A stretch of 64,000 bases of DNA from Pyrocephalus nanus (lineage: Eukaryota; Chordata; Aves; Passeriformes; Tyrannidae): positions 34,869,866-34,933,865 of the forward strand of contig CM076261.1 in the NCBI GenBank assembly GCA_038380795.1. The letters are read 5' to 3'. Shown here in pieces: positions 1-64,000 of the stretch; the stretch's first letter is position 1; each line of letters opens with the position of its first letter. Under the pieces are notes generated by a model, which saw only the letters and a list, made by a program, of their open reading frames with translations, had not been told where the DNA came from and made no database searches. The position numbers and the translations under genes were made by a program.

Positions 1-1604
1 TAGGGTAAGTATACATTCTGGAAATAAATAAAAGGAGAAGCTGATATTTCTTTAATCATAGCTGATAGGCTACTGACATCCATGCTAACTTGCCTGATTA
101 ATCTCCTATTGGACAATGACAGTATCGTCAGATGTCTGTTTGTACAGACCTCCAGGACCCCAGGGGGTACAAACCTTTCTGCAGGGAAATGCAGTCATCT
201 GGACTGTGGAATAATCAAAAGGTCCTGAAGTCTTTGCTCAGCTCTTATTTCAAACACCTCTGAGGAAGAAGTGATTACACTTCACAGAGTGTCATAGAAC
301 TAGCTGAAGCCAGCTCAGATTTTATACATTATAATACTTTTAGATATGGTTCCTGTATACCATTGAGAAAAATAGAAGCCAGAAAATCAGCACAGGAAGT
401 TCTCTGCCTTATCTACTATTTCTTTCTCACTTGGAGGTCCATTCTGTGTTCATATGAAAGCCTTCAGGGTGGTACTGTTTCTGTTTGAAATAACTAGGTT
501 TGGTTCCCAGGGTTTGCAAGTGGAAAGGATGGAAGGACAGGGCAAGCCTCAGCTGTGTTACCGTGCACTTGTAGCCCATCCTGACATTGCATTCCCTGCT
601 GCAGAGCCCAAAGGAAGGAAACATCACTGTCAGGGATGACTGATGACAGGGGAAAGCATTTGCTGTCCTCACTAAGAGGATCAAGTGCCAATAAGCAGCC
701 TCTAGAGGATATGAAGATAGATTTACTCCTCCCCTCCTCCACAGGGACTTCTCATGGTGGCTCGAGGCCCCTCTTTGACTGCGCTGTGGTGACAGGGCAC
801 AGCTGAGACCCCATTAACATCATTCCTGCTTTGAAACGTTGGAACCAGCAAATCCCACTGACCAGAGACAGACGAGCAGCTCTGAACAGGGCCAGGCTCA
901 TGAACCTCTATGAACAACTGGAAGTAAAATATTCCATATAGGAACAAGAAGTATGGGTGGTAGGCATGAAGGCACAGAGCCCAGACTTCATCAAGGTAGT
1001 TTTTATATTTTGAAAAGCAATATTAAAAAACACTGGAAAATGCAAGATAAACATAACAGTTGCTTCTACAAATTTTAATCTTGTATTGTTTGGCCATTTT
1101 GACATATAAATTATTGCTTACTAGCTCTCATAAATACACGACACAATCATATGTACAGAGGCAAACAAGCCTGAAATATGCAAAGGAAAACATTGGCAAC
1201 ATTGATTCTGGTAAATCAGATTATTTCATACATACCAGGTCTCATAATGGTGGATAACTACTAGCTGTAGTCCCTGAGAAGTCAGGTAAATACCTTGGTT
1301 TGAGGGGTTCTATTTTATTACTTTTAATACAAGCTGACACCATTATGGCACTCAGAGAGAACAGGCAGGTGTTCTTACCTCAGCTCATTGACTTCATCCC
1401 AGTGTTTAACAGTGTATAAAATGACAATAAATAGGCTATGCAAATAAATATTACTCTGCTAAAATGTTTAGTATTTACATCTTTCTTTGTAGTTTTACAG
1501 CAGCACAGGCCTTTCAGTGGGATGGGGCAATGAGGAAGACATATTTCAGAGAGGCATTTGGCTAGATTTTTTTTCTGGAAAAGTGAGTGACTATAAAATA
1601 TTTA

Positions 1605-1620
1605 TTTTTTTTTTTTTTTT
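1605..1620. repeat. poly-T tract (16 T)
   Basis: Sixteen consecutive T preceded by TATTTA. It could be a microsatellite or the reverse-strand tail of an unrecognised retrocopy. No target duplication was identified. Confidence 0.85.
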
Positions 1621-1766
1621 AAATCTTGAAGTCCCTACTTTACTTGGGATGATAATAATGATGTGTCAGCTTGGAATTAGAGGTAGAAGAAAGTGTTGTG
1701 TCATGGAAAGAGCACTGTGGAACACTGTGGAACTGTGGAACACTGCTCCTCTCTATTCTGCAGCTC

Positions 1767-1821
1767 TTGGGACACAATAGTGTCCCAATAGTGTCCCAAT
1801 AGTGTCCCAATAGTGTCCCAA
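1767..1821. repeat. 9-bp hairpin followed by an 11-bp tandem repeat
   Basis: TTGGGACAC (1767-1775) and GTGTCCCAA (1780-1788) form a perfect 9-bp inverted repeat around AATA. The right arm is then repeated as the 11-mer TAGTGTCCCAA four times without a mismatch (1778-1821). The left arm is present once, so only the 3' arm has expanded. Confidence 0.9.
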
Positions 1822-2031
1822 GTCACAGTCACAACTATGTGACAATGCAGCTTTGCTGTAACTGGTGACCAGGTAGTCACTACATGTGGCTTTTGTGACT
1901 CTAACTATTGCTGGGGACAGGTGTAGTACTGGCCATCTGGGTGATTCTGACAGTGGAAACCTGCATGCAGCAAGAGATCTTGGAAAATCTCTATCTCCAA
2001 GTATTTTGCTTTTATGGTGGTCTTCATCTTA

Positions 2032-2065
2032 TTTCCTTTATGTCACTGTTTCCTTTATGTCACTG
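2032..2065. repeat. 17-bp direct tandem duplication
   Basis: The 17-mer TTTCCTTTATGTCACTG occurs twice back to back with no mismatch. A third start (TTTTC) follows but decays at once. Confidence 0.85.
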
Positions 2066-4290
2066 TTTTCTTTTCAGTGCCAGTCAGAGGCACATAACCT
2101 GTCATTAAGTTTTGAGGCCATTAAAGCATTTTCAGCAGTACTAGGCAAATCTACCTATGATCAGTGACTTTATATACCAGAAAATGGTTTCTAGGGAAAC
2201 CTCTTCTATGTTCAAAGGAGAGGAGAAAAACATGCTGCTCATTAGAAAGGTTCACAGCATACCTGCTGAAGGTGAGGGTCTCCTGTGCATTTAGCTTATC
2301 GCCTCCCTCTCTGGGAGGCAAGATGGAGCCTGTTCAAAGACTGTTCATGGTTTGAACAGTCGAGTGGTATATGTTTGGGGATGCCAATCTGAGCATAATC
2401 CTCTCTGAAAGTTTTTTTTAATACAAATCTTATCAATAGTGATGAAATAGATACAGATAAACAGATGAAAAAAAAACAGAAGAATACACTCCATTTACAA
2501 ATGATTTGAGAATGGATTCAAAAACTACCTTCAGGCTTTTTTATTAGTTCCTGTTTGGAAGTCTAAGCAACTCCTCAAAGCAATAGGACAACATTTTCTC
2601 CTTCCTGCTTCCTTCCCAGGTTCCTCACCACCCTTTTCCCCATCAAATAACTCTCACTGTGTATAACTGGGTCCCCATGGGAAAGGAACAAGATTCTGTC
2701 CAAAACTCTGCTGGCTAAAAGTAAGCGGATCATTGCCTCCCCTCTGAAATCAATTTTCTTTACCAAAGGGACCAAAGGCTGGGTGTGGAGCAGATGTATA
2801 GTCCCTGTGTTCTTAATATCTCCTTCTGACCACGTAGTACCAGCAGCCTTCCTCAGGGGCTTTTACTGCTGAGTGGAAAGGGTAGCAGTGGATGGACTTG
2901 TGGCGGAGAATGTGGAGTCTACCAGTCCTAGTCCAAGGGCTCAGCTTGGCTGAACAGGACTGGACTTCTAGCACATCATGGACTGCAGCACAAGGCCCTA
3001 CTCAGACCCACCTCACCAGAAATGGAGAGGTATCCTCCCCAGGCAGAAGCATGACCATAACATCTCCTGGTTTCTAGATTTGAAGGTTAAGGCTTCCTTC
3101 AGCTGTGTGATCAGTGAGGCTCTGGGACAGCTTCTGGGGGGGCTGGGGGGCTGCCAGGCCTGGATAAGGGCAACACTCAAACACATCAAAAGAAAGAAGG
3201 GCTGCAGGTTTTCTAGAAGATGGCAGAAATCAGTGATCCACAAAGTCCTTTTCAGACCCACAGTGTGTGTCTTCCCCATCCCAAAAAGCTGAAAGCCCTA
3301 TGACTCTTCAGCCAGGTTTAGGTGGGTAGGTTAAGGACTGTTAAGCAATCCCCATGGTATTTAGCTTGAGAGAGATTAAATTATGTTTCTCACTTTATTT
3401 TAATGTTTTTAATGTTTATTTCTATATGTGCATGAGCACTTAATTTAGCATAATTATTGAGATGAATTGCAGCTAACATTACAAGAAAATTGTAACTTGT
3501 CATAAAACAAGTGGGCCATATTGTAACAGAGCTGCTACCACACAGAAACACTCTGATAGAATAGCTTAAGAACACAAATAAATCCGCACTGCCCAACATG
3601 ATACTTCTTTGGGGAGTTGATTAATTATTAGGAAGCAAAATGGCTAACAAAGTAGCATATATAAAAACGTTTCCTCACATCAATAAGATTGTAAATTTTA
3701 ATTCTATTGCATGACAGCAAGTGTAAGCAAGAATTACACACAATGGAATGAGCTCAATGAATTAATACGCTTAGGGCCTTTGTTGCTAGAAATACTTTGC
3801 TCTGTATTATAATCAGCCATTGTAAATCTGCTCAGCTGCAATTTAGGTTTCTCCTCACAGTTTATTAAGTGACAGACAAGTATTTGTGGCAAAGAGAGCT
3901 TCCAAGAGGATGCATCTTAACAGCCTTCCCCTCATGTCCGACATTCAGGATGCAGCACCTTTTCAATACATTAGGCAGCTCTGGGTAGAACTGCTGCTTT
4001 CATTTCTTTTCCAATTCTTATCCCTGCCTGCTGCACCCTGGTCCTTGTTGTCTTCAGCCCCTGTGGTGCTCCTGAGTACAATTTAGCTACACAGTTACAT
4101 CTTTTCACAGAGCTGAAGAAACGAGAAGTACTGAGCAAGTTGCTGAGATGTAAGAAAGAATTTTCTGCAGGGATTTGCTCACCAACAGGCAGGAAAATTT
4201 GAAAAGATTGTGGAAATTCAGCCTGGATCAGCTCAGTGCCAGTGAACTACTTGAATTGAGAAGCCCATCTTTCCTCCGCTCACCTAGCAG

Positions 4291-4378
4291 GAACTTCTTA
4301 GTGAGGTAACTCAGAGAGGACAGAGTTTCAGAGAGGAAAGCTGAAGGAACTTGGAAAGCACAGCCAGGGGGTGTTCTG
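4291..4378 (+). repeat. Repeat-family module X, copy 1
   Basis: Begins at CTTCTTAGTGAGGTAACTC and runs through GAAAGCACAGCC. It closely matches 4684-4765 and 13026-13107. The spacing of about 390 bp to copy 2 suggests the X+Y pair was once a tandem unit. No coding frame is conserved between copies. The module name is mine and I do not recognise the family. Confidence 0.75.
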
Positions 4379-4683
4379 AGGGAGACGAGACGAGGCAGGG
4401 GCGGGGCGGTGGCTGCAGTGCCTCTTCTGTGCTGCTTTTCCCGCCCTGCCGAGGGGCGTGGTTTTCCGCCCCTCCCCTCAGCCCCCTCAGGCACGAAATC
4501 CCGCTCCTGCCGCGGTCCGTGAGGCGGGCGGAGGTGAAAGGCGCTTTGCAAAGGTTCTAAAGTGGTGCTGGAGTCGCCCTCGGGCAGATTTCGGGCTGTT
4601 ACACAGGTATTAAGCATTAAGCAGCGGCGTCACAGGGGCAGAGCAGGGTGTTTGGGTGAAGTTCGTGAGGGAAAATGTTTTTG
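4379..4683 (+). repeat. Repeat-family module Y, copy 1 (GC-box bearing)
   Basis: GC-rich segment with a GGGGCGGGGC GC box at 4398-4407, a CGCC/CCTGCC-rich stretch, then GGAGTCGCCCTCGGGCAGAT and a TTACACAGGTATTAAGCATT stretch. It aligns with 12713-13022 over its whole length with scattered substitutions and small indels. Its first third recurs at 5508-5612. The GC box (an Sp1/KLF-type motif) and CpG content are promoter-like, but no TATA box, initiator or transcript evidence is visible. Confidence 0.75.
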
Positions 4684-4829
4684 AGCTCCTTGGTGAGGTA
4701 ACTCGGAGAGGACAGAGAGTTTTCCAGAGGTAAAGCTGAGGGAACCTGGAAAGCACAGCGTGGGGATGTTCAGAGGCAAAATCTGAGGTAAAGTGTGAGG
4801 GACAGACTGAAATCTTGGAGGGGACATTT
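4684..4829 (+). repeat. Repeat-family module X, copy 2
   Basis: Starts at CCTTGGTGAGGTAACTCGG and runs to GGGACAGACTGAAA. It is nearly identical to 13023-13157 and is a longer version of 4291-4378. It passes directly into the CTGAGGGG minisatellite. Confidence 0.75.
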
Positions 4830-5507
4830 TGGAGGTGAAATATGTGGTGTCCTGTGAATCACTGAGGGGCAAGTGTGTGTCCTATGTTTCACTGAGGGGC
4901 GGGCTGGTGTCCCACATGTTGCTGAGAGGTTTGTGAGTGTTGCTGAGGGGGAGGCAGGTGCCCTGCGTGTAGCTGAGAGTCCGTGAGGGTCCCGGAGAGG
5001 CACTTGGGTGCCCCGAGTGTCAGTGAGGGGCTCTGAGGCTCACAGAGGAAGAGCTGGGTGTTCCATATATCACTGAGGAAGAAGTGTGTTCCTGAGGGGT
5101 TTGTGAGGGTCACATGAGGGTGAAAAGGGTCCCCTGAGGGGCTCTGAGAGTCGCTGAGGGGAAAGCAGGTGCACCCCGTTTGCCGCTGAGAGACATTGAG
5201 GGACAATTTGATGCCACGAGGATCACTGAGGAACTTTTAAGGTTATTAAGAGGCAGGTGGGTGTCCCGTGTGTCCGTGAGGGGAAGTGGGTGTTATTGTG
5301 TGTTACTGAGGGGATGGTAGGTCTCTCGCATGTTGCTGAGGGGGGAGGCAGGTGTCTGGTATGTCCCTGAGCATCTCTGAGGGGGAAGAGGGTGCCCTGA
5401 GGGGAAGGCAGATGACTCGTGTGTCCCTGAGGGGCTGTGAGGGACACAGGGTGGAAAAGGGTACCCTGAAGAACCACCGGGAAGCCATGAGGGTGCGCTG
5501 AGGGAGA
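4830..5507 (+). repeat. Degenerate CTGAGGGG minisatellite
   Basis: About fifteen diverged units of roughly 25-50 bp, each built on a GTGTCCCGTGTGT-like half followed by a TCACTGAGGGG-like half. Some units carry an extra CTGTGAGGGTC segment. Examples start near 4849, 4879, 4909, 4959, 5010, 5268 and 5297. Unit length and sequence vary strongly, so this is an old, non-homogenised array. Runs of open frame on the minus strand here come from the lack of stops in the repeat, not from a gene. Confidence 0.75.
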
Positions 5508-5612
5508 GACGGGGCAGGGGCGGGGCGGTGGCTGCTGTGCCTCTTCTGCGCTGCTTTTCCCGCCCTGCAGAGGGGCGCGGTTTTCCGCCACTCCCCTCAG
5601 CCTCCTCAGGAG
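5508..5612 (+). repeat. Repeat-family module Y, partial copy
   Basis: Matches the first third of module Y, with the GC box GGGGCGGGGC at 5517-5526, and ends at CCTCAGCCTCCTCAGG. It is truncated there and joined to a second copy of the minisatellite segment. Confidence 0.75.
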
Positions 5613-5672
5613 CATTTCTGAGGAGGAAGAGGGTGCCCTGAGGGGAAGGCGGATGACTCGTGTGTCCCTGAG
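5613..5672 (+). repeat. Second copy of the 5375-5434 minisatellite segment, interrupted
   Basis: Repeats 5375-5434 with an offset of 238 bp and only a few substitutions, then stops abruptly after CTGAG (5668-5672). Its natural continuation is not the following AT-rich sequence but 12647 onward. There GGACTGTGAGG and ACACAGGG match the sequence that follows CTGAG in the first copy (5431 onward). Confidence 0.8.
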
Positions 5673-8600
5673 TTCTTTTGTAAAAATGTTATTTTTGGAG
5701 CTTTATCTGCAGCATTTATGGTCACCTGGTGTGTAACTTCAAAGGGGTATTTTTTTGACTGGTATTAGTTTTAAGTTAGTAAAGCAGTTATTTTAAACTC
5801 AAGTTTTGGAAGCGGTTTGTTCACAGTTGCTTACTAATAATTGATTATTAATATGTCTGTCATCAGATATATTTTTAAGTAAGGGTAGCTATAGTAGACT
5901 TGGTTCTGTACAAAAGCTGCTGACTTAAATTGGGAAAGACCTTTATTAATTGATAGTTTTTGTTTAGTGCTACTTGCTCCTTAAGGTTGAAATAGAGTTG
6001 CATTTTCCTCATCTGAAATTGAGTACAGTATTTTCTAAAAAACTAGTGTCATATAAAAATCTCTTCTTGTGGCTAGAAACAACTAGTCAAGTTCTGATTA
6101 GGGAGTGGCAAGCGATGCTTTCATATTGCATAGAAGAAAAAAATGAAGATATGTTGGTTAATATTAGAGTATGAAAGAAAATCCCCAAACCAACCACCAA
6201 CAACTGAGAAAAACTTGATTTTAGGAGAGCACTTAGAATGTCCTAATTACGAAAATGAAGTTTGCATGCTTTAAACAACACAAAAAAGTCACTGGTGTTT
6301 CATGAGCACTCTGGGTGTGAAAAGAAGGCTAGACATGAAATGGATGTTTACTTTTCTAGGTTAGTAACTTCTTTGTAAGTCATTCTTAAACTCAAACTTT
6401 TTTACTCTGAGTATAGTGAACAATGGTGAGTCAGAAATGGGATGCTTACAGTGATTTGAATTTGTGTAGACTTTGTTAGAAAAGCAAGTACATTTGAATT
6501 GTTACATTTAATTGCTGTTTGTAACCATAAAGTGTTCTCCTTTTTTGAGACTGCATACTGATGCAGGTATCTTGTTAATTAGATGTATTATTAGATGCTG
6601 ATCTGGTATATATTCCGTGGCTGACAGAGTAGACCTGTGGTAACATTAATTATCAGGCCGTCCTGACAGCTCAGGCTGATTGAAGTACAGCAGGAATCTG
6701 CCATAGAAACCGATGGTTTATATTTGACTGCTTATATGGAATGTTGGGGGGTGGGAGCAGAGGGAGAGATGGGGGAAATACCTTGCCAGGAAAGCTGTGA
6801 AATAATGAACTGCCCTCACTCATTGACTCTTGTCTTTATTGAAACATAACTCACAACTTTTCATTCGGGCTATGTGAATTTTTCTGTACTGATTTTAAGC
6901 ATAATGCATAGTATCAAACCCTTCTGTTGATTCTGACAGTTGATTGAATTTTAATAGTCCAGTGTTAAGAAAACAAGTAGGGACAGTAAAACTGCTGGTG
7001 TTTTTAATCTCGTTATGCTTAATACAGATGGTTAGTTCAGTAGTACCACACAAGTTACATCTGTGGGTGGGTAGCAGGAGGATCTGTGTCTGTGAGGGAC
7101 ATTGGAACTACTGTTTGAATCCTGAAACAGATGAGAGGTGTAAATTTTATAATATGAATTATATGCTTTTGCTAAGACAAAGAGTGGGATTGCTGAAAGT
7201 TGGGCAATGTTACGTTTCTACTTTTGACTTTAGAAAATATCCTGTATAACCTTGTACAATGCAGTTAAAGTAATGTCCGGATTTGTGTTTCTTTTGGTTG
7301 TTTTTCTTGGAAATGTTTCACAGAAGTAGAGTTAGCTTTTTAATAGAAGAGCTTAGATTTTTGAGACAATTTATGCTTGAACGAGCAAAACAGCCGTGAC
7401 AGCTTTAAAGAGGAATAATATCTGACTTCATTAGTAGAGCTGCCCTGTCAGTGTGAGATTCTTGCTTCCACTAAAAAGATGTATTTTGCAGGCTAATTGT
7501 GTGTCTGAGAACAAGAAGACAGTTCGAGTAAAGTGTAGTTGTGTTACTTAAACATGTTGTCTGAGTCCAGCACTAGAAGTTGCAGCTTTTTTGATTGCTG
7601 CAGTTATTATAGTGGATGTTAGCGGTTAGAAAAAGCGTGGTAATGCGAACAGGTTTTTTTTATTTGTTTCATTCTCATGACTTAAAATATTGAGTAGAAG
7701 TTGAAAATACATTGTCAGTTACTTTTCATTTGAGAATTGATTTTTGTACTTGGTGTCAAATAGTAAATCTTGCTTTTCAGTTCAGTGCAAAAAAATTATT
7801 CTGTTGAAGGGGAATGCCGATAGGTAGCTATTAATACTCTTTAATGTTTTTGGTGTTGTATAGTTGAGTAGCACATTGGAAGTCAATTTTTTTAATCGCT
7901 TAAAAAATATTTTTGACCGTTTTGCAGCTGCACTTGAATCATTGTACTTTACACCATACTGTAGTAGGGAAAATTTTCTGTGTTTCCAACACAGGGTGTA
8001 CCAGAGCAAGTTTTTGATACTTCATACTATAATTGCAGTACTCCGGGAAGTGTCCAGGGGAAAAGGTCCTCAGAATACCTCTTATTAGAGGGGATAAGCC
8101 ATGAAACAGTTTGCATGATAACTCGCTGAAGTCTGAGGGTATTAATAGTTGGAGCAATTAACACTTCAGTGGTATATAACCATATAAATGTTTATGCTTC
8201 TTTAAGACTTTGAAAAGGAAAAACATCCCAGCATGACAAACAAAACAAAATCTTGTTACTTTGCTGGGAAGTTACTTCGACCATAATTTTGAGGAGTAAT
8301 GCGTCAGAACAGCTGCTGATGTCAGAGCAGAGGCAGGGGAAGATAATACAGCATTTTTTATACCCTTATCTGGTGGATCAGTTTCTGGCTTAAAAGGTCG
8401 GCTGATATTCTGTACTGGTCAGGGGTTTTTTGAGTTTGTTTTTGTGTGGTGTTGACTTTCTTTTCAGGCAGATCAGAGCTGTGATCTAACTCCCCATTTA
8501 TGATCTCAGAGTAGTTGTGTTTGGCACAGTGGCTGAGGTTGCTCGATACTGAAGATGCGGAGCAGAGCCTTGGGGAGTGAAGTACATTTGCTTAAACATT

Positions 8601-11600
8601 TACTTGGAAGTCTGAAAGTCCTAATTGATGTCAACTGATTGTGCATCTGCTCCATTCAGAATTTTAAGGATGTGACTATTTTCAGACTAGCTGACACTAG
8701 GTGGAAGTCAGACTTCGCTGAATTCTTGAAATCCTTTAGTTGTTGAAATAATGAGCCTTCTTGGCGTTTTCTTTAATTCAGATTTAAAAATTGTTTTAGG
8801 AATCTCCATAACCACTGGTTGGTCAAAATGTCCTGTCCTAGCTCCGGTGTATTTTCTTCATTACTATCAAAGGGGTGGAATGCACTTGAAATTTTAAAAA
8901 ACTAAGCAACGGATTTCCTAATGCAAGTATTAATACAAACTTAATGTTCCAGTTCATGTATTTAAACTGCAGCTAAACTAAAACGTTCAGCTTGTGTTGC
9001 ATAATGTTTCGATTTATTTATCAGACTTCAAAGCAGTAGCAAATCAGTTAACATTCTTCCTAATGCAGCGTAGTCTACTAGCTTGCAAATAATTATATCA
9101 AAAGTTAATGCATAATTTTCAATTTTTAGATGCAGAGCAAGCCAAATCCACTTCTCTTTGCTTTGGAGTATCTTAGGTATCTTTGCAGGAACGGGAAGAA
9201 GGAGAAAAGGAAAAAAATTCTCTGAATTACGTGTGCCATACTCCTTTTAGTTTCAGTTTGTTTCTTTTTGAAGGAGTATGAGAGGTACTCCAGCAGAAAG
9301 CAGTGTGGATGTTTTTTTCAGAAAGTTGTCAAACTGTCATCAGCCCCCCATCCCAAACTTATGAATAACCTTGCCTAAATACTCTATGTTCAATCTGTTG
9401 ACAAGAGTGTTCTTGTAGCAGTTGGTTTGTGTGTTAAAGTTGAAGGTTAAAATGCTGTAATAGGCCCAGCTATCTCGTTTAAAGTGAGATGTTTTTGCTG
9501 TGAAGATTCTGTGCAGTGAGAAAGCAATGGGTGTTAGATGTTGGTAGAGACAAGTTGTTGATAGTTCTTTAATTGCTGAAGTATCTTATCATCTATAAAG
9601 ATAAGTATAGTCAGAGACGCACATATACAGTCCATTTATGAGGGAATTACTGCTGCTTTAAATCACTTGAGGCTTTTATGGAAATCTGATACTGCCTCTG
9701 AATCAACCTGAAGCAGGATTCCTTATACAGATTTTGTTCCCGCTTTTCATGTAGTTATGTCAACTTTGTGCTCAAATAGATTTGAACAAAATCTGGACAC
9801 AGAGGATATGTTAGAGATCAGAAATGAATTCAAACCAAGATTCTATCAGGAAGACTGATCATATGTGTATGAAAACATCTTCAGAGGAAGAATGATACTT
9901 CAGTACCTCTCAGGTCTAAAATTAGTGACTGCAATTGCTTTCAGAAGAGAATTGTATTTGGATGTTTTAATAACATGTTTACAGAAATTTGAGTCATATT
10001 TTGAAATTTCTTGCTGTGGTTTTTGCTGATTCTCTGTGGATAAAGTTTTTTTTTGGTGACAAGACTAGTATAATCCTATATGGAAACAAAGCCTTGAGAA
10101 AACATGACTGAAAGATCAAATCCACCTTAGAAGAGACAAACAAACAAACAAAGGTACAACTGGCTTTCTTGAGAAAATCTTACTAAGGTTACAGACATGA
10201 AAAAAAAATTTTTTAGATACCTGTGGCATTTAAGGTATATACTGCCATTTTGAGGAGGAGAACAGGAAAAGCTTCTCTATAGCAACCTGATTGTAGGATT
10301 ACTGAGATTAAATTCTGCATGGATCAAAGTATTTCTAATTTCTAATAATTTGGGTGTAGCTTCCAGGGAAGGAAGGGATTGTTTGGAGGCTTTGTTTGTA
10401 GGAAATGGGGTACATAAACCTAATGCCTATTGATTTAGTAACTGTATTTTATTCATAACTATTCATGAGGAATCTTGTTGATTCCAAATGGGAGGTTTAA
10501 TTCACACTGAGGGCACTGGTAGTGCTGAGTTTGAGTACTGTTAAGTGTCTTCAGAAAGATATTCTTGCATCAGCCTCGGATTAACGTAGGATGAATAACA
10601 GAGCAATTCATCAGCAAGGCAGCTCTGAAGAGTGTCAGCAAGAAAGGTGACGATTATGAATTGGACAGAAAGGGATGCTGCAGTAGAAAGCTGCTACAGC
10701 CAACGCTGGGGTGTTGGGGGATGGCTGTTGGTATTTAGGTGTATGTTGGGTAATTAAGTGAGGAGAGACTGCACTCTCTTGCTTGGCTGAGTAGAAAAGA
10801 AACATATCCCTTCTGCAATTTAAGGAGGTTACTAAATTCAACAGCTTCAAATGACAGATGGCCAATTGGTTTTCACTGAAAAAGATTTATGTCAGTCTTC
10901 GGTACTGATAAATGTGAGTTATGTTTTGAAGAGAGACTGGTGCACTTCCCTTGATGTTTGCAGTCTCAGCAACCTTATTTGGCAACCAAAATTTGGGTAA
11001 ATTAACTTTGAGGCAGGTTTAGTTTATTCTGAACCTAATTTTCCTTCAAGTCCTGCACTAGATTTTCTTTTTAGATCTCACAGCTTTCAATTAGTTCCAG
11101 TTATTTCAATTACTGATTACTTTCAGTTTTAATTTTTAATTTTTTCCTCCCAGGATAAAGAAAATAGTTGGGAATAGAAGAGGGGATTTTCTTCTATCAG
11201 CCTAATAGCATACTAAGTGGTTTTTCTCACTTGCACAGGTCTTTCTAATCCCATTTATTTAGTATGGTTTGTATTAGAATTGTTTTTGACTGCTCATTGT
11301 TATATCAAATTGTTGAACACTTCATACATGAAGAATAGTTTAGAGTAATAATCTTCAAGTTCTTTACTTTGTAGGGGCTGTTTGTATGAATTATTTTCTG
11401 ACTTCTGACTGACTGAAGGTAACTAAACCTGTATGTTCAGGCTTTCTGAACCCTGAGCAGAATTCAATACTGAAATCTGTATCAAAGATCAGCATTTCAG
11501 TATGTCATAGAGCAGTCATAACTTGTGTAGTATAAGGGTACATTATAGTATAAATTCCTGCACAAATCAAACTGCATCTTTAGTACACTTTTCTGGATTA

Positions 11601-12253
11601 TGCCTCTTGGCTTAAAGTTTTGAGGGGTTGTTGATAACTAAAATTAATTCCTGAATAATCAGAAGGATACTTTGATTTCTCTTTCTTCAAACTTTTATTG
11701 CGTGCTCTTTGTGTTAAATTTCAGATAGAAGGCAGGATACTAATAAAGCATAAGCATTTAAGGAGCTTTTTCTTAGTCTAGTCAAGGGTTAGTAATTTCT
11801 CATAGTATGCAATATAGTTGAAACATAGCTTATGCTACTGTAAACTATGGAGTTTTTCTCCCCCCCCATGGAAAGTGAAGGAATGAATATTGCTAGCAAT
11901 GAAATTGGATAATTTCTAGGCTGTAAGTTAATGAATCTTAATGCCACAAATATATATGCAATACTTTGCACGTATCAATATTGGTATAATGAAAAAATTA
12001 ACACGAAGGAGATAGTACATTTTAAGAACATATTACTGTGCAACTAAAAATTGTATTCTATGTTGGTTTTGAAATGGTTAAATCGAACGGATCATTATAT
12101 GAAAGGAACAGAAAAATCAGAATACATTTCCTTGAACTGAAATGCCTTTTTGCTCAGAAAATGTTACTAATTTGCAAAAATAATATAATTTAGTTAGCCT
12201 TCAAATATTATGAGATTATATATTACACTTGATTTAGGATAGGAGAATAATGC
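5673..12253. other. AT-rich non-coding segment inside the 7-kb insertion
   Basis: About 6.6 kb of AT-rich DNA without a convincing gene. The longest open frame (6944-7249 +, 101 codons) lacks any recognisable domain and sits in low-complexity AT-rich sequence. By eye the + strand is richer in T and G than in A and C, which would fit origin from a transcribed + strand, but this was not counted. No further CR1, LTR or RNA gene was recognised. Confidence 0.6.
10136..10152. repeat. (CAAA)n microsatellite
   Basis: About four perfect CAAA units inside AT-rich non-coding DNA. Confidence 0.85.
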
Positions 12254-12268
12254 CAAGATAGATTAAGT

Positions 12269-12553
12269 CTGGAGAAGAGAAGGCTTAGAGGTGACCTCAT
12301 CACTCTCTTCAACTACCTGAAGGGAGGTTATAGCCAGGTGGGGGTTGGTCTCTTCTCCCAGGCAACCAACAATAGGACAAGGGGACATGGGCTCAAGCTC
12401 TGCCAGGGGAGGTTTAGGTTAGATGTTAGGAAGAAATTCTTTACAGAGAGGGTAATCAGGCATTGGAACGGCCTGCCCAGAGAGGTGGTGGATTCACCAT
12501 CCCTGGAGGTTTTTAAACAGAGATTGGACGTGGCCCTTAGTGCCATGATATAG
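12269..12553 (+). pseudogene. CR1 ORF2 C-terminal fragment
   Basis: An uninterrupted frame of about 94 codons encodes the end of CR1 ORF2. Recognisable pieces in order are [57 protein letters not shown] and [12 protein letters not shown], followed by TAG. The catalytic reverse-transcriptase palm and the endonuclease lie upstream in full elements and are absent, so the product would be inactive. The absence of frameshifts suggests a fairly young or slowly decaying copy. Confidence 0.9.
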
Positions 12554-12614
12554 TAATTGGAGATGGATAAGGGGTTGGACTCGATGATCTTGGAGGTCTT
12601 TTCCAACCCAATCT

Positions 12615-12643
12615 ATTCTATGATTCTATGACTCTATGACTCT
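12615..12643 (+). repeat. CR1 terminal octamer tail
   Basis: Two ATTCTATG units, one ACTCTATG and a partial ACTCT, 29 bp in all. This is the characteristic CR1 3' terminus and fixes both the element's orientation (+) and its right boundary. Confidence 0.92.
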
Positions 12644-12712
12644 GAGGGACTGTGAGGCACACAGGGCGAGAAGGGTGCCCTGAAGAATCACCGGGAAGCC
12701 ATGAGGGTGCGC
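12644..12712 (+). repeat. Minisatellite segment resumed after the insertion
   Basis: GGACTGTGAGG, ACACAGGG, ACCGGGAAGCCATGAGGGTG and CGCTGAGGGAGA follow 5431-5505 base for base with few changes. It therefore continues the segment cut off at 5672 rather than starting a new repeat. Confidence 0.8.
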
Positions 12713-13022
12713 TGAGGGAGATGAGACGGGGCAGGGGCGGGGCGGTGGCTGCTGTGCCTCTTCTGCGCTGCTTTTCCCACCCTGCCGAGGGGCGAGGTTT
12801 TCCGCCACTCCCCTCAGCCTCCTCAGGCACGCAGTCCCTCTCCTGCTGCGCTCTGGTCCGTGAGGCGGGTGCAGGCGAAAGGCGCTTTGCAAAGGTCCTG
12901 AGGTGGTGCTGGAGTCGCCCTCGGGCAGATTTCAGGTTGTTACACAGGTATTAAGCATTAAGTGGCGTCACAGGGGCAGAGCAGGGTGTTTGGGTGAAGT
13001 TCGTGAGGGAAAATGTTTTTGA
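12713..13022 (+). repeat. Repeat-family module Y, copy 2 (GC-box bearing)
   Basis: Full-length match to 4379-4683, including the GC box GGGGCGGGGC at 12734-12743, GGAGTCGCCCTCGGGCAGAT near 12910 and the TTACACAGGTATTAAGCATT stretch near 12940. Differences are a few substitutions and short indels. It lies about 650 bp upstream of the macrosatellite and is the only CpG-rich, GC-box segment next to the array edge, so a promoter role is possible but unproven. Confidence 0.75.
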
Positions 13023-13157
13023 GCTCCTTGGTGAGGTAACTCGGAGAGAAGAGAGAGAGTTTTCCAGAGGTAAAGCTGAGGGAACTTGAAAAGCACAGCC
13101 ATGGGATGTTTTGAGAGAAGATCTCGAGTAAAGTGTCAGGGACAGACTGAAGAACAT
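13023..13157 (+). repeat. Repeat-family module X, copy 3
   Basis: Runs from CTCCTTGGTGAGGTAACTCG to GGGACAGACTGAAG and matches 4684-4829. Similarity between the two loci ends there. Confidence 0.75.
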
Positions 13158-13371
13158 GCGAAACTTGGGAAAACCTGAGTTACTCACCTTTTTTTTCCAG
13201 GCGACGTTCTGTGCAAAAAAATCTGAGATAATCTCTAGGGGATGTAAATGTAAATTATATTATTTGATGAAATCTCGGAGAAATAGCAGAGTCAGAGAAA
13301 TGAAAATCAGAAGTATCTTAGGAAACACAGTGCATGATACAAATTCTAAAATGTTTCCTCTGCTTTGTTAG
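13158..13371 (+). other. AT-rich transition with two splice-acceptor-like tracts
   Basis: Separates the X/Y family from the macrosatellite. It contains a nine-T pyrimidine tract ending in CCAG at 13200, and TTTCCTCTGCTTTGTTAG ending at 13371; both resemble 3' splice sites. An open frame of 71 codons (13156-13371 +) crosses the area, but the protein is not recognisable. Whether these acceptors are used cannot be told from sequence. Confidence 0.45.
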
Positions 13372-13503
13372 GAGCCCTTGGAGAAGAAACCAGAGGCGGA
13401 GAATGGGCAAGGACCCTCTGGGCAAAGGGACCTCCCTGGCATCCCCGGGGCAGGGATAGCGAAGAGTCCGGGGGGCACCTTCAGGCTGCCCCGGCCGGCT
13501 TAG
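13372..13503 (+). pseudogene. Diverged exon-like segment at the array edge
   Basis: Immediately after the acceptor-like TTTGTTAG, the sequence GAGC..GAGAAGA..CAGAGGC..TGGGCAAG aligns with 15323-15364 inside the repeat unit, which itself follows the acceptor-like CTCGTCAG. About 40 bp of the unit is missing here. From 13409-13414 onward it matches the array almost perfectly. In the frame of exon-like segment B the reading ends at TAG 13457-13459; a second frame ends at 13501-13503. It may be the ancestral single copy or a decayed edge unit. Confidence 0.5.
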
Positions 13504-13708
13504 CGCTGGGCGACCCCCCTGTAAGCAGGGCTGGGTCTTTGTGTTGCTTGTCGTCGGCCTTTTGCCCTCGTGCTCCTGAGGCTGCCCGGAGAGAGGCTGA
13601 AGCACCCTGTAAGCAGGGTGAGAGCCCCCGTCTCCGCACCCGAGGGGGGGAAACGGAGCTCTCCCGACCCCCGGCCCACCCTGTAAGCAGGGCAGGGCTT
13701 TTCCCCTT

Positions 13709-13722
13709 GGCACCTTGGTGCC
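13709..13722. repeat. Perfect 6-bp inverted repeat
   Basis: GGCACC and GGTGCC are separated by TT. Present in every unit at the same offset. Confidence 0.8.
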
Positions 13723-13945
13723 CGCTGGCGGCCCCTGGCCAGAGCGAGGCCCCTGCAGTCGGGGTGCGTCACAGCCTCTGCGCCTTGGCCAGCCGCGAAG
13801 CCCCTCAGCGCGTCGAGGCCCTTCTGGCCCGTGCGCAGCCCGGGGGCGGGTCTGAGGCTCTCCTCTCCTGCTCGACGGCAGACAGGGCTGGCTCCCCCCA
13901 CGTTGGCGCACAGAGCTCGCTCCCCCTTCTGGGACGTTCCCCCCC

Positions 13946-13992
13946 TTTGTGTCTTTGTGTCTTTGTGGGTGTGAGTGAGTGAGCAAGCGAGC
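13946..13992. repeat. (TTTGTGTC)n and (TGAG)n simple repeat in the unit
   Basis: Two TTTGTGTC units and one TTTGTGGG, followed by TGAG/CGAG tetramers. Copy number is identical in all complete units, which is unusual for a microsatellite. Confidence 0.85.
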
Positions 13993-14524
13993 TTGTCCTT
14001 TAGCCCCCGTAGAAACTAGAGAGCAGTGTAGCTTAGACTTCCCAGGAGGGAAAGAGGGGCTCTGTGCAGCAACCGGGGGCTGCCCTGTAAAGCCGCGGGC
14101 GGAGACACGGCCCGGCCTTGCCCCTCGTTCCCGAGGAGGGAGCGAAGCCCCTTAGTGGTGGCGCGGGCACCGTGACCCGGCTGTAGCCAGGGCCTGGGGT
14201 GCGTGCCCGCGCGGCGGGGCTGCCTGTCCTGGCTGGTGACGGGCCAGCGTGGCACGTCCCCCCCGCCCCCCACCCTGTCCTCGGGGCTGGGGCCCTGTAC
14301 CCCCGGCCTTGGGCCGTGTTGGGCCACCCTTGGGAGTGCCGGGCCTCAGGGGGGGCGGCCCCGTAAGTGGGGCTTTGTGCGTCCCCCCTGCTCGGCGGGC
14401 GGTTGGAGGGACCCCCCTGTAATCAGGCGGGTGTCCCGCGGGGTCCCCGGCCTTTCACAGGCGTGGGGCTGGGCGTGTGCCCTCCCTGTCCCCGGGGCTC
14501 ACCTGGAGGCCTTTAGGCCATGAG

Positions 14525-14545
14525 CTCCACTGCCTGGCAGTGGAG
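14525..14545. repeat. Perfect 9-bp hairpin in the unit
   Basis: Arms CTCCACTGC (14525-14533) and GCAGTGGAG (14537-14545) surround CTG. The adjacent GGCC-TTTA-GGCC at 14508-14519 gives two neighbouring hairpins. This is the strongest perfect stem I see in the unit. Confidence 0.85.
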
Positions 14546-14666
14546 TCTCCTTGCCCTTGCTGCGGGGGAAGGCCGAGCTCCGTGGCTCCCTGGGTGGGGA
14601 CCCGCCCGTAAGCGGGGTCTGGGTCTGGGAGCCTTTGTGCTCCCTCGACTGGCAGCCTGTGCGGGG

Positions 14667-14695
14667 CGACCGCCCCGTTAGCGGGGAGCGGGTCG
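14667..14695. repeat. Extended two-part hairpin around a TTAG palindrome
   Basis: The CCCCG-TTAG-CGGGG core (14673-14686) is enclosed by CGACC (14667-14671) and GGTCG (14691-14695), giving a longer stem with a small asymmetric internal loop. Confidence 0.75.
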
Positions 14696-14728
14696 GGTGC
14701 CCCCGGAGCGGAGAGAAGGAGCCTCCGT

Positions 14729-14742
14729 GGGCCCTTGGGCCC
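14729..14742. repeat. GGGCCC-TT-GGGCCC palindrome
   Basis: Perfect 6-bp inverted repeat with a 2-nt centre. GTGCCC/GGGCAC follows at 14770-14790 with a 9-nt loop. Confidence 0.8.
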
Positions 14743-14928
14743 AGGGCCCCCCTGTAAGTCGTGGAGTAAGTGCCCTGGAGTCCCGGGCACTTTGCGGTCC
14801 AGGCAGCGGCTGGAGCCCCCTGTAAGCAGGGCGGCAGCCTCCCTGACCGCTGGTTCGCATGCCCAGCTGCCTTTGCCCAGAGGGCCCGGCTCCCAGCAGC
14901 GGATGGGACCGCGCCGCGCGTCGCTGTG

Positions 14929-15159
14929 GTGAGTCAAAGTGCCGTTTGGAGGGTTTTGGGGGCGGGGTGGCCTGTGGGGGGGGCGGCTGGTGGCTTGGGG
15001 ATGTGCCTCTGGGGGTGCATGCCGGGGCCCGGTTTCCCTCCCGGGGAGGAGCTGGGGGTTGTGGGGCCCAAGTGCGTCCTCCTGCCTTGGCGGAAGCCGT
15101 CGCAGAAGAGAGCCAGAGGCATGGATGGCGTGGGACGGCGGCGCCGCCGTGGGAAGCCG
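14929..15159 (+). repeat. Internal duplication, copy A
   Basis: Begins at the donor-like GTGAGT and contains GGTGGCTTGG, GTCCTCCTGCCT and an arginine-rich exon-like end. It aligns with copy B (15160 onward) at an offset of 229-237 bp with small indels. Shared landmarks in order are the GTGAG donor, G-rich tract, TGGCTTGG, pyrimidine tract, GTCCTCCTGCCT, CAGAGGCA and GGCGTGGG. Confidence 0.7.
14951..14983 (+). other. G-run cluster with G-quadruplex potential
   Basis: Four G runs (GGG, GGGGG, GGGG and GGGGGGGG) with spacers of 4, 1 and 8 nt on the + strand, in a tract that stays G-rich to about 15240. Conserved in every unit; unit 3 has one G replaced by C at 18945. The 8-nt loop slightly exceeds the usual 7-nt search rule. 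Confidence 0.6.
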
Positions 15160-15405
15160 GTGAGGGGAGGCAAGCTGAACTTGGGGGGTGGTGCGGAGAT
15201 GTGGGGGTCCCGCGGGTGGGCAGGTGGTGGCTTGGACAGCTGCCTCTGGGTCCTAGCTTCCTTTCCTTCAGCGGAAGGAGTTGGAGCTCCTCAGTGCCAA
15301 CTGTGTCCTCCTGCCTCGTCAGGAGCTGTGTCGAGAAGACAGCAGAGGCACCGGCGTGGGCAAGAAGAGCGGCGGCTTGGAGCTGAAGAGGGGGCGCGAG
15401 AAGGG
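15160..15405 (+). repeat. Internal duplication, copy B
   Basis: Same order of landmarks as copy A, beginning at the donor-like GTGAGG. It has a better pyrimidine tract, ending in TTCCTTTCCTTCAG at 15271. Its end is the segment that reappears in diverged form at the array edge (13372). Confidence 0.7.
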
Positions 15406-17397
15406 CCCTCTGGGCAAAGGGACCTCCCTGGCATCCCCGGGGCAGGGATAGCGAAGAGTCCGGGGGGCACCTTCAGGCTGCCCCGGCCGGCTTAGCGCTG
15501 GGCGACCCCCCTGTAAGCAGGGCTGGGTCTTTGTGTTGCTTGTCGTCGGCCTTTTGCCCTCGTGCTCCTGAGGCTGCCCGGAGAGAGGCTGAAGCACCCT
15601 GTAAGCAGGGTGAGAGCCCCCGTCTCCGCACCCGAGGGGGGGAAACGGAGCTCTCCCGACCCCCGGCCCACCCTGTAAGCAGGGCAGGGCTTTTCCCCTT
15701 GGCACCTTGGTGCCCGCTGGCGGCCCCTGGCCAGAGCGAGGCCCCTGCAGTCGGGGTGCGTCACAGCCTCTGCGCCTTGGCCAGCCGCGAAGCCCCTCAG
15801 CGCGTCGAGGCCCTTCTGGCCCGTGCGCAGCCCGGGGGCGGGTCTGAGGCTCTCCTCTCCTGCTCGACGGCAGACAGGGCTGGCTCCCCCCACGTTGGCG
15901 CACAGAGCTCGCTCCCCCTTCTGGGACGTTCCCCCCCTTTGTGTCTTTGTGTCTTTGTGGGTGTGAGTGAGTGAGCAAGCGAGCTTGTCCTTTAGCCCCC
16001 GTAGAAACTAGAGAGCAGTGTAGCTTAGACTTCCCAGGAGGGAAAGAGGGGCTCTGTGCAGCAACCGGGGGCTGCCCTGTAAAGCCGCGGGCGGAGACAC
16101 GGCCCGGCCTTGCCCCTCGTTCCCGAGGAGGGAGCGAAGCCCCTTAGTGGTGGCGCGGGCACCGTGACCCGGCTGTAGCCAGGGCCTGGGGTGCGTGCCC
16201 GCGCGGCGGGGCTGCCTGTCCTGGCTGGTGACGGGCCAGCGTGGCACGTCCCCCCCGCCCCCCACCCCGTCCTCGGGGCTGGGGCCCTGTCCCCCCGGCC
16301 TTGGGCCGTGTTGGGCCACCCTTGGGAGTGCCGGGCCTCAGGGGGGGCGGCCCCGTAAGTGGGGCTTTGTGCGTCCCCCCTGCTCGGCGGGCGGTTGGAG
16401 GGACCCCCCTGTAATCAGGCGGGTGTCCCGCGGGGTCCCCGGCCTTTCACAGGCGTGGGGCTGGGCGTGTGCCCTCCCTGTCCCCGGGGCTCACCTGGAG
16501 GCCTTTAGGCCATGAGCTCCACTGCCTGGCAGTGGAGTCTCCTTGCCCTTGCTGCGGGGGAAGGCCGAGCTCCGTGGCTCCCTGGGTGGGGACCCGCCCG
16601 TAAGCGGGGTCTGGGTCTGGGAGCCTTTGTGCTCCCTCGACTGGCAGCCTGTGCGGGGCGACCGCCCCGTTAGCGGGGAGCGGGTCGGGTGCCCCCGGAG
16701 CGGAGAGAAGGAGCCTCCGTGGGCCCTTGGGCCCAGGGCCCCCCTGTAAGTCGTGGAGTAAGTGCCCTGGAGTCCCGGGCACTTTGCGGTCCAGGCAGCG
16801 GCTGGAGCCCCCTGTAAGCAGGGCGGCAGCCTCCCTGACCGCTGGTTCGCATGCCCAGCTGCCTTTGCCCAGAGGGCCCGGCTCCCAGCAGCGGATGGGA
16901 CCGCGCCGCGCGTCGCTGTGGTGAGTCAAAGTGCCGTTTGGAGGGTTTTGGGGGCGGGGTGGCCTGTGGGGGGGGCGGCTGGTGGCTTGGGGATGTGCCT
17001 CTGGGGGTGCATGCCGGGGCCCGGTTTCCCTCCCGGGGAGGAGCTGGGGGTTGTGGGGCCCAAGTGCGTCCTCCTGCCTTGGCGGAAGCCGTCGCAGAAG
17101 AGAGCCAGAGGCATGGATGGCGTGGGACGGCGGCGCCGCCGTGGGAAGCCGGTGAGGGGAGGCAAGCTGAACTTGGGGGGTGGTGCGGAGATGTGGGGGT
17201 CCCGCGGGTGGGCAGGTGGTGGCTTGGACAGCTGCCTCTGGGTCCTAGCTTCCTTTCCTTCAGCGGAAGGAGTTGGAGCTCCTCAGTGCCAACTGTGTCC
17301 TCCTGCCTTGTCAGGAGCTGTGTCGAGAAGACAGCAGAGGCACCGGCGTGGGCAAGAAGAGCGGCGGCTTGGAGCTGAAGAGGGGGCGCGAGAAGGG
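15406..17397. repeat. Macrosatellite unit 2
   Basis: M1 is G. A private C-to-T change at 17309 lies in the acceptor-like CTCGTCAG, a CpG transition that leaves the AG intact. Confidence 0.95.
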
Positions 17398-19389
17398 CCC
17401 TCTGGGCAAAGGGACCTCCCTGGCATCCCCGGGGCAGGGATAGCGAAGAGTCCGGGGGGCACCTTCAGGCTGCCCCGGCCGGCTTAGCGCTGGGCGACCC
17501 CCCTGTAAGCAGGGCTGGGTCTTTGTGTTGCTTGTCGTCGGCCTTTTGCCCTCGTGCTCCTGAGGCTGCCCGGAGAGAGGCTGAAGCACCCTGTAAGCAG
17601 GGTGAGAGCCCCCGTCTCCGCACCCGAGGGGGGGAAACGGAGCTCTCCCGACCCCCGGCCCACCCTGTAAGCAGGGCAGGGCTTTTCCCCTTGGCACCTT
17701 GGTGCCCGCTGGCGGCCCCTGGCCAGAGCGAGGCCCCTGCAGTCGGGGTGCGTCACAGCCTCTGCGCCTTGGCCAGCCGCGAAGCCCCTCAGCGCGTCGA
17801 GGCCCTTCTGGCCCGTGCGCAGCCCGGGGGCGGGTCTGAGGCTCTCCTCTCCTGCTCGACGGCAGACAGGGCTGGCTCCCCCCACGTTGGCGCACAGAGC
17901 TCGCTCCCCCTTCTGGGACGTTCCCCCCCTTTGTGTCTTTGTGTCTTTGTGGGTGTGAGTGAGTGAGCAAGCGAGCTTGTCCTTTAGCCCCCGTAGAAAC
18001 TAGAGAGCAGTGTAGCTTAGACTTCCCAGGAGGGAAAGAGGGGCTCTGTGCAGCAACCGGGGGCTGCCCTGTAAAGCCGCGGGCGGAGACACGGCCCGGC
18101 CTTGCCCCTCGTTCCCGAGGAGGGAGCGAAGCCCCTTAGTGGTGGCGCGGGCACCGTGACCCGGCTGTAGCCAGGGCCTGGGGTGCGTGCCCGCGCGGCG
18201 GGGCTGCCTGTCCTGGCTGGTGACGGGCCAGCGTGGCACGTCCCCCCCGCCCCCCACCCCGTCCTCGGGGCTGGGGCCCTGTCCCCCCGGCCTTGGGCCG
18301 TGTTAGGCCACCCTTGGGAGTGCCGGGCCTCAGGGGGGGCGGCCCCGTAAGTGGGGCTTTGTGCGTCCCCCCTGCTCGGCGGGCGGTTGGAGGGACCCCC
18401 CTGTAATCAGGCGGGTGTCCCGCGGGGTCCCCGGCCTTTCACAGGCGTGGGGCTGGGCGTGTGCCCTCCCTGTCCCCGGGGCTCACCTGGAGGCCTTTAG
18501 GCCATGAGCTCCACTGCCTGGCAGTGGAGTCTCCTTGCCCTTGCTGCGGGGGAAGGCCGAGCTCCGTGGCTCCCTGGGTGGGGACCCGCCCGTAAGCGGG
18601 GTCTGGGTCTGGGAGCCTTTGTGCTCCCTCGACTGGCAGCCTGTGCGGGGCGACCGCCCCGTTAGCGGGGAGCGGGTCGGGTGCCCCCGGAGCGGAGAGA
18701 AGGAGCCTCCGTGGGCCCTTGGGCCCAGGGCCCCCCTGTAAGTCGTGGAGTAAGTGCCCTGGAGTCCCGGGCACTTTGCGGTCCAGGCAGCGGCTGGAGC
18801 CCCCTGTAAGCAGGGCGGCAGCCTCCCTGACCGCTGGTTCGCATGCCCAGCTGCCTTTGCCCAGAGGGCCCGGCTCCCAGCAGCGGATGGGACCGCGCCG
18901 CGCATCGCTGTGGTGAGTCAAAGTGCCGTTTGGAGGGTTTTGGGCGCGGGGTGGCCTGTGGGGGGGGCGGCTGGTGGCTTGGGGATGTGCCTCTGGGGGT
19001 GCATGCCGGGGCCCGGTTTCCCTCCCGGGGAGGAGCTGGGGGTTGTGGGGCCCAAGTGCGTCCTCCTGCCTTGGCGGAAGCCGTCGCAGAAGAGAGCCAG
19101 AGGCATGGATGGCGTGGGACGGCGGCGCCGCCGTGGGAAGCCGGTGAGGGGAGGCAAGCTGAACTTGGGGGGTGGTGCGGAGATGTGGGGGTCCCGCGGG
19201 TGGGCAGGTGGTGGCTTGGACAGCTGCCTCTGGGTCCTAGCTTCCTTTCCTTCAGCGGAAGGAGTTGGAGCTCCTCAGTGCCAACTGTGTCCTCCTGCCT
19301 CGTCAGGAGCTGTGTCGAGAAGACAGCAGAGGCACCGGCGTGGGCAAGAAGAGCGGCGGCTTGGAGCTGAAGAGGGGGCGCGAGAAGGG
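17398..19389. repeat. Macrosatellite unit 3
   Basis: M1 is A (18305), the first of the every-third-unit A copies. Private changes are A at 18904 and C at 18945; the latter interrupts the run of five G downstream of the first donor-like site. Confidence 0.95.
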
Positions 19390-21381
19390 CCCTCTGGGCA
19401 AAGGGACCTCCCTGGCATCCCCGGGGCAGGGATAGCGAAGAGTCCGGGGGGCACCTTCAGGCTGCCCCGGCCGGCTTAGCGCTGGGCGACCCCCCTGTAA
19501 GCAGGGCTGGGTCTTTGTGTTGCTTGTCGTCGGCCTTTTGCCCTCGTGCTCCTGAGGCTGCCCGGAGAGAGGCTGAAGCACCCTGTAAGCAGGGTGAGAG
19601 CCCCCGTCTCCGCACCCGAGGGGGGGAAACGGAGCTCTCCCGACCCCCGGCCCACCCTGTAAGCAGGGCAGGGCTTTTCCCCTTGGCACCTTGGTGCCCG
19701 CTGGCGGCCCCTGGCCAGAGCGAGGCCCCTGCAGTCGGGGTGCGTCACAGCCTCTGCGCCTTGGCCAGCCGCGAAGCCCCTCAGCGCGTCGAGGCCCTTC
19801 TGGCCCGTGCGCAGCCCGGGGGCGGGTCTGAGGCTCTCCTCTCCTGCTCGACGGCAGACAGGGCTGGCTCCCCCCACGTTGGCGCACAGAGCTCGCTCCC
19901 CCTTCTGGGACGTTCCCCCCCTTTGTGTCTTTGTGTCTTTGTGGGTGTGAGTGAGTGAGCAAGCGAGCTTGTCCTTTAGCCCCCGTAGAAACTAGAGAGC
20001 AGTGTAGCTTAGACTTCCCAGGAGGGAAAGAGGGGCTCTGTGCAGCAACCGGGGGCTGCCCTGTAAAGCCGCGGGCGGAGACACGGCCCGGCCTTGCCCC
20101 TCGTTCCCGAGGAGGGAGCGAAGCCCCTTAGTGGTGGCGCGGGCACCGTGACCCGGCTGTAGCCAGGGCCTGGGGTGCGTGCCCGCGCGGCGGGGCTGCC
20201 TGTCCTGGCTGGTGACGGGCCAGCGTGGCACGTCCCCCCCGCCCCCCACCCCGTCCTCGGGGCTGGGGCCCTGTCCCCCCGGCCTTGGGCCGTGTTGGGC
20301 CACCCTTGGGAGTGCCGGGCCTCAGGGGGGGCGGCCCCGTAAGTGGGGCTTTGTGCGTCCCCCCTGCTCGGCGGGCGGTTGGAGGGACCCCCCTGTAATC
20401 AGGCGGGTGTCCCGCGGGGTCCCCGGCCTTTCACAGGCGTGGGGCTGGGCGTGTGCCCTCCCTGTCCCCGGGGCTCACCTGGAGGCCTTTAGGCCATGAG
20501 CTCCACTGCCTGGCAGTGGAGTCTCCTTGCCCTTGCTGCGGGGGAAGGCCGAGCTCCGTGGCTCCCTGGGTGGGGACCCGCCCGTAAGCGGGGTCTGGGT
20601 CTGGGAGCCTTTGTGCTCCCTCGACTGGCAGCCTGTGCGGGGCGACCGCCCCGTTAGCGGGGAGCGGGTCGGGTGCCCCCGGAGCGGAGAGAAGGAGCCT
20701 CCGTGGGCCCTTGGGCCCAGGGCCCCCCTGTAAGTCGTGGAGTAAGTGCCCTGGAGTCCCGGGCACTTTGCGGTCCAGGCAGCGGCTGGAGCCCCCTGTA
20801 AGCAGGGCGGCAGCCTCCCTGACCGCTGGTTCGCATGCCCAGCTGCCTTTGCCCAGAGGGCCCGGCTCCCAGCAGCGGATGGGACCGCGCCGCGCGTCGC
20901 TGTGGTGAGTCAAAGTGCCGTTTGGAGGGTTTTGGGGGCGGGGTGGCCTGTGGGGGGGGCGGCTGGTGGCTTGGGGATGTGCCTCTGGGGGTGCATGCCG
21001 GGGCCCGGTTTCCCTCCCGGGGAGGAGCTGGGGGTTGTGGGGCCCAAGTGCGTCCTCCTGCCTTGGCGGAAGCCGTCGCAGAAGAGAGCCAGAGGCATGG
21101 ATGGCGTGGGACGGCGGCGCCGCCGTGGGAAGCCGGTGAGGGGAGGCAAGCTGAACTTGGGGGGTGGTGCGGAGATGTGGGGGTCCCGCGGGTGGGCAGG
21201 TGGTGGCTTGGACAGCTGCCTCTGGGTCCTAGCTTCCTTTCCTTCAGCGGAAGGAGTTGGAGCTCCTCAGTGCCAACTGTGTCCTCCTGCCTCGTCAGGA
21301 GCTGTGTCGAGAAGACAGCAGAGGCACCGGCGTGGGCAAGAAGAGCGGCGGCTTGGAGCTGAAGAGGGGGCGCGAGAAGGG
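19390..21381. repeat. Macrosatellite unit 4
   Basis: M1 is G. No other departure from the majority sequence was noticed. Confidence 0.95.
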
Positions 21382-23373
21382 CCCTCTGGGCAAAGGGACC
21401 TCCCTGGCATCCCCGGGGCAGGGATAGCGAAGAGTCCGGGGGGCACCTTCAGGCTGCCCCGGCCGGCTTAGCGCTGGGCGACCCCCCTGTAAGCAGGGCT
21501 GGGTCTTTGTGTTGCTTGTCGTCGGCCTTTTGCCCTCGTGCTCCTGAGGCTGCCCGGAGAGAGGCTGAAGCACCCTGTAAGCAGGGTGAGAGCCCCCGTC
21601 TCCGCACCCGAGGGGGGGAAACGGAGCTCTCCCGACCCCCGGCCCACCCTGTAAGCAGGGCAGGGCTTTTCCCCTTGGCACCTTGGTGCCCGCTGGCGGC
21701 CCCTGGCCAGAGCGAGGCCCCTGCAGTCGGGGTGCGTCACAGCCTCTGCGCCTTGGCCAGCCGCGAAGCCCCTCAGCGCGTCGAGGCCCTTCTGGCCCGT
21801 GCGCAGCCCGGGGGCGGGTCTGAGGCTCTCCTCTCCTGCTCGACGGCAGACAGGGCTGGCTCCCCCCACGTTGGCGCACAGAGCTCGCTCCCCCTTCTGG
21901 GACGTTCCCCCCCTTTGTGTCTTTGTGTCTTTGTGGGTGTGAGTGAGTGAGCAAGCGAGCTTGTCCTTTAGCCCCCGTAGAAACTAGAGAGCAGTGTAGC
22001 TTAGACTTCCCAGGAGGGAAAGAGGGGCTCTGTGCAGCAACCGGGGGCTGCCCTGTAAAGCCGCGGGCGGAGACACGGCCCGGCCTTGCCCCTCGTTCCC
22101 GAGGAGGGAGCGAAGCCCCTTAGTGGTGGCGCGGGCACCGTGACCCGGCTGTAGCCAGGGCCTGGGGTGCGTGCCCGCGCGGCGGGGCTGCCTGTCCTGG
22201 CTGGTGACGGGCCAGCGTGGCACGTCCCCCCCGCCCCCCACCCCGTCCTCGGGGCTGGGGCCCTGTCCCCCCGGCCTTGGGCCGTGTTGGGCCACCCTTG
22301 GGAGTGCCGGGCCTCAGGGGGGGCGGCCCCGTAAGTGGGGCTTTGTGCGTCCCCCCTGCTCGGCGGGCGGTTGGAGGGACCCCCCTGTAATCAGGCGGGT
22401 GTCCCGCGGGGTCCCCGGCCTTTCACAGGCGTGGGGCTGGGCGTGTGCCCTCCCTGTCCCCGGGGCTCACCTGGAGGCCTTTAGGCCATGAGCTCCACTG
22501 CCTGGCAGTGGAGTCTCCTTGCCCTTGCTGCGGGGGAAGGCCGAGCTCCGTGGCTCCCTGGGTGGGGACCCGCCCGTAAGCGGGGTCTGGGTCTGGGAGC
22601 CTTTGTGCTCCCTCGACTGGCAGCCTGTGCGGGGCGACCGCCCCGTTAGCGGGGAGCGGGTCGGGTGCCCCCGGAGCGGAGAGAAGGAGCCTCCGTGGGC
22701 CCTTGGGCCCAGGGCCCCCCTGTAAGTCGTGGAGTAAGTGCCCTGGAGTCCCGGGCACTTTGCGGTCCAGGCAGCGGCTGGAGCCCCCTGTAAGCAGGGC
22801 GGCAGCCTCCCTGACCGCTGGTTCGCATGCCCAGCTGCCTTTGCCCAGAGGGCCCGGCTCCCAGCAGCGGATGGGACCGCGCCGCGCGTCGCTGTGGTGA
22901 GTCAAAGTGCCGTTTGGAGGGTTTTGGGGGCGGGGTGGCCTGTGGGGGGGGCGGCTGGTGGCTTGGGGATGTGCCTCTGGGGGTGCATGCCGGGGCCCGG
23001 TTTCCCTCCCGGGGAGGAGCTGGGGGTTGTGGGGCCCAAGTGCGTCCTCCTGCCTTGGCGGAAGCCGTCGCAGAAGAGAGCCAGAGGCATGGATGGCGTG
23101 GGACGGCGGCGCCGCCGTGGGAAGCCGGTGAGGGGAGGCAAGCTGAACTTGGGGGGTGGTGCGGAGATGTGGGGGTCCCGCGGGTGGGCAGGTGGTGGCT
23201 TGGACAGCTGCCTCTGGGTCCTAGCTTCCTTTCCTTCAGCGGAAGGAGTTGGAGCTCCTCAGTGCCAACTGTGTCCTCCTGCCTCGTCAGGAGCTGTGTC
23301 GAGAAGACAGCAGAGGCACCGGCGTGGGCAAGAAGAGCGGCGGCTTGGAGCTGAAGAGGGGGCGCGAGAAGGG
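21382..23373. repeat. Macrosatellite unit 5
   Basis: M1 is G. No other departure was noticed; it appears identical to unit 4. Confidence 0.95.
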
Positions 23374-25365
23374 CCCTCTGGGCAAAGGGACCTCCCTGGC
23401 ATCCCCGGGGCAGGGATAGCGAAGAGTCCGGGGGGCACCTTCAGGCTGCCCCGGCCGGCTTAGCGCTGGGCGACCCCCCTGTAAGCAGGGCTGGGTCTTT
23501 GTGTTGCTTGTCGTCGGCCTTTTGCCCTCGTGCTCCTGAGGCTGCCCGGAGAGAGGCTGAAGCACCCTGTAAGCAGGGTGAGAGCCCCCGTCTCCGCACC
23601 CGAGGGGGGGAAACGGAGCTCTCCCGACCCCCGGCCCACCCTGTAAGCAGGGCAGGGCTTTTCCCCTTGGCACCTTGGTGCCCGCTGGCGGCCCCTGGCC
23701 AGAGCGAGGCCCCTGCAGTCGGGGTGCGTCACAGCCTCTGCGCCTTGGCCAGCCGCGAAGCCCCTCAGCGCGTCGAGGCCCTTCTGGCCCGTGCGCAGCC
23801 CGGGGGCGGGTCTGAGGCTCTCCTCTCCTGCTCGACGGCAGACAGGGCTGGCTCCCCCCACGTTGGCGCACAGAGCTCGCTCCCCCTTCTGGGACGTTCC
23901 CCCCCTTTGTGTCTTTGTGTCTTTGTGGGTGTGAGTGAGTGAGCAAGCGAGCTTGTCCTTTAGCCCCCGTAGAAACTAGAGAGCAGTGTAGCTTAGACTT
24001 CCCAGGAGGGAAAGAGGGGCTCTGTGCAGCAACCGGGGGCTGCCCTGTAAAGCCGCGGGCGGAGACACGGCCCGGCCTTGCCCCTCGTTCCCGAGGAGGG
24101 AGCGAAGCCCCTTAGTGGTGGCGCGGGCACCGTGACCCGGCTGTAGCCAGGGCCTGGGGTGCGTGCCCGCGCGGCGGGGCTGCCTGTCCTGGCTGGTGAC
24201 GGGCCAGCGTGGCACGTCCCCCCCGCCCCCCACCCCGTCCTCGGGGCTGGGGCCCTGTCCCCCCGGCCTTGGGCCGTGTTAGGCCACCCTTGGGAGTGCC
24301 GGGCCTCAGGGGGGGCGGCCCCGTAAGTGGGGCTTTGTGCGTCCCCCCTGCTCGGCGGGCGGTTGGAGGGACCCCCCTGTAATCAGGCGGGTGTCCCGCG
24401 GGGTCCCCGGCCTTTCACAGGCGTGGGGCTGGGCGTGTGCCCTCCCTGTCCCCGGGGCTCACCTGGAGGCCTTTAGGCCATGAGCTCCACTGCCTGGCAG
24501 TGGAGTCTCCTTGCCCTTGCTGCGGGGGAAGGCCGAGCTCCGTGGCTCCCTGGGTGGGGACCCGCCCGTAAGCGGGGTCTGGGTCTGGGAGCCTTTGTGC
24601 TCCCTCGACTGGCAGCCTGTGCGGGGCGACCGCCCCGTTAGCGGGGAGCGGGTCGGGTGCCCCCGGAGCGGAGAGAAGGAGCCTCCGTGGGCCCTTGGGC
24701 CCAGGGCCCCCCTGTAAGTCGTGGAGTAAGTGCCCTGGAGTCCCGGGCACTTTGCGGTCCAGGCAGCGGCTGGAGCCCCCTGTAAGCAGGGCGGCAGCCT
24801 CCCTGACCGCTGGTTCGCATGCCCAGCTGCCTTTGCCCAGAGGGCCCGGCTCCCAGCAGCGGATGGGACCGCGCCGCGCGTCGCTGTGGTGAGTCAAAGT
24901 GCCGTTTGGAGGGTTTTGGGGGCGGGGTGGCCTGTGGGGGGGGCGGCTGGTGGCTTGGGGATGTGCCTCTGGGGGTGCATGCCGGGGCCCGGTTTCCCTC
25001 CCGGGGAGGAGCTGGGGGTTGTGGGGCCCAAGTGCGTCCTCCTGCCTTGGCGGAAGCCGTCGCAGAAGAGAGCCAGAGGCATGGATGGCGTGGGACGGCG
25101 GCGCCGCCGTGGGAAGCCGGTGAGGGGAGGCAAGCTGAACTTGGGGGGTGGTGCGGAGATGTGGGGGTCCCGCGGGTGGGCAGGTGGTGGCTTGGACAGC
25201 TGCCTCTGGGTCCTAGCTTCCTTTCCTTCAGCGGAAGGAGTTGGAGCTCCTCAGTGCCAACTGTGTCCTCCTGCCTCGTCAGGAGCTGTGTTGAGAAGAC
25301 AGCAGAGGCACCGGCGTGGGCAAGAAGAGCGGCGGCTTGGAGCTGAAGAGGGGGCGCGAGAAGGG
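23374..25365. repeat. Macrosatellite unit 6
   Basis: M1 is A (24281). M3 is T at 25292, turning CGA into TGA in the exon-B frame. Confidence 0.95.
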
Positions 25366-27357
25366 CCCTCTGGGCAAAGGGACCTCCCTGGCATCCCCGG
25401 GGCAGGGATAGCGAAGAGTCCGGGGGGCACCTTCAGGCTGCCCCGGCCGGCTTAGCGCTGGGCGACCCCCCTGTAAGCAGGGCTGGGTCTTTGTGTTGCT
25501 TGTCGTCGGCCTTTTGCCCTCGTGCTCCTGAGGCTGCCCGGAGAGAGGCTGAAGCACCCTGTAAGCAGGGTGAGAGCCCCCGTCTCCGCACCCGAGGGGG
25601 GGAAACGGAGCTCTCCCGACCCCCGGCCCACCCTGTAAGCAGGGCAGGGCTTTTCCCCTTGGCACCTTGGTGCCCGCTGGCGGCCCCTGGCCAGAGCGAG
25701 GCCCCTGTAGTCGGGGTGCGTCACAGCCTCTGCGCCTTGGCCAGCCGCGAAGCCCCTCAGCGCGTCGAGGCCCTTCTGGCCCGTGCGCAGCCCGGGGGCG
25801 GGTCTGAGGCTCTCCTCTCCTGCTCGACGGCAGACAGGGCTGGCTCCCCCCACGTTGGCGCACAGAGCTCGCTCCCCCTTCTGGGACGTTCCCCCCCTTT
25901 GTGTCTTTGTGTCTTTGTGGGTGTGAGTGAGTGAGCAAGCGAGCTTGTCCTTTAGCCCCCGTAGAAACTAGAGAGCAGTGTAGCTTAGACTTCCCAGGAG
26001 GGAAAGAGGGGCTCTGTGCAGCAACCGGGGGCTGCCCTGTAAAGCCGCGGGCGGAGACACGGCCCGGCCTTGCCCCTCGTTCCCGAGGAGGGAGCGAAGC
26101 CCCTTAGTGGTGGCGCGGGCACCGTGACCCGGCTGTAGCCAGGGCCTGGGGTGCGTGCCCGCGCGGCGGGGCTGCCTGTCCTGGCTGGTGACGGGCCAGC
26201 GTGGCACGTCCCCCCCGCCCCCCACCCCGTCCTCGGGGCTGGGGCCCTGTCCCCCCGGCCTTGGGCCGTGTTGGGCCACCCTTGGGAGTGCCGGGCCTCA
26301 GGGGGGGCGGCCCCGTAAGTGGGGCTTTGTGCGTCCCCCCTGCTCGGCGGGCGGTTGGAGGGACCCCCCTGTAATCAGGCGGGTGTCCCGCGGGGTCCCC
26401 GGCCTTTCACAGGCGTGGGGCTGGGCGTGTGACCTCCCTGTCCCCGGGGCTCACCTGGAGGCCTTTAGGCCATGAGCTCCACTGCCTGGCAGTGGAGTCT
26501 CCTTGCCCTTGCTGCGGGGGAAGGCCGAGCTCCGTGGCTCCCTGGGTGGGGACCCGCCCGTAAGCGGGGTCTGGGTCTGGGAGCCTTTGTGCTCCCTCGA
26601 CTGGCAGCCTGTGCGGGGCGACCGCCCCGTTAGCGGGGAGCGGGTCGGGTGCCCCCGGAGCGGAGAGAAGGAGCCTCCGTGGGCCCTTGGGCCCAGGGCC
26701 CCCCTGTAAGTCGTGGAGTAAGTGCCCTGGAGTCCCGGGCACTTTGCGGTCCAGGCAGCGGCTGGAGCCCCCTGTAAGCAGGGCGGCAGCCTCCCTGACC
26801 GCTGGTTCGCATGCCCAGCTGCCTTTGCCCAGAGGGCCCGGCTCCCAGCAGCGGATGGGACCGCGCCGCGCGTCGCTGTGGTGAGTCAAAGTGCCGTTTG
26901 GAGGGTTTTGGGGGCGGGGTGGCCTGTGGGGGGGGCGGCTGGTGGCTTGGGGATGTGCCTCTGGGGGTGCATGCCGGGGCCCGGTTTCCCTCCCGGGGAG
27001 GAGCTGGGGGTTGTGGGGCCCAAGTGCGTCCTCCTGCCTTGGCGGAAGCCGTCGCAGAAGAGAGCCAGAGGCATGGATGGCGTGGGACGGCGGCGCCGCC
27101 GTGGGAAGCCGGTGAGGGGAGGCAAGCTGAACTTGGGGGGTGGTGCGGAGATGTGGGGGTCCCGCGGGTGGGCAGGTGGTGGCTTGGACAGCTGCCTCTG
27201 GGTCCTAGCTTCCTTTCCTTCAGCGGAAGGAGTTGGAGCTCCTCAGTGCCAACTGTGTCCTCCTGCCTCGTCAGGAGCTGTGTCGAGAAGACAGCAGAGG
27301 CACCGGCGTGGGCAAGAAGAGCGGCGGCTTGGAGCTGAAGAGGGGGCGCGAGAAGGG
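25366..27357. repeat. Macrosatellite unit 7
   Basis: M2 is T (25708), which removes the CTGCAG found in most units. M1 is G. M5 is A (26432), shared only with unit 8. Confidence 0.95.
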
Positions 27358-29349
27358 CCCTCTGGGCAAAGGGACCTCCCTGGCATCCCCGGGGCAGGGA
27401 TAGCGAAGAGTCCGGGGGGCACCTTCAGGCTGCCCCGGCCGGCTTAGCGCTGGGCGACCCCCCTGTAAGCAGGGCTGGGTCTTTGTGTTGCTTGTCGTCG
27501 GCCTTTTGCCCTCGTGCTCCTGAGGCTGCCCGGAGAGAGGCTGAAGCACCCTGTAAGCAGGGTGAGAGCCCCCGTCTCCGCACCCGAGGGGGGGAAACGG
27601 AGCTCTCCCGACCCCCGGCCCACCCTGTAAGCAGGGCAGGGCTTTTCCCCTTGGCACCTTGGTGCCCGCTGGCGGCCCCTGGCCAGAGCGAGGCCCCTGC
27701 AGTCGGGGTGCGTCACAGCCTCTGCGCCTTGGCCAGCCGCGAAGCCCCTCAGCGCGTCGAGGCCCTTCTGGCCCGTGCGCAGCCCGGGGGCGGGTCTGAG
27801 GCTCTCCTCTCCTGCTCGACGGCAGACAGGGCTGGCTCCCCCCACGTTGGCGCACAGAGCTCGCTCCCCCTTCTGGGACGTTCCCCCCCTTTGTGTCTTT
27901 GTGTCTTTGTGGGTGTGAGTGAGTGAGCAAGCGAGCTTGTCCTTTAGCCCCCGTAGAAACTAGAGAGCAGTGTAGCTTAGACTTCCCAGGAGGGAAAGAG
28001 GGGCTCTGTGCAGCAACCGGGGGCTGCCCTGTAAAGCCGCGGGCGGAGACACGGCCCGGCCTTGCCCCTCGTTCCCGAGGAGGGAGCGAAGCCCCTTAGT
28101 GGTGGCGCGGGCACCGTGACCCGGCTGTAGCCAGGGCCTGGGGTGCGTGCCCGCGCGGCGGGGCTGCCTGTCCTGGCTGGTGACGGGCCAGCGTGGCACG
28201 TCCCCCCCGCCCCCCACCCCGTCCTCGGGGCTGGGGCCCTGTCCCCCCGGCCTTGGGCCGTGTTGGGCCACCCTTGGGAGTGCCGGGCCTCAGGGGGGGC
28301 GGCCCCGTAAGTGGGGCTTTGTGCGTCCCCCCTGCTCGGCGGGCGGTTGGAGGGACCCCCCTGTAATCAGGCGGGTGTCCCGCGGGGTCCCCGGCCTTTC
28401 ACAGGCGTGGGGCTGGGCGTGTGACCTCCCTGTCCCCGGGGCTCACCTGGAGGCCTTTAGGCCATGAGCTCCACTGCCTGGCAGTGGAGTCTCCTTGCCC
28501 TTGCTGCGGGGGAAGGCCGAGCTCCGTGGCTCCCTGGGTGGGGACCCGCCCGTAAGCGGGGTCTGGGTCTGGGAGCCTTTGTGCTCCCTCGACTGGCAGC
28601 CTGTGCGGGGCGACCGCCCCGTTAGCGGGGAGCGGGTCGGGTGCCCCCGGAGCGGAGAGAAGGAGCCTCCGTGGGCCCTTGGGCCCAGGGCCCCCCTGTA
28701 AGTCGTGGAGTAAGTGCCCTGGAGTCCCGGGCACTTTGCGGTCCAGGCAGCGGCTGGAGCCCCCTGTAAGCAGGGCGGCAGCCTCCCTGACCGCTGGTTC
28801 GCATGCCCAGCTGCCTTTGCCCAGAGGGCCCGGCTCCCAGCAGCGGATGGGACCGCGCCGCGCGTCGCTGTGGTGAGTCAAAGTGCCGTTTGGAGGGTTT
28901 TGGGGGCGGGGTGGCCTGTGGGGGGGGCGGCTGGTGGCTTGGGGATGTGCCTCTGGGGGTGCATGCCGGGGCCCGGTTTCCCTCCCGGGGAGGAGCTGGG
29001 GGTTGTGGGGCCCAAGTGCGTCCTCCTGCCTTGGCGGAAGCCGTCGCAGAAGAGAGCCAGAGGCATGGATGGCGTGGGACGGCGGCGCCGCCGTGGGAAG
29101 CCGGTGAGGGGAGGCAAGCTGAACTTGGGGGGTGGTGCGGAGATGTGGGGGTCCCGCGGGTGGGCAGGTGGTGGCTTGGACAGCTGCCTCTGGGTCCTAG
29201 CTTCCTTTCCTTCAGCGGAAGGAGTTGGAGCTCCTCAGTGCCAACTGTGTCCTCCTGCCTCATCAGGAGCTGTGTTGAGAAGACAGCAGAGGCACCGGCG
29301 TGGGCAAGAAGAGCGGCGGCTTGGAGCTGAAGAGGGGGCGCGAGAAGGG
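27358..29349. repeat. Macrosatellite unit 8
   Basis: M1 is G and M5 is A (28424). A private A at 29262 lies in the acceptor-like tract, and M3 is T (29276). The 29262 change creates an ATG on the minus strand and thereby a longer chance frame (28622-29263). Confidence 0.95.
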
Positions 29350-31341
29350 CCCTCTGGGCAAAGGGACCTCCCTGGCATCCCCGGGGCAGGGATAGCGAAG
29401 AGTCCGGGGGGCACCTTCAGGCTGCCCCGGCCGGCTTAGCGCTGGGCGACCCCCCTGTAAGCAGGGCTGGGTCTTTGTGTTGCTTGTCGTCGGCCTTTTG
29501 CCCTCGTGCTCCTGAGGCTGCCCGGAGAGAGGCTGAAGCACCCTGTAAGCAGGGTGAGAGCCCCCGTCTCCGCACCCGAGGGGGGGAAACGGAGCTCTCC
29601 CGACCCCCGGCCCACCCTGTAAGCAGGGCAGGGCTTTTCCCCTTGGCACCTTGGTGCCCGCTGGCGGCCCCTGGCCAGAGCGAGGCCCCTGTAGTCGGGG
29701 TGCGTCACAGCCTCTGCGCCTTGGCCAGCCGCGAAGCCCCTCAGCGCGTCGAGGCCCTTCTGGCCCGTGCGCAGCCCGGGGGCGGGTCTGAGGCTCTCCT
29801 CTCCTGCTCGACGGCAGACAGGGCTGGCTCCCCCCACGTTGGCGCACAGAGCTCGCTCCCCCTTCTGGGACGTTCCCCCCCTTTGTGTCTTTGTGTCTTT
29901 GTGGGTGTGAGTGAGTGAGCAAGCGAGCTTGTCCTTTAGCCCCCGTAGAAACTAGAGAGCAGTGTAGCTTAGACTTCCCAGGAGGGAAAGAGGGGCTCTG
30001 TGCAGCAACCGGGGGCTGCCCTGTAAAGCCGCGGGCGGAGACACGGCCCGGCCTTGCCCCTCGTTCCCGAGGAGGGAGCGAAGCCCCTTAGTGGTGGCGC
30101 GGGCACCGTGACCCGGCTGTAGCCAGGGCCTGGGGTGCGTGCCCGCGCGGCGGGGCTGCCTGTCCTGGCTGGTGACGGGCCAGCGTGGCACGTCCCCCCC
30201 GCCCCTCACCCCGTCCTCGGGGCTGGGGCCCTGTCCCCCCGGCCTTGGGTCGTGTTAGGCCCCCCTTGGGAGTGCCGGGCCTCAGGGGGGGCGGCCCCGT
30301 AAGTGGGGCTTTGTGCGTCCCCCCTGCTCGGCGGGCGGTTGGAGGGACCCCCCTGTAATCAGGCGGGTGTCCCGCGGGGTCCCCGGCCTTTCACAGGCGT
30401 GGGGCTGGGCGTGTGCCCTCCCTGTCCCCGGGGCTCACCTGGAGGCCTTTAGGCCATGAGCTCCACTGCCTGGCAGTGGAGTCTCCTTGCCCTTGCTGCG
30501 GGGGAAGGCCGAGCTCCGTGGCTCCCTGGGTGGGGACCCGCCCGTAAGCGGGGTCTGGGTCTGGGAGCCTTTGTGCTCCCTCGACTGGCAGCCTGTGCGG
30601 GGCGACCGCCCCGTTAGCGGGGAGCGGGTCGGGTGCCCCCGGAGCGGAGAGAAGGAGCCTCCGTGGGCCCTTGGGCCCAGGGCCCCCCTGTAAGTCATGG
30701 AGTAAGTGCCCTGGAGTCCCGGGCACTTTGCGGTCCAGGCAGCGGCTGGAGCCCCCTGTAAGCAGGGCGGCAGCCTCCCTGACCGCTGGTTCGCATGCCC
30801 AGCTGCCTTTGCCCAGAGGGCCCGGCTCCCAGCAGCGGATGGGACCGCGCCGCGCGTCGCTGTGGTGAGTCAAAGTGCCGTTTGGAGGGTTTTGGGGGCG
30901 GGGTGGCCTGTGGGGGGGGCGGCTGGTGGCTTGGGGATGTGCCTCTGGGGGTGCATGCCGGGGCCCGGTTTCCCTCCCGGGGAGGAGCTGGGGGTTGTGG
31001 GGCCCAAGTGCGTCCTCCTGCCTTGGCGGAAGCCGTCGCAGAAGAGAGCCAGAGGCATGGATGGCGTGGGACGGCGGCGCCGCCGTGGGAAGCCGGTGAG
31101 GGGAGGCAAGCTGAACTTGGGGGGTGGTGCGGAGATGTGGGGGTCCCGCGGGTGGGCAGGTGGTGGCTTGGACAGCTGCCTCTGGGTCCTAGCTTCCTTT
31201 CCTTCAGCGGAAGGAGTTGGAGCTCCTCAGTGCCAACTGTGTCCTCCTGCCTCGTCAGGAGCTGTGTTGAGAAGACAGCAGAGGCACCGGCGTGGGCAAG
31301 AAGAGCGGCGGCTTGGAGCTGAGGAGGGGGCGCGAGAAGGG
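29350..31341. repeat. Macrosatellite unit 9 (most variable)
   Basis: M2 is T (29692), M1 is A (30257), M3 is T (31268) and M4 is G (31323). Private changes occur at 30206 (T), 30250 (T), 30262 (C) and 30697 (A). From this unit rightward M1 is always A. Confidence 0.95.
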
Positions 31342-33333
31342 CCCTCTGGGCAAAGGGACCTCCCTGGCATCCCCGGGGCAGGGATAGCGAAGAGTCTGGG
31401 GGGCACCTTCAGGCTGCCCCGGCCGGCTTAGCGCTGGGCGACCCCCCTGTAAGCAGGGCTGGGTCTTTGTGTTGCTTGTCGTCGGCCTTTTGCCCTCGTG
31501 CTCCTGAGGCTGCCCGGAGAGAGGCTGAAGCACCCTGTAAGCAGGGTGAGAGCCCCCGTCTCCGCACCCGAGGGGGGGAAACGGAGCTCTCCCGACCCCC
31601 GGCCCACCCTGTAAGCAGGGCAGGGCTTTTCCCCTTGGCACCTTGGTGCCCGCTGGCGGCCCCTGGCCAGAGCGAGGCCCCTGTAGTCGGGGTGCGTCAC
31701 AGCCTCTGCGCCTTGGCCAGCCGCGAAGCCCCTCAGCGCGTCGAGGCCCTTCTGGCCCGTGCACAGCCCGGGGGTGGGTCTGAGGCTCTCCTCTCCTGCT
31801 CGACGGCAGACAGGGCTGGCTCCCCCCACGTTGGCGCACAGAGCTCGCTCCCCCTTCTGGGACGTTCCCCCCCTTTGTGTCTTTGTGTCTTTGTGGGTGT
31901 GAGTGAGTGAGCAAGCGAGCTTGTCCTTTAGCCCCCGTAGAAACTAGAGAGCAGTGTAGCTTAGACTTCCCAGGAGGGAAAGAGGGGCTCTGTGCAGCAA
32001 CCGGGGGCTGCCCTGTAAAGCCGCGGGCGGAGACACGGCCCGGCCTTGCCCCTCGTTCCCGAGGAGGGAGCGAAGCCCCTTAGTGGTGGCGCGGGCACCG
32101 TGACCCGGCTGTAGCCAGGGCCTGGGGTGCGTGCCCGCGCGGCGGGGCTGCCTGTCCTGGCTGGTGACGGGCCAGCGTGGCACGTCCCCCCCGCCCCCCA
32201 CCCCGTCCTCGGGGCTGGGGCCCTGTCCCCCCGGCCTTGGGCCGTGTTAGGCCACCCTTGGGAGTGCCGGGCCTCAGGGGGGGCGGCCCCGTAAGTGGGG
32301 CTTTGTGCGTCCCCCCTGCTCGGCGGGCGGTTGGAGGGACCCCCCTGTAATCAGGCGGGTGTCCCGCGGGGTCCCCGGCCTTTCACAGGCGTGGGGCTGG
32401 GCGTGTGCCCTCCCTGTCCCCGGGGCTCACCTGGAGGCCTTTAGGCCATGAGCTCCACTGCCTGGCAGTGGAGTCTCCTTGCCCTTGCTGCGGGGGAAGG
32501 CCGAGCTCCGTGGCTCCCTGGGTGGGGACCCGCCCGTAAGCGGGGTCTGGGTCTGGGAGCCTTTGTGCTCCCTCGACTGGCAGCCTGTGCGGGGCGACCG
32601 CCCCGTTAGCGGGGAGCGGGTCGGGTGCCCCCGGAGCGGAGAGAAGGAGCCTCCGTGGGCCCTTGGGCCCAGGGCCCCCCTGTAAGTCGTGGAGTAAGTG
32701 CCCTGGAGTCCCGGGCACTTTGCGGTCCAGGCAGCGGCTGGAGCCCCCTGTAAGCAGGGCGGCAGCCTCCCTGACCGCTGGTTCGCATGCCCAGCTGCCT
32801 TTGCCCAGAGGGCCCGGCTCCCAGCAGCGGATGGGACCGCGCCGCGCGTCGCTGTGGTGAGTCAAAGTGCCGTTTGGAGGGTTTTGGGGGCGGGGTGGCC
32901 TGTGGGGGGGGCGGCTGGTGGCTTGGGGATGTGCCTCTGGGGGTGCATGCCGGGGCCCGGTTTCCCTCCCGGGGAGGAGCTGGGGGTTGTGGGGCCCAAG
33001 TGCGTCCTCCTGCCTTGGCGGAAGCCGTCGCAGAAGAGAGCCAGAGGCATGGATGGCGTGGGACGGCGGCGCCGCCGTGGGAAGCCGGTGAGGGGAGGCA
33101 AGCTGAACTTGGGGGGTGGTGCGGAGATGTGGGGGTCCCGCGGGTGGGCAGGTGGTGGCTTGGACAGCTGCCTCTGGGTCCTAGCTTCCTTTCCTTCAGC
33201 GGAAGGAGTTGGAGCTCCTCAGTGCCAACTGTGTCCTCCTGCCTCGTCAGGAGCTGTGTCGAGAAGACAGCAGAGGCACCGGCGTGGGCAAGAAGAGCGG
33301 CGGCTTGGAGCTGAGGAGGGGGCGCGAGAAGGG
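31342..33333. repeat. Macrosatellite unit 10
   Basis: M2 is T (31684), M1 is A and M4 is G (33315) with M3 as C. Private T at 31397, A at 31763 and T at 31775 are all C-to-T or G-to-A changes at CpG. Confidence 0.95.
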
Positions 33334-35325
33334 CCCTCTGGGCAAAGGGACCTCCCTGGCATCCCCGGGGCAGGGATAGCGAAGAGTCCGGGGGGCACCT
33401 TCAGGCTGCCCCGGCCGGCTTAGCGCTGGGCGACCCCCCTGTAAGCAGGGCTGGGTCTTTGTGTTGCTTGTCGTCGGCCTTTTGCCCTCGTGCTCCTGAG
33501 GCTGCCCGGAGAGAGGCTGAAGCACCCTGTAAGCAGGGTGAGAGCCCCCGTCTCCGCACCCGAGGGGGGGAAACGGAGCTCTCCCGACCCCCGGCCCACC
33601 CTGTAAGCAGGGCAGGGCTTTTCCCCTTGGCACCTTGGTGCCCGCTGGCGGCCCCTGGCCAGAGCGAGGCCCCTGCAGTCGGGGTGCGTCACAGCCTCTG
33701 CGCCTTGGCCAGCCGCGAAGCCCCTCAGCGCGTCGAGGCCCTTCTGGCCCGTGCGCAGCCCGGGGGCGGGTCTGAGGCTCTCCTCTCCTGCTCGACGGCA
33801 GACAGGGCTGGCTCCCCCCACGTTGGCGCACAGAGCTCGCTCCCCCTTCTGGGACGTTCCCCCCCTTTGTGTCTTTGTGTCTTTGTGGGTGTGAGTGAGT
33901 GAGCAAGCGAGCTTGTCCTTTAGCCCCCGTAGAAACTAGAGAGCAGTGTAGCTTAGACTTCCCAGGAGGGAAAGAGGGGCTCTGTGCAGCAACCGGGGGC
34001 TGCCCTGTAAAGCCGCGGGCGGAGACACGGCCCGGCCTTGCCCCTCGTTCCCGAGGAGGGAGCGAAGCCCCTTAGTGGTGGCGCGGGCACCGTGACCCGG
34101 CTGTAGCCAGGGCCTGGGGTGCGTGCCCGCGCGGCGGGGCTGCCTGTCCTGGCTGGTGACGGGCCAGCGTGGCACGTCCCCCCCGCCCCCCACCCCATCC
34201 TCGGGGCTGGGGCCCTGTCCCCCCGGCCTTGGGCCGTGTTAGGCCACCCTTGGGAGTGCCGGGCCTCAGGGGGGGCGGCCCCGTAAGTGGGGCTTTGTGC
34301 GTCCCCCCTGCTCGGCGGGCGGTTGGAGGGACCCCCCTGTAATCAGGCGGGTGTCCCGCGGGGTCCCCGGCCTTTCACAGGCGTGGGGCTGGGCGTGTGC
34401 CCTCCCTGTCCCCGGGGCTCACCTGGAGGCCTTTAGGCCATGAGCTCCACTGCCTGGCAGTGGAGTCTCCTTGCCCTTGCTGCGGGGGAAGGCCGAGCTC
34501 CGTGGCTCCCTGGGTGGGGACCCGCCCGTAAGCGGGGTCTGGGTCTGGGAGCCTTTGTGCTCCCTCGACTGGCAGCCTGTGCGGGGCGACCGCCCCGTTA
34601 GCGGGGAGCGGGTCGGGTGCCCCCGGAGCGGAGAGAAGGAGCCTCCGTGGGCCCTTGGGCCCAGGGCCCCCCTGTAAGTCGTGGAGTAAGTGCCCTGGAG
34701 TCCCGGGCACTTTGCGGTCCAGGCAGCGGCTGGAGCCCCCTGTAAGCAGGGCGGCAGCCTCCCTGACCGCTGGTTCGCATGCCCAGCTGCCTTTGCCCAG
34801 AGGGCCCGGCTCCCAGCAGCGGATGGGACCGCGCCGCGCGTCGCTGTGGTGAGTCAAAGTGCCGTTTGGAGGGTTTTGGGGGCGGGGTGGCCTGTGGGGG
34901 GGGCGGCTGGTGGCTTGGGGATGTGCCTCTGGGGGTGCATGCCGGGGCCCGGTTTCCCTCCCGGGGAGGAGCTGGGGGTTGTGGGGCCCAAGTGCGTCCT
35001 CCTGCCTTGGCGGAAGCCGTCGCAGAAGAGAGCCAGAGGCATGGATGGCGTGGGACGGCGGCGCCGCCGTGGGAAGCCGGTGAGGGGAGGCAAGCTGAAC
35101 TTGGGGGGTGGTGCGGAGATGTGGGGGTCCCGCGGGTGGGCAGGTGGTGGCTTGGACAGCTGCCTCTGGGTCCTAGCTTCCTTTCCTTCAGCGGAAGGAG
35201 TTGGAGCTCCTCAGTGCCAACTGTGTCCTCCTGCCTCGTCAGGAGCTGTGTTGAGAAGACAGCAGAGGCACCGGCGTGGGCAAGAAGAGCGGCGGCTTGG
35301 AGCTGAGGAGGGGGCGCGAGAAGGG
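33334..35325. repeat. Macrosatellite unit 11
   Basis: M1 is A, with a private A at 34197. M3 is T (35252) together with M4 G (35307). Confidence 0.95.
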
Positions 35326-37317
35326 CCCTCTGGGCAAAGGGACCTCCCTGGCATCCCCGGGGCAGGGATAGCGAAGAGTCCGGGGGGCACCTTCAGGCTG
35401 CCCCGGCCGGCTTAGCGCTGGGCGACCCCCCTGTAAGCAGGGCTGGGTCTTTGTGTTGCTTGTCGTCGGCCTTTTGCCCTCGTGCTCCTGAGGCTGCCCG
35501 GAGAGAGGCTGAAGCACCCTGTAAGCAGGGTGAGAGCCCCCGTCTCCGCACCCGAGGGGGGGAAACGGAGCTCTCCCGACCCCCGGCCCACCCTGTAAGC
35601 AGGGCAGGGCTTTTCCCCTTGGCACCTTGGTGCCCGCTGGCGGCCCCTGGCCAGAGCGAGGCCCCTGTAGTCGGGGTGCGTCACAGCCTCTGCGCCTTGG
35701 CCAGCCGCGAAGCCCCTCAGCGCGTCGAGGCCCTTCTGGCCCGTGCGCAGCCCGGGGGCGGGTCTGAGGCTCTCCTCTCCTGCTCGACGGCAGACAGGGC
35801 TGGCTCCCCCCACGTTGGCGCACAGAGCTCGCTCCCCCTTCTGGGACGTTCCCCCCCTTTGTGTCTTTGTGTCTTTGTGGGTGTGAGTGAGTGAGCAAGC
35901 GAGCTTGTCCTTTAGCCCCCGTAGAAACTAGAGAGCAGTGTAGCTTAGACTTCCCAGGAGGGAAAGAGGGGCTCTGTGCAGCAACCGGGGGCTGCCCTGT
36001 AAAGCCGCGGGCGGAGACACGGCCCGGCCTTGCCCCTCGTTCCCGAGGAGGGAGCGAAGCCCCTTAGTGGTGGCGCGGGCACCGTGACCCGGCTGTAGCC
36101 AGGGCCTGGGGTGCGTGCCCGCGCGGCGGGGCTGCCTGTCCTGGCTGGTGACGGGCCAGCGTGGCACGTCCCCCCCGCCCCCCACCCCGTCCTCGGGGCT
36201 GGGGCCCTGTCCCCCCGGCCTTGGGCCGTGTTAGGCCACCCTTGGGAGTGCCGGGCCTCAGGGGGGGCGGCCCCGTAAGTGGGGCTTTGTGCGTCCCCCC
36301 TGCTCGGCGGGCGGTTGGAGGGACCCCCCTGTAATCAGGCGGGTGTCCCGCGGGGTCCCCGGCCTTTCACAGGCGTGGGGCTGGGCGTGTGCCCTCCCTG
36401 TCCCCGGGGCTCACCTGGAGGCCTTTAGGCCATGAGCTCCACTGCCTGGCAGTGGAGTCTCCTTGCCCTTGCTGCGGGGGAAGGCCGAGCTCCGTGGCTC
36501 CCTGGGTGGGGACCCGCCCGTAAGCGGGGTCTGGGTCTGGGAGCCTTTGTGCTCCCTCGACTGGCAGCCTGTGCGGGGCGACCGCCCCGTTAGCGGGGAG
36601 CGGGTCGGGTGCCCCCGGAGCGGAGAGAAGGAGCCTCCGTGGGCCCTTGGGCCCAGGGCCCCCCTGTAAGTCGTGGAGTAAGTGCCCTGGAGTCCCGGGC
36701 ACTTTGCGGTCCAGGCAGCGGCTGGAGCCCCCTGTAAGCAGGGCGGCAGCCTCCCTGACCGCTGGTTCGCATGCCCAGCTGCCTTTGCCCAGAGGGCCCG
36801 GCTCCCAGCAGCGGATGGGACCGCGCCGCGCGTCGCTGTGGTGAGTCAAAGTGCCGTTTGGAGGGTTTTGGGGGCGGGGTGGCCTGTGGGGGGGGCGGCT
36901 GGTGGCTTGGGGATGTGCCTCTGGGGGTGCATGCCGGGGCCCGGTTTCCCTCCCGGGGAGGAGCTGGGGGTTGTGGGGCCCAAGTGCGTCCTCCTGCCTT
37001 GGCGGAAGCCGTCGCAGAAGAGAGCCAGAGGCATGGATGGCGTGGGACGGCGGCGCCGCCGTGGGAAGCCGGTGAGGGGAGGCAAGCTGAACTTGGGGGG
37101 TGGTGCGGAGATGTGGGGGTCCCGCGGGTGGGCAGGTGGTGGCTTGGACAGCTGCCTCTGGGTCCTAGCTTCCTTTCCTTCAGCGGAAGGAGTTGGAGCT
37201 CCTCAGTGCCAACTGTGTCCTCCTGCCTCGTCAGGAGCTGTGTCGAGAAGACAGCAGAGGCACCGGCGTGGGCAAGAAGAGCGGCGGCTTGGAGCTGAAG
37301 AGGGGGCGCGAGAAGGG
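35326..37317. repeat. Macrosatellite unit 12
   Basis: M2 is T (35668) and M1 is A. No private change was noticed. Confidence 0.95.
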
Positions 37318-39309
37318 CCCTCTGGGCAAAGGGACCTCCCTGGCATCCCCGGGGCAGGGATAGCGAAGAGTCCGGGGGGCACCTTCAGGCTGCCCCGGCC
37401 GGCTTAGCGCTGGGCGACCCCCCTGTAAGCAGGGCTGGGTCTTTGTGTTGCTTGTCGTCGGCCTTTTGCCCTCGTGCTCCTGAGGCTGCCCGGAGAGAGG
37501 CTGAAGCACCCTGTAAGCAGGGTGAGAGCCCCCGTCTCCGCACCCGAGGGGGGGAAACGGAGCTCTCCCGACCCCCGGCCCACCCTGTAAGCAGGGCAGG
37601 GCTTTTCCCCTTGGCACCTTGGTGCCCGCTGGCGGCCCCTGGCCAGAGCGAGGCCCCTGCAGTCGGGGTGCGTCACAGCCTCTGCGCCTTGGCCAGCCGC
37701 GAAGCCCCTCAGCGCGTCGAGGCCCTTCTGGCCCGTGCGCAGCCCGGGGGCGGGTCTGAGGCTCTCCTCTCCTGCTCGACGGCAGACAGGGCTGGCTCCC
37801 CCCACGTTGGCGCACAGAGCTCGCTCCCCCTTCTGGGACGTTCCCCCCCTTTGTGTCTTTGTGTCTTTGTGGGTGTGAGTGAGTGAGCAAGCGAGCTTGT
37901 CCTTTAGCCCCCGTAGAAACTAGAGAGCAGTGTAGCTTAGACTTCCCAGGAGGGAAAGAGGGGCTCTGTGCAGCAACCGGGGGCTGCCCTGTAAAGCCGC
38001 GGGCGGAGACACGGCCCGGCCTTGCCCCTCGTTCCCGAGGAGGGAGCGAAGCCCCTTAGTGGTGGCGCGGGCACCGTGACCCGGCTGTAGCCAGGGCCTG
38101 GGGTGCGTGCCCGCGCGGCGGGGCTGCCTGTCCTGGCTGGTGACGGGCCAGCGTGGCACGTCCCCCCCGCCCCCCACCCCGTCCTCGGGGCTGGGGCCCT
38201 GTCCCCCCGGCCTTGGGCCGTGTTAGGCCACCCTTGGGAGTGCCGGGCCTCAGGGGGGGCGGCCCCGTAAGTGGGGCTTTGTGCGTCCCCCCTGCTCGGC
38301 GGGCGGTTGGAGGGACCCCCCTGTAATCAGGCGGGTGTCCCGCGGGGTCCCCGGCCTTTCACAGGCGTGGGGCTGGGCGTGTGCCCTCCCTGTCCCCGGG
38401 GCTCACCTGGAGGCCTTTAGGCCATGAGCTCCACTGCCTGGCAGTGGAGTCTCCTTGCCCTTGCTGCGGGGGAAGGCCGAGCTCCGTGGCTCCCTGGGTG
38501 GGGACCCGCCCGTAAGCGGGGTCTGGGTCTGGGAGCCTTTGTGCTCCCTCGACTGGCAGCCTGTGCGGGGCGACCGCCCCGTTAGCGGGGAGCGGGTCGG
38601 GTGCCCCCGGAGCGGAGAGAAGGAGCCTCCGTGGGCCCTTGGGCCCAGGGCCCCCCTGTAAGTCGTGGAGTAAGTGCCCTGGAGTCCCGGGCACTTTGCG
38701 GTCCAGGCAGCGGCTGGAGCCCCCTGTAAGCAGGGCGGCAGCCTCCCTGACCGCTGGTTCGCATGCCCAGCTGCCTTTGCCCAGAGGGCCCGGCTCCCAG
38801 CAGCGGATGGGACCGCGCCGCGCGTCGCTGTGGTGAGTCAAAGTGCCGTTTGGAGGGTTTTGGGGGCGGGGTGGCCTGTGGGGGGGGCGGCTGGTGGCTT
38901 GGGGATGTGCCTCTGGGGGTGCATGCCGGGGCCCGGTTTCCCTCCCGGGGAGGAGCTGGGGGTTGTGGGGCCCAAGTGCGTCCTCCTGCCTTGGCGGAAG
39001 CCGTCGCAGAAGAGAGCCAGAGGCATGGATGGCGTGGGACGGCGGCGCCGCCGTGGGAAGCCGGTGAGGGGAGGCAAGCTGAACTTGGGGGGTGGTGCGG
39101 AGATGTGGGGGTCCCGCGGGTGGGCAGGTGGTGGCTTGGACAGCTGCCTCTGGGTCCTAGCTTCCTTTCCTTCAGCGGAAGGAGTTGGAGCTCCTCAGTG
39201 CCAACTGTGTCCTCCTGCCTCGTCAGGAGCTGTGTCGAGAAGACAGCAGAGGCACCGGCGTGGGCAAGAAGAGCGGCGGCTTGGAGCTGAAGAGGGGGCG
39301 CGAGAAGGG
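37318..39309. repeat. Macrosatellite unit 13
   Basis: Majority sequence with M1 A; no private change was noticed. Confidence 0.95.
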
Positions 39310-41301
39310 CCCTCTGGGCAAAGGGACCTCCCTGGCATCCCCGGGGCAGGGATAGCGAAGAGTCCGGGGGGCACCTTCAGGCTGCCCCGGCCGGCTTAGC
39401 GCTGGGCGACCCCCCTGTAAGCAGGGCTGGGTCTTTGTGTTGCTTGTCGTCGGCCTTTTGCCCTCGTGCTCCTGAGGCTGCCCGGAGAGAGGCTGAAGCA
39501 CCCTGTAAGCAGGGTGAGAGCCCCCGTCTCCGCACCCGAGGGGGGGAAACGGAGCTCTCCCGACCCCCGGCCCACCCTGTAAGCAGGGCAGGGCTTTTCC
39601 CCTTGGCACCTTGGTGCCCGCTGGCGGCCCCTGGCCAGAGCGAGGCCCCTGCAGTCGGGGTGCGTCACAGCCTCTGCGCCTTGGCCAGCCGCGAAGCCCC
39701 TCAGCGCGTCGAGGCCCTTCTGGCCCGTGCGCAGCCCGGGGGCGGGTCTGAGGCTCTCCTCTCCTGCTCGACGGCAGACAGGGCTGGCTCCCCCCACGTT
39801 GGCGCACAGAGCTCGCTCCCCCTTCTGGGACGTTCCCCCCCTTTGTGTCTTTGTGTCTTTGTGGGTGTGAGTGAGTGAGCAAGCGAGCTTGTCCTTTAGC
39901 CCCCGTAGAAACTAGAGAGCAGTGTAGCTTAGACTTCCCAGGAGGGAAAGAGGGGCTCTGTGCAGCAACCGGGGGCTGCCCTGTAAAGCCGCGGGCGGAG
40001 ACACGGCCCGGCCTTGCCCCTCGTTCCCGAGGAGGGAGCGAAGCCCCTTAGTGGTGGCGCGGGCACCGTGACCCGGCTGTAGCCAGGGCCTGGGGTGCGT
40101 GCCCGCGCGGCGGGGCTGCCTGTCCTGGCTGGTGACGGGCCAGCGTGGCACGTCCCCCCCGCCCCCCACCCCGTCCTCGGGGCTGGGGCCCTGTCCCCCC
40201 GGCCTTGGGCCGTGTTAGGCCACCCTTGGGAGTGCCGGGCCTCAGGGGGGGCGGCCCCGTAAGTGGGGCTTTGTGCGTCCCCCCTGCTCGGCGGGCGGTT
40301 GGAGGGACCCCCCTGTAATCAGGCGGGTGTCCCGCGGGGTCCCCGGCCTTTCACAGGCGTGGGGCTGGGCGTGTGCCCTCCCTGTCCCCGGGGCTCACCT
40401 GGAGGCCTTTAGGCCATGAGCTCCACTGCCTGGCAGTGGAGTCTCCTTGCCCTTGCTGCGGGGGAAGGCCGAGCTCCGTGGCTCCCTGGGTGGGGACCCG
40501 CCCGTAAGCGGGGTCTGGGTCTGGGAGCCTTTGTGCTCCCTCGACTGGCAGCCTGTGCGGGGCGACCGCCCCGTTAGCGGGGAGCGGGTCGGGTGCCCCC
40601 GGAGCGGAGAGAAGGAGCCTCCGTGGGCCCTTGGGCCCAGGGCCCCCCTGTAAGTCGTGGAGTAAGTGCCCTGGAGTCCCGGGCACTTTGCGGTCCAGGC
40701 AGCGGCTGGAGCCCCCTGTAAGCAGGGCGGCAGCCTCCCTGACCGCTGGTTCGCATGCCCAGCTGCCTTTGCCCAGAGGGCCCGGCTCCCAGCAGCGGAT
40801 GGGACCGCGCCGCGCGTCGCTGTGGTGAGTCAAAGTGCCGTTTGGAGGGTTTTGGGGGCGGGGTGGCCTGTGGGGGGGGCGGCTGGTGGCTTGGGGATGT
40901 GCCTCTGGGGGTGCATGCCGGGGCCCGGTTTCCCTCCCGGGGAGGAGCTGGGGGTTGTGGGGCCCAAGTGCGTCCTCCTGCCTTGGCGGAAGCCGTCGCA
41001 GAAGAGAGCCAGAGGCATGCATGGCGTGGGACGGCGGCGCCGCCGTGGGAAGCCGGTGAGGGGAGGCAAGCTGAACTTGGGGGGTGGTGCGGAGATGTGG
41101 GGGTCCCGCGGGTGGGCAGGTGGTGGCTTGGACAGCTGCCTCTGGGTCCTAGCTTCCTTTCCTTCAGCGGAAGGAGTTGGAGCTCCTCAGTGCCAACTGT
41201 GTCCTCCTGCCTCGTCAGGAGCTGTGTCGAGAAGACAGCAGAGGCACCGGCGTGGGCAAGAAGAGCGGCGGCTTGGAGCTGAAGAGGGGGCGCGAGAAGG
41301 G
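39310..41301. repeat. Macrosatellite unit 14
   Basis: M1 is A. A private G-to-C change at 41020 (GGCATGCATGG) creates a minus-strand ATG and a longer chance frame (40351-41022). Confidence 0.95.
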
Positions 41302-43293
41302 CCCTCTGGGCAAAGGGACCTCCCTGGCATCCCCGGGGCAGGGATAGCGAAGAGTCCGGGGGGCACCTTCAGGCTGCCCCGGCCGGCTTAGCGCTGGGCG
41401 ACCCCCCTGTAAGCAGGGCTGGGTCTTTGTGTTGCTTGTCGTCGGCCTTTTGCCCTCGTGCTCCTGAGGCTGCCCGGAGAGAGGCTGAAGCACCCTGTAA
41501 GCAGGGTGAGAGCCCCCGTCTCCGCACCCGAGGGGGGGAAACGGAGCTCTCCCGACCCCCGGCCCACCCTGTAAGCAGGGCAGGGCTTTTCCCCTTGGCA
41601 CCTTGGTGCCCGCTGGCGGCCCCTGGCCAGAGCGAGGCCCCTGCAGTCGGGGTGCGTCACAGCCTCTGCGCCTTGGCCAGCCGCGAAGCCCCTCAGCGCG
41701 TCGAGGCCCTTCTGGCCCGTGCGCAGCCCGGGGGCGGGTCTGAGGCTCTCCTCTCCTGCTCGACGGCAGACAGGGCTGGCTCCCCCCACGTTGGCGCACA
41801 GAGCTCGCTCCCCCTTCTGGGACGTTCCCCCCCTTTGTGTCTTTGTGTCTTTGTGGGTGTGAGTGAGTGAGCAAGCGAGCTTGTCCTTTAGCCCCCGTAG
41901 AAACTAGAGAGCAGTGTAGCTTAGACTTCCCAGGAGGGAAAGAGGGGCTCTGTGCAGCAACCGGGGGCTGCCCTGTAAAGCCGCGGGCGGAGACACGGCC
42001 CGGCCTTGCCCCTCGTTCCCGAGGAGGGAGCGAAGCCCCTTAGTGGTGGCGCGGGCACCGTGACCCGGCTGTAGCCAGGGCCTGGGGTGCGTGCCCGCGC
42101 GGCGGGGCTGCCTGTCCTGGCTGGTGACGGGCCAGCGTGGCACGTCCCCCCCGCCCCCCACCCCGTCCTCGGGGCTGGGGCCCTGTCCCCCCGGCCTTGG
42201 GCCGTGTTAGGCCACCCTTGGGAGTGCCGGGCCTCAGGGGGGGCGGCCCCGTAAGTGGGGCTTTGTGCGTCCCCCCTGCTCGGCGGGCGGTTGGAGGGAC
42301 CCCCCTGTAATCAGGCGGGTGTCCCGCGGGGTCCCCGGCCTTTCACAGGCGTGGGGCTGGGCGTGTGCCCTCCCTGTCCCCGGGGCTCACCTGGAGGCCT
42401 TTAGGCCATGAGCTCCACTGCCTGGCAGTGGAGTCTCCTTGCCCTTGCTGCGGGGGAAGGCCGAGCTCCGTGGCTCCCTGGGTGGGGACCCGCCCGTAAG
42501 CGGGGTCTGGGTCTGGGAGCCTTTGTGCTCCCTCGACTGGCAGCCTGTGCGGGGCGACCGCCCCGTTAGCGGGGAGCGGGTCGGGTGCCCCCGGAGCGGA
42601 GAGAAGGAGCCTCCGTGGGCCCTTGGGCCCAGGGCCCCCCTGTAAGTCGTGGAGTAAGTGCCCTGGAGTCCCGGGCACTTTGCGGTCCAGGCAGCGGCTG
42701 GAGCCCCCTGTAAGCAGGGCGGCAGCCTCCCTGACCGCTGGTTCGCATGCCCAGCTGCCTTTGCCCAGAGGGCCCGGCTCCCAGCAGCGGATGGGACCGC
42801 GCCGCGCGTCGCTGTGGTGAGTCAAAGTGCCGTTTGGAGGGTTTTGGGGGCGGGGTGGCCTGTGGGGGGGGCGGCTGGTGGCTTGGGGATGTGCCTCTGG
42901 GGGTGCATGCCGGGGCCCGGTTTCCCTCCCGGGGAGGAGCTGGGGGTTGTGGGGCCCAAGTGCGTCCTCCTGCCTTGGCGGAAGCCGTCGCAGAAGAGAG
43001 CCAGAGGCATGGATGGCGTGGGACGGCGGCGCCGCCGTGGGAAGCCGGTGAGGGGAGGCAAGCTGAACTTGGGGGGTGGTGCGGAGATGTGGGGGTCCCG
43101 CGGGTGGGCAGGTGGTGGCTTGGACAGCTGCCTCTGGGTCCTAGCTTCCTTTCCTTCAGCGGAAGGAGTTGGAGCTCCTCAGTGCCAACTGTGTCCTCCT
43201 GCCTCGTCAGGAGCTGTGTCGAGAAGACAGCAGAGGCACCGGCGTGGGCAAGAAGAGCGGCGGCTTGGAGCTGAGGAGGGGGCGCGAGAAGGG
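41302..43293. repeat. Macrosatellite unit 15
   Basis: M1 is A and M4 is G (43275) with M3 C. No other change was noticed. Confidence 0.95.
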
Positions 43294-45285
43294 CCCTCTG
43301 GGCAAAGGGACCTCCCTGGCATCCCCGGGGCAGGGATAGCGAAGAGTCCGGGGGGCACCTTCAGGCTGCCCCGGCCGGCTTAGCGCTGGGCGACCCCCCT
43401 GTAAGCAGGGCTGGGTCTTTGTGTTGCTTGTCGTCGGCCTTTTGCCCTCGTGCTCCTGAGGCTGCCCGGAGAGAGGCTGAAGCACCCTGTAAGCAGGGTG
43501 AGAGCCCCCGTCTCCGCACCCGAGGGGGGGAAACGGAGCTCTCCCGACCCCCGGCCCACCCTGTAAGCAGGGCAGGGCTTTTCCCCTTGGCACCTTGGTG
43601 CCCGCTGGCGGCCCCTGGCCAGAGCGAGGCCCCTGCAGTCGGGGTGCGTCACAGCCTCTGCGCCTTGGCCAGCCGCGAAGCCCCTCAGCGCGTCGAGGCC
43701 CTTCTGGCCCGTGCGCAGCCCGGGGGCGGGTCTGAGGCTCTCCTCTCCTGCTCGACGGCAGACAGGGCTGGCTCCCCCCACGTTGGCGCACAGAGCTCGC
43801 TCCCCCTTCTGGGACGTTCCCCCCCTTTGTGTCTTTGTGTCTTTGTGGGTGTGAGTGAGTGAGCAAGCGAGCTTGTCCTTTAGCCCCCGTAGAAACTAGA
43901 GAGCAGTGTAGCTTAGACTTCCCAGGAGGGAAAGAGGGGCTCTGTGCAGCAACCGGGGGCTGCCCTGTAAAGCCGCGGGCGGAGACACGGCCCGGCCTTG
44001 CCCCTCGTTCCCGAGGAGGGAGCGAAGCCCCTTAGTGGTGGCGCGGGCACCGTGACCCGGCTGTAGCCAGGGCCTGGGGTGCGTGCCCGCGCGGCGGGGC
44101 TGCCTGTCCTGGCTGGTGACGGGCCAGCGTGGCACGTCCCCCCCGCCCCCCACCCCGTCCTCGGGGCTGGGGCCCTGTCCCCCCGGCCTTGGGCCGTGTT
44201 AGGCCACCCTTGGGAGTGCCGGGCCTCAGGGGGGGCGGCCCCGTAAGTGGGGCTTTGTGCGTCCCCCCTGCTCGGCGGGCGGTTGGAGGGACCCCCCTGT
44301 AATCAGGCGGGTGTCCCGCGGGGTCCCCGGCCTTTCACAGGCGTGGGGCTGGGCGTGTGCCCTCCCTGTCCCCGGGGCTCACCTGGAGGCCTTTAGGCCA
44401 TGAGCTCCACTGCCTGGCAGTGGAGTCTCCTTGCCCTTGCTGCGGGGGAAGGCCGAGCTCCGTGGCTCCCTGGGTGGGGACCCGCCCGTAAGCGGGGTCT
44501 GGGTCTGGGAGCCTTTGTGCTCCCTCGACTGGCAGCCTGTGCGGGGCGACCGCCCCGTTAGCGGGGAGCGGGTCGGGTGCCCCCGGAGCGGAGAGAAGGA
44601 GCCTCCGTGGGCCCTTGGGCCCAGGGCCCCCCTGTAAGTCGTGGAGTAAGTGCCCTGGAGTCCCGGGCACTTTGCGGTCCAGGCAGCGGCTGGAGCCCCC
44701 TGTAAGCAGGGCGGCAGCCTCCCTGACCGCTGGTTCGCATGCCCAGCTGCCTTTGCCCAGAGGGCCCGGCTCCCAGCAGCGGATGGGACCGCGCCGCGCG
44801 TCGCTGTGGTGAGTCAAAGTGCCGTTTGGAGGGTTTTGGGGGCGGGGTGGCCTGTGGGGGGGGCGGCTGGTGGCTTGGGGATGTGCCTCTGGGGGTGCAT
44901 GCCGGGGCCCGGTTTCCCTCCCGGGGAGGAGCTGGGGGTTGTGGGGCCCAAGTGCGTCCTCCTGCCTTGGCGGAAGCCGTCGCAGAAGAGAGCCAGAGGC
45001 ATGGATGGCGTGGGACGGCGGCGCCGCCGTGGGAAGCCGGTGAGGGGAGGCAAGCTGAACTTGGGGGGTGGTGCGGAGATGTGGGGGTCCCGCGGGTGGG
45101 CAGGTGGTGGCTTGGACAGCTGCCTCTGGGTCCTAGCTTCCTTTCCTTCAGCGGAAGGAGTTGGAGCTCCTCAGTGCCAACTGTGTCCTCCTGCCTCGTC
45201 AGGAGCTGTGTCGAGAAGACAGCAGAGGCACCGGCGTGGGCAAGAAGAGCGGCGGCTTGGAGCTGAAGAGGGGGCGCGAGAAGGG
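43294..45285. repeat. Macrosatellite unit 16
   Basis: Majority sequence with M1 A; no private change was noticed. Confidence 0.95.
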
Positions 45286-47277
45286 CCCTCTGGGCAAAGG
45301 GACCTCCCTGGCATCCCCGGGGCAGGGATAGCGAAGAGTCCGGGGGGCACCTTCAGGCTGCCCCGGCCGGCTTAGCGCTGGGCGACCCCCCTGTAAGCAG
45401 GGCTGGGTCTTTGTGTTGCTTGTCGTCGGCCTTTTGCCCTCGTGCTCCTGAGGCTGCCCGGAGAGAGGCTGAAGCACCCTGTAAGCAGGGTGAGAGCCCC
45501 CGTCTCCGCACCCGAGGGGGGGAAACGGAGCTCTCCCGACCCCCGGCCCACCCTGTAAGCAGGGCAGGGCTTTTCCCCTTGGCACCTTGGTGCCCGCTGG
45601 CGGCCCCTGGCCAGAGCGAGGCCCCTGCAGTCGGGGTGCGTCACAGCCTCTGCGCCTTGGCCAGCCGTGAAGCCCCTCAGCGCGTCGAGGCCCTTCTGGC
45701 CCGTGCGCAGCCCGGGGGCGGGTCTGAGGCTCTCCTCTCCTGCTCGACGGCAGACAGGGCTGGCTCCCCCCACGTTGGCGCACAGAGCTCGCTCCCCCTT
45801 CTGGGACGTTCCCCCCCTTTGTGTCTTTGTGTCTTTGTGGGTGTGAGTGAGTGAGCAAGCGAGCTTGTCCTTTAGCCCCCGTAGAAACTAGAGAGCAGTG
45901 TAGCTTAGACTTCCCAGGAGGGAAAGAGGGGCTCTGTGCAGCAACCGGGGGCTGCCCTGTAAAGCCGCGGGCGGAGACACGGCCCGGCCTTGCCCCTCGT
46001 TCCCGAGGAGGGAGCGAAGCCCCTTAGTGGTGGCGCGGGCACCGTGACCCGGCTGTAGCCAGGGCCTGGGGTGCGTGCCCGCGCGGCGGGGCTGCCTGTC
46101 CTGGCTGGTGACGGGCCAGCGTGGCACGTCCCCCCCGCCCCCCACCCCGTCCTCGGGGCTGGGGCCCTGTCCCCCCGGCCTTGGGCCGTGTTAGGCCACC
46201 CTTGGGAGTGCCGGGCCTCAGGGGGGGCGGCCCCGTAAGTGGGGCTTTGTGCGTCCCCCCTGCTCGGCGGGCGGTTGGAGGGACCCCCCTGTAATCAGGC
46301 GGGTGTCCCGCGGGGTCCCCGGCCTTTCACAGGCGTGGGGCTGGGCGTGTGCCCTCCCTGTCCCCGGGGCTCACCTGGAGGCCTTTAGGCCATGAGCTCC
46401 ACTGCCTGGCAGTGGAGTCTCCTTGCCCTTGCTGCGGGGGAAGGCCGAGCTCCGTGGCTCCCTGGGTGGGGACCCGCCCGTAAGCGGGGTCTGGGTCTGG
46501 GAGCCTTTGTGCTCCCTCGACTGGCAGCCTGTGCGGGGCGACCGCCCCGTTAGCGGGGAGCGGGTCGGGTGCCCCCGGAGCGGAGAGAAGGAGCCTCCGT
46601 GGGCCCTTGGGCCCAGGGCCCCCCTGTAAGTCGTGGAGTAAGTGCCCTGGAGTCCCGGGCACTTTGCGGTCCAGGCAGCGGCTGGAGCCCCCTGTAAGCA
46701 GGGCGGCAGCCTCCCTGACCGCTGGTTCGCATGCCCAGCTGCCTTTGCCCAGAGGGCCCGGCTCCCAGCAGCAGATGGGACCGCGCCGCGCGTCGCTGTG
46801 GTGAGTCAAAGTGCCGTTTGGAGGGTTTTGGGGGCGGGGTGGCCTGTGGGGGGGGCGGCTGGTGGCTTGGGGATGTGCCTCTGGGGGTGCATGCCGGGGC
46901 CCGGTTTCCCTCCCGGGGAGGAGCTGGGGGTTGTGGGGCCCAAGTGCGTCCTCCTGCCTTGGCGGAAGCCGTCGCAGAAGAGAGCCAGAGGCATGGATGG
47001 CGTGGGACGGCGGCGCCGCCGTGGGAAGCCGGTGAGGGGAGGCAAGCTGAACTTGGGGGGTGGTGCGGAGATGTGGGGGTCCCGCGGGTGGGCAGGTGGT
47101 GGCTTGGACAGCTGCCTCTGGGTCCTAGCTTCCTTTCCTTCAGCGGAAGGAGTTGGAGCTCCTCAGTGCCAACTGTGTCCTCCTGCCTCGTCAGGAGCTG
47201 TGTCGAGAAGACAGCAGAGGCACCGGCGTGGGCAAGAAGAGCGGCGGCTTGGAGCTGAGGAGGGGGCGCGAGAAGGG
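45286..47277. repeat. Macrosatellite unit 17
   Basis: M1 is A. Private T at 45668 and A at 46773 are both CpG transitions. M4 is G (47259). Confidence 0.95.
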
Positions 47278-49269
47278 CCCTCTGGGCAAAGGGACCTCCC
47301 TGGCATCCCCAGGGCAGGGATAGCGAAGAGTCCGGGGGGCACCTTCAGGCTGCCCCGGCCGGCTTAGCGCTGGGCGACCCCCCTGTAAGCAGGGCTGGGT
47401 CTTTGTGTTGCTTGTCGTCGGCCTTTTGCCCTCGTGCTCCTGAGGCTGCCCGGAGAGAGGCTGAAGCACCCTGTAAGCAGGGTGAGAGCCCCCGTCTCCG
47501 CACCCGAGGGGGGGAAACGGAGCTCTCCCGACCCCCGGCCCACCCTGTAAGCAGGGCAGGGCTTTTCCCCTTGGCACCTTGGTGCCCGCTGGCGGCCCCT
47601 GGCCAGAGCGAGGCCCCTGTAGTCGGGGTGCGTCACAGCCTCTGCGCCTTGGCCAGCCGCGAAGCCCCTCAGCGCGTCGAGGCCCTTCTGGCCCGTGCGC
47701 AGCCCGGGGGCGGGTCTGAGGCTCTCCTCTCCTGCTCGACGGCAGACAGGGCTGGCTCCCCCCACGTTGGCGCACAGAGCTCGCTCCCCCTTCTGGGACG
47801 TTCCCCCCCTTTGTGTCTTTGTGTCTTTGTGGGTGTGAGTGAGTGAGCAAGCGAGCTTGTCCTTTAGCCCCCGTAGAAACTAGAGAGCAGTGTAGCTTAG
47901 ACTTCCCAGGAGGGAAAGAGGGGCTCTGTGCAGCAACCGGGGGCTGCCCTGTAAAGCCGCGGGCGGAGACACGGCCCGGCCTTGCCCCTCGTTCCCGAGG
48001 AGGGAGCGAAGCCCCTTAGTGGTGGCGCGGGCACCGTGACCCGGCTGTGGCCAGGGCCTGGGGTGCGTGCCCGCGCGGCGGGGCTGCCTGTCCTGGCTGG
48101 TGACGGGCCAGCGTGGCACGTCCCCCCCGCCCCCCACCCCGTCCTCGGGGCTGGGGCCCTGTCCCCCCGGCCTTGGGCCGTGTTAGGCCACCCTTGGGAG
48201 TGCCGGGCCTCAGGGGGGGCGGCCCCGTAAGTGGGGCTTTGTGCGTCCCCCCTGCTCGGCGGGCGGTTGGAGGGACCCCCCTGTAATCAGGCGGGTGTCC
48301 CGCGGGGTCCCCGGCCTTTCACAGGCGTGGGGCTGGGCGTGTGCCCTCCCTGTCCCCGGGGCTCACCTGGAGGCCTTTAGGCCATGAGCTCCACTGCCTG
48401 GCAGTGGAGTCTCCTTGCCCTTGCTGCGGGGGAAGGCCGAGCTCCGTGGCTCCCTGGGTGGGGACCCGCCCGTAAGCGGGGTCTGGGTCTGGGAGCCTTT
48501 GTGCTCCCTCGACTGGCAGCCTGTGCGGGGCGACCGCCCCGTTAGCGGGGAGCGGGTCGGGTGCCCCCGGAGCGGAGAGAAGGAGCCTCCGTGGGCCCTT
48601 GGGCCCAGGGCCCCCCTGTAAGTCGTGGAGTAAGTGCCCTGGAGTCCCGGGCACTTTGCGGTCCAGGCAGCGGCTGGAGCCCCCTGTAAGCAGGGCGGCA
48701 GCCTCCCTGACCGCTGGTTCGCATGCCCAGCTGCCTTTGCCCAGAGGGCCCGGCTCCCAGCAGCGGATGGGACCGCGCCGCGCGTCGCTGTGGTGAGTCA
48801 AAGTGCCGTTTGGAGGGTTTTGGGGGCGGGGTGGCCTGTGGGGGGGGCGGCTGGTGGCTTGGGGATGTGCCTCTGGGGGTGCATGCCGGGGCCCGGTTTC
48901 CCTCCCGGGGAGGAGCTGGGGGTTGTGGGGCCCAAGTGCGTCCTCCTGCCTTGGCGGAAGCCGTCGCAGAAGAGAGCCAGAGGCATGGATGGCGTGGGAC
49001 GGCGGCGCCGCCGTGGGAAGCCGGTGAGGGGAGGCAAGCTGAACTTGGGGGGTGGTGCGGAGATGTGGGGGTCCCGCGGGTGGGCAGGTGGTGGCTTGGA
49101 CAGCTGCCTCTGGGTCCTAGCTTCCTTTCCTTCAGCGGAAGGAGTTGGAGCTCCTCAGTGCCAACTGTGTCCTCCTGCCTCGTCAGGAGCTGTGTCGAGA
49201 AGACAGCAGAGGCACCGGCGTGGGCAAGAAGAGCGGCGGCTTGGAGCTGAAGAGGGGGCGCGAGAAGGG
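47278..49269. repeat. Macrosatellite unit 18
   Basis: Private A at 47311 and G at 48049. M2 is T (47620) and M1 is A. The 48049 change removes a TAG and lengthens a chance + strand frame. Confidence 0.95.
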
Positions 49270-51261
49270 CCCTCTGGGCAAAGGGACCTCCCTGGCATCC
49301 CCGGGGCAGGGATAGCGAAGAGTCCGGGGGGCACCTTCAGGCTGCCCCGGCCGGCTTAGCGCTGGGCGACCCCCCTGTAAGCAGGGCTGGGTCTTTGTGT
49401 TGCTTGTCGTCGGCCTTTTGCCCTCGTGCTCCTGAGGCTGCCCGGAGAGAGGCTGAAGCACCCTGTAAGCAGGGTGAGAGCCCCCGTCTCCGCACCCGAG
49501 GGGGGGAAACGGAGCTCTCCCGACCCCCGGCCCACCCTGTAAGCAGGGCAGGGCTTTTCCCCTTGGCACCTTGGTGCCCGCTGGCGGCCCCTGGCCAGAG
49601 CGAGGCCCCTGCAGTCGGGGTGCGTCACAGCCTCTGCGCCTTGGCCAGCCGCGAAGCCCCTCAGCGCGTCGAGGCCCTTCTGGCCCGTGCGCAGCCCGGG
49701 GGCGGGTCTGAGGCTCTCCTCTCCTGCTCGACGGCAGACAGGGCTGGCTCCCCCCACGTTGGCGCACAGAGCTCGCTCCCCCTTCTGGGACGTTCCCCCC
49801 CTTTGTGTCTTTGTGTCTTTGTGGGTGTGAGTGAGTGAGCAAGCGAGCTTGTCCTTTAGCCCCCGTAGAAACTAGAGAGCAGTGTAGCTTAGACTTCCCA
49901 GGAGGGAAAGAGGGGCTCTGTGCAGCAACCGGGGGCTGCCCTGTAAAGCCGCGGGCGGAGACACGGCCCGGCCTTGCCCCTCGTTCCCGAGGAGGGAGCG
50001 AAGCCCCTTAGTGGTGGCGCGGGCACCGTGACCCGGCTGTAGCCAGGGCCTGGGGTGCGTGCCCGCGCGGCGGGGCTACCTGTCCTGGCTGGTGACGGGC
50101 CAGCGTGGCACGTCCCCCCCGCCCCCCACCCCGTCCTCGGGGCTGGGGCCCTGTCCCCCCGGCCTTGGGCCGTGTTAGGCCACCCTTGGGAGTGCCGGGC
50201 CTCAGGGGGGGCGGCCCCGTAAGTGGGGCTTTGTGCGTCCCCCCTGCTCGGCGGGCGGTTGGAGGGACCCCCCTGTAATCAGGCGGGTGTCCCGCGGGGT
50301 CCCCGGCCTTTCACAGGTGTGGGGCTGGGCGTGTGCCCTCCCTGTCCCCGGGGCTCACCTGGAGGCCTTTAGGCCATGAGCTCCACTGCCTGGCAGTGGA
50401 GTCTCCTTGCCCTTGCTGCGGGGGAAGGCCGAGCTCCGTGGCTCCCTGGGTGGGGACCCGCCCGTAAGCGGGGTCTGGGTCTGGGAGCCTTTGTGCTCCC
50501 TCGACTGGCAGCCTGTGCGGGGCGACCGCCCCGTTAGCGGGGAGCGGGTCGGGTGCCCCCGGAGCGGAGAGAAGGAGCCTCCGTGGGCCCTTGGGCCCAG
50601 GGCCCCCCTGTAAGTCGTGGAGTAAGTGCCCTGGAGTCCCGGGCACTTTGCGGTCCAGGCAGCGGCTGGAGCCCCCTGTAAGCAGGGCGGCAGCCTCCCT
50701 GACCGCTGGTTCGCATGCCCAGCTGCCTTTGCCCAGAGGGCCCGGCTCCCAGCAGCGGATGGGACCGCGCCGCGCGTCGCTGTGGTGAGTCAAAGTGCCG
50801 TTTGGAGGGTTTTGGGGGCGGGGTGGCCTGTGGGGGGGGCGGCTGGTGGCTTGGGGATGTGCCTCTGGGGGTGCATGCCGGGGCCCGGTTTCCCTCCCGG
50901 GGAGGAGCTGGGGGTTGTGGGGCCCAAGTGCGTCCTCCTGCCTTGGCGGAAGCCGTCGCAGAAGAGAGCCAGAGGCATGGATGGCGTGGGACGGCGGCGC
51001 CGCCGTGGGAAGCCGGTGAGGGGAGGCAAGCTGAACTTGGGGGGTGGTGCGGAGATGTGGGGGTCCCGCGGGTGGGCAGGTGGTGGCTTGGACAGCTGCC
51101 TCTGGGTCCTAGCTTCCTTTCCTTCAGCGGAAGGAGTTGGAGCTCCTCAGTGCCAACTGTGTCCTCCTGCCTCGTCAGGAGCTGTGTCGAGAAGACAGCA
51201 GAGGCACCGGCGTGGGCAAGAAGAGCGGCGGCTTGGAGCTGAAGAGGGGGCGCGAGAAGGG
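49270..51261. repeat. Macrosatellite unit 19
   Basis: M1 is A. Private A at 50078 and T at 50318. Confidence 0.95.
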
Positions 51262-53253
51262 CCCTCTGGGCAAAGGGACCTCCCTGGCATCCCCGGGGCA
51301 GGGATAGCGAAGAGTCCGGGGGGCACCTTCAGGCTGCCCCGGCCGGCTTAGCGCTGGGCGACCCCCCTGTAAGCAGGGCTGGGTCTTTGTGTTGCTTGTC
51401 GTCGGCCTTTTGCCCTCGTGCTCCTGAGGCTGCCCGGAGAGAGGCTGAAGCACCCTGTAAGCAGGGTGAGAGCCCCCGTCTCCGCACCCGAGGGGGGGAA
51501 ACGGAGCTCTCCCGACCCCCGGCCCACCCTGTAAGCAGGGCAGGGCTTTTCCCCTTGGCACCTTGGTGCCCGCTGGCGGCCCCTGGCCAGAGCGAGGCCC
51601 CTGCAGTCGGGGTGCGTCACAGCCTCTGCGCCTTGGCCAGCCGCGAAGCCCCTCAGCGCGTCGAGGCCCTTCTGGCCCGTGCGCAGCCCGGGGGCGGGTC
51701 TGAGGCTCTCCTCTCCTGCTCGACGGCAGACAGGGCTGGCTCCCCCCACGTTGGCGCACAGAGCTCGCTCCCCCTTCTGGGACGTTCCCCCCCTTTGTGT
51801 CTTTGTGTCTTTGTGGGTGTGAGTGAGTGAGCAAGCGAGCTTGTCCTTTAGCCCCCGTAGAAACTAGAGAGCAGTGTAGCTTAGACTTCCCAGGAGGGAA
51901 AGAGGGGCTCTGTGCAGCAACCGGGGGCTGCCCTGTAAAGCCGCGGGCGGAGACACGGCCCGGCCTTGCCCCTCGTTCCCGAGGAGGGAGCGAAGCCCCT
52001 TAGTGGTGGCGCGGGCACCGTGACCCGGCTGTAGCCAGGGCCTGGGGTGCGTGCCCGCGCGGCGGGGCTGCCTGTCCTGGCTGGTGACGGGCCAGCGTGG
52101 CACGTCCCCCCCGCCCCCCACCCCGTCCTCGGGGCTGGGGCCCTGTCCCCCCGGCCTTGGGCCGTGTTAGGCCACCCTTGGGAGTGCCGGGCCTCAGGGG
52201 GGGCGGCCCCGTAAGTGGGGCTTTGTGCGTCCCCCCTGCTCGGCGGGCGGTTGGAGGGACCCCCCTGTAATCAGGCGGGTGTCCCGCGGGGTCCCCGGCC
52301 TTTCACAGGCGTGGGGCTGGGCGTGTGCCCTCCCTGTCCCCGGGGCTCACCTGGAGGCCTTTAGGCCATGAGCTCCACTGCCTGGCAGTGGAGTCTCCTT
52401 GCCCTTGCTGCGGGGGAAGGCCGAGCTCCGTGGCTCCCTGGGTGGGGACCCGCCCGTAAGCGGGGTCTTGGTCTGGGAGCCTTTGTGCTCCCTCGACTGG
52501 CAGCCTGTGCGGGGCGACCGCCCCGTTAGCGGGGAGCGGGTCGGGTGCCCCCGGAGCGGAGAGAAGGAGCCTCCGTGGGCCCTTGGGCCCAGGGCCCCCC
52601 TGTAAGTCGTGGAGTAAGTGCCCTGGAGTCCCGGGCACTTTGCGGTCCAGGCAGCGGCTGGAGCCCCCTGTAAGCAGGGCGGCAGCCTCCCTGACCGCTG
52701 GTTCGCATGCCCAGCTGCCTTTGCCCAGAGGGCCCGGCTCCCAGCAGCGGATGGGACCGCGCCGCGCGTCGCTGTGGTGAGTCAAAGTGCCGTTTGGAGG
52801 GTTTTGGGGGCGGGGTGGCCTGTGGGGGGGGCGGCTGGTGGCTTGGGGATGTGCCTCTGGGGGTGCATGCCGGGGCCCGGTTTCCCTCCCGGGGAGGAGC
52901 TGGGGGTTGTGGGGCCCAAGTGCGTCCTCCTGCCTTGGCGGAAGCCGTCGCAGAAGAGAGCCAGAGGCATGGATGGCGTGGGACGGCGGCGCCGCCGTGG
53001 GAAGCCGGTGAGTGGAGGCAAGCTGAACTTGGGGGGTGGTGCGGAGATGTGGGGGTCCCGCGGGTGGGCAGGTGGTGGCTTGGACAGCTGCCTCTGGGTC
53101 CTAGCTTCCTTTCCTTCAGCGGAAGGAGTTGGAGCTCCTCAGTGCCAACTGTGTCCTCCTGCCTCGTCAGGAGCTGTGTCGAGAAGACAGCAGAGGCACC
53201 GGCGTGGGCAAGAAGAGCGGCGGCTTGGAGCTGAAGAGGGGGCGCGAGAAGGG
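51262..53253. repeat. Macrosatellite unit 20
   Basis: M1 is A. Private T at 52469 and T at 53013; the latter turns the second donor-like GTGAGG into GTGAGT. Confidence 0.95.
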
Positions 53254-55245
53254 CCCTCTGGGCAAAGGGACCTCCCTGGCATCCCCGGGGCAGGGATAGC
53301 GAAGAGTCCGGGGGGCACCTTCAGGCTGCCCCGGCCGGCTTAGCGCTGGGCGACCCCCCTGTAAGCAGGGCTGGGTCTTTGTGTTGCTTGTCGTCGGCCT
53401 TTTGCCCTCGTGCTCCTGAGGCTGCCCGGAGAGAGGCTGAAGCACCCTGTAAGCAGGGTGAGAGCCCCCGTCTCCGCACCCGAGGGGGGGAAACGGAGCT
53501 CTCCCGACCCCCGGCCCACCCTGTAAGCAGGGCAGGGCTTTTCCCCTTGGCACCTTGGTGCCCGCTGGCGGCCCCTGGCCAGAGCGAGGCCCCTGCAGTC
53601 GGGGTGCGTCACAGCCTCTGCGCCTTGGCCAGCCGCGAAGCCCCTCAGCGCGTCGAGGCCCTTCTGGCCCGTGCGCAGCCCGGGGGCGGGTCTGAGGCTC
53701 TCCTCTCCTGCTCGACGGCAGACAGGGCTGGCTCCCCCCACGTTGGCGCACAGAGCTCGCTCCCCCTTCTGGGACGTTCCCCCCCTTTGTGTCTTTGTGT
53801 CTTTGTGGGTGTGAGTGAGTGAGCAAGCGAGCTTGTCCTTTAGCCCCCGTAGAAACTAGAGAGCAGTGTAGCTTAGACTTCCCAGGAGGGAAAGAGGGGC
53901 TCTGTGCAGCAACCGGGGGCTGCCCTGTAAAGCCGCGGGCGGAGACACGGCCCGGCCTTGCCCCTCGTTCCCGAGGAGGGAGCGAAGCCCCTTAGTGGTG
54001 GCGCGGGCACCGTGACCCGGCTGTAGCCAGGGCCTGGGGTGCGTGCCCGCGCGGCGGGGCTGCCTGTCCTGGCTGGTGACGGGCCAGCGTGGCACGTCCC
54101 CCCCGCCCCCCACCCCGTCCTCGGGGCTGGGGCCCTGTCCCCCCGGCCTTGGGCCGTGTTAGGCCACCCTTGGGAGTGCCGGGCCTCAGGGGGGGCGGCC
54201 CCGTAAGTGGGGCTTTGTGCGTCCCCCCTGCTCGGCGGGCGGTTGGAGGGACCCCCCTGTAATCAGGCGGGTGTCCCGCGGGGTCCCCGGCCTTTCACAG
54301 GCGTGGGGCTGGGCGTGTGCCCTCCCTGTCCCCGGGGCTCACCTGGAGGCCTTTAGGCCATGAGCTCCACTGCCTGGCAGTGGAGTCTCCTTGCCCTTGC
54401 TGCGGGGGAAGGCCGAGCTCCGTGGCTCCCTGGGTGGGGACCCGCCCGTAAGCGGGGTCTGGGTCTGGGAGCCTTTGTGCTCCCTCGACTGGCAGCCTGT
54501 GCGGGGCGACCGCCCCGTTAGCGGGGAGCGGGTCGGGTGCCCCCGGAGCGGAGAGAAGGAGCCTCCGTGGGCCCTTGGGCCCAGGGCCCCCCTGTAAGTC
54601 GTGGAGTAAGTGCCCTGGAGTCCCGGGCACTTTGCGGTCCAGGCAGCGGCTGGAGCCCCCTGTAAGCAGGGCGGCAGCCTCCCTGACCGCTGGTTCGCAT
54701 GCCCAGCTGCCTTTGCCCAGAGGGCCCGGCTCCCAGCAGCGGATGGGACCGCGCCGCGCGTCGCTGTGGTGAGTCAAAGTGCCGTTTGGAGGGTTTTGGG
54801 GGCGGGGTGGCCTGTGGGGGGGGCGGCTGGTGGCTTGGGGATGTGCCTCTGGGGGTGCATGCCGGGGCCCGGTTTCCCTCCCGGGGAGGAGCTGGGGGTT
54901 GTGGGGCCCAAGTGCGTCCTCCTGCCTTGGCGGAAGCCGTCGCAGAAGAGAGCCAGAGGCATGGATGGCGTGGGACGGCGGCGCCGCCGTGGGAAGCCGG
55001 TGAGGGGAGGCAAGCTGAACTTGGGGGGTGGTGCGGAGATGTGGGGGTCCCGCGGGTGGGCAGGTGGTGGCTTGGACAGCTGCCTCTGGGTCCTAGCTTC
55101 CTTTCCTTCAGCGGAAGGAGTTGGAGCTCCTCAGTGCCAACTGTGTCCTCCTGCCTCGTCAGGAGCTGTGTCGAGAAGACAGCAGAGGCACCGGCGTGGG
55201 CAAGAAGAGCGGCGGCTTGGAGCTGAAGAGGGGGCGCGAGAAGGG
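53254..55245. repeat. Macrosatellite unit 21
   Basis: Majority sequence with M1 A; no private change was noticed. Confidence 0.95.
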
Positions 55246-57237
55246 CCCTCTGGGCAAAGGGACCTCCCTGGCATCCCCGGGGCAGGGATAGCGAAGAGTC
55301 CGGGGGGCACCTTCAGGCTGCCCCGGCCGGCTTAGCGCTGGGCGACCCCCCTGTAAGCAGGGCTGGGTCTTTGTGTTGCTTGTCGTCGGCCTTTTGCCCT
55401 CGTGCTCCTGAGGCTGCCCGGAGAGAGGCTGAAGCACCCTGTAAGCAGGGTGAGAGCCCCCGTCTCCGCACCCGAGGGGGGGAAACGGAGCTCTCCCGAC
55501 CCCCGGCCCACCCTGTAAGCAGGGCAGGGCTTTTCCCCTTGGCACCTTGGTGCCCGCTGGCGGCCCCTGGCCAGAGCGAGGCCCCTGCAGTCGGGGTGCG
55601 TCACAGCCTCTGCGCCTTGGCCAGCCGCGAAGCCCCTCAGCGCGTCGAGGCCCTTCTGGCCCGTGCGCAGCCCGGGGGCGGGTCTGAGGCTCTCCTCTCC
55701 TGCTCGACGGCAGACAGGGCTGGCTCCCCCCACGTTGGCGCACAGAGCTCGCTCCCCCTTCTGGGACGTTCCCCCCCTTTGTGTCTTTGTGTCTTTGTGG
55801 GTGTGAGTGAGTGAGCAAGCGAGCTTGTCCTTTAGCCCCCGTAGAAACTAGAGAGCAGTGTAGCTTAGACTTCCCAGGAGGGAAAGAGGGGCTCTGTGCA
55901 GCAACCGGGGGCTGCCCTGTAAAGCCGCGGGCGGAGACACGGCCCGGCCTTGCCCCTCGTTCCCGAGGAGGGAGCGAAGCCCCTTAGTGGTGGCGCGGGC
56001 ACCGTGACCCGGCTGTAGCCAGGGCCTGGGGTGCGTGCCCGCGCGGCGGGGCTGCCTGTCCTGGCTGGTGACGGGCCAGCGTGGCACGTCCCCCCCGCCC
56101 CCCACCCCGTCCTCGGGGCTGGGGCCCTGTCCCCCCGGCCTTGGGCCGTGTTAGGCCACCCTTGGGAGTGCCGGGCCTCAGGGGGGGCGGCCCCGTAAGT
56201 GGGGCTTTGTGCGTCCCCCCTGCTCGGCGGGCGGTTGGAGGGACCCCCCTGTAATCAGGCGGGTGTCCCGCGGGGTCCCCGGCCTTTCACAGGCGTGGGG
56301 CTGGGCGTGTGCCCTCCCTGTCCCCGGGGCTCACCTGGAGGCCTTTAGGCCATGAGCTCCACTGCCTGGCAGTGGAGTCTCCTTGCCCTTGCTGCGGGGG
56401 AAGGCCGAGCTCCGTGGCTCCCTGGGTGGGGACCCGCCCGTAAGCGGGGTCTGGGTCTGGGAGCCTTTGTGCTCCCTCGACTGGCAGCCTGTGCGGGGCG
56501 ACCGCCCCGTTAGCGGGGAGCGGGTCGGGTGCCCCCGGAGCGGAGAGAAGGAGCCTCCGTGGGCCCTTGGGCCCAGGGCCCCCCTGTAAGTCGTGGAGTA
56601 AGTGCCCTGGAGTCCCGGGCACTTTGCGGTCCAGGCAGCGGCTGGAGCCCCCTGTAAGCAGGGCGGCAGCCTCCCTGACCGCTGGTTCGCATGCCCAGCT
56701 GCCTTTGCCCAGAGGGCCCGGCTCCCAGCAGCGGATGGGACCGCGCCGCGCGTCGCTGTGGTGAGTCAAAGTGCCGTTTGGAGGGTTTTGGGGGCGGGGT
56801 GGCCTGTGGGGGGGGCGGCTGGTGGCTTGGGGATGTGCCTCTGGGGGTGCATGCCGGGGCCCGGTTTCCCTCCCGGGGAGGAGCTGGGGGTTGTGGGGCC
56901 CAAGTGCGTCCTCCTGCCTTGGCGGAAGCCGTCGCAGAAGAGAGCCAGAGGCATGGATGGCGTGGGACGGCGGCGCCGCCGTGGGAAGCCGGTGAGGGGA
57001 GGCAAGCTGAACTTGGGGGGTGGTGCGGAGATGTGGGGGTCCCGCGGGTGGGCAGGTGGTGGCTTGGACAGCTGCCTCTGGGTCCTAGCTTCCTTTCCTT
57101 CAGCGGAAGGAGTTGGAGCTCCTCAGTGCCAACTGTGTCCTCCTGCCTCGTCAGGAGCTGTGTCGAGAAGACAGCAGAGGCACCGGCGTGGGCAAGAAGA
57201 GCGGCGGCTTGGAGCTGAAGAGGGGGCGCGAGAAGGG
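55246..57237. repeat. Macrosatellite unit 22
   Basis: Majority sequence with M1 A; no private change was noticed, apparently the same as unit 21. Confidence 0.95.
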
Positions 57238-59229
57238 CCCTCTGGGCAAAGGGACCTCCCTGGCATCCCCGGGGCAGGGATAGCGAAGAGTCCGGGGGGC
57301 ACCTTCAGGCTGCCCCGGCCGGCTTAGCGCTGGGCGACCCCCCTGTAAGCAGGGCTGGGTCTTTGTGTTGCTTGTCGTCGGCCTTTTGCCCTCGTGCTCC
57401 TGAGGCTGCCCGGAGAGAGGCTGAAGCACCCTGTAAGCAGGGTGAGAGCCCCCGTCTCCGCACCCGAGGGGGGGAAACGGAGCTCTCCCGACCCCCGGCC
57501 CACCCTGTAAGCAGGGCAGGGCTTTTCCCCTTGGCACCTTGGTGCCCGCTGGCGGCCCCTGGCCAGAGCGAGGCCCCTGCAGTCGGGGTGCGTCACAGCC
57601 TCTGCGCCTTGGCCAGCCGCGAAGCCCCTCAGCGCGTCGAGGCCCTTCTGGCCCGTGCGCAGCCCGGGGGCGGGTCTGAGGCTCTCCTCTCCTGCTCGAC
57701 GGCAGACAGGGCTGGCTCCCCCCACGTTGGCGCACAGAGCTCGCTCCCCCTTCTGGGACGTTCCCCCCCTTTGTGTCTTTGTGTCTTTGTGGGTGTGAGT
57801 GAGTGAGCAAGCGAGCTTGTCCTTTAGCCCCCGTAGAAACTAGAGAGCAGTGTAGCTTAGACTTCCCAGGAGGGAAAGAGGGGCTCTGTGCAGCAACCGG
57901 GGGCTGCCCTGTAAAGCCGCGGGCGGAGACACGGCCCGGCCTTGCCCCTCGTTCCCGAGGAGGGAGCGAAGCCCCTTAGTGGTGGCGCGGGCACCGTGAC
58001 CCGGCTGTAGCCAGGGCCTGGGGTGCGTGCCCGCGCGGCGGGGCTGCCTGTCCTGGCTGGTGACGGGCCAGCGTGGCACGTCCCCCCCGCCCCCCACCCC
58101 GTCCTCGGGGCTGGGGCCCTGTCCCCCCGGCCTTGGGCCGTGTTAGGCCACCCTTGGGAGTGCCGGGCCTCAGGGGGGGCGGCCCCGTAAGTGGGGCTTT
58201 GTGCGTCCCCCCTGCTCGGCGGGCGGTTGGAGGGACCCCCCTGTAATCAGGCGGGTGTCCCGCGGGGTCCCCGGCCTTTCACAGGCGTGGGGCTGGGCGT
58301 GTGCCCTCCCTGTCCCCGGGGCTCACCTGGAGGCCTTTAGGCCATGAGCTCCACTGCCTGGCAGTGGAGTCTCCTTGCCCTTGCTGCGGGGGAAGGCCGA
58401 GCTCCGTGGCTCCCTGGGTGGGGACCCGCCCGTAAGCGGGGTCTGGGTCTGGGAGCCTTTGTGCTCCCTCGACTGGCAGCCTGTGCGGGGCGACCGCCCC
58501 GTTAGCGGGGAGCGGGTCGGGTGCCCCCGGAGCGGAGAGAAGGAGCCTCCGTGGGCCCTTGGGCCCAGGGCCCCCCTGTAAGTCGTGGAGTAAGTGCCCT
58601 GGAGTCCCGGGCACTTTGCGGTCCAGGCAGCGGCTGGAGCCCCCTGTAAGCAGGGCGGCAGCCTCCCTGACCGCTGGTTCGCATGCCCAGCTGCCTTTGC
58701 CCAGAGGGCCCGGCTCCCAGCAGCGGATGGGACCGCGCCGCGCGTCGCTGTGGTGAGTCAAAGTGCCGTTTGGAGGGTTTTGGGGGCGGGGTGGCCTGTG
58801 GGGGGGGCGGCTGGTGGCTTGGGGATGTGCCTCTGGGGGTGCATGCCGGGGCCCGGTTTCCCTCCCGGGGAGGAGCTGGGGGTTGTGGGGCCCAAGTGCG
58901 TCCTCCTGCCTTGGCGGAAGCCGTCGCAGAAGAGAGCCAGAGGCATGGATGGCGTGGGACGGCGGCGCCGCCGTGGGAAGCCGGTGAGGGGAGGCAAACT
59001 GAACTTGGGGGGTGGTGCGGAGATGTGGGGGTCCCGCGGGTGGGCAGGTGGTGGCTTGGACAGCTGCCTCTGGGTCCTAGCTTCCTTTCCTTCAGCGGAA
59101 GGAGTTGGAGCTCCTCAGTGCCAACTGTGTCCTCCTGCCTCGTCAGGAGCTGTGTCGAGAAGACAGCAGAGGCACCGGCGTGGGCAAGAAGAGCGGCGGC
59201 TTGGAGCTGAAGAGGGGGCGCGAGAAGGG
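57238..59229. repeat. Macrosatellite unit 23
   Basis: M1 is A. A private A at 58998 lies in the G-rich intron-like tract. Confidence 0.95.
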
Positions 59230-61221
59230 CCCTCTGGGCAAAGGGACCTCCCTGGCATCCCCGGGGCAGGGATAGCGAAGAGTCCGGGGGGCACCTTCAG
59301 GCTGCCCCGGCCGGCTTAGCGCTGGGCGACCCCCCTGTAAGCAGGGCTGGGTCTTTGTGTTGCTTGTCGTCGGCCTTTTGCCCTCGTGCTCCTGAGGCTG
59401 CCCGGAGAGAGGCTGAAGCACCCTGTAAGCAGGGTGAGAGCCCCCGTCTCCGCACCCGAGGGGGGGAAACGGAGCTCTCCCGACCCCCGGCCCACCCTGT
59501 AAGCAGGGCAGGGCTTTTCCCCTTGGCACCTTGGTGCCCGCTGGCGGCCCCTGGCCAGAGCGAGGCCCCTGTAGTCGGGGTGCGTCACAGCCTCTGCGCC
59601 TTGGCCAGCCGCGAAGCCCCTCAGCGCGTCGAGGCCCTTCTGGCCCGTGCGCAGCCCGGGGGCGGGTCTGAGGCTCTCCTCTCCTGCTCGACGGCAGACA
59701 GGGCTGGCTCCCCCCACGTTGGCGCACAGAGCTCGCTCCCCCTTCTGGGACGTTCCCCCCCTTTGTGTCTTTGTGTCTTTGTGGGTGTGAGTGAGTGAGC
59801 AAGCGAGCTTGTCCTTTAGCCCCCGTAGAAACTAGAGAGCAGTGTAGCTTAGACTTCCCAGGAGGGAAAGAGGGGCTCTGTGCAGCAACCGGGGGCTGCC
59901 CTGTAAAGCCGCGGGCGGAGACACGGCCCGGCCTTGCCCCTCGTTCCCGAGGAGGGAGCGAAGCCCCTTAGTGGTGGCGCGGGCACCGTGACCCGGCTGT
60001 AGCCAGGGCCTGGGGTGCGTGCCCGTGCGGCGGGGCTGCCTGTCCTGGCTGGTGACGGGCCAGCGTGGCACGTCCCCCCCGCCCCCCACCCCGTCCTCGG
60101 GGCTGGGGCCCTGTCCCCCCGGCCTTGGGCCGTGTTAGGCCACCCTTGGGAGTGCCGGGCCTCAGGGGGGGCGGCCCCGTAAGTGGGGCTTTGTGCGTCC
60201 CCCCTGCTCGGCGGGCGGTTGGAGGGACCCCCCTGTAATCAGGCGGGTGTCCCGCGGGGTCCCCGGCCTTTCACAGGCGTGGGGCTGGGCGTGTGCCCTC
60301 CCTGTCCCCGGGGCTCACCTGGAGGCCTTTAGGCCATGAGCTCCACTGCCTGGCAGTGGAGTCTCCTTGCCCTTGCTGCGGGGGAAGGCCGAGCTCCGTG
60401 GCTCCCTGGGTGGGGACCCGCCCGTAAGCGGGGTCTGGGTCTGGGAGCCTTTGTGCTCCCTCGACTGGCAGCCTGTGCGGGGCGACCGCCCCGTTAGCGG
60501 GGAGCGGGTCGGGTGCCCCCGGAGCGGAGAGAAGGAGCCTCCGTGGGCCCTTGGGCCCAGGGCCCCCCTGTAAGTCGTGGAGTAAGTGCCCTGGAGTCCC
60601 GGGCACTTTGCGGTCCAGGCAGCGGCTGGAGCCCCCTGTAAGCAGGGCGGCAGCCTCCCTGACCGCTGGTTCGCATGCCCAGCTGCCTTTGCCCAGAGGG
60701 CCCGGCTCCCAGCAGCGGATGGGACCGCGCCGCGCGTCGCTGTGGTGAGTCAAAGTGCCGTTTGGAGGGTTTTGGGGGCGGGGTGGCCTGTGGGGGGGGC
60801 GGCTGGTGGCTTGGGGATGTGCCTCTGGGGGTGCATGCCGGGGCCCGGTTTCCCTCCCGGGGAGGAGCTGGGGGTTGTGGGGCCCAAGTGCGTCCTCCTG
60901 CCTTGGCGGAAGCCGTCGCAGAAGAGAGCCAGAGGCATGGATGGCGTGGGACGGCGGCGCCGCCGTGGGAAGCCGGTGAGGGGAGGCAAGCTGAACTTGG
61001 GGGGTGGTGCGGAGATGTGGGGGTCCCGCGGGTGGGCAGGTGGTGGCTTGGACAGCTGCCTCTGGGTCCTAGCTTCCTTTCCTTCAGCGGAAGGAGTTGG
61101 AGCTCCTCAGTGCCAACTGTGTCCTCCTGCCTCGTCAGGAGCTGTGTCGAGAAGACAGCAGAGGCACCGGCGTGGGCAAGAAGAGCGGCGGCTTGGAGCT
61201 GAAGAGGGGGCGCGAGAAGGG
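59230..61221. repeat. Macrosatellite unit 24
   Basis: M2 is T (59572) and M1 is A. A private T at 60026 is a CpG transition. Confidence 0.95.
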
Positions 61222-63213
61222 CCCTCTGGGCAAAGGGACCTCCCTGGCATCCCCGGGGCAGGGATAGCGAAGAGTCCGGGGGGCACCTTCAGGCTGCCCC
61301 GGCCGGCTTAGCGCTGGGCGACCCCCCTGTAAGCAGGGCTGGGTCTTTGTGTTGCTTGTCGTCGGCCTTTTGCCCTCGTGCTCCTGAGGCTGCCCGGAGA
61401 GAGGCTGAAGCACCCTGTAAGCAGGGTGAGAGCCCCCGTCTCCGCACCCGAGGGGGGGAAACGGAGCTCTCCCGACCCCCGGCCCACCCTGTAAGCAGGG
61501 CAGGGCTTTTCCCCTTGGCACCTTGGTGCCCGCTGGCGGCCCCTGGCCAGAGCGAGGCCCCTGCAGTCGGGGTGCGTCACAGCCTCTGCGCCTTGGCCAG
61601 CCGCGAAGCCCCTCAGCGCGTCGAGGCCCTTCTGGCCCGTGCGCAGCCCGGGGGCGGGTCTGAGGCTCTCCTCTCCTGCTCGACGGCAGACAGGGCTGGC
61701 TCCCCCCACGTTGGCGCACAGAGCTCGCTCCCCCTTCTGGGACGTTCCCCCCCTTTGTGTCTTTGTGTCTTTGTGGGTGTGAGTGAGTGAGCAAGCGAGC
61801 TTGTCCTTTAGCCCCCGTAGAAACTAGAGAGCAGTGTAGCTTAGACTTCCCAGGAGGGAAAGAGGGGCTCTGTGCAGCAACCGGGGGCTGCCCTGTAAAG
61901 CCGCGGGCGGAGACACGGCCCGGCCTTGCCCCTCGTTCCCGAGGAGGGAGCGAAGCCCCTTAGTGGTGGCGCGGGCACCGTGACCCGGCTGTAGCCAGGG
62001 CCTGGGGTGCGTGCCCGCGCGGCGGGGCTGCCTGTCCTGGCTGGTGACGGGCCAGCGTGGCACGTCCCCCCCGCCCCCCACCCCGTCCTCGGGGCTGGGG
62101 CCCTGTCCCCCCGGCCTTGGGCCGTGTTAGGCCACCCTTGGGAGTGCCGGGCCTCAGGGGGGGCGGCCCCGTAAGTGGGGCTTTGTGCGTCCCCCCTGCT
62201 CGGCGGGCGGTTGGAGGGACCCCCCTGTAATCAGGCGGGTGTCCCGCGGGGTCCCCGGCCTTTCACAGGCGTGGGGCTGGGCGTGTGCCCTCCCTGTCCC
62301 CGGGGCTCACCTGGAGGCCTTTAGGCCATGAGCTCCACTGCCTGGCAGTGGAGTCTCCTTGCCCTTGCTGCGGGGGAAGGCCGAGCTCCGTGGCTCCCTG
62401 GGTGGGGACCCGCCCGTAAGCGGGGTCTGGGTCTGGGAGCCTTTGTGCTCCCTCGACTGGCAGCCTGTGCGGGGCGACCGCCCCGTTAGCGGGGAGCGGG
62501 TCGGGTGCCCCCGGAGTGGAGAGAAGGAGCCTCCGTGGGCCCTTGGGCCCAGGGCCCCCCTGTAAGTCGTGGAGTAAGTGCCCTGGAGTCCCGGGCACTT
62601 TGCGGTCCAGGCAGCGGCTGGAGCCCCCTGTAAGCAGGGCGGCAGCCTCCCTGACCGCTGGTTCGCATGCCCAGCTGCCTTTGCCCAGAGGGCCCGGCTC
62701 CCAGCAGCGGATGGGACCGCGCCGCGCGTCGCTGTGGTGAGTCAAAGTGCCGTTTGGAGGGTTTTGGGGGCGGGGTGGCCTGTGGGGGGGGCGGCTGGTG
62801 GCTTGGGGATGTGCCTCTGGGGGTGCATGCCGGGGCCCGGTTTCCCTCCCGGGGAGGAGCTGGGGGTTGTGGGGCCCAAGTGCGTCCTCCTGCCTTGGCG
62901 GAAGCCGTCGCAGAAGAGAGCCAGAGGCATGGATGGCGTGGGACGGCGGCGCCGCCGTGGGAAGCCGGTGAGGGGAGGCAAGCTGAACTTGGGGGGTGGT
63001 GCGGAGATGTGGGGGTCCCGCGGGTGGGCAGGTGGTGGCTTGGACAGCTGCCTCTGGGTCCTAGCTTCCTTTCCTTCAGCGGAAGGAGTTGGAGCTCCTC
63101 AGTGCCAACTGTGTCCTCCTGCCTCGTCAGGAGCTGTGTCGAGAAGACAGCAGAGGCACCGGCGTGGGCAAGAAGAGCGGCGGCTTGGAGCTGAAGAGGG
63201 GGCGCGAGAAGGG
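61222..63213. repeat. Macrosatellite unit 25
   Basis: M1 is A. A private T at 62517 is a CpG transition. Confidence 0.95.
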
Positions 63214-64000
63214 CCCTCTGGGCAAAGGGACCTCCCTGGCATCCCCGGGGCAGGGATAGCGAAGAGTCCGGGGGGCACCTTCAGGCTGCCCCGGCCGGCT
63301 TAGCGCTGGGCGACCCCCCTGTAAGCAGGGCTGGGTCTTTGTGTTGCTTGTCGTCGGCCTTTTGCCCTCGTGCTCCTGAGGCTGCCCGGAGAGAGGCTGA
63401 AGCACCCTGTAAGCAGGGTGAGAGCCCCCGTCTCCGCACCCGAGGGGGGGAAACGGAGCTCTCCCGACCCCCGGCCCACCCTGTAAGCAGGGCAGGGCTT
63501 TTCCCCTTGGCACCTTGGTGCCCGCTGGCGGCCCCTGGCCAGAGCGAGGCCCCTGTAGTCGGGGTGCGTCACAGCCTCTGCGCCTTGGCCAGCCGCGAAG
63601 CCCCTCAGCGCGTCGAGGCCCTTCTGGCCCGTGCGCAGCCCGGGGGCGGGTCTGAGGCTCTCCTCTCCTGCTCGACGGCAGACAGGGCTGGCTCCCCCCA
63701 CGTTGGCGCACAGAGCTCGCTCCCCCTTCTGGGACGTTCCCCCCCTTTGTGTCTTTGTGTCTTTGTGGGTGTGAGTGAGTGAGCAAGCGAGCTTGTCCTT
63801 TAGCCCCCGTAGAAACTAGAGAGCAGTGTAGCTTAGACTTCCCAGGAGGGAAAGAGGGGCTCTGTGCAGCAACCGGGGGCTGCCCTGTAAAGCCGCGGGC
63901 GGAGACACGGCCCGGCCTTGCCCCTCGTTCCCGAGGAGGGAGCGAAGCCCCTTAGTGGTGGCGCGGGCACCGTGACCCGGCTGTAGCCAGGGCCTGGGGT
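63214..64000. repeat. Macrosatellite unit 26, cut by the window edge
   Basis: The first 787 bp of a unit. M2 is T (63556). It is intact up to the last base, so the array continues beyond the window. Confidence 0.95.

Follow-up and report, generated by a model that had tools for sequence, protein, structure and literature searches.

The window (the whole stretch of 64,000 nucleotides of Pyrocephalus nanus DNA that was analysed) is best read as carrying a macrosatellite-like avian repeat with an internal palindromic motif, regular in its spacing and putative in its function. The palindromes are real, old and beyond chance. A preliminary description of this DNA had seen in matched base changes of their arms the mark of a selected stem, but these changes are too few to count and sit at the most mutable class of sites, CpG. 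Our fuller account of the array, which we consider about evenly poised between right and wrong, is that a short motif (~30 bp) spread early in the history of the unit and thereby gave rise to the palindromes, and that high CpG/TpG/CpA turnover at both arms would have produced the T-A and C-G forms with no selection on pairing. That array turnover multiplied a single set of about nine sites into 25 copies can be read directly from the units. Four canonical sites are perhaps mildly constrained besides, and selection on pairing is at most weak and limited to few sites.

The Array and Its Left Flank

The array lies on the plus strand between 13409, an approximate left edge, and 64000, and runs past the right end of the window. 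Its period is exactly 1,992 bp, and it consists of 25 full units from 13422 followed by 779 bp of another, all head to tail. There are no indels among the 25 full copies, each of which carries 0 to 7 differences from the consensus, and 31 columns are variable. Certain variants are common to several units, which points to exchange between units rather than to an assembly artefact. The consensus unit has 70% GC and 141 CpG dinucleotides (observed/expected 0.58). Among the 31 variable columns, 16 are transitions in which a CpG is lost, although CpG bases account for 282 of the 1,992 positions of the unit. Near the end of the unit, 14977-15121 and 15214-15350 form an old duplicate pair (68%, E 5e-7) that contains the exon-like blocks B and C discussed below, with part of the introns upstream of them.

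The left flank is AT-richer than the unit and includes, at about 12270-12640, what we take by eye to be a CR1-type tail, which points to a bird source, as do the protein relatives described below. A GC-rich, promoter-like block (CpG observed/expected ~0.6) occurs there in three copies (4362-4811, 5412-5610 and 12628-13151) with 89-92% identity. The last copy ends about 260 bp ahead of the array, and the block may be a candidate promoter of an array transcript. Directly left of the first unit, at 13373-13421, a stretch that reads TTAG|GAGCCC resembles a diverged block C by eye; when the left flank was compared with the unit by BLAST, no match appeared at E 0.05.

Relatives in Other Birds

Three rounds of searching with translations of the unit's ORFs brought up 14 homologous proteins (3, 2 and 11, the last including the 2 of the second). 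They include proteins of the manakins Manacus candei (P0004, P0006), Pseudopipra pipra (P0005, P0007), Chiroxiphia lanceolata (P0013), the cowbird Molothrus ater (P0014) and the kakapo Strigops habroptila (P0009). P0013 and P0014 have weak E-values (5.4e-4 and 3.6e-3), yet give long frame-tolerant alignments. Since the relatives align to the unit in several frames, on both strands and with frame shifts, the ORFs of the unit are probably incidental. None of nine translated ORFs, eight of which overlap the array, had a match in Pfam. The kakapo and Chiroxiphia proteins each contain two part-unit copies, so the tandem arrangement extends beyond P. nanus. To judge by these homologs, the unit is an old avian repeat. 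Two exact patterns searched in viral_contigs gave 0 and 0 matches, and profile A2 gave 25 and 27 pattern matches in viral_contigs and genome_contigs, among which tblastn found no relative.

The Palindromes and Their Excess Over Chance

The canonical palindrome has the form CCCTG-TAAG-CAGGG. Its sequence, CCCTGTAAGCAGGG, is found at 103 places in the window, four per unit, first at 13517, 13605, 13679 and 14818. In the first unit these sites are S1 (13517..13530, recurring every 1,992 bp), S2 (13605..13618), which extends to seven pairs at 13603-13620, S3 (13679..13692) and S8 (14818..14831). The C-G versions (14359, 14604 and 14673) and the one with a TAAT centre (14415) agree with their first description. 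Of these, S4 (14359..14372, CCCCG-TAAG-TGGGG) has four Watson-Crick pairs and a G-T, S4b (14415..14428, CCCTG-TAAT-CAGGC) has four pairs, S5 (14604..14617, GCCCG-TAAG-CGGGG) also has four, and S6 (14673..14686) reads CCCCG-TTAG-CGGGG. S7 (CCCTGTAAGTCGTG, 14750..14763) consists of the left arm and centre without a matching right arm and contains one variable column (14761). A further consensus site with a TCCT centre, CCCCG-TCCT-CGGGG (14273..14286), contains two variable columns; these are uncompensated CpG-losing changes in units 0 and 10, with the partner base unchanged. None of the 31 variable columns falls inside the eight two-armed sites with TAAG, TTAG or TAAT centres.

A consensus unit has 5 perfect stems of at least 5 pairs whose centre is of the form T[AT]A[GT], compared with 0.015 in 200 dinucleotide shuffles, none of which reached 5. 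This count, far above the shuffles, favours the reading of the palindromes as functional stems, in which the arms would be constrained and the centre free to vary, whether as hairpins in RNA or as protein-bound dyads in DNA; on all the evidence weighed below we hold that reading to be somewhat unlikely. The excess is narrower for hairpins at large: the total is 34 per consensus unit against 23.8 ± 5.2 (7 of the 200 shuffles had as many), and stems of at least 6 pairs stay within the ordinary range (9 against 7.3; 65 of 200). A weight matrix finds 12 sites per unit at a score of at least 8, all within 13517-14831, against 0.69 in shuffles, a count that is partly circular in that the matrix was derived from these same sites.

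Hairpins with 4-nt loops of any kind are also in excess, with 13 per consensus unit against 5.1 ± 2.3 in shuffles, of which 1 in 200 reached 13. Such an excess is compatible with a mutational origin, in which template switching during replication at a hairpin copies one arm from the other and so keeps the arms matched without selection. The mechanism is a known one: instantaneous compensatory changes in rRNA genes are described as enriched in hairpins with 4-nt loops (56.0% versus 42.1%) and in CTTG loops (PMC8794818). Two other hairpins of the unit have CTTG centres as well. The TAAG family, however, supplies 5 of the 13 hairpins with 4-nt loops, so that the excess outside the family is small, and we regard template switching as rather improbable. 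Further hairpins of the unit lie at 13709-13722, 14728-14743, 14525-14545 and 15135-15150; besides the two with CTTG centres they include one of nine pairs (CTCCACTGC/GCAGTGGAG) and ACGGCG-GCGC-CGCCGT.

Matched Base Changes and CpG Turnover

The palindromes had been counted as repeating about 200 times across the window. They are indeed present, but they are not independent, since the same nine or so sites recur in each of 25 copies. The sample for covariation therefore comes down to ten sites with seven distinct forms. At the C-G sites, where pairing was said to be kept, the full five pairs exist at 14673, while 14359 and 14604 have four Watson-Crick pairs each. Changes on both sides occur in one pair of the five; pairs 1 and 2 include unpaired cells and pair 5 includes G-U cells. 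The covariation score of the ten sites (0.248) is no higher than in shuffles (0.196 ± 0.058; 119 of 500 as high), which counts against functional stems and leaves the claim of covariation as selection on the stem without a basis. Paired cells over the same ten sites amount to 88.6%, against 86.0% in shuffles (128 of 500 as high). The structure does exceed slid versions of itself, because it was read from these very sites.

The changed pair is position 4, at which CCC[CG]..[CG]GGG alternates with CCC[TG]..[CA]GGG, so that each arm carries a CpG. Across the relatives, CpG columns change at 0.239 in the arms and 0.224 in the flanks, as against 0.061 in the other arm columns. At S5, seven of nine aligned relatives have R where the codon in the window encodes G, at a position from which the left arm is not visible; the G of the window therefore looks derived, which is the reverse of CpG decay.

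Site Conservation Among the Relatives

Conservation was tabulated for 48 site-by-protein peptides, hand-picked from the 14 proteins. Forty of these 48 hand-picked peptides are compatible with arms identical to the consensus, a point in favour of functional stems. Stem changes without compensation in relatives, named beforehand as evidence against selection on pairing, do occur, if in part: five Watson-Crick pairs are impossible in 3 of the 48 cases, namely S2 (13605) in P0003, S5 (14604) in P0010 and S7 (14750) in P0005. P0014 also looks unpaired by eye at 13605. P0007 at S2 and P0004, P0006, P0007 and P0011 at S7 are ambiguous, as serine and arginine codons leave bases open. Sites that appear lost or gapped, by eye only, are S1 in P0002, S2 and S8 in P0014, S1 in the first P0013 copy and S8 in the upstream P0009 copy. 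The centre, described as constant, proved otherwise: in 10 of the 48 cases the peptide forces a centre unlike that of the window (S1 in P0003 and P0014, S5 and S6 in P0008-P0010, S8 in P0008 and P0010).

Rates of change were compared over aligned segments of at least 6 codons with at least 35% identity, and the remainder was dropped. With the window included, visible change per opportunity was 0.091 in the arms, 0.123 in the centre and 0.161 in the flanks, and 21 of 1,653 random placements were as low as the arms. Non-CpG arm columns changed at 0.061 (20 of 2,519 placements as low), and identical residues numbered 136 of 211 over the palindromes, 564 of 995 near them and 497 of 1,011 far from them, wrong-frame stretches included. 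All three of these tests are biased, because the sites were chosen for their match in the window. A preliminary table of 40 hand-picked peptides (arms 0.059, centre 0.104, flank 0.263) is biased by that choice too. When the relatives are compared with each other and the window is left out, the arms change at 0.146 and the flanks at 0.188; the arm rate is not significantly below its null (0.178 ± 0.056; 426 of 1,435 placements as low), and the disappearance of the slowdown weighs against functional stems.

Still, at the four canonical sites, with each lineage weighted once, the arms (0.045) are slower than the centre (0.134) and the flank (0.177), and these same sites fold, both of which speak for functional stems. 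The comparison of arm and centre (Fisher p=0.049) is post hoc, which lessens that support; the other five sites, a split made after seeing the data, have 0.155 in the arm, 0.120 in the centre and 0.184 in the flank. From these alignments the arms of the canonical sites may be under weak constraint, as hairpin or as dyad.

Folding of the Unit

Compared with shuffled controls, the palindrome region is only slightly more stable. The mean z over 25 windows of 150 nt per strand is -0.47 on the plus strand and -0.71 on the minus strand, against -0.04 and 0.06 (10 windows each) in the remainder of the unit; so slight a gain in fold energy is a point against functional stems. The canonical stems mostly exceed a stem probability of 0.7 in context. 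On the plus strand, S1 reaches 0.5-1.0, S2 about 0.9 or more (about 0.07 on the minus strand with 200-nt flanks), S3 about 1, and four of the S8 pairs about 0.85-0.95; four pairs also form in context at S4 and at S4b. S5, S6 and S7, by contrast, form no stem on the plus strand in context, with a probability near 0 at S5 and of 0 at S6, which again argues against functional stems. S5 and S6 are C-G sites that bear much of the covariation argument. The window had no match at gathering score to the Rfam 15 families, and ARAGORN found no tRNA-like unit in 12900-17500.

Exon-Like Blocks and Probable Splicing

Three exon-like blocks are recognized on the plus strand, their status as exons being judged from the relatives. 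Block A (14563..14928) ends before GTGAGT and is conserved in manakin gene models, block B (15094..15159), of uncertain left edge, ends before GTGAGG, and block C (15323..15512) follows CGTCAG and extends into the next unit. The manakin proteins P0005, P0006, P0007 and P0013 exit the unit at 14923-14928 and re-enter it at 15085-15094, and splice signals of the window agree with these exits, with GTGAGT after 14928, GTGAGG after 15159 and CGTCAG before 15323. The array unit is probably transcribed and spliced.

It had also been proposed that the GTAAG within the palindrome resembles a 5' splice site. This idea has one concrete lead: in the P0013 alignment, 13525 is followed directly by 14791 and 14368 by 14809, and each jump begins at most 6 nt from a palindrome GTAAG (13521 and 14363). 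On the P0013 model the palindrome-rich stretch would be an intron that separates block C of one unit from block A of the unit after it. P0007 and P0014, however, read through S1 and this stretch, the 10 forced centres among the 48 cases run counter to a conserved GTAAG, and the gene models may lack RNA support. The remaining long jumps of our home-made aligner depend on doubtful short segments. That the palindrome GTAAG acts as a 5' splice site or as a U1 decoy is, on balance, very unlikely.

Spacing and Origin of the Palindrome Family

The sites are regularly spaced. With the 12 matrix sites, 9 of the 11 spacings fall inside a band 33 wide, which none of 4,000 random placements matched; with the nine sites alone, 6 of 8 do so, and 5 of 4,000 random placements had as many. 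This regularity favours functional stems and counts against the repeat reading, which does not account for it. The intervals are mostly 56-88 bp over 1.3 kb, and neither a recognisable sub-repeat nor chance explains this spacing.

An ancestral minisatellite of ~72 bp was considered and set aside. The spacing fits it; unlike spacers, a flat masked autocorrelation and unplaced CCTT words stand against it. The spacers between sites show no detectable mutual homology beyond the control, the masked autocorrelation of the unit is flat at 66-78, and CCTT words follow the sites at a set distance no more often than chance allows (best word 295 of 5,000, with five words tried). The 10 nt adjoining the sites do resemble each other (0.41 versus 0.30; as high in 2 of 1,000 sets with shuffled gaps and in 12 of 458 shifted ones), whereas the 30-nt flanks are barely alike (49 of 1,000 and 25 of 458), with local alignment scores not above the null (494 of 1,000 and 91 of 458). 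Given the unlike spacers, the flank alignment at null level and the flat autocorrelation, a sub-repeat of ~72 bp is not demonstrated, and we retain it as a bare possibility. Local duplicates exist around some sites, at 13592-13637 and 14805-14850 (78%) and at 14583-14633 and 14650-14701 (74%, E 0.04). S5 and S6 lie inside the latter, weak duplication and are therefore possibly not independent.

Comparison With Known Tandem Arrays

The MHM repeat of the chicken Z chromosome has a BamHI unit of ~2.2 kb and gives rise to a female-specific non-coding RNA. Both MHM and the present array are avian tandem repeats with units of about 2 kb, but the period of 1,992 bp and the lack of GGATCC in the consensus speak against their identity. 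In layout and composition the array resembles the mammalian macrosatellites DXZ4 and D4Z4, which are likewise long head-to-tail arrays of kilobase-size units, rich in GC and CpG, with short ORFs of no known homology (PMC3218863). The human DXZ4 unit is 2,994 bp long with 62% GC and 186 CpG (PMC3218863), against 1,992 bp, 70% GC and 141 CpG here. Macrosatellite units are defined as 2 to >12 kb long (PMC3218863); the present unit lies at the lower edge of that range and shares the richness in GC and CpG. The present array differs in being avian, and the consulted part of that paper mentions no palindrome family for DXZ4 or D4Z4 (PMC3218863). On the chicken W chromosome, HINT1W (5,648 bp, 52 copies) is another avian tandem array with raised GC, and it carries a transcription unit (PMC9974502). 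The present unit differs from it in length and, with 0 of 9 ORFs matching in Pfam, shows no known gene family. Judged by titles and abstract openings, no 2-kb GC-rich bird array with such palindromes is named among the literature matches listed.

Implications

Two points bear on how such arrays are read. Firstly, tandem copying lets very few sites pass for hundreds of independent witnesses of covariation. Secondly, where each arm of a palindrome contains a CpG, T-A and C-G pairs can arise without selection. A bolder idea, which we regard as a long shot, is that an old transcribed bird macrosatellite carries a regular ladder with about one CCCTG-N4-CAGGG stem per 72 bp, in RNA or DNA, with constrained arms and a free centre, on which one protein would dock multivalently; the first stem would also be the 5' splice site and so determine whether the RNA retains the ladder. 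If the ladder were kept in many birds, it would offer a testable case of a repeated RNA or protein platform among avian repeats of a kind that has received little study.
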